This document shows, piece by piece, positions 1-64,000 of a stretch of 64,000 nt of DNA. Position 1 is the first letter of the stretch, and every line of letters begins with the position of its first letter. The position numbers and the translations under genes are program-made. The notes under the pieces were generated by a model. It saw only the letters and a list, made by a program, of their open reading frames with translations. It was not told the origin of the DNA and made no database searches. The stretch is from Cryptosporidium bovis (lineage: Eukaryota; Apicomplexa; Conoidasida; Eucoccidiorida; Cryptosporidiidae), in the NCBI GenBank assembly GCA_009768925.2, contig VHIT02000012.1, forward strand, positions 62,001 through 126,000, read 5' to 3'.

Positions 1-2085
1 AAAGTCGTTATTAGGGCTATAATCATTTTCGCCATCTTTTATTGGAGTTAAATTAGGTACTTGTATCCACGGTGATTGAATGGATACAGTTGTTAATCTT
101 GTATTGTGTATATTATTAATTGATTTATATTTATCGCAATTTTTTATATTTATATATTTAAAATTAAATGTTCTGTTTTTAAAGTAGTAATATATTATAT
201 TTTTATAATTTAATTTATACTTGATATATTTATGGTGACAATATTTTAGTTTCTCAAAAAATGAATATATATATTTTCCTTCAACACTAATATGAGGATC
301 TGAAATAAATATTAAATACTTATCTTTTTTGCCTAGAATATCAATTAAATTATTTATATTCGGGAATTTTGATTCATCTACAACAAGGTAGCTTTTGTTT
401 TTTGTATATTCGATATCTAACCAAATTGAATCGAATGGTATGTTATTACTTGTCAAAAATCTGTCTATTTCTAATATTCTAGATTCGTTCGTTTCTTCCC
501 ATTTACTGTAATGGAAACCAAACGAAAACCTTGGTGCAAATAGTGGAAACCCTGTTATCATATTTAATAAATAATAATGCCTTTCTATATCATTCGAAAC
601 AAATATTGACAAGTCTATAATACCCGTTTCAGATACCCACCATGAATCAATGTATTTAATATTATTACTATCATTTTTTTTATATAGCTTAACATAAGTA
701 TCAGAAGGATTTAACCACATTATTGACGAATATATTACTTCGCTATTTGTTTTTGTCTTATTTAAGTAGTTTATATTATTATTACTTACATCACTCAAAG
801 ATATTAATAATGGAATTGAGCCATACATTGGATCAGTGGTATTCAATTTATATTTATAAGAATCTACATTGTAAAATCTATATGGTTCTTCAAAATCCTT
901 TAAATTTAACGGGCATGCTTTTTCTGAAAAGCCATATACATCTTTTGAGTTATATATTTGAATATCTAACCCCACTGAAGTTGGACCATTATATTTAAAG
1001 TCAACAAACCTATCATAAATTTCGGCCCATAGTCCCCTGGGATATATATCTGCCGCATCTATAACATTTTTTACATCTATATTCGCATACAAATTATTGT
1101 TTATGTGATACATAAATATGTATTTAAATATGTTTTTCAACTTTCTTATATAGTATATTATTAAATCTTTTAAATGGTAGTTAAAATGGCCACTGTATGT
1201 ATCACTATTTAGTTTATCATCTATTATACTATTAAAAGAATCACTATATAAGTTTCTCATGCTAATATTGTGTTTATTTATTTTATTTGTTAAGTTATAT
1301 ACTCTGCCACTCCTTTCAAAATTAAATAGCTTATTACCGTTTATAGATGCTATTTTATTGTTGCAGTAGTAACTTTTTATTCCAAAAGGTTTGTAGTAAA
1401 TCTCAATTTTAGATTCACATTTATCTGTATCGTCATTATATGAACTATTTATATTTTCTAATTTAGGAATAACAAAAATTACTTTATCATTATATTTTGT
1501 TACTTTTGTATAATAATTCGAGTTATTTTTCATAAAATCTCCTTCAAATTTACCAATTTCTTCCTTAAAATTCAAATTATTATTCTTATTTCCAGCATTT
1601 TCGTGGTAACTACTCCCATTAACCTCATCAATAACAATATCATAATTGTTACCATTTATTAAATAATTGTTTATTCCGCTATTTCCAAAAATTACATCCC
1701 TACCTACTCTATATCTCTGAAATCCAGAATAAGGCCTTGTTTCGTCTATCTGAATTCTAAAAATTCCTATACTATATATAAAAACTACGCATTTTAGAGG
1801 TGGTATTTCTCTGTAATATGTGTTATGTAAATTAAAAGATATAGTTGAACAATTTTCATTATATTTTAATTCATTGCAATTTTCGAAAAACAATATAGAA
1901 TTATCGTCTATTGACCAAATTGTCTCATTATCATCTTTACTCTTGTATTTGTGGTTTAGGTAACCAACATATTTTTTATACCTCTTGCAGAACAAATTCT
2001 CATTACAAGTCTTGAATTTATTGCTTGCATATGTTAGTCTTTTTAGTAATAACAACAAAAATATTATCTTTAAAAAAACATACAT
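1..2085 (-). CDS. Glucosidase II alpha subunit (GH31), 5' part, cut by the window edge
   Basis: Translating the minus strand from the ATG at 2085 gives 695 open codons that run off the left edge. Residues 1-20 form a signal peptide (LKIIFLLLLLKRLTYA). GH31 landmarks follow: YGSIPLL, then SIWLDIEYTKNKSY with its aspartate near residue 557, then a match to VDPHIKV (ISDPHISVEGKY). These match the ER glucosidase II alpha type, which trims glucose from N-glycans with a beta subunit that is not in this window. The catalytic nucleophile region (WNDMNEP in the family) lies beyond the edge and cannot be judged. About 80 residues rich in Lys/Tyr/Asn follow the DPH motif and look like a lineage insertion. 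Seen: signal peptide and motifs. Known: GH31 chemistry. Inferred: ER location and N-glycan role. Confidence 0.88.
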   Translation of the reverse strand, partial: MYVFLKIIFLLLLLKRLTYASNKFKTCNENLFCKRYKKYVGYLNHKYKSKDDNETIWSIDDNSILFFENCNELKYNENCSTISFNLHNTYYREIPPLKCVVFIYSIGIFRIQIDETRPYSGFQRYRVGRDVIFGNSGINNYLINGNNYDIVIDEVNGSSYHENAGNKNNNLNFKEEIGKFEGDFMKNNSNYYTKVTKYNDKVIFVIPKLENINSSYNDDTDKCESKIEIYYKPFGIKSYYCNNKIASINGNKLFNFERSGRVYNLTNKINKHNISMRNLYSDSFNSIIDDKLNSDTYSGHFNYHLKDLIIYYIRKLKNIFKYIFMYHINNNLYANIDVKNVIDAADIYPRGLWAEIYDRFVDFKYNGPTSVGLDIQIYNSKDVYGFSEKACPLNLKDFEEPYRFYNVDSYKYKLNTTDPMYGSIPLLISLSDVSNNNINYLNKTKTNSEVIYSSIMWLNPSDTYVKLYKKNDSNNIKYIDSWWVSETGIIDLSIFVSNDIERHYYLLNMITGFPLFAPRFSFGFHYSKWEETNESRILEIDRFLTSNNIPFDSIWLDIEYTKNKSYLVVDESKFPNINNLIDILGKKDKYLIFISDPHISVEGKYIYSFFEKLKYCHHKYIKYKLNYKNIIYYYFKNRTFNFKYINIKNCDKYKSINNIHNTRLTTVSIQSPWIQVPNLTPIKDGENDYSPNNDF

Positions 2086-3020
2086 TTACCATTATAACTA
2101 TGTTAGCACGATAATATAATTAAAATACAAACAGATTATGCAATCACCCAAATCAGTGATGTAGTGTTAACTTTCCTAATAAGAACTAGATAAACTATTC
2201 CGAATATATTTCAATTATATTATCTATCATTACTAAATTAACGTTGCTAATGTTATGACACTAAATTCTAATGCCGCCAAAAAAACAAGTTTTAATCGAC
2301 AAAAGAGCCATTTAAATAGTTTGACAAAATAATCTTCTATTGCATAAATATTATTTGACAATTAATAAATATGCAAACCAATTTATATTATTCACACACT
2401 TTTTATCTTGCTTAAAATAATATTCAACCTTTATATATAACACAGAAACAATTACAATAGAAATAACATTTAGAATCGCAATCTAAACATGTTTGCAGGT
2501 AAATATATTTTCAATTATCTCTCTGCAGCTACAAACACTAATTTTAAGCTCACACAAAAGATATCTTCATTATTTATTTTATTTCACATTTAATCTCCCT
2601 ATAAATACATGCTGTAGTAACCATAATTTTTGAAAATATAGAAGAAAAAGTGAAGTAATTGGTTATAATTTAAATAACCAGAAAATGGCATAAATTTATA
2701 TCAAAGTATTAAATTCTTAACACAAATTAACAAAGAAGACAAAAAATCTATAAATAATCTACATTTATATAATAAGCGAAACCTGCTTATTAAATTTAAA
2801 ATATGTTGAAAATTTACATGCACAAAAAAATTTATATAAAATAAATAATGCATGTCCTGTCTGCGCTAATCTAAAAGTCAGTTTAGGCCTGGACCAATAA
2901 TGAAAAAAAATTCTAAAAAATAATTATAATCACATAAAAATAATATTAAAGCAAATAAATCTTAAAATAAGTTGGTTTACAAGAATAATGTTTTTGAATA
3001 TTTGACAGAGTATAAAGAAA
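2086..3020. other. Intergenic spacer, divergent promoters
   Basis: This AT-rich spacer lies between the leftward glucosidase gene and the rightward phosphatase gene, so it should hold both promoters. A GCCGCCAAAAAA stretch near 2274 resembles half an E2F site. A 34-codon frame at 2489-2593 is not recognisable. Nothing else is convincing. Confidence 0.5.
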
Positions 3021-5129
3021 ATGTTAACAAATGAGAATATAAGTAGGTATATTCAATCAAATGAGTGTTTATTGGGGATAAATATACTTTTGAATATATA
3101 TAACAGTGATGTCATTGAAAGCAATTCACATATAGGCGACAATAAAACTGTAAAAAATCAGAATATATTGCCAATAATAAACATTCTTGACAGAAAAAGG
3201 AAAAAAATAGAAAGATCTAGAGAAAGTTTATCAAGATTAAAAACAGAAGTCTTATTTAATAATTCACATAATAATTGTGTCACAGAGATTAAATTCACTT
3301 CAATAAAAAACGATGATGAAGCAAATGTGCCTTCAGAATACACAAGAAACGGGGGCGAGATAACAATAGAATCACCTATTGAATGTAATAGTGAGTTACT
3401 AAGTATAAGGGAAGAAGTGGGATCTTGGGATAATCCAATACCTAATATAAATGGCGTTCCTTATGACTATTATGAGAGGAAAATATTGGAAAAATATTTA
3501 GAATATTGGAAAAAATCTAAGTTATCAGTTCCCTTTTCTGATTGGGATAGCAATATAAATAATTCAAAAAGTATATCAAATTTAATTTCGCCTGAAATAG
3601 TTGATAGTAACGAACGTATAAAAAGTTGCAAGAGTATTCAAGAAGCTATTTATAAGTTAAGAAAATTAGAGCAAGACTTTCAATGTATTCCTAAGCTATT
3701 AATAATACAAATATTGGAAAATGGCTCTTTAAATAATTCCGGTGTGCTAAAAGAATGTAATAGAGCAAAATTGTTATCTGATGAAAGAAGTAAAAATAGT
3801 AATTTTAAGGTCCCACAAAGTTTGTTTCTAGAAATGATTATTAATGAACACAATAATAATAATAATAATAAGAGTACCAATCTTGTAAAAAACTCCAGCT
3901 TGAGTAATTACGACAGTGTAAATAACGATAATAAAGGTAACAATGGTAATTTTTTGCATAGTAATATTGATCAATGTAGATGTGATTTCTACAAAGTTAA
4001 ACAAAAATTTATGAATAAATATGATCTTTGTAATATTTCAAACGATAATATTGATGAGAACAAAGGAGATCTGAGAATTTGGATGGGAGCATATTATCTT
4101 CCAAGAAACGATAAAAGAGATAGTGGTGGAGAAGACGGTTGGTTTGTGGCTGAAAATATTCAATCTATGGGAGTAGCAGATGGTGTTGGAGAATGGGAGG
4201 ATTTGTCCGGTAAAAGTGCCAAAAATTTTTCGAATAATCTAATGTTAAATTCACTGAATTATATTAAAAAAAATATCCATTACAACGGAGGTCGAGAAAA
4301 TCCATCGTTATTAGCTAAAAAATCACTTATTAATAGTCTAAAAGTTTGCATTGATAACGGAGTGCACGGAGCGAGTACCGCTCTTGTATCATGTTTTGAT
4401 CACACAACAGGCATTTTGGGATTTTCAAATATGGGTGATAGTGGTGCTCTTGTGCTTAGAAGGCTTCAATTTGATACAGGGAAAATGGAAATAGTGAGAA
4501 GAGTTAAGGAAATGCAACATGATTTTAACTGTCCATACCAACTCGCCACTCTTCCAGATGAAAGAGAGTGGCCTGAACTTATCGAAAAAGGATATATTGA
4601 TATTGTAAACATAGCTTCTATTGAAAAAAATAGAATGAATAATTCTAAATCCAATGGTGATAATGATTGTAAAGAAAGTCAGAATTTAGTGTGTGATGAC
4701 CCGGAGTTATCACAACTTTTAGACATTAAAGTTAAGGAAGGCGATATGATTATTATTGGAACTGATGGATTATTTGATAATTTATTTGATTTTGAAATAG
4801 CCAGCATTGCCGGACTGTCACACTCTCCTATTGAATCAAAGTTATTTTACAACAATCTAAATAACGCAACTTCACCTATGCTTATTTCAAAGGCACTTGC
4901 TTTGTCTGCTTATCATAAATCTCTGGACCCTTTTACTAAGACACCTTTCGCAAATCAAGCTAAAAAGTTTTACAGCGGTGACAAAAATTCATTTATTTGT
5001 AACCAAACATTTTCTGGTGGCAAAGAAGATGATATTACCGTACTAGTTGCATGGGTTGTAAACAAAAATGACTTTGAAATACTCGTGAGAAATTCACCAA
5101 ACATTTGTGACATTAAAAAAAAATTTTAA
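3021..5129 (+). CDS. PP2C-family protein phosphatase, PTC7/PPTC7-like
   Basis: A 702-residue protein. Residues 1 to about 345 are Asn/Ser/Lys-rich and unrecognised, including a run of seven Asn. The catalytic half starts near residue 350. It shows GVADGVGEW (metal aspartate about 387), HGASTALVSC, GDSGALVLR (about 472-480), a PYQL motif, TDGLFDN (581-587) and GGKEDDITVLVAWV (666-679). The order and the ADGVGEW and DGLFDN forms are those of the PTC7 branch, Mg/Mn-dependent Ser/Thr phosphatases. All expected metal-binding aspartates are visible, so activity is likely. PTC7 proteins are mitochondrial in yeast and animals. Here the long non-presequence N-terminus leaves the location open. The start is the first ATG of the frame; an in-frame stop lies just upstream (3003-3005). 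Confidence 0.85.
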   Translation: MLTNENISRYIQSNECLLGINILLNIYNSDVIESNSHIGDNKTVKNQNILPIINILDRKRKKIERSRESLSRLKTEVLFNNSHNNCVTEIKFTSIKNDDEANVPSEYTRNGGEITIESPIECNSELLSIREEVGSWDNPIPNINGVPYDYYERKILEKYLEYWKKSKLSVPFSDWDSNINNSKSISNLISPEIVDSNERIKSCKSIQEAIYKLRKLEQDFQCIPKLLIIQILENGSLNNSGVLKECNRAKLLSDERSKNSNFKVPQSLFLEMIINEHNNNNNNKSTNLVKNSSLSNYDSVNNDNKGNNGNFLHSNIDQCRCDFYKVKQKFMNKYDLCNISNDNIDENKGDLRIWMGAYYLPRNDKRDSGGEDGWFVAENIQSMGVADGVGEWEDLSGKSAKNFSNNLMLNSLNYIKKNIHYNGGRENPSLLAKKSLINSLKVCIDNGVHGASTALVSCFDHTTGILGFSNMGDSGALVLRRLQFDTGKMEIVRRVKEMQHDFNCPYQLATLPDEREWPELIEKGYIDIVNIASIEKNRMNNSKSNGDNDCKESQNLVCDDPELSQLLDIKVKEGDMIIIGTDGLFDNLFDFEIASIAGLSHSPIESKLFYNNLNNATSPMLISKALALSAYHKSLDPFTKTPFANQAKKFYSGDKNSFICNQTFSGGKEDDITVLVAWVVNKNDFEILVRNSPNICDIKKKF

Positions 5130-5450
5130 ATACAAAGCAATAATCATTTAAACACACAGTAGTTACCAGGTTACAAATTGATATATTCCAATATATCCAT
5201 GCATACATAGCTGCTTTCTGTTGTGTGTTGTCTTATTTTTATTTACCGTTTTTTAAACTTATTCATTCATTATATATACAAGTGTGAATAAAACACTAAT
5301 ACTATAACCATTATAATATGAATTATAAACTACTGCTTGTTCATAGGTTAATTTATAAAACTCGCTAATTTTATAAAATAAGTCTTCAATGTTAGCTCAT
5401 ATAACAGCTTAAATCCTTTTCCTTAGTCGATTTTCTAATCATCTATGACA

Positions 5451-5460
5451 TTTTGGCGCC
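5451..5460. promoter_or_regulatory. E2F-like site TTTTGGCGCC
   Basis: A GC-rich hexamer in AT-rich DNA, 77 bp upstream of the Erv1-like start. It is the same TTTGGCGCC form found in front of several other genes in the window. Confidence 0.45.
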
Positions 5461-5536
5461 TGTCCCCTTAGCAACTTATTTTTCGTGTATTAATAAAAGA
5501 AATATTACAAGGTAAAGAACTAAAATTGATGAAATA

Positions 5537-6130
5537 ATGAAGAATTTTATAAAATTAACACACGAGAAAATCTTAAACATGTATTATATCAAAAGTATTT
5601 TTAGAGGAAGGTACCACTTGAATGAAAAAGATGAATGTAATACTGACTTTTTTGACCTGTCAGAAAATAATCCAAAAAACTCATGTACTGCACAATGGAT
5701 GTTGGTAAGTTGAATATTAAGATATAATAGTAGCAAAGATTGAAAATTAATGTTTCCACATAAATATCCAAATTAAACATAAAAATGTAATAATAACTAC
5801 TTTTGGTGATTCTTTTTTAATACTTGTCAAATAACTCTTTAGTTGTACACAGCACTTTCTTCAATGGAAGAAAATCCTGATGAATCTAAATTAAATTCAA
5901 TGAAAAATTTTATGATTAATATCCCAGACCAATGTAAATATACAAAAATAGGTGATACGTATAGCAGAGGAATACAAATACATAAAAATAGTATAATCGA
6001 TGCAAAATCTAAAAGAGAGTTAATGCTTATTTTGTGCACAATAGAGAATATGTGTAGATTTAAATTAGGCAAACAATATGTATATTGTAAATACAATGAA
6101 ATTATAAATAGGTGGTTCAAGGGAAAATAG
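5537..6130 (+). CDS. Erv1/ALR-like protein with a degenerate redox centre (two exons)
   Basis: Exon 1 is 5537-5704 and exon 2 is 5843-6130. The 138-nt intron runs from GTAAGT to TTTAG in phase 0, giving 151 residues. The spliced protein matches the Erv1/ALR sulfhydryl-oxidase fold: W54 with MLLYTALSS, then P68 and MKNF (76-79). After these come LCTIEN (120-125), LGK (131-133), C138 and a terminal NRW. Family members carry YPCxxC just after MKxF. Here the matching stretch is IPDQCKYT, so only Cys87 remains and the second cysteine is Thr90. The HN FAD-contact motif reads EN. The structural pair C121-x16-C138 is kept. Known: Erv1 oxidises Mia40 clients in the mitochondrial intermembrane space. 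Inferred: a mitosome-related protein that cannot do normal disulfide transfer. The start is the first ATG in frame. Confidence 0.72.
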
Positions 6131-6244
6131 ACATAGTGAAATAGCAATTTATTGTTTCCTTAATGAAATTGCGAAAAATCTTAGAAATTCTAAATTTTTA
6201 GCTTCATCAATTATTAAATTAAATTTCAAAGATACATCACTTTA

Positions 6245-7423
6245 CTAAGACACTGATAATTTTACTTTATTTTTATCGGCTATTACATTTTCACAAATAT
6301 TTTGATTAATTACATAATCCTGTATTCTATAGTTGTTCAGTAATTTTTTAATACTTTCATCTTTACCGGGAACAGTATTGACTATATAAGAATCTGACTT
6401 CTCCTCGCTATCATTTGTTTCTACTTCACCATTTTCAAATTCATCATACATCTTCATGTTTTCACTTAAAGAATTTTTTTTATCACTGTTTCTTATAGCA
6501 ACGAGATTTGCAAAGGTGTAAATTATCGAACCACATATTGTTAATAAAAGTCCGATTATTGTATTAATATAAAACGTTTCATGATTAAACAATATTCCAA
6601 AGATTGTTTGTACACATGATTTAACATATCCTGTTAAATTGTAAGCAATAGGTGATGTTATTTTGATACACCAATTCGTAATCATTCCAAGAAAAAAATT
6701 TAAAACTCCGCTTAATAGTATAGGACCTAAAACATTGAATAACCCATTCATATCTAATCTATATAACTCAACAAATGCAATGTACTCGCCGGACAAAAAA
6801 ACGGGAATTAATGCTAATACTGATGTTATGAGTACATTATACCAATATATCAAAAATTCGTCATTACCCAATTTTATAGTTACATTTTTTATTTGAATAG
6901 TATAAATAGATTGGAATAAAGAAGATAAGATCCCGGCTAATATTCCATACATGTTCAATGCTGATGAATCAAAAGATCCCACAATGAAGCCTATAATAAC
7001 AATTAAACAACCGAGCATGCATTTCCAATTTATTTTCTGCTTTAAAATTAATATCGTAAGTACAACATTAAAAAATAATGTTGAAGATCTTGAAATTGCA
7101 TACGAAGATATAGGAACATACTTTAAACATGTATTAGACAGCAAAATAAATATTGTACATGATCCTGACATGTACATACAGGTCTTGATTTTTTCATATT
7201 CTATTGTTGGTTTTGAAAGAAATTTACCATTTCCAAGTACAACATTACTTAGTTTATAAGCAAATACGTACGAAAATAAACCACAAACTTGTTGAATCCA
7301 TGTAGTAAATGATGGGTAGCTAGTTGGTCCAAGAAATATATGCTTATTTAGGAAAACCAGTAATATAGAAACAAACCCATATAAAAATAATGCTAATGCT
7401 TCTTTTAACCTATAAAATTTCAT
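6245..7423 (-). CDS. Nucleotide-sugar transporter, GDP-fucose type (SLC35C-like)
   Basis: A 392-residue protein with about ten hydrophobic segments and a hydrophilic, acidic C-terminal tail of roughly 80 residues. It belongs to the drug/metabolite (triose-phosphate/nucleotide-sugar) superfamily. The closest remembered relatives are Golgi GDP-fucose transporters. Matching blocks are SILLVFLNKHI near the N-terminus, NTCLKYVPISSYAISRS, FNVVLTILILKQ, and ITSPIAYNLTGYVKSCVQTI. Such carriers exchange cytosolic GDP-sugar for luminal GMP and feed O- and N-glycosylation. Substrate is inferred from similarity only; GDP-mannose remains possible. The gene is convergent with the Erv1-like gene, 114 bp apart. 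It starts at the ATG read from 7423, followed upstream by a pyrimidine-rich leader. Confidence 0.78.
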   Translation of the reverse strand: MKFYRLKEALALFLYGFVSILLVFLNKHIFLGPTSYPSFTTWIQQVCGLFSYVFAYKLSNVVLGNGKFLSKPTIEYEKIKTCMYMSGSCTIFILLSNTCLKYVPISSYAISRSSTLFFNVVLTILILKQKINWKCMLGCLIVIIGFIVGSFDSSALNMYGILAGILSSLFQSIYTIQIKNVTIKLGNDEFLIYWYNVLITSVLALIPVFLSGEYIAFVELYRLDMNGLFNVLGPILLSGVLNFFLGMITNWCIKITSPIAYNLTGYVKSCVQTIFGILFNHETFYINTIIGLLLTICGSIIYTFANLVAIRNSDKKNSLSENMKMYDEFENGEVETNDSEEKSDSYIVNTVPGKDESIKKLLNNYRIQDYVINQNICENVIADKNKVKLSVS

Positions 7424-8166
7424 ACCGGACCCTTTTAAATGTTTCTGCCCACCTCCTACAGGCTCAAAGACCTCGTTTTCTATTATAATCTTCTTTCTAA
7501 TCCTTATTTTTGTTCTATATCATACAAAATATTAGTCACTTCTCTCTAAATTTAGCACAATTAGTTATATGATTATTACCCGCCTTAATGTCACCACTTA
7601 CGTCAATTATGTAAAATTAACTAGAATCTGTATTTTAGCTAATTAAAGCACAAAAAAAAGTGTGATTATTAAATTCAATGCCCACTTCTCGCTTTAGTTG
7701 TTCCGATTAATTCACAAATTATGTTAAGTCACTGTTTTTATTTTTTTTGTTTTATTATTAATAAATGAATGCGCTTGCAATTTACACTTAGATAATACCC
7801 AAGTATTTTGCTATTACTAATATTTATAATATGTTGTTTGCACCACTTTAAACCTGAATACTTGTTTTTTACTTAAATCACACAACTATTTCTCTTAGTT
7901 TATATAACATCAAGAAATGTTACCGTATATTATTATGCAATGTTTACAAGAAAAATTTTATGAGATTGTTAATACACTTAATAATTCCATGTGGACAAAA
8001 AATTTTAAAAAAATAAAAAGATATGAAGTTAGTGTAAGGTTATGACTGAATTATTTAAGAATATATTATTTATTTTGTTACTTATAAAGCAGAGTAATAA
8101 ATAAATATAAATGAATAGAAACAAAACAGAGACAATAATAAAGTATATATGTATGTCATTTATGCA
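7424..8166. other. Intergenic spacer
   Basis: This spacer is upstream of the transporter and downstream of the UTP12 gene, both on the minus strand. It is AT-rich with a poly-T/TTTTATT patch near 7737-7757. No gene, RNA or strong motif was seen. Confidence 0.5.
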
Positions 8167-11100
8167 TTAAATACGTCTTTTCTTCGACTTTTTATTTCTT
8201 GTTTTTTCACTTGTATCACTAAAAGACAACTGCTTCACTGAATTATTTGAAAAGCAATCGTGCTCAATAACTTTAAGAATGCCATTGTTAATTGAAACAA
8301 TATCCATCTGATTTTTAAGCAAGAAATGGATATATTTCCTCAAATTAAACAATACAGATCGAATGTTATACTGTGCTAATCTCTCATTTCTTGGGTCAAT
8401 AGTTTTCGACCAATCGTTTGAATAGTTAAATGAATTATTGCTGTCTACAATTGGAGACACTGTATTAATTGATGAGACCCAATGTAAGAAATGAGTCTGA
8501 ACAAGAGAGAGAACTATCCTAGCCAGTGGTTCTAAACCACTAAGTAGCAGATTTTTATATTCTTTACTAGGGTCCATTTTGTTTATATTTTCAATGTTAA
8601 TTGATTGACTATACATAATTCTTAGTATGTATTCAATAAGAACGAGTAGTTTTTCTGCATATAATAAAGGAAGCGACCAAACAACTTCGGATAAATAATT
8701 AAATGATATTTTTTGTATAAACGATAACACATATTCTTGAATTGATAATTCTCCAATTTCTAGTGGTGCATGTGGAGGTTGAATATTGATGTTATTTTGA
8801 ATATTAGTTTGGCTTTTAATGATACACTCGTGCTTTAGCAATTCAACATAATAATTATATGCAATGTCGATAGCATCTACAAGTTTTTCCATTGACTTCA
8901 ATGTTTCAAATGTTTTACGTGTTGGGCGTGACATAGTTGAAATTGAACCTGCGTTTTCTATATAATCTTTCGTATTTCCTTGTAGTATTTCTTTTTCAAT
9001 ATGCTCTTCCTGTTCTTTTTCTCTTTCCTCTTCTAAAAATAATTGTTGATCTGTTCTAAACCACACTCTCAATGCTCTATCTAAAAATCCACATATAATT
9101 CTGTCACCATCGTAAGTAAGAGCCAAACTAACTATAGGTACTTGACCAAATGTTGATTTTTGATACAATATTGTTATTAAATCACCCTTATCTAAGTCCC
9201 ATATTTTTAATGAACCATCTCTTGCAGTACTTACTAAATAATGTGTATCTCTTACAAACTTAACACGAGTTACACATTCGGTATGGGCATGAAAAGATCT
9301 TTGTATATTACCAAAATCTAGACCCCATATTTTGATGGTTTTATCTGCACTTCCGGAAGCAATTATTGTGTTATCATGTGATATATCCAAACATGCAACA
9401 GGTAATGAATGGCCGTACAAAACCAAAAATTGTTTTAGTGTATCTGAATGTAAAACCACTATTGTGTTATCAAGCAATGAAACCACAATAAATTTTCCAT
9501 CATAGGTGTATTTTAATGTCAATCCTTCTTCCGATAATGTTAATGTTTTACTTAATGTAATTACGACCCTATTTTCTGTCTTTTTCTTGCTTATGGAAAC
9601 TTGTTGCATACCAAAGTAATATAAATTCAGCTTTTTGTCCTGAGCAACTGATGCGAAGGTTGAATTATCCGGTGAAAGAGCAAGTGATTGTATAGAATTA
9701 TCATGTATGTTATCTAGTGATTGTATTAATTTGCAGTTCACAATGTCATGTAATTGTATGGCTCCCTGTCTTGTCCCTGAAATTGTATACTCATTTCCTG
9801 GAACTATAAAACCACAAACCGGATTTTCAGCTATTATTGTTCTTATACATTTGAAGCCTTTCATATTCCATACCTTTATTGCATCATCTCCAAACGTAGC
9901 AATAAATTTGTCATCATCAGAGACACATATTTCCCTCGGTATACCTCTATGCCCTTCAATTTCCATTCTTCTAATTACCTTACACGCAAAATCAACAACA
10001 TTATCATTATTTACTTTTTTTTTATTACCAGCAGACTTTTGTTCGATATCATTCAAATAATCAGTGGTAAAAGATGCATATTTTATTGAATTGTTCCCCA
10101 GTCCGAGAACAAGAGTATTACTGAGTGAATCAAAATCAACTCCTAAAAGCCTTGTTCCAATCATTTCATCTTCGTTTGTAAGTAAAATTTTACTCAGTGG
10201 AAGCAACTCGTAATTTCCAGGAAGAATATTGTGCTCACTATCTGATTCTAACTTTGATTCTTTTAATCTTCTCTTGATCATTTTTTTAATTCTCTGATCA
10301 ATTTTATTCGAATTGAAATATGCAAATGCCTCTATTGTGTTTGAATTAGTAAATGCAAATATAGTACCATGAAAATCATCATAAACATTAAGTCTGTCAA
10401 ATTCTGTTATTTCTGACCATTTAGGAATAAGTTTGGTTACCTTCGAACTCTTACTTCCTTGAAATCTTGGAATTCCTCCATAATAAGTTGCCAGATTTGT
10501 GTTATCCACCAAATTCTGTGTAAAATACTCACACTTTTCTGAAACACTATCATTTGGGTAAAGCATACCATCAGGAAGTCCTGTTGCATGACTAGTTAAT
10601 CTATAAACAGATATTTCACCACTTGAACCTGCCGTATATAGTCTGTTACATAAGGGATTTAATAATATACTATAAACTTCTCCTTTCTGTTTTATGAGAG
10701 TTTGTAAGCAAATTTGGCTCTGAATATTCCAAATTTTAACAGTACAATCTTTACTTGATGTAATTAATAAATGAGGCGTATCCTCTAAAATAACATTCTT
10801 GCTCATAATTTCACCTTTTTCTTTATTCCAAAATTTTAATTTATGAACGTATTCAATATCAGTTATTTCATTTAAATGACCTGAAAACCTATATAAACCT
10901 TTACCAGATAATGTGTCCCAAAGTGTAACCTCTGTATCAAAACTACCACAAGATAAGTAATTACCGCTTCTACAAAATTTAAGTGCTGTTATATTCTTTC
11001 CATGACCATGGAAAACATGAACAGCTAAACCGGTAACTATATTCCACATTCTAACACTACCATCTGAATATCCTGACGCAATTATTTCTGCTCTACTTGG

Positions 11101-11382
11101 ATGCTCGCAAATTGAAGTTACATAATGAACTGTTGATGGAATTCCTTCACCAGAATAAACCCTTCCTACAGCTTCTACTTTCAAAGTCTTCTCAATAGTT
11201 CCTGTTATCAAATCAAATACTAGTATACTCTCCCCAGAAATGCTAATTCCATATTTTTGCTTACCTAATCCATTTTCTAAATCCACTTCCTTTTTGAGCA
11301 ATTTCACACCATCATTAAAACCTGATGTAAGAAGGACCCCATAAGATGCTTCTGGGACATATCTTAAGTAAGACTTTACCAT
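8167..11382 (-). CDS. UTP12: UTP12/DIP2 (WDR3) small-subunit processome WD40 protein
   Basis: A 1071-residue protein built from two runs of WD40 repeats. Examples are RMWNIVTG, TLWDTLSG, KIWNIQSQ, KVWNMKG, KIWGLDFG and KIWDLDKG, ending with a LRVWFRTDQQ strand. A linker with a Glu-rich helix follows (EEEREKEQEEHIEKEI). Then comes a C-terminal helical Utp12 domain (about 850-1010) and a basic tail (KKSKKRRI). This architecture and length match yeast Dip2/Utp12 and human WDR3. These belong to the UTP-B complex that binds the 5' external spacer of pre-rRNA in the nucleolus. The protein starts MVKSYLRYVPEASYGV, matching the family N-terminus, so the start is firm. No introns are needed. Confidence 0.93.
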   Translation of the reverse strand: MVKSYLRYVPEASYGVLLTSGFNDGVKLLKKEVDLENGLGKQKYGISISGESILVFDLITGTIEKTLKVEAVGRVYSGEGIPSTVHYVTSICEHPSRAEIIASGYSDGSVRMWNIVTGLAVHVFHGHGKNITALKFCRSGNYLSCGSFDTEVTLWDTLSGKGLYRFSGHLNEITDIEYVHKLKFWNKEKGEIMSKNVILEDTPHLLITSSKDCTVKIWNIQSQICLQTLIKQKGEVYSILLNPLCNRLYTAGSSGEISVYRLTSHATGLPDGMLYPNDSVSEKCEYFTQNLVDNTNLATYYGGIPRFQGSKSSKVTKLIPKWSEITEFDRLNVYDDFHGTIFAFTNSNTIEAFAYFNSNKIDQRIKKMIKRRLKESKLESDSEHNILPGNYELLPLSKILLTNEDEMIGTRLLGVDFDSLSNTLVLGLGNNSIKYASFTTDYLNDIEQKSAGNKKKVNNDNVVDFACKVIRRMEIEGHRGIPREICVSDDDKFIATFGDDAIKVWNMKGFKCIRTIIAENPVCGFIVPGNEYTISGTRQGAIQLHDIVNCKLIQSLDNIHDNSIQSLALSPDNSTFASVAQDKKLNLYYFGMQQVSISKKKTENRVVITLSKTLTLSEEGLTLKYTYDGKFIVVSLLDNTIVVLHSDTLKQFLVLYGHSLPVACLDISHDNTIIASGSADKTIKIWGLDFGNIQRSFHAHTECVTRVKFVRDTHYLVSTARDGSLKIWDLDKGDLITILYQKSTFGQVPIVSLALTYDGDRIICGFLDRALRVWFRTDQQLFLEEEREKEQEEHIEKEILQGNTKDYIENAGSISTMSRPTRKTFETLKSMEKLVDAIDIAYNYYVELLKHECIIKSQTNIQNNINIQPPHAPLEIGELSIQEYVLSFIQKISFNYLSEVVWSLPLLYAEKLLVLIEYILRIMYSQSINIENINKMDPSKEYKNLLLSGLEPLARIVLSLVQTHFLHWVSSINTVSPIVDSNNSFNYSNDWSKTIDPRNERLAQYNIRSVLFNLRKYIHFLLKNQMDIVSINNGILKVIEHDCFSNNSVKQLSFSDTSEKTRNKKSKKRRI

Positions 11383-11823
11383 GTTACCTTTAAATTAGCA
11401 TCAACTATAAACTTAATAATCAACCTTAATTTTATTCTCAAATAATCAACCTCGACACTAAATACTTCAATTGCCGCCATTTGTCTTGCTTTTACATAAT
11501 AAATACCGGTAAATTAAAATAAGTGTTACATGCGCCACGTAAAATAGTAAATAGTAATATTAGTAATAATATATACATTTATTCTGCCTGTTTATGTTGT
11601 CAAAACTTGTATTGATGTGATATTTCATGTTATTTCATGACTAAAATCGGTGTTTGATGTATGTAATGTACACACCCATAAGTTAAAGATCTATGTTCAA
11701 TTTTAAATTTTACACTTACGATAATTGATTGCTAAATCTAAAAAAAATATAAAAATTACAAAAAAAACTAAATTATAAATAAATAAGCAAATAACTATTA
11801 CAATTTTAAATTAAGTATAGCTG
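11383..11823. other. Intergenic spacer
   Basis: The 441-bp promoter region of the UTP12 gene. It contains GCCGCCATT near 11472 and TGCGCCACG near 11530, weak resemblances to the GGCG boxes elsewhere. No gene was seen. Confidence 0.45.
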
Positions 11824-14469
11824 CTACTTGCTTTTTAATTTCCAAACAGTTGCTGTTTCATTGATAGGAAAAGCAAATTCATGAATAATACTCCTCCAAA
11901 TAAATTCAGGAACATTATTAAGTATGTGAAGTAGTTGTGATGTGTTTTCGTTTTTAACATCTGTGGAGGATTTAACATTGCTTTCACAATAATTAAACCA
12001 TAATTCGTTATTATTGATGGCGTATTTACAATTGTTAATAATATTCTGTTTAACACTATCTATAAAAGATGTTATAGTAAAAACATCTTCTCTATTTGTG
12101 GCATTTTGACTAAAGTGTCTAATTACAATTCTCCTAATAGAATTAAATCTTGAGTCTCCAATAGATTTAAGTACCCAAATATCTTCAAATAGATTAATTG
12201 CAATTTTTTCTAATGATGTTTTAATATCTTCCATATTTATTTTAATTGAATTCGATAAATTTGAGTTTACATTAATATATTGTATTTGTTTAATGTTATG
12301 TTTAATATACCCAGAAGAAAATGGCGAGAATGTAGGAGCAATAAAATTTTGTGTTGAAGAAATTCCTGAAAACGAAGAACTAGAACTAAAGTTTCCTTTT
12401 ATTCCAGTTTTATTTTGTGAATTACCAATTCTGCTATATGAAAGAGAGCTTTGGTCGGCACCATTTGCGGCAGCTTCTGAAATTTTGTTCCCATTAACTG
12501 CAGCCAAATTAAACTGTTCTACTATCGAACTAGGCACAGTAGCAAAAGCTGCGTTACCTACAGCCATTAAAGTTAGGTGATACGTACTAACATTTAATAA
12601 TTCAGATGAATTCATTGCTCCATAAGTTTTAAGTATAAATGTTAATAGTAGTTGAAGTTGTGAGTTACTTATGCTTGTTAAAGTCGCTGACGCATTATTT
12701 AAATATGTTAGTGTCGATGTTGATGTATCCCTGTTTTCACGAATGTATTGTACTACATATTTTTCTCTATCTGACCAATAACTTTTCCAATAAGTTGCTT
12801 CTTCTATATGCTCTTCAATAAATTTTCTATCTGTTGGAAATTTAGGATACCAAGCAGTTGAGCGATAAACAGCAACCTCTCTTAAGATACTAGTTACCCT
12901 AATTTGTGGAAGATCAGTAGCGATTCTTATTGGTTCTCTATTTAAACCTGCATTCTCATCTCTTTGAAGAAGAACTAGTATCAAGTCTCTACAACAAGAT
13001 TCATATTCATTATAAAGCAATTCAGATTTATAAGTCCAGTTTCCTGAAACCAATACGCAATACTTTTTTATCAAAATAATTAGTTCATCATCAGATGGAA
13101 AGTTTTCAGAAAAACTATTTTTCTGACTTGAAATATCGGATTTTTGTATTTTAATGCCATTAATTTCTGAATCTAGAGAACTATTTAGCTTGGAGGCATA
13201 ATGAACCCTTTTAAGGATTAATTTTATTCCATAAAAAGGTATTACTTGATAAACCAAGGTTATTTTTTGTATTTGCTCACTTATATCCATTCTGTACAAT
13301 TCTTGAATTGATATCGGGCCAGAGGATAACCAATCATCATATGAAAGTAACTTGCCAGATATCCCATGGAAGGGGATTATATCTTCGTTTCTTTCATATA
13401 TATTTTTAAATATTGAATTCACACCTGAATCTTCTATACAACCAAAGTTATAACCTGTACAACCACCCAAACTAGATATTGGGCTTGAAGGTGGATATTG
13501 ATAAGCAGTATATATTTTAGGTAACCCAGAGGTTCTTGTTGAAGGGAGAACTTGACCGTTCCCTCTGAATGGAAGATTAAATTCAGAAGTTCCATCACTT
13601 ACTATTCCAGATAACATTTTAAGGTATTTAACTTGGTCATTATTAAAATAATGAACCCTTTTTCTATTATTATAAATAGAATAGAGCTGTTTCACGAATG
13701 CGTCGCTACCTATTGAATTTAAATTGATATTTCTCCATGAAATAAAGTCATCAAATTCCACATCCGTCAATATTTTAATAATTTCTTTAGACTCATATGA
13801 ATTATTCTGGTAAATACAAGGTATTTTAATCCAATTTTCAATACCTGTTGTATAAAATATACACTTATTGCTAACCATTGTATCCGATTCAGCCTGACGA
13901 CCAGATTTGTTAATACCGATCTGTGTATTCCCATGGTAAAGTATTAAATTATCAAGCGATTTATTACCCTCGTCTTTTCCAGATGCTTCTGAAGAATAAC
14001 GCTCAACGATCCCAACGTTACTATTTTGGGTTTTATTCTGATCAAAGACTGAAAAATTTGGTCGGAATTGCTGTACTGTTGAAATAGGTGTTATAAACAA
14101 CTTCTTGTTTTCGTGGTCAAAATACCCTATTACTAAGGAATTTGACGATGACAAACACGACCTGCTATTAACAGTATATAAATGATGTTTTTCTACAGAT
14201 TCACTTCTTTCATGTGACGTGTTATGCTGTGGTTCTACTGAATTACCGCTTTTATTACTAAAGCTAGTATCTGAATTGTCATTTGAATAGTATGAAAGCT
14301 GAAATGACCCTCCATCAGGTCTTATAAATGCAGATTTCCATACTTTATCCGAACAACTATCACTGGAAGTCATTGGAAATTGAAAGATATGAAATGAAAT
14401 ATCATTTATATGTGAAAGTATGATTTCATACTCATCAACTATTTCATTTTCATCTTCATTATCACTCAT
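11824..14469 (-). CDS. RNA polymerase III subunit RPC5 (POLR3E/Rpc37-like)
   Basis: An 881-residue protein beginning MSDNEDENEIVDEYEIIL, then an ISFHIFQFPM block that matches the LYLFQYPV start of human RPC5. Other shared blocks in order: LFITPISTVQQFRPNFSVFD (family LHLTPLHGILQLRPSFSYLD), ENWIKIPCIY (EPWVHLHYY), and SIQELYRMDISEQIQKITLVYQVIPF (SMAQLRTLPLADQIKILMKNVKVMPF). The C-terminal third (from about residue 500) is helical and holds Ser/Asn-rich inserts. RPC5 is the TFIIF-like subunit of Pol III and helps make tRNA, 5S and U6 RNA. It is divergent from the PHAX-domain gene, with 397 bp between starts and one palindromic E2F-like site in the middle. Confidence 0.85.
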   Translation of the reverse strand: MSDNEDENEIVDEYEIILSHINDISFHIFQFPMTSSDSCSDKVWKSAFIRPDGGSFQLSYYSNDNSDTSFSNKSGNSVEPQHNTSHERSESVEKHHLYTVNSRSCLSSSNSLVIGYFDHENKKLFITPISTVQQFRPNFSVFDQNKTQNSNVGIVERYSSEASGKDEGNKSLDNLILYHGNTQIGINKSGRQAESDTMVSNKCIFYTTGIENWIKIPCIYQNNSYESKEIIKILTDVEFDDFISWRNINLNSIGSDAFVKQLYSIYNNRKRVHYFNNDQVKYLKMLSGIVSDGTSEFNLPFRGNGQVLPSTRTSGLPKIYTAYQYPPSSPISSLGGCTGYNFGCIEDSGVNSIFKNIYERNEDIIPFHGISGKLLSYDDWLSSGPISIQELYRMDISEQIQKITLVYQVIPFYGIKLILKRVHYASKLNSSLDSEINGIKIQKSDISSQKNSFSENFPSDDELIILIKKYCVLVSGNWTYKSELLYNEYESCCRDLILVLLQRDENAGLNREPIRIATDLPQIRVTSILREVAVYRSTAWYPKFPTDRKFIEEHIEEATYWKSYWSDREKYVVQYIRENRDTSTSTLTYLNNASATLTSISNSQLQLLLTFILKTYGAMNSSELLNVSTYHLTLMAVGNAAFATVPSSIVEQFNLAAVNGNKISEAAANGADQSSLSYSRIGNSQNKTGIKGNFSSSSSFSGISSTQNFIAPTFSPFSSGYIKHNIKQIQYINVNSNLSNSIKINMEDIKTSLEKIAINLFEDIWVLKSIGDSRFNSIRRIVIRHFSQNATNREDVFTITSFIDSVKQNIINNCKYAINNNELWFNYCESNVKSSTDVKNENTSQLLHILNNVPEFIWRSIIHEFAFPINETATVWKLKSK

Positions 14470-14656
14470 TTTTAATTATTATTTAAGTTATTTTAACCAA
14501 ATGAGGTTTAATTGATACATGTATATATTAAAAAAAGGACTATACTTAAAATTTCTATGAATAAAAACCCTCTAGCTTATTCGATAAAAATATCTGTACT
14601 AATTAATATTCATTCGTTGCATACTTTAGCTTTGATCTGCTCATTTGTCAAAAATG

Positions 14657-14670
14657 AAATGGCGCCATTT
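14657..14670. promoter_or_regulatory. Perfect 14-bp palindrome AAATGGCGCCATTT, E2F-like
   Basis: The site is AAATGGCGCCATTT, its own reverse complement. It sits almost exactly midway between the divergent RPC5 and PHAX-domain starts (about 195 and 204 bp away), so one dimeric factor could serve both genes. Confidence 0.6.
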
Positions 14671-14866
14671 TAATTCTAAATACAAAATAACCACCGCCAC
14701 ATGTTTATTTTTACATTCTCAAGGTGAAAAGTCAAGCTTGAAGCAATAACCAACAAATATTGCTATTCTTTTTCAAGTTATTCTGTGCTATAAACGATGT
14801 TTTTTTGTGATCTAAACATAGATTGATACATAAAGTATATGGATACTACTAAATGTTTATTTTTTT

Positions 14867-15319
14867 ATGAAAGGTTCCGGAATATTGAAGAAGTTAAAGC
14901 TTTTAAAAGAAGAAGATATAAATAAAATAAAACTATTCACAAAACTTGTGAGAGAATTAAAAGAACCAAACATTTATCTTTTAGAGAGATTGGTTTTCTT
15001 TCTTCCTGAGAGTTTGTTACATAACATACTCAAAGAAACTAGAAATATTATAAAAAATGGTGGTTATCCAACAGAAGATAGTACTAGATTAAAGACACCA
15101 GGAGGAATATTTTTTACATTAGTTAAAAACAAAATTTCAAAAGAAAACGTAAAAGTAATATGGAATAATAAAAGAAACAAAAAAAAAAAAAAAAATGACA
15201 AACTCTGCAGATTCTACAATAATGTTGAAAATGCCAATAAAACAATTGAAAGTGAGGAAGAAGGAGTTTTGTCAGAGGAAGCAATAATAATAGATGATCT
15301 TTGTGATATGGCGATATAA
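14867..15319 (+). CDS. PHAX RNA-binding-domain protein (short)
   Basis: A 150-residue protein. Residues about 20-100 match the RNA-binding domain of PHAX, the snRNA/snoRNA export adaptor. The block LLHNILKETRNIIKNGG corresponds to LALNLLKETEEIQKNGG, followed by RLKTPGGIFFTLVKN for RRRTPGGVFLQLVR. The rest is a Lys-rich stretch encoded partly by a run of 17 A (15179-15195), then an acidic tail. Human PHAX is about 390 residues and carries separate export and cap-complex regions; none is visible here. So a reduced snRNA or snoRNA binding protein is inferred. Its divergent partner is a Pol III subunit, which suits a role in small-RNA biogenesis. The start is the only in-frame ATG before the domain. 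Confidence 0.82.
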   Translation: MKGSGILKKLKLLKEEDINKIKLFTKLVRELKEPNIYLLERLVFFLPESLLHNILKETRNIIKNGGYPTEDSTRLKTPGGIFFTLVKNKISKENVKVIWNNKRNKKKKKNDKLCRFYNNVENANKTIESEEEGVLSEEAIIIDDLCDMAI

Positions 15320-15370
15320 AAAAATTTAGTAAAAATTAAGTTTTAGTAATAGTATAAGTTGTAATATGTT

Positions 15371-16354
15371 CTAGTCAATACTATTTTCAAATACCTCTAG
15401 AAATGATATTCTGTGAAGGAAGTTTGATATACCATGAATTATAATAGGAGGGACAATGATTCCATTATTGTTTAGCCAGTCTTGTCTTAATTTATTTTCG
15501 TAAAAACAACTATCATTAATTAAGTTTTTTATTTCAAACCAATATTTACAAGTTGGCTTTCTAGATCTGATTGGCCATATTGAAATAATAGACAGTATAT
15601 AATTATCTAAAAGTTTTCCATCCAACTTTGGAGATTTTGAAATAAGTAGAATTCTGTTGTTAGATTCGTTTTTTTTTGCATTATATTTTCTGTCGAAATA
15701 CAATGTCGAAAACACACCTTTGATATATGGTTTTGGGAAAACATTCCAATCAATCCATATTTTTAATATATCACAAATATCATCTATTAAACTTGAATAA
15801 GAGTTATTTCCGATACTTAACTGATATGAAATGTGCGAAACCAAATAGGGAAATAAGTTCATTATACAGTTTCGAAGTTTCCATGCACCTGGAATTAACG
15901 AGTGTGAATTATATAGTATATCTGATATGCAATAAATAATTGACTTCTTAATTGTATTATCTGAAAATGGAAATATTTTAAGTAATGTTTCAATCATGTG
16001 AACGGAGTGTAGATCTGAATTATCAACAACAAATTTCATTATGTTCAGTATATCCTTCCTCTTAAGTGACAACTCATTAATTAACATTTGGAATTGATTA
16101 CTAGTTTGAACAGGCATTTTTTTTGATTTTAAATCTCTGCATAGACTTTCAATAGGAGATGATAAGTCATATTCCGCCTTCTTGTCATTACTACGCATAA
16201 CTTCAACTACATATTTTCTATAAATCTCAATGAACTCGTCTAAATTATTACCAACATCTTTATTTTCATTTATCCCTTGCCATACCCAAGAAAGAGGATC
16301 ATCCAAAGAGTTATTTAACCAATTCGAAAAATCCTCGGCCAAATTTTTTATCAT
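15371..16354 (-). CDS. CID (RPR) domain protein, U2SURP/SR140-like
   Basis: A 327-residue protein. Residues about 80-235 resemble a CTD-interacting (CID/RPR) domain of the SR140/U2SURP type: LKRKDILNIMKFVVDN, IIYCISDILYNSHS (family LYLVSDVLYNSS), then DILKIWIDWNVFPKPYIKGV (family CFRAWEDWAIYPEPFLIKL). SR140 also has RRM and SURP domains; these are absent, so this is a free-standing CID. Such domains bind the RNA polymerase II tail or spliceosomal partners. The N-terminal 80 residues resemble no family I know. It is convergent with the PHAX-domain gene (51 bp) and divergent from the phosphatase-like gene. Confidence 0.7.
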   Translation of the reverse strand: MIKNLAEDFSNWLNNSLDDPLSWVWQGINENKDVGNNLDEFIEIYRKYVVEVMRSNDKKAEYDLSSPIESLCRDLKSKKMPVQTSNQFQMLINELSLKRKDILNIMKFVVDNSDLHSVHMIETLLKIFPFSDNTIKKSIIYCISDILYNSHSLIPGAWKLRNCIMNLFPYLVSHISYQLSIGNNSYSSLIDDICDILKIWIDWNVFPKPYIKGVFSTLYFDRKYNAKKNESNNRILLISKSPKLDGKLLDNYILSIISIWPIRSRKPTCKYWFEIKNLINDSCFYENKLRQDWLNNNGIIVPPIIIHGISNFLHRISFLEVFENSID

Positions 16355-17069
16355 TATTCACTATTTTTTAGTAATTACATCACTATTTGTATGAAAAACC
16401 TATATATACAGAAATTAAAACAACACTAAGTTAATATGTATTTTAAAATAATTTTGCAAAGCAGAATAAGATTTGTATAATTTCCCATTCTTTGTATGAG
16501 GCCTTTGGAATGAAATGACTGCTGATAGAAGTGTTTAAGAATCATTCATTTCATGTTAGATGCAGACCTTCACACATAAGTTCTATATAACCCTACTATG
16601 ACACCTATAATCTCATTTATTGAATGGAATACAAGTAACGCCTGAGTAGGGTATTTATATTTCAGTAGTTCTAGTTCAAAAATATAAAACAATAAACGGT
16701 TAAACTCACATATGTCAAAGTATTATTGGATAATCAAGTATCAAGCCTTAAACGTTAGCATTATTGCCCTGAACTCATACATCAAAATTTTTATTATTAT
16801 CTTCCTTCTAGTTTTAATTGAAAATATTACTTCTTAAATGGGATCGGAATTTACCGTCCCAACTGAATATATTGCGGTAAGGTATTTGGCGGTAAATCTA
16901 TTTTATTTACATGTATTTAAAAAGGTAAATTGAATACTAATTAAAAGATTTACGGCCTGAAATTTGAAAAATAAAATTAAGATACAGTGATTAGTAGTAT
17001 AGAAAGGATTTATGTGTAAAGAAAATATAATATTGTGTGGGAGTATTGTCCTTTACTTATATAATAATC
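16355..17069. other. Intergenic spacer, divergent promoters
   Basis: The 715-bp spacer between the CID gene and the phosphatase-like gene. It contains TTTGGCGGTAAA at 16885-16896. No RNA gene or reading frame of note was seen. Confidence 0.5.
16885..16896. promoter_or_regulatory. E2F-like site TTTGGCGGTAAA
   Basis: One base differs from the classic TTTGGCGGGAAA E2F consensus. It lies 173 bp upstream of the phosphatase-like ATG and 530 bp upstream of the CID gene. Confidence 0.5.
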
Positions 17070-18329
17070 ATGTTTCTTTCAACAGCTCCATTTAATATAA
17101 AGCCATTAATTAGAATAGAAGGGTCACTAGATAGCTCATATGAAAATGATTTGCAATCTTTTATAGATAAATTCCTAGATTCATACGAAGATCAGGACGA
17201 AAAAAGGTATATGAAGTATGGCTACGAATATTACGGGAATATATTGCTTGGAAAAAGAATACTTTTAGATATAATACCAGATATAAGGGACGTATCGTTA
17301 TTTGTTGAGCATAAATCATTAAGAAGATATATACTATATAGAGGTGGAAGACCAGGTTGTGTTGAGCCTGATAAACTAAAACATGTGGTTAAAGATACAC
17401 TTGGAATTAAAACAATCATTGACTTAAGAGGGGTAGCAATTTTCGAGGAATCTCAGTTAACAAAGGATGAAACACTAAGTAGATCAATTATATGGAAATA
17501 TTATAATCCATTGTTTGAAAATAATAAAATAGATGAGTATATAAAAATAAAAGTAAACGACATGAAAAAAAGAAAAGGTTGTAACAATTTACTAATTAAT
17601 ACAAATGACCAAAAGTACGTATTTGTTTTGAATTCATTAAACTTTAGGGAGCCATTAAAAGTCGTATCGGAAGAAGAATTTGATCTTGGTTCAGTTAGTA
17701 ATGGTTTTAGTGATTTTATCCATTGTTTAGATTGTACAAAAAGGAATAAAAAACATACTTCAGAGAACAATGTAGTAAACAATGAACTATTAATTGAAAA
17801 CAGAAAAGAGTCAAATATGACAATGTTTAAAAGCTACAAATATTATATGTTAAGATTAATTTCACATCAATATGCAGAAAATTGGTACATTCAAAAATAT
17901 ATTTCTGAAAAATCTATAGGTGAAATATACTTTGATTTTGCAATATTTGATTCTATGACTGTTTCCAGAGCACTTAAAATAATAACTGTTTCTCAGCCAC
18001 CAATACTTATACATGGAAATTTAGGTAAAGATAGAGTGAGCGTAATTGTTGCATTAGTTTTAAAAATAGTTGGAATAAGTGACGAATATATTATACGTGA
18101 TTACTGTGCTTCAGAAGCAGGTTCACTATCTATTAAGGATTCAATTGATTTTGAAATGGCTAGATTACCCGATTCCATTAAACGTTGCAAACCAGAATAC
18201 ATAAACATTTTTTTCTCTAAATTAATAAACAAATTTGGAACTATAGATACATATTTAGATGAGATAGATTTCAATGAATCATGGAGAGCCAGTCTTCGCC
18301 AAAAGTTTACCGAAAACCATTATAATTAA
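17070..18329 (+). CDS. Phosphatase-fold protein lacking the catalytic cysteine (pseudophosphatase)
   Basis: The first ATG gives 419 residues; the frame stays open a little further upstream without ATG. The N-terminal part of the fold reads LYRGGRPGC, then LGIKTIIDLRG, as in the tyrosine-phosphatase family that Pfam calls Y_phosphatase3. The P-loop, normally HCTAGKDRTG, reads HGNLGKDRVS at about residues 315-324. It is preceded by PILI and followed by VIVALVLKIVG. The P-loop arginine (322) and GKD are kept, but the nucleophilic Cys is Gly316. Cys-dependent phosphatases cannot work without that residue. A non-catalytic phosphoprotein or phosphoinositide binder is inferred. About 120 residues in the middle (Asn/Lys-rich) look like an insertion. 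Confidence 0.75.
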   Translation: MFLSTAPFNIKPLIRIEGSLDSSYENDLQSFIDKFLDSYEDQDEKRYMKYGYEYYGNILLGKRILLDIIPDIRDVSLFVEHKSLRRYILYRGGRPGCVEPDKLKHVVKDTLGIKTIIDLRGVAIFEESQLTKDETLSRSIIWKYYNPLFENNKIDEYIKIKVNDMKKRKGCNNLLINTNDQKYVFVLNSLNFREPLKVVSEEEFDLGSVSNGFSDFIHCLDCTKRNKKHTSENNVVNNELLIENRKESNMTMFKSYKYYMLRLISHQYAENWYIQKYISEKSIGEIYFDFAIFDSMTVSRALKIITVSQPPILIHGNLGKDRVSVIVALVLKIVGISDEYIIRDYCASEAGSLSIKDSIDFEMARLPDSIKRCKPEYINIFFSKLINKFGTIDTYLDEIDFNESWRASLRQKFTENHYN

Positions 18330-18921
18330 CTAAACAATAATTTATATATCTCTTTTTAATTATCTTCACTTAGCTTTTTAGTTGGCTACATTTTTGTTTT
18401 GTTTTAATGCCTAACAATTTTTACATCTAAACAATTTATACCTTTTATTTCTGCATTATTTCTTTTGCTTTTCTTAAGCTATCTTTAAATAAACCTTTAT
18501 GTTTTGATTTGGAGAATTGGAAATGCACGCACTCTTTTTATGCACCGGTATTACATTAATTTTGCATGTATAACTTACTTTGCTAGAGAAAAAAAAACCG
18601 GTATAAAAGTTTGTCCACACTGAGCGCTGACAGATAAATGCTAAAAATTGTTTCAATATTAAATTCATAATTAAGTCATTTAATTCATTTTTCCCATTAA
18701 ATTTTATATATGCCTTTTTTATTTGGACTTTTGGTATATTATTTAATATAGTAACATTTTTCAGTCTTGAGCACCATTAGTTTTTTTCAGATATCGAGTG
18801 TAACAACGTGAGGGTGGAAAAGAAATACAATTCAGATGTAATGAGTCCAATCTAAAAAAAGAAAATAAGATTAAACTATATTTGTTACATTAATTACAGG
18901 CAGTATAATAAATAAATTAAT
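18330..18921. other. Intergenic spacer
   Basis: The formin promoter region between two rightward genes. It is AT-rich with ACCGGTAT at 18544-18551 and again ACCGGTATAAAAG at 18597-18609. The second copy holds a TATAAAAG box about 320 bp before the formin ATG. No gene was seen. Confidence 0.4.
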
Positions 18922-21783
18922 ATGAAAAGTAATTATATTTCTTCATCATGTAACTCTGATCTTGAAAATGAAGAGAGTAATGAAAAGATATTATCAGCAC
19001 TATTAAAAATTGTCGAGTTAAATCCAAGTAACGATACAATTTTGAAGACTATAAAGATGAGTGGAATTAAATTAGAGAAAATTAAGGATCTTCTAGCTAA
19101 ACAACATCCTGTACTAAAAAGTTTGGAACGTGAAGATAATGGTATTAAATCCTCGCTAGATCAAAGAACCGAGAATAATGAAAAGAACTTACATGAAGTG
19201 GATAAAAAAGATAATTCTATAGTTAAAGTAGAGAACAATTTAAAATTTGAAAAAACGAACAATTCAATTAAAGGAAGACCACCAGGACCACCACCACCAT
19301 TGAAGTCTAAATCAGATAATACAAAGACAAACATAGCTAGTGAAGTTAACAACGTTAGTGCTAAAGAAATAACATCAAAAAGGGGAGCCCCACCAAAGGC
19401 TCCTCCACCATTAAAACCTTCACTTATCAGGGGTAAAACTTGCATTGGATCAAGTGGAAATTCAACTAGTTCGAATTCGGACATAAATAGTGACAAAATT
19501 AAATTGTCTGAACTAGATTTTGGTCCAACACCACCATTGGGATTTGAACCAAAAAGACTTCATTGGTCTGTTATCCCACCAAACAAGATATTCGGAACAA
19601 TATGGGAAGATATACATTTTTCAAAAAGTGAAAATTTTAGAAAAGGAGAGAATACATCTACTGTAAATCTAACACACGTAAATGAGGATGTTGATGAATT
19701 AAAATTTGACATTGATTCAATATTGGACCACTTTTTTGAAAATAAAACGGCATTAATGGAGAAATTAAATATGGAATGCACTAATTTAAATAGCAATAAT
19801 TCATCAAAAAAATACAGGATGGTTTTAGATTCAAAAAGATCTCAAAATATTGAAATTGCCCTAAAAGCAATGCAATTATTTGATAGCAATAATGAATTGG
19901 ATATATCTCCGATTAAAGATATGCTTGGATATACAAAAGATAGTCTAAAGGGTGGAATAGACCTATTTTTAAGAGGTGTATCTAAGGAGAGACTAAAAAT
20001 ATTGCTTGATCTATATCCAACACCAGATGAAATTCAGTTACTAAATACAATAGATGATGAATATAACGTTGATAGTTTACCATTAAGAAGTTCTGAATAT
20101 TTTTTAAAAAGTATATTAAATTTAAATAGGTTTAAAACCAGAGCTCAGTGTGTGTTAAGTATGAAGACATTTGAAGAAGAATACTTAAGTTGTTTAGAGA
20201 GATTGATAAAATTAGAGGATGCAGCAGTTCATATTCGCTCAAGTCTAGAAAAAGGAGGCGTATTGAGGCAAATACTTGAGTTAATATTGAAAATAGGTAA
20301 TTATTTAAATCATGGTACAAGTAGAGGTAAAAGTTGTGGTTTTCGTTTTCATTCAATTGAACTATTGAAAAATGTTAAATCAAATAATTCAAAAAGTAAT
20401 TTACTAAAATATATATCAAAAATACTATATGATCATTCTGATAAAACAAGACAAAATATTGACGTTATATATCAAGTATGTTCTGAAGCAGCTCCAATTG
20501 ATATAGCTGATGTTTATAGAGACATTGATGAACTTGGTAAAAATATTGAGTTTATCCAGAAAGATATAAGTCAATTTTCTGTGGAAAACGAAAATAATAC
20601 AGGTAATAATAAAAATAATATTAATAATGATGTTTATGTAGATAAGTGTAAACATAATTATGATCACTCAAAATCATTTGATATTAATTATTTACAACCA
20701 CCCAAATATATGGACTTTAATAACCAATTAGACATACCAGTATTTGAGGTAGATCAGATGCCAGAAAAGACTACAAATGAGCTTTATTTAGAAATTGTTG
20801 AGAAATTTGTAAATAAATCATCAAGACAGCTTGAAGTTATAAAAAAACAATTAAATGAAATAATAATTAAATTAAATGAATTACAGAAATATGCAGGTGA
20901 TACGCAATCAGGTGTTAATAATTGTCCATCAAAATCGCTGTCTAATAACAATATAGAAATAATTAAAAGGTGTGATATGTTTTTTAGGTTAATCAAATAC
21001 GAGTTTAATGAGTTTCAAGTTATTGAAAAGAAGAGAAAAGATAAGGAAATAAGAAAATCAATTTCATCAAAATCACTAAATAAATTAAGTAACACTTCAG
21101 AAAAACTATTCAAATCAAACACACTTGAGAATACAAAAAACATATCAGTTTATTCTATAAATGAGTTAGATAGCGAAGGTGTACTGCAATCTGAAATTGT
21201 ACATAATAGCAATCAACATCAATTACTGTTAGAGATATCAAATATTACAATAACCTCAAACTCAAGTACATTATCTTCTTCGGATTCATCTTATTTTCAA
21301 GAAAATAACATTAAAAACTCAGGTAATGATACACCAAATGACAATTTCGTCGATATCGAAAAAACGAACATTAAAGAGCAGCAAAAGTATTTTAATTCTA
21401 TATCGTTGACACTCAATTCAGGTTATGATCCAATATTAAATACAATTGAAAGGTATTCAAGTAATTATAATTCAACATTGGTAAAAGATTCTGGTCATTA
21501 TGATAATCAAATAATCCATAATAATAATAATAATAATGTTCCTAATCAAACTACGTCTTTTACATTAAAACCATCAGGTTCAACATTACCAGTAACAAGT
21601 AATAGTGTTTCAGACAACAATTATGATGATTTTGAGTTTAAGTCAGTTGGAAATAACAATAATCAACCTTTACATTTAAAATCATTTTTTGATACAAGTT
21701 CTACCACTGCAAATATTGCATCTCGGGTTTATGACTCTCAAATAATTCAAAATTCAAATAGATTGAGAAAGCATCAGAACTAA
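18922..21783 (+). CDS. Formin (FH1-FH2 actin nucleator)
   Basis: A 953-residue protein. Two short proline runs (PPGPPPPLK near 121 and APPKAPPPLK near 155) form a minimal FH1 region that can bind profilin. The FH2 domain spans about 205-580. It begins KRLHWSVIPPNKIFGTIWED and carries the hallmark GNYLNHGTSRGKSCGFRFHS at about 459-478, followed by LLKNVKSNN. FH2 dimers nucleate and elongate actin filaments. In Apicomplexa formins drive gliding motility and cell division. No GTPase-binding or DAD domain is visible. The C-terminal 370 residues are Asn/Ser-rich with a short predicted coiled coil near 620-660. The N-terminal 100 residues are helical and unassigned. Confidence 0.94.
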   Translation: MKSNYISSSCNSDLENEESNEKILSALLKIVELNPSNDTILKTIKMSGIKLEKIKDLLAKQHPVLKSLEREDNGIKSSLDQRTENNEKNLHEVDKKDNSIVKVENNLKFEKTNNSIKGRPPGPPPPLKSKSDNTKTNIASEVNNVSAKEITSKRGAPPKAPPPLKPSLIRGKTCIGSSGNSTSSNSDINSDKIKLSELDFGPTPPLGFEPKRLHWSVIPPNKIFGTIWEDIHFSKSENFRKGENTSTVNLTHVNEDVDELKFDIDSILDHFFENKTALMEKLNMECTNLNSNNSSKKYRMVLDSKRSQNIEIALKAMQLFDSNNELDISPIKDMLGYTKDSLKGGIDLFLRGVSKERLKILLDLYPTPDEIQLLNTIDDEYNVDSLPLRSSEYFLKSILNLNRFKTRAQCVLSMKTFEEEYLSCLERLIKLEDAAVHIRSSLEKGGVLRQILELILKIGNYLNHGTSRGKSCGFRFHSIELLKNVKSNNSKSNLLKYISKILYDHSDKTRQNIDVIYQVCSEAAPIDIADVYRDIDELGKNIEFIQKDISQFSVENENNTGNNKNNINNDVYVDKCKHNYDHSKSFDINYLQPPKYMDFNNQLDIPVFEVDQMPEKTTNELYLEIVEKFVNKSSRQLEVIKKQLNEIIIKLNELQKYAGDTQSGVNNCPSKSLSNNNIEIIKRCDMFFRLIKYEFNEFQVIEKKRKDKEIRKSISSKSLNKLSNTSEKLFKSNTLENTKNISVYSINELDSEGVLQSEIVHNSNQHQLLLEISNITITSNSSTLSSSDSSYFQENNIKNSGNDTPNDNFVDIEKTNIKEQQKYFNSISLTLNSGYDPILNTIERYSSNYNSTLVKDSGHYDNQIIHNNNNNNVPNQTTSFTLKPSGSTLPVTSNSVSDNNYDDFEFKSVGNNNNQPLHLKSFFDTSSTTANIASRVYDSQIIQNSNRLRKHQN

Positions 21784-22254
21784 TTTTTTTATTAATAATT
21801 GAAATTTTCCCGTTTGTTTTCCTTTTTCATGAGTATCTATAATAAATTTGTTTAATACCGGATTTCTTACTTAAGTGTTCATCACACAAATTAATTACAT
21901 CGATATTAATGTGAACACCAGCTTTAGTTTGTATTTAGGTAAATGTCACACTTCAACTTCTTCGTTCTCGTTGAAAGGTGAAATATTGGTTTGAGCGGGA
22001 ATGCGAGTTCATTACAATAAAACTACTTATGGGGTATAGTTGGTGTAAATTGTAATAGGATTTGAAATTTAAATAATTGGTGCAATAATAAAATAAAACA
22101 GGCATTGTATGTAGGTTTATAACTGCTAGAATAATTAAAATTACATATTTACTATTGACTATATGTGTGTTTCAGAAAAAAAACAAAATGGAATAAATAT
22201 GAAATTATTAAAGAATAGATATCAAAGTACTTTGAGTATTTATTATTTAAAAAA
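21784..22254. other. Intergenic spacer
   Basis: The promoter region of the SLC6-like gene. It contains AGCGGGAA at 21994-22001, an E2F half-site form. No gene was seen. Confidence 0.45.
21994..22001. promoter_or_regulatory. E2F half-site AGCGGGAA
   Basis: GCGGGAA, the reverse complement of TTCCCGC, is the core of the classic E2F site. It lies 254 bp upstream of the transporter ATG. Confidence 0.35.
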
Positions 22255-25200
22255 ATGAATTTTAAAGAGCATGTAGAACTCAGGAATAATTTACACCAGG
22301 AATCGCTTAGGGCTTTTCGTTATGACATGGAATGGCTTTCTGATTACTTATCTTCAATCTCAAAATGGCGAATGAAGGTACTCTTAAAGAATAAACTAAG
22401 GAACAAGAGAAAAACTTATTCAATTAATTATTCAGACGGGATATCAGATGAAGCAGTTAATAATGATATTGGTGTAATTGGTACTGAATCACAAGGTAAT
22501 TTGAATAGTGAGTATTCAAAATTTGTTAATACACGAAAAACAAATAAAGTAGACAATAACAAACAGACTTTAAGAGACAATTATAGCATTAAAATATCAA
22601 ACTCTTTTTCAGATGATATTTCTAATAATTTAAATGGAAATAGCAATCGTATAAATAGTGGCAGTGTAAACAATGAATTGTTTATATCAGATGAAAATGC
22701 TATTAAAGAAATAGAATTGTCAGTTTTGGATGCAGTAAATAATGAAAATGGATTAAATAATAATTTTAAAGACAAGAAAAGTAGTGACACTCATGAAGAA
22801 GACCTAGACAATATGAGAATATATAAAATATTAGCGTGCTCAGATAAGGCCAGAAATGATAAAAATCACAAAACAAATCACAATACATTCGGTTATACAT
22901 TATGGGATTATCTTCCATTGATAGCGCTATTGAATGGATGTACAGGTATATTTATTCTATTTCGTTTATCTTCATTAATGTATAGATATTCAATATTATC
23001 ATGTACAATTTCCCATTTATTTACGTTTGTGCTTATAGGAATACCAATATCTCAATTGGAATTTGCGATTAGAAAAAGAGGCAAAAGATACGGATTGTTA
23101 GAAGGGATACAGTCATTGAATCCAACATTTATAGGACTTATAATATTAAGTTTAATTACAACAATATTTATATTTTTGTATTCATTTCATATTATTGGAA
23201 CACTCAGTACTGTAATATATAACATACCAAAAACAAATTGGAGGGTGACATTAGGTGACGCGTATATATGTAATAAAATAAATCAGTCACTAGAAATAAA
23301 TAGTGATTTAGTTCATTCATATGATACAAATACCATATATAGTAAATTATATAATTTATACTCTTTATGTTCATACTCCCCAATGTGTAATATTGTATTA
23401 CCATTTTATCAAAATTCAACTAAAGTAGAATTTAATTATGGCGATAATAAATATACAAATTTGGACGAAATATCAATAAATGATGAGTATTTTACATCTG
23501 TTTTTACTTTGTTCATAGATTCTGTCAGTTTAATTGGCAATGATTTAAATAATACAAATCATCAGAAACCAACATGGTGTGTTCCGTCTCCTTCTAAGAA
23601 ACTAAGAAATTTACTAATTATGGAACAAAATAACTATGGTGATATGCTATATTTTTCGCTTGATTCATCTATTAAAAATCCAGAAAAAGTTGTAAATACG
23701 AATATATTTCCTATTAAAAATCCTGCTAGTAAAGTAAGTAACAACATTATTGCACAAATAGTTGGTATATCAATATCATTTATATTTGTATTGTTGTCAA
23801 TTAATGGAGGTGGTAAATTCTTTAGAGTAATTTCCTTTTTATCGCTTCTTTCATTAATAACATTACTTTTGACTGCAACATTACAAACAGTAGCAAACGA
23901 AGTTCAACTAAATATATTTATATCAATGTTGGTTACGCAAGATGGTGTTGAGCATCTTCTTTCTCCTTCAATCTGGTATTCATCAATAAATAATACCTTA
24001 TTGTTTTTTGGCATATCTTTCTTTATATCGATGTTCCCCCTTGTAGATTTGAATAAAAGACAAAAAAGGAACTACAATTGTGAATATGAGTGCGAATATA
24101 GCTATGATTATGAATATGATCACAAATATCAGCACAACTATGAGCAGGATAACCATTCTGATAGAAATAACAGTTTCAATCCATTTGAAGATAAGAGGGA
24201 CAACCTAGATATTGAAGGATCTGACAACATAAATTACTATTCTCTTAGAAGCTCAATTAAGTCAGCATCTTTCTTTCTGTTATACATTGTACTTTCTTCA
24301 ATAGTTGTTATTGTTTCAAATTCAGCATTAATATCGCTTTCAGAGTCACCAAGCACGCATTTATTGTTTCCATTTAATACAAGAATATATAATTCAACTA
24401 GGAATCAGTTCAATCCATCAAGTTACAGTGGTAATTACTTTGATATGGTTGGGTATAGTAAAATAAATGAAATTGATAGTAAAAATGATAATAGTAAAAA
24501 AATGAGTAGTTCCACTTATTTTGGATCGATAATAGAGACTGGTTTACATATTGAAAACAAAATCTTTAGCGAAAACTTTTTGAAATCATCAAGTTCTCAA
24601 AACGATAACAAGGTTGAAATTGATTTTCTTAAGAGTCAACTCATATTATGGTATAAGATTAATTTACTTGAAATGAAAGCTAGATCATTGATACTTGGAG
24701 AATATATGATTGTTTATTTAATAATTACAGCCATTGAAATGTCTAATCGAATTCCAAGGGGTGTAATTGTGTTTTTTATTATTTTAATATTCTCATATGC
24801 TATCTCAACTGCTTGTATTAGTGCTCGTATTATATCTGACCACGTTAATGTTATATTCAATGAGTGGATATACCCATTATATTTGAAAAAGAATCGTAAT
24901 TCGTGCAGGGACATAGTCTATAACAATAAATATGGTGTTTCAAGTGCTGTCAATCCTTGTGATTCAGACCACAGAAGAAATAACAATAATTCACATAAAA
25001 ATAGACTATTTAAACTTGTTAAGTACACAAGCACTGAAGTAAAAAATTATTTTGGCATATATTCAAACAACAAAATGAAAAGAAAAATGGAAATAATCAC
25101 ATTCATGATAAAACTACTAGTAATATTGATACTGATTGCAATAGTTTTTCTCATTAACATTGCATCATCATTTATAATTAGATTTCCTATTGATAAAGAA

Positions 25201-26463
25201 GATTTAAATAGTGATCGAATGAAAAATATATTGAAAAATAATGATCTTACCTATTTAAGTCCGTCAAATAATGGTGAACTATTTAAACTTTATAACAATG
25301 AAATATATGTATCGAAAAACAATATACTGTTTGGTTCGTTGTTTGACATTAGGGTAATAAGCAGTGCTGTTAATTTAATGTTATCTATCACTGCAGGAAT
25401 TGAGATATTTATGTTAACATGGCATACAAATAAAGATATACCAAAAAGAATTGTGGGTTCTAAATCACTTAATATTCATTATATAGGTCACATACTTTCC
25501 ATAGTTCCACTTTCTATTGGCTTTTTATTGGGAACTAAAATTTCATTTGGTATATGCTTACTTGCCTCATTGTTTATTTTTATAATATTTTTTTTAATAT
25601 CTAGATCGTACGCTAAACAAAAATTTAAATACGATGATCAACTTGTAATTAAAAGACAAAAATATAACCCGACTTGGTGGCTATGTATTTATAATATTGA
25701 TACATTAAGAAGAAAATTTAACTCTAAGGAACTTATAGATGCTGGATTGTTGTCTTACTATTCAGACAACTATACAATTAATAGTGAACCTTCATTTTCC
25801 ACACCAAGCAAAAATACAAATAGTAAATACAATGAAGACATAGACAATGATGAAAATATAAATATAATCAAAAACATATCTAATTTTAATCTTTATTGCA
25901 GTGTTAGATCACACCAACCTCAATTTGTTGAATTATGGATTATACTAGCAAAGTATTTTTCAACTATTCTTATAAAAAGCACAGTTCCTTTAACTATAAT
26001 AAATATAGTATACCTATTATTCTATAAAAGTGACTGTTCGGAGGGATTATCTTCTGGTTGTTTAAATAAAAATGATTATTTACATAAAGCCAATGGTGTT
26101 CAAATTATTGATTTTACTGAGAATTATTCCATTTTTCAGCCACTACAGCTTTTTATTATTGTCCTTTTTTCATTTTCAGGTATCTTATTTTTTATTTTAA
26201 TTACAAATTACATTCACAAAAAAAAGAAAATCATTTTAAACGACAATAACAATGTTAACATTAATAATGGTCATTATAACATTATTAATCCTATTTCCGA
26301 TCCTCCCGAAGCCAATATAGACAATATATTAAATGATATTTATGAATCACTTAATGTTCCAATATGCATGGAACTTTCTTCTGATTCTAAAGTTAAAAAA
26401 CTTGGTAAAATGCCTCAAAAACTCATTATTAGTCTCGCTTCTCTAGAAAAAGTTATTGATTAG
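22255..26463 (+). CDS. Sodium:neurotransmitter symporter-like (SLC6/NSS) membrane protein, very large
   Basis: A 1402-residue protein with about fourteen hydrophobic segments. After a 215-residue hydrophilic N-terminus, residues about 220-300 resemble TM1-TM2 of SLC6/LeuT carriers. LLNGCTGIFILFRLSS stands for the GLGNxWRFP region, and FVLIGIPISQLEFAIRKRGK for LLVGIPLMWIEWAMGRYG. The usual GN and RFP residues of the substrate/sodium site are changed. SLC6 members are normally about 600 residues. Here long extra loops are added, including a Tyr/Glu-rich tract near 607-632 and several Asn-rich loops. An apicomplexan amino-acid transporter in a surface or organelle membrane is inferred. Substrate and sodium dependence cannot be read from sequence. 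Confidence 0.7.
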   Translation: MNFKEHVELRNNLHQESLRAFRYDMEWLSDYLSSISKWRMKVLLKNKLRNKRKTYSINYSDGISDEAVNNDIGVIGTESQGNLNSEYSKFVNTRKTNKVDNNKQTLRDNYSIKISNSFSDDISNNLNGNSNRINSGSVNNELFISDENAIKEIELSVLDAVNNENGLNNNFKDKKSSDTHEEDLDNMRIYKILACSDKARNDKNHKTNHNTFGYTLWDYLPLIALLNGCTGIFILFRLSSLMYRYSILSCTISHLFTFVLIGIPISQLEFAIRKRGKRYGLLEGIQSLNPTFIGLIILSLITTIFIFLYSFHIIGTLSTVIYNIPKTNWRVTLGDAYICNKINQSLEINSDLVHSYDTNTIYSKLYNLYSLCSYSPMCNIVLPFYQNSTKVEFNYGDNKYTNLDEISINDEYFTSVFTLFIDSVSLIGNDLNNTNHQKPTWCVPSPSKKLRNLLIMEQNNYGDMLYFSLDSSIKNPEKVVNTNIFPIKNPASKVSNNIIAQIVGISISFIFVLLSINGGGKFFRVISFLSLLSLITLLLTATLQTVANEVQLNIFISMLVTQDGVEHLLSPSIWYSSINNTLLFFGISFFISMFPLVDLNKRQKRNYNCEYECEYSYDYEYDHKYQHNYEQDNHSDRNNSFNPFEDKRDNLDIEGSDNINYYSLRSSIKSASFFLLYIVLSSIVVIVSNSALISLSESPSTHLLFPFNTRIYNSTRNQFNPSSYSGNYFDMVGYSKINEIDSKNDNSKKMSSSTYFGSIIETGLHIENKIFSENFLKSSSSQNDNKVEIDFLKSQLILWYKINLLEMKARSLILGEYMIVYLIITAIEMSNRIPRGVIVFFIILIFSYAISTACISARIISDHVNVIFNEWIYPLYLKKNRNSCRDIVYNNKYGVSSAVNPCDSDHRRNNNNSHKNRLFKLVKYTSTEVKNYFGIYSNNKMKRKMEIITFMIKLLVILILIAIVFLINIASSFIIRFPIDKEDLNSDRMKNILKNNDLTYLSPSNNGELFKLYNNEIYVSKNNILFGSLFDIRVISSAVNLMLSITAGIEIFMLTWHTNKDIPKRIVGSKSLNIHYIGHILSIVPLSIGFLLGTKISFGICLLASLFIFIIFFLISRSYAKQKFKYDDQLVIKRQKYNPTWWLCIYNIDTLRRKFNSKELIDAGLLSYYSDNYTINSEPSFSTPSKNTNSKYNEDIDNDENINIIKNISNFNLYCSVRSHQPQFVELWIILAKYFSTILIKSTVPLTIINIVYLLFYKSDCSEGLSSGCLNKNDYLHKANGVQIIDFTENYSIFQPLQLFIIVLFSFSGILFFILITNYIHKKKKIILNDNNNVNINNGHYNIINPISDPPEANIDNILNDIYESLNVPICMELSSDSKVKKLGKMPQKLIISLASLEKVID

Positions 26464-26588
26464 CATTGTTTAAAGTCATGTATTCATACGAAGAATGAAG
26501 ATACTATATAATAGTTTTTAAATTTATTGCAATATTTACATTGTTTTATTTTTATTTTCTTTACCAATTTTAATTTTGAATATTTTTC

Positions 26589-26596
26589 TGCATGCA
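26589..26596. promoter_or_regulatory. TGCATGCA palindrome, ApiAP2-type motif
   Basis: TGCATGCA is a known binding motif of apicomplexan AP2 factors. It lies 437 bp before the coiled-coil gene start and is accompanied by E2F-like boxes. Confidence 0.45.
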
Positions 26597-26649
26597 ATAC
26601 TCTACCCCACATGGTACATGCATAATACACTAGTTACTTAAGCAAAACA

Positions 26650-26656
26650 TTCCCGC
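26650..26656. promoter_or_regulatory. E2F half-site TTCCCGC
   Basis: The sequence TTCCCGCTTTT resembles an E2F core flanked by T-rich DNA, 377 bp upstream of the coiled-coil gene. Confidence 0.35.
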
Positions 26657-27032
26657 TTTTTATTTGAATAAATTTAGTATTTTATTCACTTTATTTTAAA
26701 TCTAAAGTAAATTAATCATTTAGTTTGAAAATAAAAAGTGATAAAAGAATGGCGCATAAGAATAAGGAAAAAAGGAGTTAAAATAATAAGTAGTAATTTT
26801 GTTTCTATAAGTGATTATCAGCATTAATATTGCCATTGTCATAATAACAATTTTTTCTGTTAGATATAATCTTATATTTTAGACTACATCTAATAAACTA
26901 AAAATTTGGTTTCATACAATTATCTAAGTTCCTTGTTTTGATGATAGATCATAGGTAAAGTTATGTTTATATAGCTACAAAATATATTTATGGTATAAAG
27001 TAAATTACATAAGTTAAAAGTTTAGTATATCA

Positions 27033-30000
27033 ATGTTTAAAAAAATATTTGGGAAAAAAGATGAAGGCGAGGATGGAATAAAGCCTGTTAAGGCAAATTT
27101 AGGTGAGGAAAATAGGTTTTACTATAACAAAGAATTAAAGAGTTGGGTGGTTCGTGGTGAAGAACACTTAGTAGAGGAAAAGAAGAACATTCCTCCTCCT
27201 CCGAAAAGACCAACAACTTCAGAATATGGTTCCAGAGTAGATAGTACAGCATCGCTGTCATCACAGTCATACAATAGTGGTAATATGAGAAAAAATTTAT
27301 ATACAGCTACACCTGGACTAAATATAAAAAAGGTACCTGAAAATTCAAATGGAGTAATACCTATAGGCGGATTGCATCAACCGTCAAATACTCAAACACT
27401 AAATACTATGTTACTTAATAGCACAGCTGGAGACAAAAATATAATTTCTAACTATGACCCTCCCTTACTGAATTTGTCAAATACACATGATGGAAACTAC
27501 AATAATAATGTAGGCATTATTAGTTCAGATTTATCTGAAGCAAACAGTATAAACAATAATACTTTTAGTCAAAATTCAGTCAATAATTCTGCTAAAACAG
27601 TATTGAGCAATCAATATTCAGATAAAACGTCAATAAATACCAATAATAAGGTACTAAGAAGAATAGAGTTGCCTCCATCAATACCAACACTTCCTAATTC
27701 TTTGATGTCAAATAAAGTATTAAATGGTAAATTACTAAAAAAAACCTCATCTATTGAATCACAATCTTCACTTCCATATACTTCAAAGACGAATGAGAAT
27801 AAAAATATTGATTCAGACCATGGTAATATAACTGATAAGTTAAATTCAGAGAGCGATAACTTGGATATAAGTTATACTCAGGATGATATGAGGCAAAGAC
27901 AAAGAATAAGACCATTATCAAGTAAAAGCAATAATTCCGCAGATTTTACTGAAATAGATAATCAAAAAAGGAATGATAATAAAATACTTGATTATATCTC
28001 AATTTTTGGGTATATATATGACAATAAATTATGCAAAATAATAGATTATAATGGAGTGGATCAAGTAAAAAAATTGGATGAAATATGTTGTGAGATAAAA
28101 GAGATAAAGCTCAAAGAACTTTATAATATGGTAAGCACGTTACATAACTCAATATTAGATTCTAGTAAGGATTATGAAGCACTAATTGAAATGATATTAA
28201 ATATAGGAACAGTAACAAATAAATCTTTTCAGGATATATCATCAACAATAAATACGGCAATGTCAAATAGTGATGAAATAGAGAAAGAATTGATAAAAAC
28301 AAAAAAATTATACAACGATTTATTGGGTAAATACAAGGGGTTATATAAACAATATGAGTCTGATATGGTAAATTTAAGAAGTGAACTTGAGAATGAAAAA
28401 AATATAAACAATACAAATAATAAAGAATATGATGATAAAATAAAGAATTTGAAGAAGGAATATATGGATAATGAAACATCGAAAAATGAATTATTAAATC
28501 AATATTATTCATACATTGAGAATATACAAGAGAAATATGATAAACTACAGAAGGAATGTGTCGAATTGGATGACAATTATAAAAAGACAAAAGAGGACAT
28601 AAAATTATTAAATAATGAGTTAGCATTAGCGAGAAATGATATGAAAGTAAAAGAGGATGAGTGCAAAATAAAAATTAATAATCTGGAGGAGCTGAACGGC
28701 AAATTAAGTAATGAATTAGAGTTAAAAATTAATGACAATAATGAATTAAAATTAGAATATGAAAACAAAATAAATGAGATTAAAACGGAATATGAACAAG
28801 AAATCAAGCTAATAGAAAAATATAACATAGAACAAGACAATGAAATATGTAATTTAAAGAATGATATTGAAAAAATTAATATATATAACAACGAATTAAT
28901 AAGACAATATGAGGATGAAATATCTGAAATAAGGGCAAAATTAAATGGACTTGAAAATACAAACGATGAATTAAAAAATGAGTTAGAATTAGTTAACAAT
29001 GAAAAGAATAATCTAAGTAAAAATATGACTGATGAAATAAGTAAATTAAAAATTGATAATGATAATATATTAAACGAGCTAAATAATAAAATTAATGAAA
29101 ATAACAATATGGTCAGTGAGATCAGTCAGTTAAAAATTGAAAATGAAAATATTATAAGTGAATTAAAAAAAGAAAATGAAATGTATATTAAAAAAATTGA
29201 TAATATTAATGAGAGAAATAATGAATATGAAAGTAATATCGCTAATATTAAGAATAACTATGAATCAAGAATAGATAAGTTAAATGAGCATATCAGTATG
29301 TTAGAAAATACTGCAACAAAAGTAGATGATGAATGGAGAACTAGGCAATCCCACTTAGAAACTAATTATGAGCAATTATATTCTCAATATATTTCTCTTA
29401 GTAATGAAAAAGAAGAATATGACTCACTAAATGATAAATACAACAATTTAAAAACTGAATATAATGACTTATTTAATGCTAATGAAAGATGTACATCTGA
29501 ATTGGAATCAAAATTAAAAGAATGTGAAAATAACATGAGCTATATATCGGAACTCGAGTTAAAACTAAATGAATATGAAAACAGTAGAAATTATATTTCT
29601 GATCTTGAATTGAAGTTGAATGATTATGAAAACGATAAAAAGTACATTTCAGATCTCGAATCAAAACTAAGTGAATTTGAAAACTGTAAGAAGTATATTT
29701 CCGATCTCGAATTGAAATTAAACGACTATGAAAACAGCAAGAAGTATATTTCTGAATTAGAGTCCAGCATTGAGAGACTGAAACATTACCAAAGCGATAA
29801 TACTGTTTCCAACGACGAAAGTAACAGGTTGAAGCTGGAAAATGAAAGATTAAAAGATACGAATGAAGCAGTTTACATCAAATTAGAGGCCTTTTCAAGA
29901 GATATAGACATGTTGAACAATCAACTGGAATGGATAAGGAGATACTCACCAGAAACATATAATTCAATGTTGGAAAATACCGATTCATATTTAAACAATT

Positions 30001-30035
30001 TCAATAATAATGATATATCTGATATATCGTTATGA
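27033..30035 (+). CDS. Long coiled-coil protein with a Sec16-like N-terminal motif
   Basis: A 1000-residue protein. Residues 1-60 read MFKKIFGKKDEGEDG, then ANLGEENRFYYNKELKSWVV and EEKKNIPPPPKRP. This resembles the short motif of Sec16 proteins (FYYDxKLKxWV followed by EEKxxxPPPP). Residues 60-340 are Asn/Ser-rich and disordered. From about 390 to the end the protein is nearly all Lys/Glu/Asn/Leu helix, a long coiled coil. It includes five and a half 17-residue tandem repeats near 820-910. The end returns to an LxWIRRYSPE helix. Known: Sec16 scaffolds ER exit sites. The match here is only to the short motif; the Sec16 central domain is absent. A golgin-like or ER-exit tether is inferred with low certainty. 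Confidence 0.55.
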   Translation: MFKKIFGKKDEGEDGIKPVKANLGEENRFYYNKELKSWVVRGEEHLVEEKKNIPPPPKRPTTSEYGSRVDSTASLSSQSYNSGNMRKNLYTATPGLNIKKVPENSNGVIPIGGLHQPSNTQTLNTMLLNSTAGDKNIISNYDPPLLNLSNTHDGNYNNNVGIISSDLSEANSINNNTFSQNSVNNSAKTVLSNQYSDKTSINTNNKVLRRIELPPSIPTLPNSLMSNKVLNGKLLKKTSSIESQSSLPYTSKTNENKNIDSDHGNITDKLNSESDNLDISYTQDDMRQRQRIRPLSSKSNNSADFTEIDNQKRNDNKILDYISIFGYIYDNKLCKIIDYNGVDQVKKLDEICCEIKEIKLKELYNMVSTLHNSILDSSKDYEALIEMILNIGTVTNKSFQDISSTINTAMSNSDEIEKELIKTKKLYNDLLGKYKGLYKQYESDMVNLRSELENEKNINNTNNKEYDDKIKNLKKEYMDNETSKNELLNQYYSYIENIQEKYDKLQKECVELDDNYKKTKEDIKLLNNELALARNDMKVKEDECKIKINNLEELNGKLSNELELKINDNNELKLEYENKINEIKTEYEQEIKLIEKYNIEQDNEICNLKNDIEKINIYNNELIRQYEDEISEIRAKLNGLENTNDELKNELELVNNEKNNLSKNMTDEISKLKIDNDNILNELNNKINENNNMVSEISQLKIENENIISELKKENEMYIKKIDNINERNNEYESNIANIKNNYESRIDKLNEHISMLENTATKVDDEWRTRQSHLETNYEQLYSQYISLSNEKEEYDSLNDKYNNLKTEYNDLFNANERCTSELESKLKECENNMSYISELELKLNEYENSRNYISDLELKLNDYENDKKYISDLESKLSEFENCKKYISDLELKLNDYENSKKYISELESSIERLKHYQSDNTVSNDESNRLKLENERLKDTNEAVYIKLEAFSRDIDMLNNQLEWIRRYSPETYNSMLENTDSYLNNFNNNDISDISL
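29490..29744 (+). repeat. 51-bp tandem coding repeat (five copies plus a partial)
   Basis: Five consecutive 51-bp units at 29490, 29541, 29592, 29643 and 29694 encode 17-residue repeats. The consensus is YISDLELKLNDYENSKK; the first unit is the most diverged. A partial sixth unit (YISELESS) follows at 29745. The units differ mainly at silent and conservative sites, which suggests expansion followed by purifying selection. Confidence 0.85.
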
Positions 30036-30122
30036 TTTACATCGTTTTCTTATATTCTCTTTTTAAGTCCAATAATATATTTAATGTGGGGTCTATAAAA
30101 TAAACGTCATTAAAGTATCGTG

Positions 30123-30132
30123 AAATGGCGCC
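30123..30132. promoter_or_regulatory. E2F-like site AAATGGCGCC
   Basis: It lies 88 bp past the coiled-coil gene's stop and 1.1 kb before the USP7-like start. It is the same core as the RPC5/PHAX site, so it is a distal element if used. Confidence 0.35.
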
Positions 30133-30906
30133 GAACTCACTTTTAATATGTAATTTATATGGAGTTCCGAGCCTAAAAGTACTGTCTTATTTTAAACCCC
30201 TCATTATTGTTGATATATATAACGTAAATAACATAGTATATTTAGTTAATAGTGATACGTAGGTTATATTTGTATTTTGTTATTTTAAGATACACGATAT
30301 ACATAAGGTGTATTACTGTGTTATTAATTTTCTTACCAAGAGTAAGAGGGTATAAATAGGAAAAAGAATTGCTATATATTTTAATAAATTTGTTGATAAA
30401 TAAATAAAACAATGTTATTGAATGAATCATAACGCTAAATCACTAGAATAAATTTAAAATAAACCATTTATATTTTTTTAATTCGAGATATATATACTTA
30501 GTTCAATTATACAAGTACATATTTTGTATATGTATTTTCTTAGTAATAAATTTATATATTAAACACTTATTGCGGTATTTGTGGATTGTGGAATTAAATC
30601 AAAAAATTTTTGGATTAAAAGAGAACAATACTTTTCCAAATTACTTTTAGGCGTATTAAATTGAAAGGCAAGAACTTTTCTTTGGAATACAAGAACTTAG
30701 AAAAACTTGGTAATTTTTCCTTTTCGTATTTGTACAAGGTTCTTATTTTGTATTCCTATATAAAATTTCGCCATATATTTACAGTTTAAGGGATAACAAG
30801 GACAGAAGTTCAAATATTTCGTTGGCTTAAAATAAATGGATTAAACACCGAAAAAAGTTGTATAAGCAAACATTTATGTATACCTATCACAAATAGATAC
30901 TAATAT

Positions 30907-30966
30907 ATATATATCTGTATATATACATATTATATATATATAATATGTATATATACAGATATATAT
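30907..30966. repeat. Perfect 60-bp palindrome
   Basis: Bases 30907-30936 are exactly the reverse complement of 30937-30966, checked base by base. Non-TA anchor pairs are C30915/G30958, G30917/C30956 and C30926/G30947, so this is not only alternating TA. Pairing continues for three more bases on each side after one mismatch. The end is about 275 bp before the USP7-like ATG. Confidence 0.9.
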
Positions 30967-31241
30967 CTATATTTATATATGTTTTGTATGAACTAAATGC
31001 AAAAATAAATATGTATGAATAATTATAAATGAATATGCATAAAAGATCAATAAGTATAAATGCATTTAATTGAGTTAGGTAAAATTTGTCATATTTAAGA
31101 ATATAACAGTACTTAATTAAGTTATTTTTTCTCAAAATTATAATTAATATTTAATAAACTATCCCTTGATAATAAGTAGTAATTTTTATTTTTTCAGTTA
31201 CATAATAGTTTAAAGCGTTGAAAAAGAATTGCAAGTTAAAA

Positions 31242-34200
31242 ATGAATATGAATATTGTAGGTAGGACAGATAAACAATACGACTACTCAAACATTCCGAA
31301 ATGCCTACAGAATGAGTTGGAATTTGTAATAGATAACTTTAAGCAAAAAATAATGAATTTAATGAATAACAATGACTGTGGCATTAAGAGTAGACTGTAT
31401 TCTGGAACCCACACATATAAGAATTTCAATTTCCGTTTGATGGTGTTGCCTAGAGCAAAATTGACAAGCAACGGTTCAATGGAAGGAAGCATATCGGCAT
31501 ATTTAGAGGCAGTGCCATCACCAAATTGGCCCTCAAACTGGATTTGGATAAACACCAAATACACAGTAACATTAGTTAATCAAAAAGATTATAGAAAGTC
31601 ATATTTTATGAGTGATATATTCAATTTCAAAGGTGAGAACAACATGGATGATAAAAAATTCAAATTATTAAGTGAGTCAAGTAATACCTTAGATGAAAAC
31701 AATATGGATTACTACATATCAGCAGGTCCAGAGGCAGATAGAGGTTGGAGTGATTTTTTTAATATAAAGACATTACTTGATCCTAGATCAGGTTTTATGG
31801 ACATTGATAGTGATAGAGTTGTGTTTAGAGCAGGCGTGTTTCCAATGTCGTGCGAACCAAGTAACTTAGGAAAAGGAAACATTGATATGTTAAGTACAGA
31901 GCGTTCGTGTACAGGTCATGTTGGTTTGAGGAACTTGGGAGCCACTTGTTATATGAATTCTTTATTACAATCTTTGTATCATATTGGAAGATTCAGGAAG
32001 GCTGTTTATTCTATTCCCTTGACCAATAACAACTGCTCTGGTAAAATGATCAGCAGTGATTCAAATCAAAGTTTTAGCGACTTATATTTAAAAAACGAGC
32101 CCAATATTGGACAAAATTCTATTTCGAAAAAGGGTCAGTTGAAATCAAACCTTAATGATGGGAAAAAATCTCCAATGATATTATTAGGTGACTCTACAGA
32201 AGATTCGGTTGACTGGAGCAGTAATATTGCAAGAAACTTATTTGAATACGAAAACGACGGAATTGCTAGTTTGGAGAGTATCATATCATCAAGCAATATG
32301 AGTTCTCAGGAACCTGGTAGCGGTGGTTGTTTAAATGATCAAAGTACAAATTATGACAATGGAGATGAAAGTGGAGGCGCTAATGGTAGTAGTGGTATTG
32401 GAAGAAACAACGATAATGTAGGTAATAGTGGTGATCAAATTAAAATAAGTTCTGCCCTTCAGACACTTTTTTATGAACTTCAAACAAGTAATGACGCTGC
32501 GAATTGTCGTGAATTAATGAGATCTTTTGGTTGGGACGCATCAGACGCATTTACTCAGCACGATGCTCAAGAATTGAACAGATTGCTATGTGATCGTCTG
32601 GAAGAGGAAATGAAAAACACAACAGTTGATGGAAGCATTAAAGATTTATTCGAAGGTGAATATGAGAACTTTATCGACTGTTTGGATGTTGATTGCACCT
32701 CTAGAAGAAGAGAAAACTTTTACGATATACAAATTGATGTTGAAGGAGTTGGATCTTTGGAGGAGGGACTTGAGAAATTTATACAAGAGGAAATACTTGA
32801 TGGAGAGAATATGTATGAGGCGGAAGGTTACGGAAAACAGAGGGCAAGAAAAGGGGTTAGATTTCAAAGATTTCCCCCAGTGGTTCAGTTTCATTTGAAA
32901 AGATTCCAGTTCAACATTCAAAGTATGGATATGATAAAGTTAAATGATCATTTTGCGTTTCCTGAGAGACTAGACTTAGCTAATTACATAAATGACAGTA
33001 ACAAAGATAAAAATGGTGACAAGAATAGCAATGAGACTTATATACTTCATACTGTTGTTATACATCAGGGAGATGTACATAGTGGTCACTATTATGCCTA
33101 TATAAGGCCAAATCCCGATTCAAATTGGTATAGATTTGATGATGAGAAAGTAACACTTGTCTCCTCGGCTTCAGCAATAGAAGATAATTTTGGAGGTTTT
33201 GAGTACGATGTATGGGACTACTTGGGCAATCCAGATTGTGAGATCCCGAAAAGACTCAAAACTCACTCTGCGTATATACTTGTATATATTAAGGAAAATC
33301 AGGCTAAAGAATTGCTTGATGAGCCGGTACCACATGAAATAAATCCAGATCTTGTTATTAAATACCAGAAAGAGCAAGAAATTATTAATTTAAGGAGAAA
33401 ATTGAGGAATGATGTAAACGAACATGTTCGCGTTCAGCTTTTGCTTTCCACTAACTATAATGGTTCAAATAGCTCACGCCCAAAAATCTCAAGTATTCAT
33501 ACAAATACCAACACGTTTCCATGGAACTGCATTTTGAAATGTCCGAGAGAATATCCTCTGAGTAAATTTCACCACGATGTTGAAGAAATTTTCATCAAAG
33601 TTAGCGAGAGCAATAAAAATAACAATCTTGTATCACACTTATTTTTGCTCGTAAATTCTGATCACAATGTTAACAATAATATAGGTGGTGCTGGTAGTAA
33701 CCAGAATACTAATAGAGGCGCAGTGATTTTCAATAATAACGGTGAATATGCGGATAATGGACACGGCTTTCTTGTTGGAAGTAACGGAGGTAATACTCAT
33801 CTTTCATTCAGTTTATGCATTTCTTCACCAAACTTGCCGATTCAATTTGGATCTAATAGAGTTCGAAGTGGTCACGGAAGGCAACTACATACCAATAATG
33901 CAGCACCTATGTCATCTGTTAATGATGACATTTACATGTCAGATCTATGCAGAAAATACCATAGAGAGGGTTTATGGGATTCATCGTGCCCTACGTTATA
34001 TATGTGCTTGTATTTAGAGGACTTCTCGAACTTAACTGAGAGGATAATGCCCTCGCTTCCGAATTTAAATCACTCATACTTGGAGAAACGTCAGAAGATA
34101 GAAAACAGCTTGAGGAAATCAAACGAGAGAAGTCAGGTGCTTTTGCTTCTAAGATACTTTGATATATTCGATCCAAAGATAAATGAGTACAGTGAAAATT

Positions 34201-36296
34201 TCTCAAATAATAATGAAATTCAAAACCTCCACAATTTGGGAATAATTATGGTTTCCCCTTCCACAGTTCTTAGAGACCTAGACGACTACGTATTGATGGA
34301 AATTGAGAAGGAGATGCCAAGTATATTTTCAAATATCAAGTCCCATTGTAGAAATAACAAAGTAAACGGTTTCAGTCTCAGGATTTGTCTAGAGGCTACA
34401 AATGGAGCAAATTTTGATTTTAAGGGAGACGGATCATTTTCTTTCTTAAGAGAGGGTGAAAGATGCAATGATAATAGCAATCAGGACGATGACCTTGGTA
34501 AGGATGACGGAAGAGAGACGGACGAAGGTGAATATTTGAACGGAGAAGTGAAAAGTAGAAATGGGAATTGGAACTCAATTGGAGACTTAACGGCTAACAA
34601 TGGATCTTCAAATACTAATAGGTTCTACCCTCTTTTAGATCCACGTTGTACTGTCCAACAGCTACAACTTAATCATGGAAGTAGTTTGATATTTTCGTTC
34701 AATTTGGATGAGTCGGTTATCACGAGAAAAAGAAACGAACTAATGTTGTCTTTAGGAGAAGACATTGGAATTTTTAAGCTCAAGGGATGGTTAGAGGAGG
34801 AACAGGTAAGTTCCACTCTAGATGAATTTGGGAACAAATATTACCCACTTCCAAAAGAACTGAGCAATATAAATTATCCTAAGTTTCCTGCAATCGATTT
34901 TCGTCATTGGTTTGAGAACTATCGGAATAATGTAAGCATTTGTTTCTATCTTTGGAATCCACTAGATGGTGAATACTCTTATGCAGGTACTAACGGTTTT
35001 AATATAACGCAAAATCCAGAAAGCAACAACACCTTAACTTTCAACGGAGTTAATGACAACAATAGGAATTCATCTTCAGTGATTGAATACATGCAAACAA
35101 GTAACAATCCAATAATAAGGTCATTTTCAAAGTACAATATAAAATCTGTTCATAATCTGACTCTTGATCTTCGCTGGCCCATCGTCAAATCATGGATATT
35201 TATATCGGAAAAACTAAAAATAGACCCGAGATGTTTTGCCTTGGTTAAAAACTCCCTTAATCCATACGACGCCTCACTAATAACTTTGTATTCAATAATG
35301 CAGACCCAATTGCGTTATGGCAGCACATATTCCCTCTTTAAGACTCTTTGTTTATCAAATTACTACTGTAACTCCAACATTAAGAACTTAGGAACTACAA
35401 ATCCGTCGTTTCAGTTACCTTCACAATTCTCGATAATGGCAGTCGAGCTTTCCGGAAGATCATTCTACAATTTAAGTCAACCAAATAAACAACTTATTTC
35501 CCTCTCAATTGTGGATTGGAACGATAAAACCCCAAATAAAGAAAGGAAGGATTGTGCAAACAAAATCAAATACAATAGTGGTGTTAAGATAAGATCCCTT
35601 GTACAGATAGACATAAATAAGTCAGTAGAATCCTTAATCGAGGATATTTCCAATGGAATAAATGTGATTGCATATAGAGACTTTAACACTTGTAAAGATG
35701 CAAATGGTGGCAAGATTGACTTAGCTGAAATATTTTCAAGCGACAACAGTTCTGCTCTTCCTAGACTCAGAATACTGGAGTTCAGCAATAACAACACCGT
35801 TGGGTTGTACAAAGGGAATGAGAAACTTTCGAATATCTTAAACATTGAAGACAGGTCCAGGGGAGAGGGGATACTTTCCATTGGTTACATTTCGGAAGGA
35901 CTCAGACTTGAAAGAGATTTCACATATGAGGAACTCAAAGGACTTGAAAGTGGTGATTTATTCACTGTTTTAGTTATTCAGGATTCCAGAGACTTTGAAT
36001 ACTCTTCAGGCAATGCATTTGTCGTTACCATAACTGCTGAATCAAAATTAATTGACCTAAAACATGTAATTCAAAATCAATTTAAACTAGAAAACATTTC
36101 AAAGTGGAAATTTTACAGATTCGAATTCAAAAATTCACAACTTATAAGAGATAACGATGTACTTGTTCCCAGTTTCAACAAAAACTTTGATATTAATGTA
36201 TATGGATTCTCACCTAACATTATTATTTTAACACAGCTTCAACAGGCAACACAAAGTAACCATAGAAATAACTCATCCAGACCGCTAAGAATCTGA
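31242..36296 (+). CDS. USP7/HAUSP-like ubiquitin carboxyl-terminal hydrolase
   Basis: The first ATG of the frame is at 31242, giving 1684 residues. Residues about 20-200 form a MATH (TRAF-like) domain with FRLMVLPRAK and a tail VVFRAGVFP. The USP core follows. The cysteine box GLRNLGATCYMNSLLQSLY has Cys236, QHDAQELNRLLCD is the second landmark, and the histidine box GDVHSGHYYAY has His616. WYRFDDEKV carries the third triad residue near Asp633. All are intact, so the enzyme should be active. A Ser/Asn/Gly-rich insertion of about 170 residues sits between the cysteine box and QHDAQEL. After the core come ubiquitin-like repeats as in USP7 and plant UBP12/13 (about 690-1680). These enzymes remove ubiquitin from nuclear regulators. 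Confidence 0.93.
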   Translation: MNMNIVGRTDKQYDYSNIPKCLQNELEFVIDNFKQKIMNLMNNNDCGIKSRLYSGTHTYKNFNFRLMVLPRAKLTSNGSMEGSISAYLEAVPSPNWPSNWIWINTKYTVTLVNQKDYRKSYFMSDIFNFKGENNMDDKKFKLLSESSNTLDENNMDYYISAGPEADRGWSDFFNIKTLLDPRSGFMDIDSDRVVFRAGVFPMSCEPSNLGKGNIDMLSTERSCTGHVGLRNLGATCYMNSLLQSLYHIGRFRKAVYSIPLTNNNCSGKMISSDSNQSFSDLYLKNEPNIGQNSISKKGQLKSNLNDGKKSPMILLGDSTEDSVDWSSNIARNLFEYENDGIASLESIISSSNMSSQEPGSGGCLNDQSTNYDNGDESGGANGSSGIGRNNDNVGNSGDQIKISSALQTLFYELQTSNDAANCRELMRSFGWDASDAFTQHDAQELNRLLCDRLEEEMKNTTVDGSIKDLFEGEYENFIDCLDVDCTSRRRENFYDIQIDVEGVGSLEEGLEKFIQEEILDGENMYEAEGYGKQRARKGVRFQRFPPVVQFHLKRFQFNIQSMDMIKLNDHFAFPERLDLANYINDSNKDKNGDKNSNETYILHTVVIHQGDVHSGHYYAYIRPNPDSNWYRFDDEKVTLVSSASAIEDNFGGFEYDVWDYLGNPDCEIPKRLKTHSAYILVYIKENQAKELLDEPVPHEINPDLVIKYQKEQEIINLRRKLRNDVNEHVRVQLLLSTNYNGSNSSRPKISSIHTNTNTFPWNCILKCPREYPLSKFHHDVEEIFIKVSESNKNNNLVSHLFLLVNSDHNVNNNIGGAGSNQNTNRGAVIFNNNGEYADNGHGFLVGSNGGNTHLSFSLCISSPNLPIQFGSNRVRSGHGRQLHTNNAAPMSSVNDDIYMSDLCRKYHREGLWDSSCPTLYMCLYLEDFSNLTERIMPSLPNLNHSYLEKRQKIENSLRKSNERSQVLLLLRYFDIFDPKINEYSENFSNNNEIQNLHNLGIIMVSPSTVLRDLDDYVLMEIEKEMPSIFSNIKSHCRNNKVNGFSLRICLEATNGANFDFKGDGSFSFLREGERCNDNSNQDDDLGKDDGRETDEGEYLNGEVKSRNGNWNSIGDLTANNGSSNTNRFYPLLDPRCTVQQLQLNHGSSLIFSFNLDESVITRKRNELMLSLGEDIGIFKLKGWLEEEQVSSTLDEFGNKYYPLPKELSNINYPKFPAIDFRHWFENYRNNVSICFYLWNPLDGEYSYAGTNGFNITQNPESNNTLTFNGVNDNNRNSSSVIEYMQTSNNPIIRSFSKYNIKSVHNLTLDLRWPIVKSWIFISEKLKIDPRCFALVKNSLNPYDASLITLYSIMQTQLRYGSTYSLFKTLCLSNYYCNSNIKNLGTTNPSFQLPSQFSIMAVELSGRSFYNLSQPNKQLISLSIVDWNDKTPNKERKDCANKIKYNSGVKIRSLVQIDINKSVESLIEDISNGINVIAYRDFNTCKDANGGKIDLAEIFSSDNSSALPRLRILEFSNNNTVGLYKGNEKLSNILNIEDRSRGEGILSIGYISEGLRLERDFTYEELKGLESGDLFTVLVIQDSRDFEYSSGNAFVVTITAESKLIDLKHVIQNQFKLENISKWKFYRFEFKNSQLIRDNDVLVPSFNKNFDINVYGFSPNIIILTQLQQATQSNHRNNSSRPLRI

Positions 36297-36483
36297 TTTA
36301 TTGGTGTCATAAGTAACAATTTTGCTAATATATGTACACCACTACACATCCAATTATCACAAGGAATAACATCCTGACACATTACTACATAAATTTAGGT
36401 ACTGGAAATGAATAAAGTTCTCAAATAATAATAGGAAGAAAAAAATATCACTGATTGAAATATTGTTAATAATTCTTGTTCGT
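36297..36483. other. Short convergent 3' spacer
   Basis: The 3' ends of the USP7-like and FAM13-like genes face each other here. Nothing else was seen. Confidence 0.5.
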
Positions 36484-37287
36484 TTATTCGTTTCCTTCTG
36501 TTTCAAGTTTTCTTATTTCATTCTTGATTGACTTGTACTCATTATACTCGAGCTCTACGGGTAACAAATCCTTGTGATAAAGTATCTTTCTGTTATTCTC
36601 CTTTTCAAAGTCGTGTTGATATTTCTCCAACTTTTCTCTTAGGGTCATTTTTCTTTTCTTTAACTCCTCAACTTTTAGTCCTGGTTCCACCATCTTTTCC
36701 TCGCACAATTTCTTATAGAACGTGTACAGAGGCCTCAGTGGCTCCTTATCTAATTTTTTTGGTGGGAAGTTATAAATTGATTCAAAATACGATTCGTATT
36801 TTTTCAGTTCATCTTTTACACTCTTTCTTAAATCGCTCCTGTATTTCTTACTATCACACTTAATAAAATTGTATTTACTTATTTTAACCTCGTTTTCAGG
36901 TGTCAATTCTAAATTCAATCTACTAACTGTCTCTAATAGCCACTTTTTCGCGTCAAAATTACTTGCTTTCTTTGTTTCTTTATGTTCTTCAACATTACAT
37001 CCAAGTCTATAACTTCCTTTTAACATGTCATATCTCCCTAATAGTCTGCTTATTCCAAGCTCATTTTCTTTGTATTTAAAACTCAGATCATCAGTTATGC
37101 TTATTCCACCATCATTTACTTTATATATCAAATCCTCAAATCCATTTGAGCATGCCTCTACCACTGAAAAACCGTAAAAATTGTTCCCTCCCAAATATAT
37201 TTTTTCTACTTCTCCTTTTATTGTGCTTGCTAACTCCATTTTTTCTGTTTCTAAACCAATATATACATTTATTTCCCTTATGAACAT
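36484..37287 (-). CDS. FAM13-like helical protein
   Basis: The ATG at 37287 gives 267 residues. The C-terminal half carries two modules that resemble the conserved C-terminus of animal FAM13A/B. The first is LKKYESYFESIYNFPPKKLD with LRPLYTFYKKL (FAM13: RLLYYESIHGRPV, MKPLYDRYRLV). The second is LREKLEKYQHDFEKENNRK, then PVELEYNEYKSIKNEIRKLE (FAM13: RKKLRDFEDNFFRQNGRN, PMAEEYSEYKHIKAKLRLLE). No RhoGAP domain is present, unlike FAM13A. Residues 1-110 are unassigned. Biochemical function of these modules is not established, so none is proposed. The 5' end could include a further exon, since the frame remains open upstream without ATG. Confidence 0.6.
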   Translation of the reverse strand: MFIREINVYIGLETEKMELASTIKGEVEKIYLGGNNFYGFSVVEACSNGFEDLIYKVNDGGISITDDLSFKYKENELGISRLLGRYDMLKGSYRLGCNVEEHKETKKASNFDAKKWLLETVSRLNLELTPENEVKISKYNFIKCDSKKYRSDLRKSVKDELKKYESYFESIYNFPPKKLDKEPLRPLYTFYKKLCEEKMVEPGLKVEELKKRKMTLREKLEKYQHDFEKENNRKILYHKDLLPVELEYNEYKSIKNEIRKLETEGNE

Positions 37288-37493
37288 CAAGCCTTTACAT
37301 ATCCTCGCATATATTTGTAATTCTATCTTCTATTGTCTCCTCTCTTACTCATGCTTCATTATAAATATTATTCATTTATTCGTCACCAAATAACATTTTG
37401 TTACTATTTACTCGATTTTGCATATTTCCAAACTACAACCTATATATTGTTATATTATGCTTATACATTGTGGGGAGCACGCAATCTTTTCTC

Positions 37494-37502
37494 AATGGCG
37501 CC
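37494..37502. promoter_or_regulatory. E2F-like site AATGGCGCC
   Basis: About 210 bp upstream of the FAM13-like ATG and in the shared spacer with REI1. Confidence 0.4.
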
Positions 37503-37870
37503 GCATCTTTATTTCCCTAACATTAATGTTAAAAATGCATTCTTAATAATAAAGGCATATTGTTTCTTTTATCAGTTTGTTTCATTTACTATATTCAGCG
37601 CTAGTATTATGCATTGAAAGTATTGTACATATTCCCGTATAAGTTCTAATTATTTCGGCGAAACCAGTTATAATCATGTAATTTATTGGTATAATATGTA
37701 GTTATTGCATATCGAAAATATGACGGTTTGTAAGTTGAAACATGACAATAAACAATCAAAGGCTTTGATTTCAGCACTAACATCCTTAATAAAATAAGTT
37801 GCCACTATTTGTGCTTTGTTTGAGCATTAAGATAATATTTGTATAACAAATGAAAGAGATGTACATGTCA

Positions 37871-37880
37871 TTGGCGCCAT
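37871..37880. promoter_or_regulatory. E2F-like site TTGGCGCCAT
   Basis: About 350 bp upstream of the REI1-like ATG. A near-palindromic TGGCGCCA core. Confidence 0.45.
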
Positions 37881-38230
37881 ATTTCATTCATTACACTTAT
37901 TTTGACTATAAATAAACGGTTTTAAATCATAATTATACACCCGGTATATATTAAAATAGCATAAAATTAAATTAAAAAAATATAAAATAAAAGTAAAGGC
38001 GTTTTGAATATACATTTACATCTTGAAACACCACAAGCCTGTCAAAAAGAAGACAGTCTGAGGATTAAACACGTATAAAAAATAAGGATAGTTTGATATT
38101 TAAATGTTGCTCTTAAACTATTAAATTGAGTCACAACAAGACATATATTTTATTTTCTAGAAATAATAATAGCGAGTAAAAATTTAAATATAGTTAAAAT
38201 ATAACTCTCTAAAATATTAGTTTATTTGAG

Positions 38231-39352
38231 ATGCAGAATGAAACAATATTGTGTACAGTATGTGGATTCATAATAAAAGATAAAACACTTTTAAAGGAAC
38301 ACTACAAAGCAGATTGGCACATATATAACCAAAAAAGAAAGTTGGCCAATAAGGAGCCAGTAACAGAGGAGGTATTTAAGAGAAAATTAGAACTGTTAAA
38401 TACAACAAAATGTATAGTCGAAAAGGGCAATTCGCATATAAAATGCAAGAATCAGACTGATTATCCAATAACAAATAAAAAATGTGACAAACAAGTTAAA
38501 ATTATTCAAGAATTGCCATATAAACCCACTTACTGTTATTTTGATAATACAATTCACAATACAATGCAAGAGTGCTTAGAATATATGAGAATTAAGTACT
38601 CATTTATTATTCCAGACAAAGAATATGTTTCTGATTTTCAAGGCTTAGTTATATATTTGGGTGAAAAAGTATTTGAAGGTCATATTTGTTTATATTGTGA
38701 TAAAATATTTTCAAGTTTAATGGCAGTTAGGGACCATATGATAACCTTGGGTCATACGATGATGGGAACTCACTTGGAGATACAAAAAGAAGAAATTGAA
38801 CAATTTTACAACTACTCATCTTCATATAAAGAACTTATACCTTGTTTTAGAAAAATGAGTATAAACAGCGAACAGAACATACAATCTTTACTTGAAAATA
38901 ATAAGAATTCGTCTAGAGTCAAAGATGAAAGTAAAAATAATGTCGAGGATGAATGGGAGTACATTGATGAAGATGTGGATGGATTTTTTATTGATGATAT
39001 CTTAAGTGCTTATAATCTAAAAAAACCAGAAATAACCGAATTTGGGGATTTGAGACTGCCTAATGGAAAAGAGGTGGTACATAGAAACATGGCTTATATT
39101 TATAGACAAAAAATACATAGAGACGATAACTATCAACTATCTTTAAAAAAATCTGAGGCTATTAATAAAAAGGTAAATATATTGAGTAACAACAATTCAA
39201 ATATTAATCTCCCAGGAGTCAAGTATTTAAATAAAGTACATATGAAACAGAACTTTTTATTGAGTAATAAAATTAAGACCAATAAATTGAAAACTGGAGT
39301 TAACAACAATAAACTACAAAAGTTCTTTGTTAGACAAGATATTATTTGGTAA
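38231..39352 (+). CDS. REI1/ZNF622 60S-biogenesis zinc-finger protein
   Basis: A 373-residue protein with two C2H2 zinc fingers. The first, CTVCGFIIKDKTLLKEHYKADWH (residues about 8-30), is followed by YNQKRKLANKEPVTEEVF. This is the REI1/ZNF622 signature (HYKTDWHRYNLRRKVASMAPV). The second is CLYCDKIFSSLMAVRDHMITLGH (about 155-177). An acidic stretch (EDEWEYIDEDVDGFF) and the block DLRLPNGKEVVHRNM also match the family. REI1 acts in cytoplasmic maturation of the 60S subunit, releasing Arx1 and probing the exit tunnel. One further zinc finger of fungal and animal relatives is not obvious. Start at 38231 is the first ATG in frame. Confidence 0.88.
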   Translation: MQNETILCTVCGFIIKDKTLLKEHYKADWHIYNQKRKLANKEPVTEEVFKRKLELLNTTKCIVEKGNSHIKCKNQTDYPITNKKCDKQVKIIQELPYKPTYCYFDNTIHNTMQECLEYMRIKYSFIIPDKEYVSDFQGLVIYLGEKVFEGHICLYCDKIFSSLMAVRDHMITLGHTMMGTHLEIQKEEIEQFYNYSSSYKELIPCFRKMSINSEQNIQSLLENNKNSSRVKDESKNNVEDEWEYIDEDVDGFFIDDILSAYNLKKPEITEFGDLRLPNGKEVVHRNMAYIYRQKIHRDDNYQLSLKKSEAINKKVNILSNNNSNINLPGVKYLNKVHMKQNFLLSNKIKTNKLKTGVNNNKLQKFFVRQDIIW

Positions 39353-39432
39353 AAAAATTATATTCAAGAATTAATGAATGAATATTACATTAAAATTAAT
39401 TAATATATACAATCAATAAAATCCTGGTGTAT

Positions 39433-40005
39433 TTACAATTGACCACACTGATATATAACTATTGGTATCTTAGGTTCACTATTTGGTGGTAAAACTGTTG
39501 CATTTTCTATTTTCTTTAAAGTGGCAAAAGAGTCATGTCCAAGTAATTGTCCAAAAACAACATTTTTTTCGTCCAACCACGGACAAGAATTACATGTAAT
39601 CAAAAATTGACATCCATTTGTATTAGGCGATCCGTTATTTGCCATTGAAAGAAGTCCAGATTTTGTATGTTTTAATATAAAATTCTCATCATTAAAATAT
39701 GTGGTGCCATATATTGAAATGCTTCCTGTACCATCGTTATTAACAAAATCACCTCCCTGTACCACAAAATCTTTAATTACTCTGTGAATAGTGGCATTCT
39801 TGTAACCTATGCTTTTTAAATTCTTTTTATATTCTCCTGTACAAAACTGTCTAAAATTTTCCGCTGTTTTAGGTACTATATCGCTAAACAGCTCTATAAC
39901 CAATCTTCCTATCTTATTTCCTTCATCTGACAAACACAAGTCTAAAAAAACTACAGGATTATCTTTGTTCCTTTGTGGCCTTAGTTCTGGGTCCTTAATC
40001 TGCAT
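39433..40005 (-). CDS. Cyclophilin H-type peptidyl-prolyl isomerase (U4/U6-associated)
   Basis: A 190-residue single-domain cyclophilin. Motifs in order: [29 protein letters not shown] with the catalytic Arg, [32 protein letters not shown], and [12 protein letters not shown] with the cyclosporin-site Trp. The C-terminal VIYQCGQL and the spacing match PPIH/USA-CYP (CGEM ending) better than cyclophilin A. PPIH binds U4/U6 snRNP protein PRP4 during spliceosome assembly. All active-site residues I can check are conserved. It is divergent from the Nup42-like gene with GGCGCC between them. Confidence 0.9.
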
Positions 40006-40240
40006 TCGATTTTACTTAATATTATTTTTTCCCTTCCTTTAATGACTAATTAAAAACCGTCTATCAACCTTCTTCCATAAAAATCTGTATAAATTAAAGA
40101 AAATCTTATTCCGTAAAACTTGTTTGGCTGTTAAAATCCCACTAATTAATCAAATATTTACAATTACTCCTTTTCAAATGCACTTAAACTACATTTTGCT
40201 TGGTTTTATTATTGTTAATCAATTTTAAAATTAATTGTTG

Positions 40241-40251
40241 TGGCGCCGGCG
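40241..40251. promoter_or_regulatory. E2F-like site TGGCGCCGGCG
   Basis: A GC block in the 293-bp divergent promoter between the cyclophilin H-like and Nup42-like genes, 52 bp before the latter's ATG. Confidence 0.5.
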
Positions 40252-40298
40252 GGGATACTTTTAATTAATGGCTGTAAAAAGTGTAAATTAGATTGTAA

Positions 40299-41873
40299 AT
40301 GATGAGCAACAGAAGGCCATGCCAATTTTTTATAAGAGGATCATGTAGATTTGGTGATAACTGTAGGGACTATCATCCAAAAGGAGCCCTTTTCGATGGT
40401 TCTAGTCAGCCATCTAGCTTTAGAAATAGCAATAATAATAGCAATGCTGTATTTGGTTCCAGTAATAATGTTTCAAATGAGTTATTTAATCCATTCAATA
40501 ATAACAAAAACCAAAGTAATTTGAATAAATTAAGTAATTCCAACAGTAACCCAACTCTTCAGACACTTGAATTAATCGGAATTGTAGTTAATAGTGGTGT
40601 TTGGCCTTTCGGAAAAATAGGTTTGCTTAATCAGATACCTATGTTTACGAGTTTAGACTTAAGTTTTGAGGAATATCGTTTTAGATTTTATCAGAATGAT
40701 AGAAGTAGTTGGGAGAGTCTTCATTTTGAAACGTTGAGAATACTAAACGAGCATTACAAAAACTTTATCGAAAATGGTAAAGCTCAGGGTTATTTGCCGA
40801 TTGATCACAAACTATACAATTTGGACCTAAGTAAGTATTCAAAAATAGGTAATATATATCTTCCAAATTTAGGGAGAGAATTTGTGTCGTCAGATAGTTC
40901 TAAGGGTCCGTTTGGAAATTCAAATGCAAATAACAATTGCAATTCATCATTTTCGTCATCTGTATCTACGTCTCCATTTGTAAACCCATTCTCAAGTAGT
41001 GCAACATTATCTTCCAATAAATATAATCCTTTCTCTGTGAATGATAATTCTACTGGAATTGTTTTTGGAAGTGCAAGTGGTAGTAATAATAGCAATAGCT
41101 TTTTCTCTGGTTTTAACACAAATTCAACCAATGTTTTTGGAGGAAACAACAATTCTATAAATACACTGACTGAAAGTAGTAATACCTTCACTAGTTCTAA
41201 CCCTACAGGAAATGCATTTGGAGGATTCCCAAGTAGTAGCAATAACAACCCTTTTAGTGCTTCAAACTCCTTTAACAATAATATCCCGTTTTTAAATTCA
41301 ACTAATTCTGGTGATTCTATTAATATGGCTAACAATACGCAAACCAGTCCCTTTGAAGACATAAAAAACACTGTGTTTAGTGGAAATTCAAGCAGCCCGT
41401 TTTTAAATAACTCACCATTTTCAGTAAACCAAAATACACTATCTAGTAACGACAATTTAAATAAGTCGTCATTCTCGAATTCAATATCACCTTTTAATGG
41501 CAATAAAAACATTATATCACAACAGCAGTCTATTGAAAACCCCTTTTCTAGTTCTTCACCATCTTCTGTTGTTTTAAATGATCAAAAAGTCTTTCCTGAA
41601 ATTAATGGTAGCAGTTCTACATCGTCATTTAGTTTATGCACTAATCTACCCTATGCAAATAGTAACAACGTAAATGCAAACAACTTTTTCTCTTTTAACT
41701 CAAATAACACAAATAATAATAAATATTCATTTAACAATCCAGATGTAAATGATGAAACAGTCTTTGAAGGCAAACAAGAATTGCTTCCCTGGGAGTACGA
41801 TGCTTTCACAAGCAAATCATTTGATTGCAACAAAATTCCAGAAAAAATACCTCCAAAGTCCCTTAGAACATGA
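40299..41873 (+). CDS. Nup42-like FG nucleoporin with CCCH zinc finger
   Basis: A 524-residue protein. Residues 8-26 form a C-x7-C-x5-C-x3-H zinc finger (CQFFIRGSCRFGDNC), which matches the N-terminus of NUP42/NLP1 (CQFFLQGRCRFGDRC). The middle is Asn/Ser-rich with scattered FG motifs (VFGSS, GPFGNS, IVFGSAS, NVFGGN, AFGGF) and many NPF/SPF motifs. Residues about 85-175 form a folded-looking block (LIGIVVNSGVWPFGKIG). Nup42 sits on the cytoplasmic face of the nuclear pore and helps Gle1/Dbp5 in mRNA export. Few true FG motifs are present, a common apicomplexan trait. A plain CCCH RNA-binding protein is the alternative. Confidence 0.72.
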   Translation: MMSNRRPCQFFIRGSCRFGDNCRDYHPKGALFDGSSQPSSFRNSNNNSNAVFGSSNNVSNELFNPFNNNKNQSNLNKLSNSNSNPTLQTLELIGIVVNSGVWPFGKIGLLNQIPMFTSLDLSFEEYRFRFYQNDRSSWESLHFETLRILNEHYKNFIENGKAQGYLPIDHKLYNLDLSKYSKIGNIYLPNLGREFVSSDSSKGPFGNSNANNNCNSSFSSSVSTSPFVNPFSSSATLSSNKYNPFSVNDNSTGIVFGSASGSNNSNSFFSGFNTNSTNVFGGNNNSINTLTESSNTFTSSNPTGNAFGGFPSSSNNNPFSASNSFNNNIPFLNSTNSGDSINMANNTQTSPFEDIKNTVFSGNSSSPFLNNSPFSVNQNTLSSNDNLNKSSFSNSISPFNGNKNIISQQQSIENPFSSSSPSSVVLNDQKVFPEINGSSSTSSFSLCTNLPYANSNNVNANNFFSFNSNNTNNNKYSFNNPDVNDETVFEGKQELLPWEYDAFTSKSFDCNKIPEKIPPKSLRT

Positions 41874-42289
41874 TCACTCACATTTTTATAGATTTCCTTT
41901 TTCTTTTATATAAGCATAGTCTAGTTCTTTATATTTACGCTATAGTCACTTATATTATTACTATAATGCAAATTTTTCACATTAATTTCTCATCCCTACC
42001 TGTTTCAGACTTGTTTCTTTCTTATCTTTTAACCAAACACCATCTGACAATTTCAATAATCGTCCACTACCTTTAACTTATATCTTCTTCCAACTTTGCC
42101 TTGTTAAAGAAACACCCAATGTTTCTCATTCAACTGTCCGATTCCATCTCCAAAATTTGACAAAATTCGGCTCACTACACAACACAAACTGAAACATCGC
42201 GTCCTCCTCCTATGTCCTCTTCTCTAAATCCCGTCGCGATATTTGCATTCCTTTACAGCCATAACACGTGCTAGTGTATTGGAATTTCC
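41874..42289. other. Pyrimidine-rich spacer between Nup42-like gene and tRNA
   Basis: The plus strand is rich in C and T. It contains an inverted repeat ATCGCG (42196-42201) and CGCGAT (42235-42240) around a CCTCC-rich loop. No clear gene was recognised; the only frames are short. Confidence 0.4.
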
Positions 42290-42295
42290 AAAAAA
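42290..42295 (-). terminator. RNA polymerase III terminator after tRNA-Lys
   Basis: A run of six A on the plus strand gives TTTTTT on the minus strand, starting two bases after the tRNA 3' end. This is a standard Pol III stop. Confidence 0.8.
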
Positions 42296-42297
42296 GC

Positions 42298-42370
42298 GCC
42301 GCCACTGGGGATCGAACCCAGGACCACATGGTTAAGAGCCATGCGCTCTACCTAGCTGAGCTATAGCGGC
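42298..42370 (-). tRNA. tRNA-Lys (anticodon CUU)
   Basis: The 73-nt cloverleaf folds fully: acceptor GCCGCTA with TGGCGGC (one G-T pair), D stem GCTC/GAGC, and anticodon stem CATGG/CCATG with loop CTCTTAA. The T stem is CTGGG/CCCAG with loop TTCGATC. The anticodon in the loop is CTT, so it reads AAG lysine codons. Internal A and B boxes are present; no intron; no CCA is encoded, as in eukaryotes. Confidence 0.97.
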
Positions 42371-42612
42371 CCACGGGGGCCGACAATACTGTTCCTGAAA
42401 TAATCTAATAAAATTAATGGTACCGATCAATAATTACAAAAAAAAGATACCAGTAACTTTTGACTAAATACTTTTATTTGAATAATATATTAATAAAGTA
42501 TAAATAAACCAAATTAGAAAATAAGCAGAAACATTTGATGCAATAACAACTTTTATGGATAAATCAGCAGTGTCAATCCCGTTTGTTTAAGTCGTGAAAC
42601 TTTTTTCCAACT
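42371..42612. other. Spacer between tRNA and TSR3 gene
   Basis: It holds the tRNA 5' flank (minus strand) and the TSR3 promoter. A CCCACGGGGGCC block follows the tRNA directly. Nothing else was seen. Confidence 0.4.
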
Positions 42613-43359
42613 ATGTCAGATTTAGACGCTGAAATTGAGACAGAAGAAGAAAATTCAAATTATATAGTAGATAAAACGAATAGCGATGAATCAGAAAGTC
42701 TAGAAAAAGAGTTCGACGATAAGCTCAAAATTGACGAAGTTAAAATAGGACTATGGGATTTTTGTCAATGTGACGTATCTAAATGCAGTGGTAGAAAGTT
42801 ACTGAGATTTAAATACGCAAAAAAACTTGAACACAACAACAGATACTCAAAAAAATGGTCTGGAATTATACTAAGTCCAAGAGCCAAGAAGAAATTATCA
42901 CTGGAGGATATAGATATTGTAAATAAAGGTGGAATAGGAGTTATAGATTGTTCTTGGAACAAAATTGACAAAATACCGTTTCACAAAATACATAATGGAA
43001 ATGAAAGACTTTTGCCATTTTTGGTAGCAACAAATTCAACTCACTATGGAAGACCATATGAATTATCCTGTGCGGAAGCCATATCCTCTTGTTTATATTT
43101 ACTTGGATATGAAAACCAAGCGAAAAAAATACTTGGAATATTTAAAGGAGGTCTTCATTTTTTTGAATTAAATAATGAAGTATTTTCACTTTATAAAAAA
43201 CGAGGTTATAACCATAATAGTGTTGTTGAAATTGAAGGTGAATATTTAGATAAATATTTCGAAGACAAGAAAAATAAGGAATCAAAAGATTATGATTCTC
43301 TTTTTTCCTCTATGGATGAATTAAGTAGTGAAGACGATTTGAGCGACCAAAAACATTAA
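42613..43359 (+). CDS. TSR3: TSR3, 18S rRNA aminocarboxypropyltransferase
   Basis: A 248-residue protein with an acidic N-terminus and an acidic tail (EDDLSDQKH). The core matches TSR3: LWDFCQCDVSKCSGRKL (RLI-type start), SGIILSPRAKKKLS, then GIGVIDCSWNKID and RLLPFLVATNSTHYGRPY. ELSCAEAISSCLYLLGY follows, with GLHFFELN near the end. Tsr3 adds the aminocarboxypropyl group to the hypermodified pseudouridine in 18S rRNA, using S-adenosylmethionine. It acts on late pre-40S particles. The family motifs DCSW and NxxxYGRPxxLSxxEA are intact, so the enzyme should work. Confidence 0.95.
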   Translation: MSDLDAEIETEEENSNYIVDKTNSDESESLEKEFDDKLKIDEVKIGLWDFCQCDVSKCSGRKLLRFKYAKKLEHNNRYSKKWSGIILSPRAKKKLSLEDIDIVNKGGIGVIDCSWNKIDKIPFHKIHNGNERLLPFLVATNSTHYGRPYELSCAEAISSCLYLLGYENQAKKILGIFKGGLHFFELNNEVFSLYKKRGYNHNSVVEIEGEYLDKYFEDKKNKESKDYDSLFSSMDELSSEDDLSDQKH

Positions 43360-43524
43360 TAAATTTCAATATTACTGCTCGTTTAATTTAACAATAAATA
43401 AATAATAATTCAGTAAGCCACTTCATAAATATTTAATTAACGATGAAGTAATAATGAAACCATTTATTCTTTAACTAGCTAATTGTTTTGAATTAGTTTG
43501 GAACTTAATGCTTTTTTGTTTCCA

Positions 43525-46500
43525 TTATACATTGCTTAATTGCGTATCAAAGTAGCTCATCAATGACAGCCTTGTTTGTTCATTTTCACTAATATTTGAA
43601 TCTACCGTCTCGAATGAAATATATGGATAATCGTGCCACTGAGACAAATCATCATTTAATAAGTCAATATAACTCGTTTTCTCAACACCTACATCTCTAT
43701 TATCGTGTCCATCTACATTTTTTTTTTCAGAAATTCCAAAGTAATCACATGATTCATCCCAATATCTTATTAATGACTTTATTAACTTTTTGTCTATATA
43801 TATTCCTCTATTAGGTAGTTTATCCTTATATTCCACTTCTGAACCAAATAAGTCATTATTCTCATTCATATTGTCTCTACTATTCATTTCATCACAGATT
43901 ACTGTATTGGTATCTTCATTTTCACTATCATAAACAAATCTCTCACTGAATTTTTTTTCTATTTTTGATATTTCATTAATACCATTCTCAACACTAATAA
44001 TATGTTTCAATAAACAACCAGGTTGTTTCATCCTAGAACATGATTCTGATATTTTCCACTTTTTTCTCTTATGGTCATTCATCATACCACCAACAAAATG
44101 ACGATGTTCCAGATAGTTATTTGCCATCTCCCTAGAAACCGGTAACAATGGTAAACAAAATATATGATTGGATATTTTGTTTACCAAACTTCTTAGTAAT
44201 GCTAATTTATCATCTTTATTATCGATAAATTTACCTATTTGCCTGTCAATCCTCGACATGTGTCCGTTAATTTGATTTGTTTCATCATTAAATTTTCCTT
44301 TTGGAACAAATGATAAGTACTCTTCCAATGTATAATTATAATCAAATTCCTTAGATCCAATAATGTCGAAAACTGGTTTTTTTATCTCTTTATCAAATAT
44401 AATTTCCGTATTAACCATAGTATTTTCATTTACATTGTCCTCGAGCTCGTCTTTAAATTCAAAATATCTACAAGAACATAGTGGAAATGGTTGCGTCACC
44501 AAAGACGGAATATGTACTATATCATCTTTTTTATAGTAGTCAACTGATATAAAATCATCTGACCATAATATTTTTGGTCTTGTTTGAAACTCTTTGTGAT
44601 AATCAAAACCATTTGTCATTGGCAATTGAGACGATAGCTTATTCGAATACTCTTCATCCATTTCACATTCATTATTACTAAGGAGCCAATTTATTAACTC
44701 TAATCCACTATACACCTTAGAATTATAATACTTTCTTTTTGTTAATTGCTCGCTCTTAACTTCTAATTCATCGTTTATAACTTCACTATCACTAGTTATA
44801 CTGTTTGGATAAGTTATCAATGCTCTCCTCATCTTTAAATAACTATTATTACTAGTATCGTCGCTACTCTTGATATTTGCATACAAATCTACCAAAGCAC
44901 CTTTTAATTCTTTGCAAAGATAGACCTCACTAATGTTATTATAATAGTAATTTGAAAATTCCTTCTCTTCATATTTGCTTTCACTGTCATAATTACTTAT
45001 TAAATCTAGTGTTATTTCTGTAACCCTTCCACAACTATTCAATGCTAAAAAAATTAAACTCTCGACATCACCATTAGTGTCTTTACCTTCACTTAATCCA
45101 ACTAATTTATGCTTCGACGTTGATTGTGAATATAAGATTGCTTTTTCCTCTTTTCCAATATTTTCATCACTAGAAATAAATTCGTTTATTGCTTTATAGT
45201 TAACAGATAATACGGTAATTCCCGAGTAACCATGGAAGTATTGCGATAAAAAATTGTCATCTATAGAATATCTGTCCATAATATTATCCAAATAGTCTAT
45301 TGATGACTCCATTAATTGCGTGTTCATAGGATAATAGTACATTCTATCTTGTTCTATATCCCATTTACTCATACCCAATTCTTTCACAAATTCTACTCTA
45401 ATATTAAAATGCTCATCAACATCACTACCACTATACTCCACTGTTAGTAGAGAATATATAATCATTGGATAATTTGAACAATACAATACTAGGCCACTTT
45501 TAACTTTGAGTCTATTCTCGTCACCATTACTTTTTATTCTCGGGAACACCCAGTCTACATACCTAAATCTACATGTTGAATTTCCTATACTCTCTGTAAA
45601 TGGAATTGAAAATTCACATAGTGGTATCGTTGAATTCTGATTCAAATCTATAATAATAACTTTGCTGTTTCTTGACTCTATGAAGGCTAAAATACTCGAA
45701 TATATTGGATGAAGTGCTAATCCCGTCACATTTACATAAGATGTATTTTTATTTTTCAATGTTTGAAGTTTCATTAATCTTTCAGTATAAGACACCATCA
45801 CTTTTAATGTATTATATTTGTCCTCATCACAAGAGTTTTTATTATCTTCATCCTTATTTGGATACACTCTTTTTAGTCTACGGTCCAAAGGTGTTTCCAA
45901 CTCTAATATATAAATGCATTTACCACCTATAATATATGAATTTGAATTGTAACCATATGAAAAACATTGTATAACTTCTTGCTCAAACTTATAGTAGTCA
46001 TTTAGATTGTATATTTCCTTAAACTCATTACCTGGATTTAATGAAAACTTTATTATTAACCTATTTGACAGTAATATTGACACTTCCAAATAATCATAAA
46101 AACTGGTTGCAATTCCATATATATTCGTATCAGAACAAAACTTTATTTTATTAATCATATATTCATCATTACCCAGTATAGACTTGAATATGTCCTCAAC
46201 GCTACTTTTCAGTACTATTTCATACTTTATGTTTGACTTATTATCCAAAGACTCAACTGCAGCTTTATCTATACCATCGCTTACTTCCTCCAAACTCAAT
46301 TTCAGTATCGCTAATTCATTTAAAGATATCAAATATACATATACTCCCTTATTTATATTGTCATAATAATCATAACTCGCCTGCAACTTTAAATCTTTTA
46401 TCTCATTTTCTGTCACATTTTTAATTGTTAACAGTCTCTCAAAACAATATTCAATATTGTCATTTTTAAAATCTTTTGTATCAAAGTCACTTTTGTTCAT

Positions 46501-46779
46501 AACCAACCTTAAAACCTCTATCCCATTTCCATTTGAATCGTATTTTTGAATCAGTATTGGACCATTTATTCCCAAATCTACACCATTACATGTTTTTAAA
46601 CAAGATTCAATTTCATTATCTATTATTCTAGACGAATATATATTATAACATAAATGGGACGACGAGTAATTTTTCTCCTTTGGAATCAATGTATTTGTCA
46701 ATAATGATGTTATATTTGGGCCTCTATGACGCCAAACTACTTTTGAACCATCATATGGAATTTGCACCACTTTAACCAT
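43525..46779 (-). CDS. Large conserved-looking protein of unknown function, possible beta-propeller
   Basis: The first ATG of the frame is at 46779, giving 1084 residues. The first 560 residues have alternating beta-rich blocks (for example GLALHPIYSSILAFIESR, SKVIIIDL, GLVLYCSNYPMIIYSLL) like a degenerate WD-type propeller. A linker and a helical C-terminal region follow (DKLALLRSLVNKISNHIF, LLPVSREMANNYLEHRHFVG). There are no membrane segments. It is acidic and Asn/Ser-rich. I do not recognise the family. A TAF1C/Rrn6-type Pol I factor or another propeller scaffold is only a guess. It is convergent with TSR3. The promoter carries TGGCGCC at 47136-47141. Confidence 0.5.
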   Translation of the reverse strand: MVKVVQIPYDGSKVVWRHRGPNITSLLTNTLIPKEKNYSSSHLCYNIYSSRIIDNEIESCLKTCNGVDLGINGPILIQKYDSNGNGIEVLRLVMNKSDFDTKDFKNDNIEYCFERLLTIKNVTENEIKDLKLQASYDYYDNINKGVYVYLISLNELAILKLSLEEVSDGIDKAAVESLDNKSNIKYEIVLKSSVEDIFKSILGNDEYMINKIKFCSDTNIYGIATSFYDYLEVSILLSNRLIIKFSLNPGNEFKEIYNLNDYYKFEQEVIQCFSYGYNSNSYIIGGKCIYILELETPLDRRLKRVYPNKDEDNKNSCDEDKYNTLKVMVSYTERLMKLQTLKNKNTSYVNVTGLALHPIYSSILAFIESRNSKVIIIDLNQNSTIPLCEFSIPFTESIGNSTCRFRYVDWVFPRIKSNGDENRLKVKSGLVLYCSNYPMIIYSLLTVEYSGSDVDEHFNIRVEFVKELGMSKWDIEQDRMYYYPMNTQLMESSIDYLDNIMDRYSIDDNFLSQYFHGYSGITVLSVNYKAINEFISSDENIGKEEKAILYSQSTSKHKLVGLSEGKDTNGDVESLIFLALNSCGRVTEITLDLISNYDSESKYEEKEFSNYYYNNISEVYLCKELKGALVDLYANIKSSDDTSNNSYLKMRRALITYPNSITSDSEVINDELEVKSEQLTKRKYYNSKVYSGLELINWLLSNNECEMDEEYSNKLSSQLPMTNGFDYHKEFQTRPKILWSDDFISVDYYKKDDIVHIPSLVTQPFPLCSCRYFEFKDELEDNVNENTMVNTEIIFDKEIKKPVFDIIGSKEFDYNYTLEEYLSFVPKGKFNDETNQINGHMSRIDRQIGKFIDNKDDKLALLRSLVNKISNHIFCLPLLPVSREMANNYLEHRHFVGGMMNDHKRKKWKISESCSRMKQPGCLLKHIISVENGINEISKIEKKFSERFVYDSENEDTNTVICDEMNSRDNMNENNDLFGSEVEYKDKLPNRGIYIDKKLIKSLIRYWDESCDYFGISEKKNVDGHDNRDVGVEKTSYIDLLNDDLSQWHDYPYISFETVDSNISENEQTRLSLMSYFDTQLSNV

Positions 46780-47135
46780 TTTAAAATTATTTCTAATATA
46801 AGTCAAAAATACCCCTCACATACCTCGAGCTCACCAAATCCATTGATTTGGACTGTTTTGTTTTATTATATTAACTTTAATTCAATTTAACTTATCATTT
46901 AATGCCCCCTTCTTCCGTTTATCACCTCTTAATATACTTACGCAAACTTATTGTCATATTAGTTACTAAATTTAATTAATTAGCACTTCTCACAAAAGCT
47001 ATCCCTGACCAATTATGCAAAATAAACATATACAAGCGATTCATCTACTAATAATGTGAGTGATATTGATGAAAAGTCTAAAACAACTCTCTTAAGCAAC
47101 TCATCATCTTCTATTATTTCATCTATATACATAAT

Positions 47136-47141
47136 GGCGCC
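47136..47141. promoter_or_regulatory. E2F-like site (AATGGCGCC)
   Basis: 357 bp upstream of the unknown minus-strand gene. Same core as the RPC5/PHAX site. Confidence 0.4.
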
Positions 47142-47350
47142 GAAAATTCCTTTGATTAATGTTGGTATGTCTGTACAATAAATTTTCTTTAATATTCGAA
47201 AATGAATAAGTTTGTCTTAATAAAAATAGAGTCTAACTTCCGTACACACTGTAAATATATAGGCATTGTTTTCCCACCTTATAAAAAGAGAGACTAATAA
47301 TAATGCACTCCCTCGCTTCAAACACTCAAAAGTTATTATTTTTTGTCCTC

Positions 47351-47515
47351 TTAAAAACAAAGTGAGAAGTGTATATCACTGCCCATTTCAGTGTCCATAT
47401 TATTTAATTTAATGTCAAAAAAACTTACCAATCTACTATACAAACTTTCATTTATCACGTTTAATTCCCCATCACTGTTTATACTGCATATCAAATTTTT
47501 TTTGTTTAAATCCAT
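47351..47515 (-). CDS. Candidate small gene or terminal exon, 54 residues
   Basis: The minus strand reads MDLNKKNLICSINSDGEL, then NVINESLYSRLV, ending FSLCF. The frame is open about 22 codons further upstream of this ATG, until a stop near 47583, with AG acceptors (AATAG, TTAG, ATCAG) in between. So it may be an internal or last exon. A consensus donor GTAAGT lies inside the frame after SRL, near 47427. An E2F half-site (GGCGGGAA on this strand, 47661-47668) is about 150 bp upstream. The purine-rich strand and even composition look coding. The family is not recognised; a small replication-type subunit is a guess from the E2F site only. Confidence 0.35.
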   Translation of the reverse strand: MDLNKKNLICSINSDGELNVINESLYSRLVSFFDIKLNNMDTEMGSDIHFSLCF

Positions 47516-47660
47516 GTATCTGCTATTTACTTTACTAAAACCTATTATCTTTTCTGATGTTCTAATTCGCTCTATTTTGTTTTAATTTAATAAATTACAT
47601 ATGTTTAAACTTATTTCTTCTATTATTGTCACAAAATTAACAATTTGTATTATCACTTAA

Positions 47661-47668
47661 TTCCCGCC
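47661..47668. promoter_or_regulatory. E2F-like site TTCCCGCC (GGCGGGAA on minus strand)
   Basis: The best match to the classic E2F core in this spacer, positioned 146 bp upstream of the candidate minus-strand frame at 47515. Confidence 0.45.
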
Positions 47669-47716
47669 ATTTCTGATTCAACACCGTCCTATGAACAGAA
47701 AGCTTGCTACCATTGT

Positions 47717-47726
47717 ATGCATGCAT
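47717..47726. promoter_or_regulatory. ATGCATGCAT palindrome, ApiAP2-type motif
   Basis: A 10-bp palindrome with core TGCATGCA, the second copy of this motif in a spacer of the window. Confidence 0.45.
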
Positions 47727-47901
47727 TATGTGGGGCGTGTGGCATACCACTTTAGGCAAGAATTGTGCGATGCTAATGTTAAAATTGAGAGACACTAAAA
47801 GGTATTGTTTAGAGAACCAAAACCCGGAATGGGTAAAGGGTAAGAGTGAAAACTTTCGAGCAGTCGTCTTTAAATGACTATTCTAATTCCTATATGGATT
47901 T

Positions 47902-48012
47902 CTATAATGCCCAAGGAATATATAAAATAAGAATTATTATCGAATAAATAGCAGCGGCTATGCTATAAAAGGAATGTAAATCATTATCATTTCTCTCCGT
48001 TCTCCTAGTCAT
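47902..48012 (-). CDS. Candidate small membrane protein, 36 residues
   Basis: The minus strand reads MTRRTERNDNDLHSFYS followed by IAAAIYSIIILILYIPWAL and a stop. A charged N-terminus precedes one hydrophobic segment, the shape of a tiny tail-anchored ER or mitochondrial subunit. In-frame stops bound it directly. A TTTTATAG inside it could also be an acceptor, so the frame may be a chance one. The family is not recognised. Confidence 0.25.
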   Translation of the reverse strand: MTRRTERNDNDLHSFYSIAAAIYSIIILILYIPWAL

Positions 48013-48170
48013 ACTCCTCTACTAAAACAAATAAATCATTTAATTCATTTCAATAAAGTCATATTATTTCTATTTGTCAAGATACAAGAACTTAAAGATC
48101 TAAACTTTCGTTTCACTATCAATTCGTCAATAAACATCATCATATCTATACATTGTAATATAGGATGATT

Positions 48171-50519
48171 TTAGTGATTTCTTTTATTTAACGCAATAGG
48201 TAAAAGAATAAAAAAAGAAGTTGTTGAAAATAAAATTAAGCACGAAAAAAGCGAATTCCAACCATAGTATTCACTAATATATGCAGTTAATGTACCTTGT
48301 GCAACAGCTCCCAAAGAACCAAGTCCATTAACTATCCCAGTAGCCATTGAATCAATTGACTTGGTCTTTAAACCAGAATTATCTAAAATGTCTTGCGTAG
48401 CAGTAGATCCAAGAATACTATCAGGTCCAGAAATGCAAAATCCCATGAGCATTATGCCAAATAATATCAGAAAATTAACTTTAAAAATAGTAATAATGAT
48501 AAAATTAACAATACTAAATGATATCATTATTGTCATGTAAAACGCAACAATAATTCTCTTACCAGAAAAAACACTGTCTGCAATAGAACCAGCAGAAATA
48601 GCACCCATAATCCCCCCTATGTCAAATAACATAGATGAATAGCCAGCAACTGACGGATCATAATTTAGTACTCTAATTAAATAATAAGGCAACCAAAATA
48701 ACAGTGAATATCTTATTAATTTTACGAAAAAATAGCAAATTGATATATTAAATATACTCTTAATTTTAAATAACAACTTTATTTTTTCTGATAAATCTAT
48801 GTTCTCATCGCTCTCAACATTATAAAAAGATGTGCACGTATTGTTTGTTTCATTTTCTTTTAAAGAATTATCCATAAGTCCATTTTTTGTACTCTCGATG
48901 TCTCCTAGTTTTATCACTTTATCAGAAGCTGCAGTTCTTTTGTATTTATTTTTCTTTGTTGGCGACAACTCTGAATTAAAATGGCTTGTATCTTTGGCGA
49001 ACAATTTATCTAAATCATTACAACTTAAATCACATTTAAGCGTCTTTTTGAAACCTTCACAGGACTCTTCCAAAGAAATATCTTCACTATCAATTGCACA
49101 ATTTAAGTGAAATTTCTCATCATTTCCATCATCTTCAATACAACCACCTTCTACCATCGATGAATTTGAAGAAGATATTAATTTATTCGATAATTCGTCT
49201 CTAGATGTGTTGCAATTAGTTGTATTTAAAGTTGTTGATGTATTAATAGAACTTCTAAAACTATTTTCACAGTAAATATCATTAACTCTTGTAGAACTAG
49301 AGATATTATCAAAATAGCAATCTTGATCACTATAATTTCCATTTAAATATTCACTATTGTTATTTTTATTTGTATCCTTCATCATTATTATCTTTACTGA
49401 CTCCTCGTATTTGAAACTATTTGATGGATGTCTTAGATATTTATATATAAATATGCCAAATGCAAGTACTATTACTGAAGGAATGTAAAATACATATCTC
49501 CATCCCAATTTTGAACATATTGAAGCCGAAAAACCTGTTGAAATAATAGCACCCAATTGTTGACTTGTGGTCCAAACACTAAGTATTTTGCCTCTGTTAT
49601 TTAAACCAAAACATTGAATTAAATATTTAACTAACATTGGATATGCTCCAGCATGAAATAAGCCATTAAGAAACCAACTAAACAATAACGAAATTGAATT
49701 TCTTGATAGTCCAAATACCAATGAAGATACAGATGACAATACAAATGAACAACACAAATATTTGTTTATACTCGTTGATTCAAATAAAGAGGGCAGTATA
49801 AGTTGTCCCAGTGCATAGGATCCCAAAAATGCCGTGTCTATCCAACCCAACACTGAAGTAGGCAATGACAAGTCGTCTTGAATTTGCAATTTCACAACTG
49901 AAAACGGTTTCCTAGTTGAATATAATATCATGTAAGATGTATATGCCAACAAGAATTTGCTATACTCTTCTCTTGACATTTTTGGAAGAAACTTGTTTAC
50001 AACTCTTATATTTATGTAGTTTATGATTCTATTTACCTTTGAATAATAGTAACCACAATAAACATTGTTTACATTGCTTTTACCATCTACAATTATATCA
50101 TCATCAATATAACCACTTACTGCATTACCATCTAATTTTGTTTCATTAAATATCATCCTTTCAAAAACTAATTTGTTAATATTTACACATAAGTTCCCGT
50201 TTTTTTTAATTGAACGATTGTCCATACCAACTTTAAAACCAGTTTTATTATTTTTTATATCACTTTTATCGATGACATCATCATCAATTAATATACTAAA
50301 TTTATTGTCTATATCACAGTCATCAATATTTGACTTTAAACTACTCCTTTCAAGTGATGAATATAGCGTTAAATTCTTTTCATTTGATGACTCATCTCCT
50401 ACAATATTAAATTTGCCGTATTCTGAACCATCTAATAATTCTATGTCATCTTTTGATAAATTTGCTTCTTCACAATAACCATCATTAAAGTCTCTATTTA
50501 ATGTTGATGTGTTCCTCAT
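48171..50519 (-). CDS. MFS transporter, SLC37/GlpT-like sugar-phosphate family
   Basis: A 782-residue protein. Residues 1 to about 180 are acidic and cytosolic. The first six-helix half begins FLLAYTSYMILYSTRKPFSV, with GWIDTAFLGSYALGQLILP and FHAGAYPMLVKYL. This pattern (YxxxYxxRKP, GxxDTxFxxxYAxGQ) is that of the organophosphate:phosphate antiporters (SLC37, GlpT, UhpT). A central loop of about 200 Ser/Asn/Asp-rich residues separates it from the second half (LLFWLPYYLI, LFDIGGIMGAISAGSIAD, GPDSILGSTATQDI). Human SLC37A4 moves glucose-6-phosphate into the ER. The substrate here is inferred to be a phosphorylated sugar or glycerol. The long central loop is about three times the usual length. 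Confidence 0.87.
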   Translation of the reverse strand: MRNTSTLNRDFNDGYCEEANLSKDDIELLDGSEYGKFNIVGDESSNEKNLTLYSSLERSSLKSNIDDCDIDNKFSILIDDDVIDKSDIKNNKTGFKVGMDNRSIKKNGNLCVNINKLVFERMIFNETKLDGNAVSGYIDDDIIVDGKSNVNNVYCGYYYSKVNRIINYINIRVVNKFLPKMSREEYSKFLLAYTSYMILYSTRKPFSVVKLQIQDDLSLPTSVLGWIDTAFLGSYALGQLILPSLFESTSINKYLCCSFVLSSVSSLVFGLSRNSISLLFSWFLNGLFHAGAYPMLVKYLIQCFGLNNRGKILSVWTTSQQLGAIISTGFSASICSKLGWRYVFYIPSVIVLAFGIFIYKYLRHPSNSFKYEESVKIIMMKDTNKNNNSEYLNGNYSDQDCYFDNISSSTRVNDIYCENSFRSSINTSTTLNTTNCNTSRDELSNKLISSSNSSMVEGGCIEDDGNDEKFHLNCAIDSEDISLEESCEGFKKTLKCDLSCNDLDKLFAKDTSHFNSELSPTKKNKYKRTAASDKVIKLGDIESTKNGLMDNSLKENETNNTCTSFYNVESDENIDLSEKIKLLFKIKSIFNISICYFFVKLIRYSLLFWLPYYLIRVLNYDPSVAGYSSMLFDIGGIMGAISAGSIADSVFSGKRIIVAFYMTIMISFSIVNFIIITIFKVNFLILFGIMLMGFCISGPDSILGSTATQDILDNSGLKTKSIDSMATGIVNGLGSLGAVAQGTLTAYISEYYGWNSLFSCLILFSTTSFFILLPIALNKRNH

Positions 50520-51127
50520 TCATACATTAAATATAAAGTAATTTGTTCACAAATTATGTTTGTTACCCCAATTAATTTACTCCAAGTAACTATATATCAA
50601 GTGCTTCCAGTTCCGAATTTATACTTTAATTGTTACTTGGCTCACCGTTAAAGATACAAAAAAAAAGTTGTAACTTAACAACACTTTGTTATTATTTCAC
50701 CTTAAATTATATTTACCCCTTACTTTTCTTGATAAAAAAGGAACTTCTATCAGACACCAAATCGAATTTTGTATTAAAACAACTATGTATCCACTTTTTT
50801 TCTCCCATTAAAACTTGCTTCATCAAAATATAAATGTAATTAAACATTCGACAATGTTAACTATCAATGAAAATTATTCCACTAATTTCAATTGTTTCAA
50901 GGTGTATTTATGTAAGTGAACAAATTCATTTCAAGTTATGCTTGAATATTTCCTCTTTTTCACAACAACTCCAAGATATTGTTATTATGGAAATAATTAT
51001 CAAGATAAAGGCCTTTTTTTAATACCATTAATATTGTCTCTTTGCGGCACTATTAATAATCTTTTATGTGGGAAAAGGGGTAAAAATAAGTGTGTAAATA
51101 CTGCATACATCAAATATTTATCACAAC
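50520..51127. other. Intergenic spacer
   Basis: Between two minus-strand genes, upstream of the MFS gene. AT-rich; no E2F-like box, RNA or supported frame was seen. Confidence 0.5.
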
Positions 51128-54100
51128 TTAATAATTTTCAATAAAACCTGCTGCCAACTCAAACTTTCTGTCTTTATCGCTGTCAAAATCTACCTCAAAC
51201 AAACCGCTAACAAGTTTACAATTGTTTTTTATAAAATCACTTACTTGGTCCACTAATAACCACTGAGATTCATCTGTTCCGGCATCCTTTATTAATAACA
51301 ATTTAAATATATCATTTCCGGTTTTAATAGATGCTTGAACTTCATTTCCAGAAATATTAAATTGCCAAATAGGTAATTTTGTTGTTTTTACTTCTATTAG
51401 ACTATGTATAATTACTTTGTTCTGTGATACTTTTGCACCTTGATCTATATATTCTCTTATTATTATAAAGTCAAATGGTAAATAACTCTCATTTATTGAA
51501 TTTAACCAAACTAATTTAATTAAGCTTGTATCTGTTTCCTTAAATAGTTTGATCTTACACCTTATTAGTTTATTATCCATTTCACTTTTAACATTATTCT
51601 TTTCATCATCTATTTTCATACTCTGAATACTCATCAAGTCTTTTAATATATCATCATTGTCATTATTTGCATCCATATTATAGTCCTCTTGATCATGATT
51701 GTTGTTGAATATTATATATTTAGATAAATAATCCTCAATTAATTCAAATTTTATTGATTTCAATGTAAATATTCTTGATATTACATTTGGTAATATTTCT
51801 TCAAATGAAACTTTTTCTCCCCAAATACCTATTCTCATACTTATTTCTTCTATTGTCAGTGTATTACCATTTTCGTTTATATCATCATTTATTAGCGACA
51901 TTGGGTATGATCTTACATATCCTTTTATTAAGTCATCCAAATTATTATTTTTTGTAATTTCATTTACTTGACTCAAACTTGATACACCATTATTTCTTGT
52001 TATATCAGCTAAAAAGTCTTGTTTATTTATTTCTCTCTCTTCCTGAATTATACAATTTTCTGTTGAACATTGTTCTAAAAACTCTAGGCCTATTTTAATT
52101 ATTGTGTCAGATTTAATTTCTTCCTCATTATTATTGTTGTGATTGTTGTTAATTAGAGAGTTAGATGAAAATACCGTTAGATGTTTAAGCAATAACATTA
52201 TTCTTTGTTGTGTAGATAATATAAGCAATTCATACAAGTCAATTCCAATAATCTTACTTATTTCAAAACTTTCTTTTATTGGATCATTCAACAACTTATA
52301 CAAATCAATTAATTGATCTTTTTTGTCCATGTTATTATTTATAAATAAAATTGATGACTTTTTACCCGGAATTTTTTTAAATAGTACTCCTGTTTTTGTT
52401 TTGCTTCTTTTTGGTAAATTGAATCTTTTTTCTTTTAACTCAAATTCTAATTCTATATTGTTTACTTCAACCTCAAATGTGTTCATGAATATCATTAACC
52501 AATCTACCAATAATAGTGATATTTCGTTCAATCTATCATAATTCCTATTTGATATGGTAATGTTAATATTACTATTATTTTTGTTACTATTTCCATTATT
52601 TTTATTATTGTTATCACTATAGTTTGCAGTATCTTTATAATTTGAGCTATTTCCAAAAGCAAAATTATCTTTTATAGGCTCCAAAGGAATGTAATTTATG
52701 TCACACATAAAATTACTAATCATCTCATCTTCCGAAATACAGTATATACATGAATTCTTGTCATGAACATCACATTTTGAATCATTTACGGACTTCCTAT
52801 CATTTAATATTGATAACACAGATAAATATATATCTAATGATTTGTACTTAAGTAATAGTAAAAATGTTCCCCAAAATTCTAGTGTTAACCATAATTTGTT
52901 GTCTAATTTATGTACTCTTTTATAATTATTGTTAAAACCTTTTGTTGTGTTATGTTTTACATTATAACATTCTGTTAGTGTTTTTAATTTAAATATTTCT
53001 TTGTAAAAAAAATAAGAGTTTGTATTTGGAGTTAGGGCTAAAGGTATGGTAAATTTATCATTTTTGTAATCCCTAATAGAAATATCCTCCAAACAACAAT
53101 CGCGACGATTATAAAACTTGAAGCCACCTTTTATCGGTACTTTACCAGAATCGCAAAATTGTTTCCACCATTGTAACTTTTTTCTTAGGCTTAATTTATG
53201 GTAAATATCAATAAATTTGTTTATTGACACACTAATAAAAGATTCAAACTTCATCCTCCCTTCTTTAGATCTGTCTTTTGATAAATTTGGACACTCTTTC
53301 AACCATAAATATGCGTAATGTTGATGCGTAGGTTGTTCTGACACAAGAGAAAGAAAAAATGGCATTAGTCCTTTCAATCTCTCTTTTTTAATAAATTTGT
53401 TAAATATTATAAATGTGCCATGAAAAAAGTCATATGGATCCGACCAAACCATTGTATTGTAATCAATATTCACCCAGTTATAAATTGTGCTTTTCATTAA
53501 AGGAATGTATAAGAGTGAATCTTTGTAAAACGCTTTTTTTAAATCAAGCGATATATCAAAATCACTTTGTTGCCCTATTAGTTGATATATATCACACAAA
53601 GTATCTATAAGTGATTTATTTCTATCATTATTGGCACTAGTTTCATGAATTATTCTCCGTTCACTAATACCCATCCACTCTTTATATAATGTTTTCCACC
53701 ATTCTGACTGGATTAATTTGCTTTCTGTTATTCCAAAACCAAATGAAGCTAATTCAATTAAATGATCAATTTCTGTTTCAACTAGTGGGTATGACATTGC
53801 AGAAAAATAACTATTCATCTTATCCATATTTTTGTTATTATTTTCAAGTTCTCCCTTAATAATTTTTAGTACTTTAATTAAAGATATTGTCGAAATTTGC
53901 GTTGTTACACCCAAATTTTCTAGTGTCTCCATTACTCTTCTTAACTCGTCACCTTTGTCCTCCTCTGTTCTTGTAGATGTAAACCTATTAGAAATCTTAC
54001 CTTCCTCATTTAATGTGGATGGCAGCTGTACTTTGTATGCATTTCTGAGAGTCACAGGAAGTAAATTTAACATTGTTTTCGATATGTATTTTGGAATACC

Positions 54101-57100
54101 TGCTAATTCTATGTCTGGAACAAGTAGCTCACTTGGTTTGCTTAATAACGGATCCTTAATTCTCTCACTTTCGATCATGTTATTACCAATATATGAATAA
54201 TAATAGTCCCTGCTGTTTAGTGATATTGGAATCCAAGAATAGTCCGGTAAAACACTGTCTAAAAAATATGAACTATATGAACGTCTTGAATATTCATTTG
54301 CAACCTGAATTAAAGCACCTGCTCTCATTAAGTATACTAAATGCTTGCAATAAAAACAACTCGACGAATTTAATGGATATGTATTTTTGTCAACCATCCA
54401 ACTTAGTAAAACAGAATCAGTTTTTGGTGGCAATCTATCAAAATTGCAACCTACATACCACTGTTCAAGTAAATTTATAAATTTATTCATAAATGACCTG
54501 AAGTACTGGCCATTTAAATCGTATTTACTTCGGTTTGAATGACTCTGTACAATATAATCCGAAGAAATTTCAACAAAATTAAATCTATCACAAACCTTTG
54601 AAAAAACCCACTCAACTAATGGTGGCCATAATGGCGGAACTATAGTTAGTCCTTTATATTCGAAATTTTGATTAAAATTATTCATATCATCAATAATTCC
54701 ACTTTCATACTTTGATTTATTTAATACATTCTTTTTCAAAATATTATTCTTTGATCTTTCCCAATTTGAGTGCAATGTCAGTAATGAAGTTAGTGATTTA
54801 CTTACTTGCGACATTCTAAGTGAAACAGAAACCGGTTGAACCATATCATTAATTTCAGGATCATTTTCACCAAACTTTAATTTAGAATCGCAGTTCACGC
54901 AAATTTTTTTACTATTTATAAGTGAGCATCTTGCAAATTTATCTTTATTTAGTAACTCTTCTTCGTTTGCATAACTTTTTGGTGGATCTTTATTATACAT
55001 TAAAGCCTTTAAAAACGAAGGTGAATATGTTTGAACTACTATTGGCAACTTCATCAATATTCTCGAATCGAAGTCTATTAGATTCTTGTCCTCAATAATA
55101 AGGGGCGTTATTTTTAATAATATCTTTTGTATATCCTCATTTACTGCATATTCCCAGACCTTTCCTATAAGTTGGTCGATTTCCTCAATTATCCATTTAT
55201 AAAATCTATTCTCTGTTACAACCTCTATTTTGAATGTGTTTTCTATGAAATTTCTTATTTTATAATCACCCAAATTATAAACTTTCTCATTGAAAAAGTC
55301 AATTGGGCAAACACTGTTTATTATTTCACTATAATCGTCGTAATCATTAGCTCTCCAATACTCCGTAAATGATTCATCAGGAATAAACACCTTTTTTACT
55401 TTTAAATCATTTAACGTTATTCTGCCACTACTATTTGTTGGAATTATTTTCAAATTGCAACAATAATCCTCAAATTTATTAAACCAGTCTTTTTCTTCCT
55501 TCTCATTATACAAATAAAAATATAATATTAAAAATACTGTATCGTCATTTATCTTATCTAGTAAATTGTTTGCACTATTTGAGCTTAAAATATTAAAAAT
55601 ATTTATATGATTAATATTGTAAGATAAAAATGATTGTGATATTACCGATCTTAATAATTGTATTATTCTTGTTTCTGTGTAATGCATGCATGTTTGCCCA
55701 CATAATAATATAGGATGCAATACCGGTATAGTATCATAATTAATATATTTTAGTAATTCAATATGCAATTTACATATTGAGCAATGATTATCATCGTCAT
55801 ATTTTGCATTTAAACATAACTCTGCTGTTTGAATGTTCATGTAAACTTGATCACATTTGCAATATGATCCATCAATTTTGCAAATGAATGGTTTATTTGA
55901 GAACTCATTTGAGCATTTAATTGACAATATCGAATTATATTCATTTGATTTTTCTGGGATCCAACTAAATTTTATCAATTCTGAGATTTTTATCTTATAA
56001 CAACCGTGCAAGTTTAACCCACCATCAAATTTATCATAAATAATATTGTTTTCAGACAAAATACTATCAATAAATAGTGTGTATTCGTGGTTAATTACTT
56101 CGATAACTTTGGAGTACAAGTAATTATTGTTAATAAAACAAGCAATAAAGTCTGTTATTTGATTTTCAAATACTATTTTTAATATATATTTGTTCCATTC
56201 ATTATCAATAATATAATTTTCTCTATTTGCTGTTAATATTAAGTCCTGTATATTAACGTGGAATGGAAGATGTAGCTTATTATCTAGGGGGAATGTGCAG
56301 AACAGTTTTCCATTTATCCTTTTTTGCTTACCAAAAATAGAAGATCCCAAAGAGAGTGCGGTATTATTCAATGAATCACCACTTATTTTATCACAAGTTA
56401 GATTTCGTTTGTTATTCTTGTGATATAATGGCAATGCAATTGACCAATTTGTTGACTTTCTTGAAACTCTATCTCTAAGTATAGAGTAATTATCAATTAA
56501 AAATTCAGATTCAGTTGGTATATTAATATTCCAATTGATCACCATAAAACACGAAGAAACCGAATTTTCCTTCAGTATCTTTGATTTGGAACTGTCTAAA
56601 TCATCCTCATCAAATTGTCTTACTTCTAGATTAACAATGTGAAATCCGTTTATTTCAGGAAAAGGATTACATGTAGTTTTATCATCATTTGTACAAGCAT
56701 TAATTGATTCAGTTATTCTTGGAATGGATTTTAAAATATTCACGAACAATGTTCTTCTTAACAATGGAAAAACTACATTCTTACCAGGTGAACAAAACCC
56801 TGAATTTTTTCTCGGTTCAACATCAATTACTATTGATTTTATATTTCTCAAAAAAAGGAGGAGATCTGGAACAAATATCTCATGTATGGCAGATAATAAT
56901 GTCGGAAATTTTCTTTTATTATCGCTTCCAAACGGAAGAAAGTGCACGGTTCCCTTTGAGAAACAATTCTTATTCACATCTTCTTTTGTCTCTATCCACG
57001 GAACACCATAATTTAGTATATTATTATGTATAGTTTTAACAACTTCTGGAAAATCTTTTTCATCCTCCCATTTTGGTACTATATACCTCAAGCCTATATC

Positions 57101-57547
57101 TTCGTCTGGTTCACTTGAAAACCTTATTGAATAGTCCCCACTATATATTCCAGGTTTGTTTGTAATTTTAAAGAACGACATATAACCTATACCTTTCTCA
57201 CCTGTGAAAAATCTCGATTCGGAATTATTTTTCGAAGAATTTCCTATATCACATACGGATTCAATGTTTCTAGGTGTCATACCAACTTCGTTTATGTGTA
57301 CAACCAAACAATCCCATCTAAGCAAGATATATATTATAGGACCGTCAATACCCGATTCTTTATTGTCAACAAAATTAGAGTCATCTGCATTTTGTAATAT
57401 TTCCAATAAAACTCTTCCGAAAGACGAGTAAAGCTCGTTTGTGAGTATCCAAATGGATCTATCCTGTCTTTCTCTCTGCGACTCATTTGAGAGAAATAAG
57501 TTCTTCCTTATTTCATTAATGTGCTCTTTGGCCTTTTCAGCTTGCAT
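51128..57547 (-). CDS. NOV (NO VEIN)-like protein: GHKL ATPase plus DUF3883 nuclease-like domain
   Basis: A single 2139-residue frame. Residues 30-200 form a Hsp90/sacsin-type ATPase fold. The N box is LLEILQNADDSNF (Glu49, Asn53, Asp55/56), the region before the lid reads HINEVGMTPRNIESVCDIG, and the glycine motif is GEKGIGYMSFFKIT (116-129). This variant is the one found in plant NOV and sacsin-like proteins. A 1,800-residue region follows with several Cys clusters (CKIDGSYCKC, HCSICKLH, CVNCDSK, FYCKH) and Asn-rich loops. The C-terminus (about 2015-2110) reads PFDFIIIREY, then SLIEVKTTKLP (Glu2052, Lys2054) and FNISGNEVQAS. This is the DUF3883 PD-(D/E)xK-like pattern. Known: NOV is a nuclear factor in Arabidopsis. 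Activity here is inferred. Confidence 0.85.
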   Translation of the reverse strand: MQAEKAKEHINEIRKNLFLSNESQRERQDRSIWILTNELYSSFGRVLLEILQNADDSNFVDNKESGIDGPIIYILLRWDCLVVHINEVGMTPRNIESVCDIGNSSKNNSESRFFTGEKGIGYMSFFKITNKPGIYSGDYSIRFSSEPDEDIGLRYIVPKWEDEKDFPEVVKTIHNNILNYGVPWIETKEDVNKNCFSKGTVHFLPFGSDNKRKFPTLLSAIHEIFVPDLLLFLRNIKSIVIDVEPRKNSGFCSPGKNVVFPLLRRTLFVNILKSIPRITESINACTNDDKTTCNPFPEINGFHIVNLEVRQFDEDDLDSSKSKILKENSVSSCFMVINWNINIPTESEFLIDNYSILRDRVSRKSTNWSIALPLYHKNNKRNLTCDKISGDSLNNTALSLGSSIFGKQKRINGKLFCTFPLDNKLHLPFHVNIQDLILTANRENYIIDNEWNKYILKIVFENQITDFIACFINNNYLYSKVIEVINHEYTLFIDSILSENNIIYDKFDGGLNLHGCYKIKISELIKFSWIPEKSNEYNSILSIKCSNEFSNKPFICKIDGSYCKCDQVYMNIQTAELCLNAKYDDDNHCSICKLHIELLKYINYDTIPVLHPILLCGQTCMHYTETRIIQLLRSVISQSFLSYNINHINIFNILSSNSANNLLDKINDDTVFLILYFYLYNEKEEKDWFNKFEDYCCNLKIIPTNSSGRITLNDLKVKKVFIPDESFTEYWRANDYDDYSEIINSVCPIDFFNEKVYNLGDYKIRNFIENTFKIEVVTENRFYKWIIEEIDQLIGKVWEYAVNEDIQKILLKITPLIIEDKNLIDFDSRILMKLPIVVQTYSPSFLKALMYNKDPPKSYANEEELLNKDKFARCSLINSKKICVNCDSKLKFGENDPEINDMVQPVSVSLRMSQVSKSLTSLLTLHSNWERSKNNILKKNVLNKSKYESGIIDDMNNFNQNFEYKGLTIVPPLWPPLVEWVFSKVCDRFNFVEISSDYIVQSHSNRSKYDLNGQYFRSFMNKFINLLEQWYVGCNFDRLPPKTDSVLLSWMVDKNTYPLNSSSCFYCKHLVYLMRAGALIQVANEYSRRSYSSYFLDSVLPDYSWIPISLNSRDYYYSYIGNNMIESERIKDPLLSKPSELLVPDIELAGIPKYISKTMLNLLPVTLRNAYKVQLPSTLNEEGKISNRFTSTRTEEDKGDELRRVMETLENLGVTTQISTISLIKVLKIIKGELENNNKNMDKMNSYFSAMSYPLVETEIDHLIELASFGFGITESKLIQSEWWKTLYKEWMGISERRIIHETSANNDRNKSLIDTLCDIYQLIGQQSDFDISLDLKKAFYKDSLLYIPLMKSTIYNWVNIDYNTMVWSDPYDFFHGTFIIFNKFIKKERLKGLMPFFLSLVSEQPTHQHYAYLWLKECPNLSKDRSKEGRMKFESFISVSINKFIDIYHKLSLRKKLQWWKQFCDSGKVPIKGGFKFYNRRDCCLEDISIRDYKNDKFTIPLALTPNTNSYFFYKEIFKLKTLTECYNVKHNTTKGFNNNYKRVHKLDNKLWLTLEFWGTFLLLLKYKSLDIYLSVLSILNDRKSVNDSKCDVHDKNSCIYCISEDEMISNFMCDINYIPLEPIKDNFAFGNSSNYKDTANYSDNNNKNNGNSNKNNSNINITISNRNYDRLNEISLLLVDWLMIFMNTFEVEVNNIELEFELKEKRFNLPKRSKTKTGVLFKKIPGKKSSILFINNNMDKKDQLIDLYKLLNDPIKESFEISKIIGIDLYELLILSTQQRIMLLLKHLTVFSSNSLINNNHNNNNEEEIKSDTIIKIGLEFLEQCSTENCIIQEEREINKQDFLADITRNNGVSSLSQVNEITKNNNLDDLIKGYVRSYPMSLINDDINENGNTLTIEEISMRIGIWGEKVSFEEILPNVISRIFTLKSIKFELIEDYLSKYIIFNNNHDQEDYNMDANNDNDDILKDLMSIQSMKIDDEKNNVKSEMDNKLIRCKIKLFKETDTSLIKLVWLNSINESYLPFDFIIIREYIDQGAKVSQNKVIIHSLIEVKTTKLPIWQFNISGNEVQASIKTGNDIFKLLLIKDAGTDESQWLLVDQVSDFIKNNCKLVSGLFEVDFDSDKDRKFELAAGFIENY

Positions 57548-58307
57548 CTTCTTTTAAATAAAATTTTCTTTTATAGTTATTACTTATTCCATGCAGCATA
57601 TAGCTCAATTTATTTGTGAGTAAAGAATATAGATTCTATTGTTTACTCAAATATAGGTAATAATTTACTTATTAAATCACTAACCTTTCGTTATAACATT
57701 CTATTTGATAAAACCACCATAATAATTAGTTCTTGCGTTAAACCTCAACTTAAAACAACGGATTATATTGAGACTCTGTTCTGTAAAAGAAGCAAACAAC
57801 TTGCAAGTTGGCGATTAAAAAAATAAAGAATACTCAAAAATATTTTGTCTTGTCATCTAAACTTGATGTAATTCACAAATAAAGGCCCACACAAAAGAAT
57901 ACCATACTGTTTTGTTTTTACTTTATATTTCCTTCAAATATTAAACAAATGAAAAGCACTTTCGTTTTATTCTTGTTTCTAGTTAAATATTCCAAACTTT
58001 ACTGTATTTACTTTATAAGCCCTGCACCTTACGCGGGAACTCTGTTAAGTATTTGAGACAGTATTGACGACAACCTGCATGTCATAAAGTGATCTTTCCT
58101 TGGTCATTCCAGAGGTTACTTCTTCGGAACCAAGGCAATGGTTTCTTTTCTTATATAAGTGGAGATAAAGTGCGAGTACTAATAACAAAGATTTATGTAA
58201 AAGAAAATATAAACAAAAGAGGCAATATAAATTACAATAAAAATTGCTATATTTGATTTTTAAGTTAAACTATTAAAAACAAAGCTTGTGAGCAAGGGAT
58301 TTGTTAT
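57548..58307. other. Intergenic spacer with a possible structured RNA
   Basis: The NOV-like promoter region. The left part is plain AT-rich DNA. The right part, 58020-58150, is more GC-rich and contains a stem-loop (58098-58135) followed by a T-rich tract. No protein frame was seen. Confidence 0.45.
58098..58135. other. Stem-loop, candidate ncRNA element
   Basis: CCTTGGT (58098-58104) pairs perfectly with ACCAAGG (58129-58135). TCC/GGA adds three more pairs after a 3-nt bulge. A T-rich stretch (TTTCTTTTCTT, from about 58142) follows on the plus strand, like a Pol III stop. No known snRNA, snoRNA, SRP or RNase P signature was matched. Confidence 0.3.
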
Positions 58308-59744
58308 TTAATTGAAGGTTATTGTCTTTAATTCAAATGAATTGATGTCCAAAAGTACAATACATGGATTTGTAGAAAAATTTGGAATAGTAAAACAAAG
58401 AGGTCCATCATTTGGAAATCTATACGAGTCAAATTTAAATTGATTTCCAGAAAATAATACCTGAGGGAATTCATCGTCTTGATAGTTAAGAATGAAAGGA
58501 TCACAATCTGAGAAAGGATGACACGGTATTGCGTCTGGACAAACTGGAGCTAGATTTCTAGATGAAATGCAAAACTTTAGAGCTTCAATTGGACTTTTGT
58601 ATGAAGTATAAAGCGATAATTTTGCTATAGTTTGTCCAGTTATACCAGAAATTCTGACGTTATTAATTCTGAACAAACATGGATTTGTGAATGAAACTAG
58701 TGACTGATATTTTCTTGCATGCTTAAAAATATATGGTTGAAATGCTGGTTGGGGTAGAGAAATTGGAACAGGATCCTCATCTCCAGGAATAATTGCCACA
58801 GATATAGAAGACGCAAGTTGTGATATAAATGAGTCAAATATTTGAAGTCTTTTCGAGAGGATATCATTGTTAACAATGAGTTTAGTCCCAGTTCCGGTAT
58901 TTGTTTCTTCAGCTGTATCTAATAATTGAATGGAGTTACCTGCAATTACCAACTGGGATATTCTAGAAGATATAAATTTTTGCTCATCATTAAACGCAAC
59001 CCCGAGTATAAAGTCTCTTAAAAGTTGTAATGATAACGAATTCTCATAATCTTGACCTATATTCATTCCAGAAATAAAACCAACATAAATTGGCATACTT
59101 GAGTTTAATAAACTGTTATTTTCTCTAATTAATATCTTTTCTGGAACTATAGAGAATGTATAATCCTTGACTAAAAAGTTACCGCAAGAAACTCGGCATC
59201 CCTTTAATGCAATCACAGTCCCAGATAATAACTCTTTATGCGATATATTGCTTTCGACTACACTATTGTCTATCAACAAAGGCACTCTAGAAAAGCTATC
59301 CTCTAGATAAACTTCATCGTCATCACTTATGTAATCACCATCATCCCTTTCACTATTTGGATTGTAAATGTCATGAAGGTATTCGTCCAATATTGTCGGC
59401 CTTCTCTTCATTTCTTTTGTTATTAATCCAATAATCACGCATTCCACACCCATCTTTATGTCTTTTAATTCACTGATTATTGGTATTTTACCTTCATTTT
59501 CTGCTTTCACTTCTACATTTCTATCAACCGTATTTTCCTCAGATTCTTCAACCAAACTTTCTGAAATATAACAATTCCATTTAAGTAATGCAGATTTTTG
59601 TAAAAATGGCAACAAACCTTTAAATCTAGAGAAACAAAGGTGACAATATTGATACGGAAAGTCAAACTTCTTTACTTTGAACCTCTCACACTCATCTACT
59701 AAGTTAACTTCTGGTCTTGTTAATTCTTTTTTTTCTAACTTCAT
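58308..59744 (-). CDS. POLD2: DNA polymerase delta small subunit (POLD2)
   Basis: A 478-residue protein, the usual length for this B-family subunit. An N-terminal OB-type region is followed by the non-catalytic phosphoesterase domain. The best-matching blocks are AIIPGDEDPVPISLPQPAFQ (family AVIPGDEDPTNYTLPQQPLH), TNPCLFRINNVRISGITGQT ([20 protein letters not shown]), and FSDCDPFIL then PQVLFSGNQFKF (KTDPFIF, PHVYFCGNTPSF). POLD2 holds the catalytic subunit and the other subunits of Pol delta for lagging-strand synthesis. The start at 59744 is the first ATG (MKLEKKELTRPEV). It is divergent from SLD5, a second replication gene, with three E2F-like sites between. Confidence 0.94.
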   Translation of the reverse strand: MKLEKKELTRPEVNLVDECERFKVKKFDFPYQYCHLCFSRFKGLLPFLQKSALLKWNCYISESLVEESEENTVDRNVEVKAENEGKIPIISELKDIKMGVECVIIGLITKEMKRRPTILDEYLHDIYNPNSERDDGDYISDDDEVYLEDSFSRVPLLIDNSVVESNISHKELLSGTVIALKGCRVSCGNFLVKDYTFSIVPEKILIRENNSLLNSSMPIYVGFISGMNIGQDYENSLSLQLLRDFILGVAFNDEQKFISSRISQLVIAGNSIQLLDTAEETNTGTGTKLIVNNDILSKRLQIFDSFISQLASSISVAIIPGDEDPVPISLPQPAFQPYIFKHARKYQSLVSFTNPCLFRINNVRISGITGQTIAKLSLYTSYKSPIEALKFCISSRNLAPVCPDAIPCHPFSDCDPFILNYQDDEFPQVLFSGNQFKFDSYRFPNDGPLCFTIPNFSTNPCIVLLDINSFELKTITFN

Positions 59745-59947
59745 TTTACAAGTGCCAAGTATCTGGTATCCTAGGTAAATAAGTGGTTTGTTCTAAATTC
59801 ACACTAATGAATCAAAAGCGATATTTAAAGCCACTCCAAATCTTAAATGCAACCTTATGATATTACGCTCCTTTTATTTACATTACTATATTACTATTCA
59901 GAGGGGCTTCGTACTAAACACCATACAAGTCTTTATTTGCTGTTCTC

Positions 59948-59959
59948 ATGGCGCCAAAA
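59948..59959. promoter_or_regulatory. E2F-like site ATGGCGCCAAAA
   Basis: 204 bp upstream of the POLD2 ATG. Confidence 0.6.
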
Positions 59960-60131
59960 CTATTATATACCTAGTAAATGGTAATATCGGCTATTAATAG
60001 AATTAAAAAGGGATCTAAAGCAAAATTAATCGGTGCACACTAATTAGTAATTCTTCATGACCGTCCTTTCCGTAGTTTTTTCATTGTATATCATTCCCGT
60101 CCGCAGTTAATCCAGTTGTCATTAGTAGTCA

Positions 60132-60143
60132 TTTGGCGGAAAA
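60132..60143. promoter_or_regulatory. E2F-like site TTTGGCGGAAAA
   Basis: One base from the consensus TTTGGCGGGAAA; midway in the divergent POLD2/SLD5 promoter. Confidence 0.6.
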
Positions 60144-60326
60144 CAGAGTTTACTCACACATCACGTAATACACAGAAATTAAAAAGATGAATCCCTTTAT
60201 TTTTACATAAACATTAGGTTTACGGGGTGAATCCTTTACCTATGTCAATTTCTTGTTTAATTCTATTTTCAATTTATTCCAAAAATATATTAAATTATAA
60301 ACAAGTGAATATAAATAAAAATATGC

Positions 60327-60334
60327 TTTCCCGC
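60327..60334. promoter_or_regulatory. E2F site TTTCCCGC
   Basis: An exact match to the canonical E2F octamer, 199 bp upstream of the SLD5 ATG. Confidence 0.6.
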
Positions 60335-60532
60335 TAATATTGGTAACTTGAACAAATGGTGAATAATAATTAATTTGGAATAAGACATTAGAGTGAGTAA
60401 ATCGACTTTTTAACATAATTATAAGTTATTCTGCTTGTCGGTTTACTTTTTGTTTCAGATCGAGACTTTCAAGTATACTTAAAACGAGTCGTGAAATAAG
60501 TGTGAATATTTTCATTTAAATTAAAATCATAA

Positions 60533-61804
60533 ATGGAGTACTTGTGTGAGGATAGCAATTTTGACAAAGGTAAGTTCTCTATGTTTATTTTCTCCTTTCA
60601 ACTGTTTTGAATATTTGTGTATTTGAAACATGAAGTATGTTCGTCAAACTATCAAGGAGAAAGGTTAATTTTGGAAGAATAATGAAGAAACATTTAGTTT
60701 ATAACAGATAAATAAATACTTTGTATTTCTTTATTTTTTCCATAATTTGCCTTAGATGAATGCAAAAACCTTTACTTTGACTTGATTTACATTAATTAAT
60801 ATATTTAGAAAACCTTAATGTAAATAATATAGGAAAGCACGAATTGGATTATATAGATAATATTTATAGCGTAAAGAATATAGGGATTACTGAAGAGGAA
60901 GAATTAGCCCATATAAGAAAATCCCATGAAACCATATTTTCAGTAAGTCATTCTTTTCCACTTGTTGGAATACAAAACAGCTTTTATAACTCCGAAAAAA
61001 ATCATCACTAATTAGGCATGGATAAACGAGCTAGTATCACCTGAATTGCTAGAATACTATGAGAATGAGATAAAATCTCTTTGTTATTCAATAAACAAAG
61101 AAAAAGAAAAGCAAATAATGTTGAGAAGCGAAAGAAACTACCGTGACATGATTGAGAGAGTTGAAAGTGATCTTATAAATATTCACATTTATAGATCAAG
61201 TTGTGCACTTAGAATGTATTTAAGACAGAGAATTCTAAAAATATCGGAATATCCTGATTTTTCAATAGCAAATTCAAGACTTGAAGGTGAGAGAGATGAA
61301 AACGAGATGTGTAATGAAGGCGATAATGAAAATGAAAACAAAACAAATGGAAGGTCCTTTCCAAATATAAGTGAAGAAGAGGCAACGTTCGCATTAAAAC
61401 TTTCGAGACTTCAGTGGAAATACTTGGATGATGTGGTTTCAAAGATGAAAAATACACTAGCAACTGATAATAATGTTCCCATTCCCTCCCCTTCTTTTCA
61501 CAGAGTTGTGCGTTTCCAATGCAAAGATTCCGCTGAAAATGACCGTTTAGAACTTGGATCTTTGGAAAACAGTGTACCTACGCAATTTGAGGATTGTCTA
61601 TACAACAAAGATTCGAATAACGATTTAGACGGTATCGAAAATTTGCCTGGAAGCAATTCTGACTCCCAAAATGAAACAGAACAAACTATAGATATTGAAA
61701 AAGGAAAAATTTACACGTCCAAGTATGAAGATATTAGAAATTTTCTCATTCAGGGTCGTGTTCAACTTTGGCCGTGGCCACCTATAATTTCAAATAGAAA
61801 ATAG
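60533..61804 (+). CDS. SLD5: GINS complex subunit SLD5 (three exons)
   Basis: Exons 60533-60569, 60809-60942 and 61016-61804 join to 319 residues. Donors are GTAAGT in both introns; acceptors are TTTAG and TTAG; phases are 1 and 0. The join gives IGITEEEELAHIRKSHETIF, then SAWINELVSPELLEYYENE, which matches the SLD5 start (AWMNEKFAPELLE). Later blocks are RSSCALRMYLRQRILKISEYP (family SYLRCRLEKIEKYP) and the C-terminal IDIEKGKIYTSKYEDIR then LIQGRVQLW (IDLEKGSQHLMRYRTIA, GAVQLI). GINS is part of the CMG helicase at replication forks. About 80 residues before the final block are an acidic, Asn-rich insertion. The tiny first exon could be read differently, but exons 2 and 3 are firm. Confidence 0.92.
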
Positions 61805-62313
61805 TTAATTCCATCGTATTATCATCATTATTTCTTTCAATATTTACTCTTGTTGAAAATAATTTCAATTTGCCCTTTTTACCCTAAGCAGGCTCCGTGG
61901 ACGCGCTCTGTGGGGTTGTGTGGCGCTTTATTTTTTACTTAAAGTGCAAAAATAATCAAACGAAAATCTGAATATAACGGTTGTGAGGGAGAGAGTAAAA
62001 ATTACTAAGGAATAGCAAATATAAAAACCAGGGAATACATTGGACTGAGACATTTCCAACTTCAAATAGACAATAGCTTTTTAACTTTTCAGTACACATT
62101 TGGATTTGTACACAGTGATTTAAATATATGAATTTATTTGTCATTAATTTTGAGTGTATTCTGGAGGTAATATCGTATTGTGTCAAATAAGTGGAAAATA
62201 AAGCAATAAATATTAGAAGAGAGTAATATTTACTAGACAAGTAGTTTATTCATCGTTTGAACATTGAATTATCGTGGCAATAAAAATATATAAATAGTTA
62301 ACAATAAAGTAAC
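61805..62313. other. Intergenic spacer with a GC-rich patch
   Basis: The promoter region of the PRA1-like gene. A 50-bp patch at 61885-61930 (with GTGGACGCGCTCTGTGGGG and TGTGGCGC) stands out from the AT-rich background. No known RNA was matched; TGTGGCGCTTTA resembles an E2F box. Confidence 0.4.
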
Positions 62314-62982
62314 ATGTATAGGGAGCAAATATCTTCGTTGGATTCACCAGCAAACAATAATGTTGGAGGTTCTAGTTTTACAAGAATGGACAGTGCTCGC
62401 TCAAGCTTAAAATCAGGTTCAATGTCTTCTGGAGGTGTGGGCGGAATGGGAGGAAGATCTGTTGAATACGGCCCAACTGTACAACAAATACTGGAAACAT
62501 ATGAGCATTTAAGAAATAAAGCACAAAGTGTTGCAAAGAGAAAACTGAGATCGTGGGAAAATGATTTTTTTTTGCTTTCTTCCTTTCAAAAAATTTCACA
62601 GCCAAAAGAAATTACAGATAGACTCGAAAGGAATATACGTTACTTTTTATTAAATTACATAGTAATAATTTTTGGAATGACGTTATTATCATTGATATTA
62701 AATCCTGTTTCACTTATAATAATTATTTTGGCTACATTCTCATCAGCTTTTGTTGCCTCCAGGCCAACAGATGTAATAATTTTGCCCGGTGATAATTCTA
62801 TAAGCAAGAAGGCTGCTCTTTATACAATGGCTGCAATCACGACTCTTGTTATTCTTACATTTTCAGGCACTCTCCTATTAACATCACTAGCCATTTCCAT
62901 TATTCTAGTTATTATTCATGCTTCCATTCATGTTGGCAAACAAAATTATGACCAAGTTGCGAGTCTAGATAGTGAGGTTTAA
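62314..62982 (+). CDS. PRA1-family (prenylated Rab acceptor) membrane protein
   Basis: A 222-residue protein. The N-terminal 70 residues are Ser/Gly-rich and cytosolic. The PRA1 signature starts LRSWENDFFLLSSFQKISQP, then ERNIRYFLLNYIVI (family RVxxNLxYFxxNYxxV). Two pairs of hydrophobic segments follow (IVIIFGMTLLSLILNPVSLI, LIIIILATFSSAFVASR, then TMAAITTLVILTFSGTLLLT and SLAISIILVIIHASIHV). PRA1 proteins bind prenylated Rabs and act in ER-Golgi traffic. Length and the four-segment layout are typical. A 9-T run inside the gene (62565-62573) encodes part of DFFL. Confidence 0.9.
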   Translation: MYREQISSLDSPANNNVGGSSFTRMDSARSSLKSGSMSSGGVGGMGGRSVEYGPTVQQILETYEHLRNKAQSVAKRKLRSWENDFFLLSSFQKISQPKEITDRLERNIRYFLLNYIVIIFGMTLLSLILNPVSLIIIILATFSSAFVASRPTDVIILPGDNSISKKAALYTMAAITTLVILTFSGTLLLTSLAISIILVIIHASIHVGKQNYDQVASLDSEV

Positions 62983-63227
62983 ATTAATCACATTCAAATA
63001 TATACTTATGTATATGCACATAAATGTTATTTAGAATAAGTGGCTACTATATAAAAGAACAGAAAATTCAATAGTGACTATATTAAAGTATATAATCTTA
63101 ATTAGTATAATTTAGTGGATATCTGCTTAAAACCTTAGTCCTAGTTGTAGTTTAAGATACCCATCGTATATTAAATATTTTTTTTAATTTGACAATAAAT
63201 ATTTACATAGTGGTTTAAATTTATAGG
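62983..63227. other. Convergent 3' spacer
   Basis: Facing 3' ends of the PRA1-like and PNO1 genes. Nothing else was seen. Confidence 0.5.
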
Positions 63228-63908
63228 TTAAAACTTTTCCTGAACTCTTTTAGATACTATTCTTAAATGATTATAAACCTTCCCGGGAGGAGTTCCTAAA
63301 ATAAGGCTACAAATAGCATCCCTTGCTAGTTTAATGTTTTGAAAGGCCCCCATAAGATGTAATTTTTGTCCGGCTAGTACAATTCTTGTTCTAGTCGAAT
63401 TTTCAATAGCATACTTTGTTTTTCCATCTCTTCCAGATATCCTACCTATGCAGCGGGACAAGTGAGCCCCTGTGAGTCTTTTTACATCCTTAATTTCAAA
63501 ACTTTCTATATACAAGTCATCTAAACGCAAAAGAGCTATAGCATCCTGCAATTCAAATCCAAGTATAAAGGCCTTTATAAAATCAACTCCTTTTTGCAAA
63601 GCTCCAATATCTGTGCAATCAGGGCCATACTTGAGTTCTATACATCTTCTTTTTGGGTTCATTCTAATATGCAATCCCATATGCTCTACCAATGGAGTGA
63701 CTATATTTATCCATTGATTTTTCAATGGAGTCATCCTATTGTCAGGAACCATTATTCTTCTTATCTCATTGCTTCTATCCACTTCATTACCCGTTAAAGG
63801 TTTGAAGTGGTTTCGAATCGTTCTTTTTTCACTGTCATCGTGTAAATTCATATTTTGGTCACTATTGTTATTGTCTACATTCATTTCATGCTCCTCAGAG
63901 TTCGCCAT
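63228..63908 (-). CDS. PNO1: PNO1/DIM2 KH-domain 40S assembly factor
   Basis: A 226-residue protein, the usual length. The conserved core includes WINIVTPLVEHMGLHIRMNP, KGVDFIKAFILGFELQDAIA, and LRLDDLYIESFEIKDVK. HLSRCIGRISGRDGKTKYAI is the KH-like GxxGRDGxT loop. TRTRIVLAGQKLHLMGAFQN and GTPPGKVYNHLRIVSKR close the protein. PNO1 binds the 3' end of 18S pre-rRNA and guides Nob1 cleavage. All core motifs are intact. The acidic Asn-rich N-terminal 35 residues vary in the family. Start at 63908 is the first in-frame ATG. Confidence 0.96.
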   Translation of the reverse strand: MANSEEHEMNVDNNNSDQNMNLHDDSEKRTIRNHFKPLTGNEVDRSNEIRRIMVPDNRMTPLKNQWINIVTPLVEHMGLHIRMNPKRRCIELKYGPDCTDIGALQKGVDFIKAFILGFELQDAIALLRLDDLYIESFEIKDVKRLTGAHLSRCIGRISGRDGKTKYAIENSTRTRIVLAGQKLHLMGAFQNIKLARDAICSLILGTPPGKVYNHLRIVSKRVQEKF

Positions 63909-64000
63909 TCTTATTTATTACGCAGTAGGGCCCAATACAATAGGTTACTGTATGATATTCTATTTATTCTCTCTTTTCTCCTTGCTCTGTCGAACTCAAT
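63909..64000. other. PNO1 promoter edge
   Basis: The 92 bp to the window edge. No motif was recognised. Confidence 0.4.

Follow-up and report, generated by a model that had tools for sequence, protein, structure and literature searches.

A candidate ATP-gated nuclease of the SACS(GHKL)-DUF3883 superfamily conserved across Cryptosporidium

The 64,000-nucleotide stretch of DNA analysed here (the window) comes from Cryptosporidium bovis, which parasitises the gut of cattle, and carries a gene in which an N-terminal GHKL/sacsin-type ATPase and a C-terminal NOV_C (DUF3883) domain occur in that order, with intact residues, genus-wide conservation and a nuclease-like model of the C-terminal part. 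We consider it fairly probable that the product of this gene is a SACS(GHKL)-DUF3883 superfamily nuclease gated by ATP, belonging to a Cryptosporidium lineage distinct from the NO VEIN-type gene of the same genus. By sequence, the superfamily would also include NO VEIN, as well as bacterial proteins named TmtA in PADLOC, which we take to be Tiamat. The nuclease reading is supported by a NOV_C match over its cut-off, by candidate catalytic residues kept in 11/11 sequences, by the nuclease-like model, by collinear segments shared with bacterial proteins and by the precedent of VcSduA. The gene is real and conserved, its product is probably an active ATPase-nuclease, and it is already partly annotated. 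Its retention in a reduced genome would suggest a needed role.

The open frame runs from ATG to TAA in one exon, an in-frame TAA lies 9 bases upstream of the ATG, and at the window's stop-triplet frequency of 7.2% the chance of a frame 2139 codons long is about 1e-69. All ten relatives from the first protein search (2077-2423 aa) align over 99-100% of the window protein, so that no intron needs to be invoked; the single intron-free gene of 2139 residues proposed by the sequence-only reading is thus exact in coordinates, strand and length. Among the Cryptosporidium relatives (8/10), identity ranges from 96% (C. xiaoi) down to 35% (C. muris). The features of the gene are as follows.

51128..57547, minus strand: whole gene, 2139 aa (frame, upstream stop, full-length alignment)
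56768..57472, minus strand: GHKL/sacsin-type ATPase core, residues 26-260, with E49, N53, N86-E87-G89, G116-G121 and G199-T200 (profiles, BLASTP, hhalign; residues invariant in 11/11)
56138..56347, minus strand: residues 401-470, a further conserved part of the ATPase region, with invariant Q434, D435, T439, N441, R442 and E443
55688..55816, minus strand: Cys/His cluster, residues 578-620, with invariant C578, C589, C592, H595, H611 and C620; possible zinc site (alignment)
54218..54670, minus strand: most conserved block, residues 960-1110, 52% invariant columns, with invariant C1064, C1067 and H1069 (alignment, hhalign)
51194..51877, minus strand: residues 1891-2118, the NOV_C/DUF3883 domain, interrupted by an acidic, variable insert at about 1950-1994 and PD-(D/E)xK-like when modelled (Pfam, genome search, model)
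51386..51472, minus strand: predicted nuclease core, D2026 ... E2052-V-K2054, with E1911 in the preceding helix (model, alignment)

The GHKL motifs of the ATPase (E..N, NxExG, GxxGxG and GT) are all present: E49, N53, N86, E87, G89 and G116-G121 are identical in 11/11 Cryptosporidium sequences, and G199 and T200 are invariant in the alignment of the window protein with its ten relatives. Two curated ATPase models score under their cut-offs and one just over: HATPase_c_3 reaches 15.8 bits against 25 in the Pfam scan, the NCBIfam sacsin-like model 40 bits against 50, and SACS 33.9 bits against 32.8 in a genome search, the last being unlisted by hmmscan of the protein at E<=1. We nevertheless regard the predicted ATPase as secure through BLASTP to a paralogue on a second contig, C7 (7e-17), and through hhalign to a profile of bacterial-type proteins (E 1.4e-30, probability 99.8), in agreement with the N-terminal GHKL ATPase of the sequence-only reading.

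At the other end of the protein, NOV_C (PF13020) scores 28.6 bits against a Pfam cut-off of 22.1, and 34.2 bits in the genome search. E1911, D2026, E2052 and K2054, which together form the usual PD-(D/E)xK set, are identical in 11/11 sequences, as are G1907 and G1910, and the stretches adjoining the conserved ATPase and nuclease residues vary freely. The DUF3883 domain with a PD-(D/E)xK signature, recognised earlier from the letters alone, is therefore borne out, with Glu2052 and Lys2054 where they had been placed, with D2026 and E1911 completing the set and with the Glu/Lys pair kept in all 11 sequences. A published survey names DUF3883 as a novel REase domain in the part available (PMC3710099). 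The model of residues 1891-2139 has a PD-(D/E)xK-like topology (pTM 0.72), and its top VIA-align neighbours are nucleases, at Z values of 6.5 or less, a range in which unrelated folds can score; Foldseek returned no match to this model at E<=0.001, the best being a restriction enzyme at 0.19. The sequence-only reading is contradicted neither by the structural comparison, in which the match is modest, nor by the conservation of the Glu/Lys pair. With a profile that we built from 14 bacterial-type proteins, the window protein scored 8.7 bits (E 0.007), the C. parvum orthologue 17.9 and the C7 paralogue 42.9, the window NOV_C giving the lowest score of those compared. What speaks against the nuclease reading is this weakest NOV_C score, together with the modest fold match and the fact that only the ATPase segment is strong in hhalign; the N-terminal and unspecific TmtA match described below also counts against it.

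Constraint is uneven along the protein. Across the 11 sequences, 44% of columns are invariant in residues 1-260, 52% in 960-1110 and 30% in 1994-2118, with low values of 11% in 470-760 and 2% in the acidic insert at 1950-1994. The peak of conservation lies outside both the ATPase and the nuclease, in the block that overlaps the segment aligned with bacterial relatives at residues 978-1147 (hhalign probability 22). The four Cys clusters noticed earlier in the middle region are confirmed as CxxC pairs at 589, 883, 1064 and 1600; two are intact in 11/11, and each of the other two lacks one Cys in the C. muris protein. A model of residues 560-1620 has a mean pLDDT of 38.9 and a pTM of 0.30, with values mostly >=50 only at about 649-796.

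Could the protein instead be a chaperone? The gene is not without annotation: seven of the ten relatives, C. parvum included, are publicly annotated as sacsin-like HSP90 chaperones, the C. muris protein being 'uncharacterized'. On this alternative the substrates of the ATPase would be proteins, with the C-terminal domain serving as a platform for binding or persisting as a remnant that has no catalytic function. The public labels agree with it, as do the closest solved structures by sequence, which are those of sacsin's ATPase-like domain (E 0.004 to 0.09), and the NCBIfam sacsin-like score given above. Sacsin and the window protein do share an ATPase-like module; however, sacsin's DnaJ, HEPN and repeated module are absent from the window protein in a Pfam scan at E<=1, the nuclease residues identical in 11/11 would not be needed by a remnant, and the best profile relatives among the matches listed carry DUF3883. 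We therefore consider a chaperone role unlikely.

The predicted ATPase-nuclease is also related to bacterial proteins. When the 11 Cryptosporidium orthologues were aligned by hhalign with the 14 bacterial-type proteins, 8 of which come from named bacteria, five collinear segments were found, at residues 6-761, 978-1147, 1445-1529, 1684-1728 and 2008-2104 (from N to C, E 1.4e-30, 0.001, 0.16, 0.53 and 5e-5; probabilities 99.8, 22, 0.4, 0.1 and 67), and three more weak segments fall out of order. The same comparison with the C7 family gave probabilities of 99.5 for the ATPase segment and 9 for the nuclease segment. Bacterial-type GHKL-DUF3883 proteins share with the window protein the domain order and, in Nostoc P0153, the string GIWGEK with which the nuclease domain opens. 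They match PADLOC TmtA models, P0153 over its whole length, whereas the window protein, which is about 500-750 aa longer and has the acidic insert in its nuclease, matches TmtA at its N-terminus only: 122 bits, confined to residues 5-463, with the models partly covered (the best at 4-207 of 1302, the second at 9-370 of 1655) and no full-length match among the PADLOC models. We rejected an assignment of the window gene as Tiamat by TmtA score, as controls score higher (fungal proteins 255 and 250 bits, double-SACS bacterial-type proteins 248 and 205, a fish protein 488). Because other SACS proteins outscore the window protein, its TmtA match is evidence of family only.

What surrounds the bacterial genes? 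Frames carrying ATPase and nuclease together numbered 28 among at least 80 loci, and 20 of these 28 loci were used, and with them 74 of the 100 neighbour proteins listed; proteins longer than 1500 aa were left out of both test and control sets. At these 20 bacterial and archaeal two-domain loci, the 74 neighbours match 151 PADLOC models (E<=1e-10), against 48 models for 77 neighbours of DnaK in the same 20 genomes, the models overlapping and matches being counted per model, not per protein or gene. The best 25 of the 151 include BrxL, DrmA, DrmD, type III restriction enzyme, JetC, viperin, NERD-UvrD and DndA/SspA, whereas of the best 25 of the 48 in the control, 19 are PD-T4-6, every one with two members. 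The DndA/SspA match may represent an ordinary cysteine desulfurase. This contrast points toward defence, as a direction and not as a rate, and it upholds the earlier suggestion of a superfamily link to prokaryotic defence. Unlike the bacterial GHKL-DUF3883 genes with these defence-like neighbours, a eukaryotic gene lies in no defence island. Tiamat is located in Pseudomonas defence hotspots according to the available part of one report (PMC12629846), and a review, likewise available in part, lists its mechanism as unknown (PMC12926258). Within the literature library searched, no two of Tiamat, sacsin, NO VEIN and tmtA were found paired, the co-occurrences being of one of them with anti-phage, and one paper there mentions both Cryptosporidium and sacsin; nor in the literature searched was the fish NO VEIN gene name found together with interferon.

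A six-frame search of the C. bovis genome for NOV_C found two places, the window gene and a gene on contig C7. The latter is a single 2160-aa frame with SACS and NOV_C both over their cut-offs, matches C. bovis FG379_000671 at 100% identity across 501 scored residues, and carries near its N-terminus a CxC...CxH cluster that is identical in 9/9 orthologues. The cluster is similar to a SWIM finger, a name that one orthologue bears; Pfam finds no SWIM domain in the C7 protein at E<=0.1. Both lineages recur across Cryptosporidium, and no other apicomplexan is named among the matches listed (the best 120 of 132 and the best 120 of 954, from searches that need shared five-letter words). A first tree had 71 rows; a second, of the ATPase region, had 62 after three metagenome, one protist and five fungal rows were dropped. 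In the 62-row tree the C7 lineage groups with 12 animal rows and one plant family (support 97/95), and the window lineage stands outside this NO VEIN-type group as a separate long branch. The label NO VEIN follows source names (e.g. P0215, NO VEIN-like), Arabidopsis NO VEIN lying outside the sample, and the group's four plant rows are without NOV_C in precomputed domains. Forcing the window and C7 lineages together costs 13.5 log units (AU p 0.028), and constraining the window lineage to lie within the NO VEIN-type group costs 10.5 (AU p 0.040); because the groups were chosen after the first tree, and because of long branches and uneven letter make-up, we take these rejections as weakly disfavouring.

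The position of NO VEIN in the tree is taken by the C7 gene, and the window gene is therefore probably not the genome's counterpart of plant NO VEIN, as which it had been read. Plant and animal proteins of the NO VEIN type (SACS PF25794 and NOV_C PF13020) do resemble the window protein in having a GHKL/sacsin-type ATPase followed by a far C-terminal NOV_C, with the common NOV_C motifs G-x-x-G-E, D and E-x-K, but many of the animal members among the matches listed contain an OST-HTH, which the window protein does not. The pairing attributed earlier to plant NO VEIN does occur there, but is not confined to plants, both domains being listed in fish, molluscs, corals, Hydra and bacteria. Gene transfer from a plant is a further alternative, raised by the words 'likely plant origin' in the C. 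parvum annotation and compatible with any function. In its favour, the top non-Cryptosporidium match among those listed is a cactus protein (5e-31), and a tree constrained to unite the window lineage with a second plant family (P0011, P0130, P0131, P0132) is worse by 0.43 log units (AU p 0.452). Yet the uniting fork was supported by 67/3 in the first tree, all four plant proteins are without NOV_C in precomputed domains, and GC and GC3 of the window gene match those of the window's other genes, although an old transfer would look alike; we judge a plant origin improbable. Although the two domains in the same order would suit a developmental or chromatin factor with the role of plant NO VEIN, which in work by Tsugeki from 2009 is said to act in auxin-dependent patterning, such a role is quite doubtful, since it is the C7 gene that sits with the NO VEIN-type proteins, in a tree whose rejection of the window lineage is weak and was made after a first tree.

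How might a predicted ATP-gated nuclease work? The genus Cryptosporidium carries a dsRNA virus, and defence against this virus or foreign nucleic acid would fit the gene, as would an internal genome or RNA task. From the features described we would predict ATPase and nuclease activity, dimerisation, gating and a bound metal. We envision that the N-terminal GHKL modules take up ATP and close on each other in a dimer, that the long middle part holds or senses the substrate and so chooses the target, and that only with ATP turnover may the C-terminal PD-(D/E)xK domain cleave nucleic acid; E1911, D2026 and E2052 would hold a metal, and K2054 would be the catalytic lysine. Gating by ATP is proposed because of VcSduA, a GHKL-type Shedu protein that protects against phages and whose authors, in the text available, put forward the hypothesis of a nuclease controlled by its ATPase (PMC12137116). 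As described there, VcSduA and the window protein both have an N-terminal GHKL ATPase and a C-terminal PD-(D/E)xK nuclease, but the nuclease is DUF4263 in the former and DUF3883 in the latter, so that the two are likened by architecture, not by sequence. In the parts of the literature found, the target cut by SACS and NOV_C proteins is not stated.

It is conceivable, if rather improbable, that Cryptosporidium defends itself innately, against the virus that it carries or foreign nucleic acid, by means of two ATPase-nucleases that arose separately and are designed like bacterial anti-phage proteins, one of them NO VEIN-type and the other particular to the genus. In the part available of one report, the C. 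hominis orthologue of cgd8_1610 (Sacsin-like HSP90 chaperone domain) is one of ten highly polymorphic loci, with 6.0 SNP per kb (PMC4407392). Going by the annotation name, this locus and the window gene are most likely orthologous; the polymorphism would fit an arms race, and relaxed constraint is equally compatible from polymorphism alone. Two public names are called into question, that of the window gene as a sacsin-like chaperone and that of the C7 gene as a superfamily I helicase, a name borne by 4/9 of its orthologues among the matches listed. The window gene gains in interest because the reduced genome has two distinct members of the superfamily. If the defence reading were true, it would mean restriction-like immunity inside a protozoan parasite. 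The SACS and NOV_C pairing is found near bacterial defence genes and also in plants and animals, and a compact parasite keeps two such genes genus-wide, with intact active-site residues; the limited setting of Cryptosporidium may help in choosing, for the eukaryotic branch, between an enzyme of defence, one of genome maintenance and a chaperone.

Conservation of the predicted ATPase-nuclease encoded at 51128..57547 (minus strand) peaks within the following stretch:

52688-54670, minus strand: residues 960-1620 of the ATPase-nuclease, part of gene 51128..57547

There, residues 960-1110 have 52% invariant columns (identical across 11 Cryptosporidium sequences), the highest conservation in the whole protein, and contain no named domain in a Pfam scan at E<=1. 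The C. bovis genome also encodes a second protein of this architecture, on contig C7:

L003 (the C7 stretch):2042-8524, minus strand: second SACS+NOV_C gene, no intron, 2160 aa

Its product contains a SWIM-like CxC...CxH cluster. Four of the nine Cryptosporidium proteins of this family are labelled "superfamily I helicase", yet the domains of the C7 protein are SACS and NOV_C.

Three further features of the window were as follows:

58308-59744, minus strand: delta-type DNA polymerase small subunit, with DNA_pol_E_B and DNA_pol_D_N domains, immediately upstream of the ATPase-nuclease gene
61046-61801, plus strand: 252-aa frame matching the C-terminus of GINS subunit SLD5 (22.3 bits, below the cut-off of 27)
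31218-36296, plus strand: large ubiquitin hydrolase (UCH, weak MATH match)

The SLD5-like frame opens with TTG and is thus perhaps part of a spliced gene. The ubiquitin hydrolase, whose UCH and weak MATH matches resemble USP7, has the highest GC3 (0.332) of the 17 frames compared; its frame likewise opens with TTG, so that the real start may differ. The 1093-aa frame at 43525-46806 (minus strand) gave no Pfam match at E<=0.01.

Among the 74 neighbours of bacterial GHKL-DUF3883 genes, six matched the NERD+UvrD helicase model (matches being counted per model), and at three of the loci (L019, L020 and L021) the next frame downstream overlaps the end of the GHKL-DUF3883 gene by about 10 bases. Possibly, the GHKL-DUF3883 gene and its downstream neighbour constitute a two-gene defence unit.
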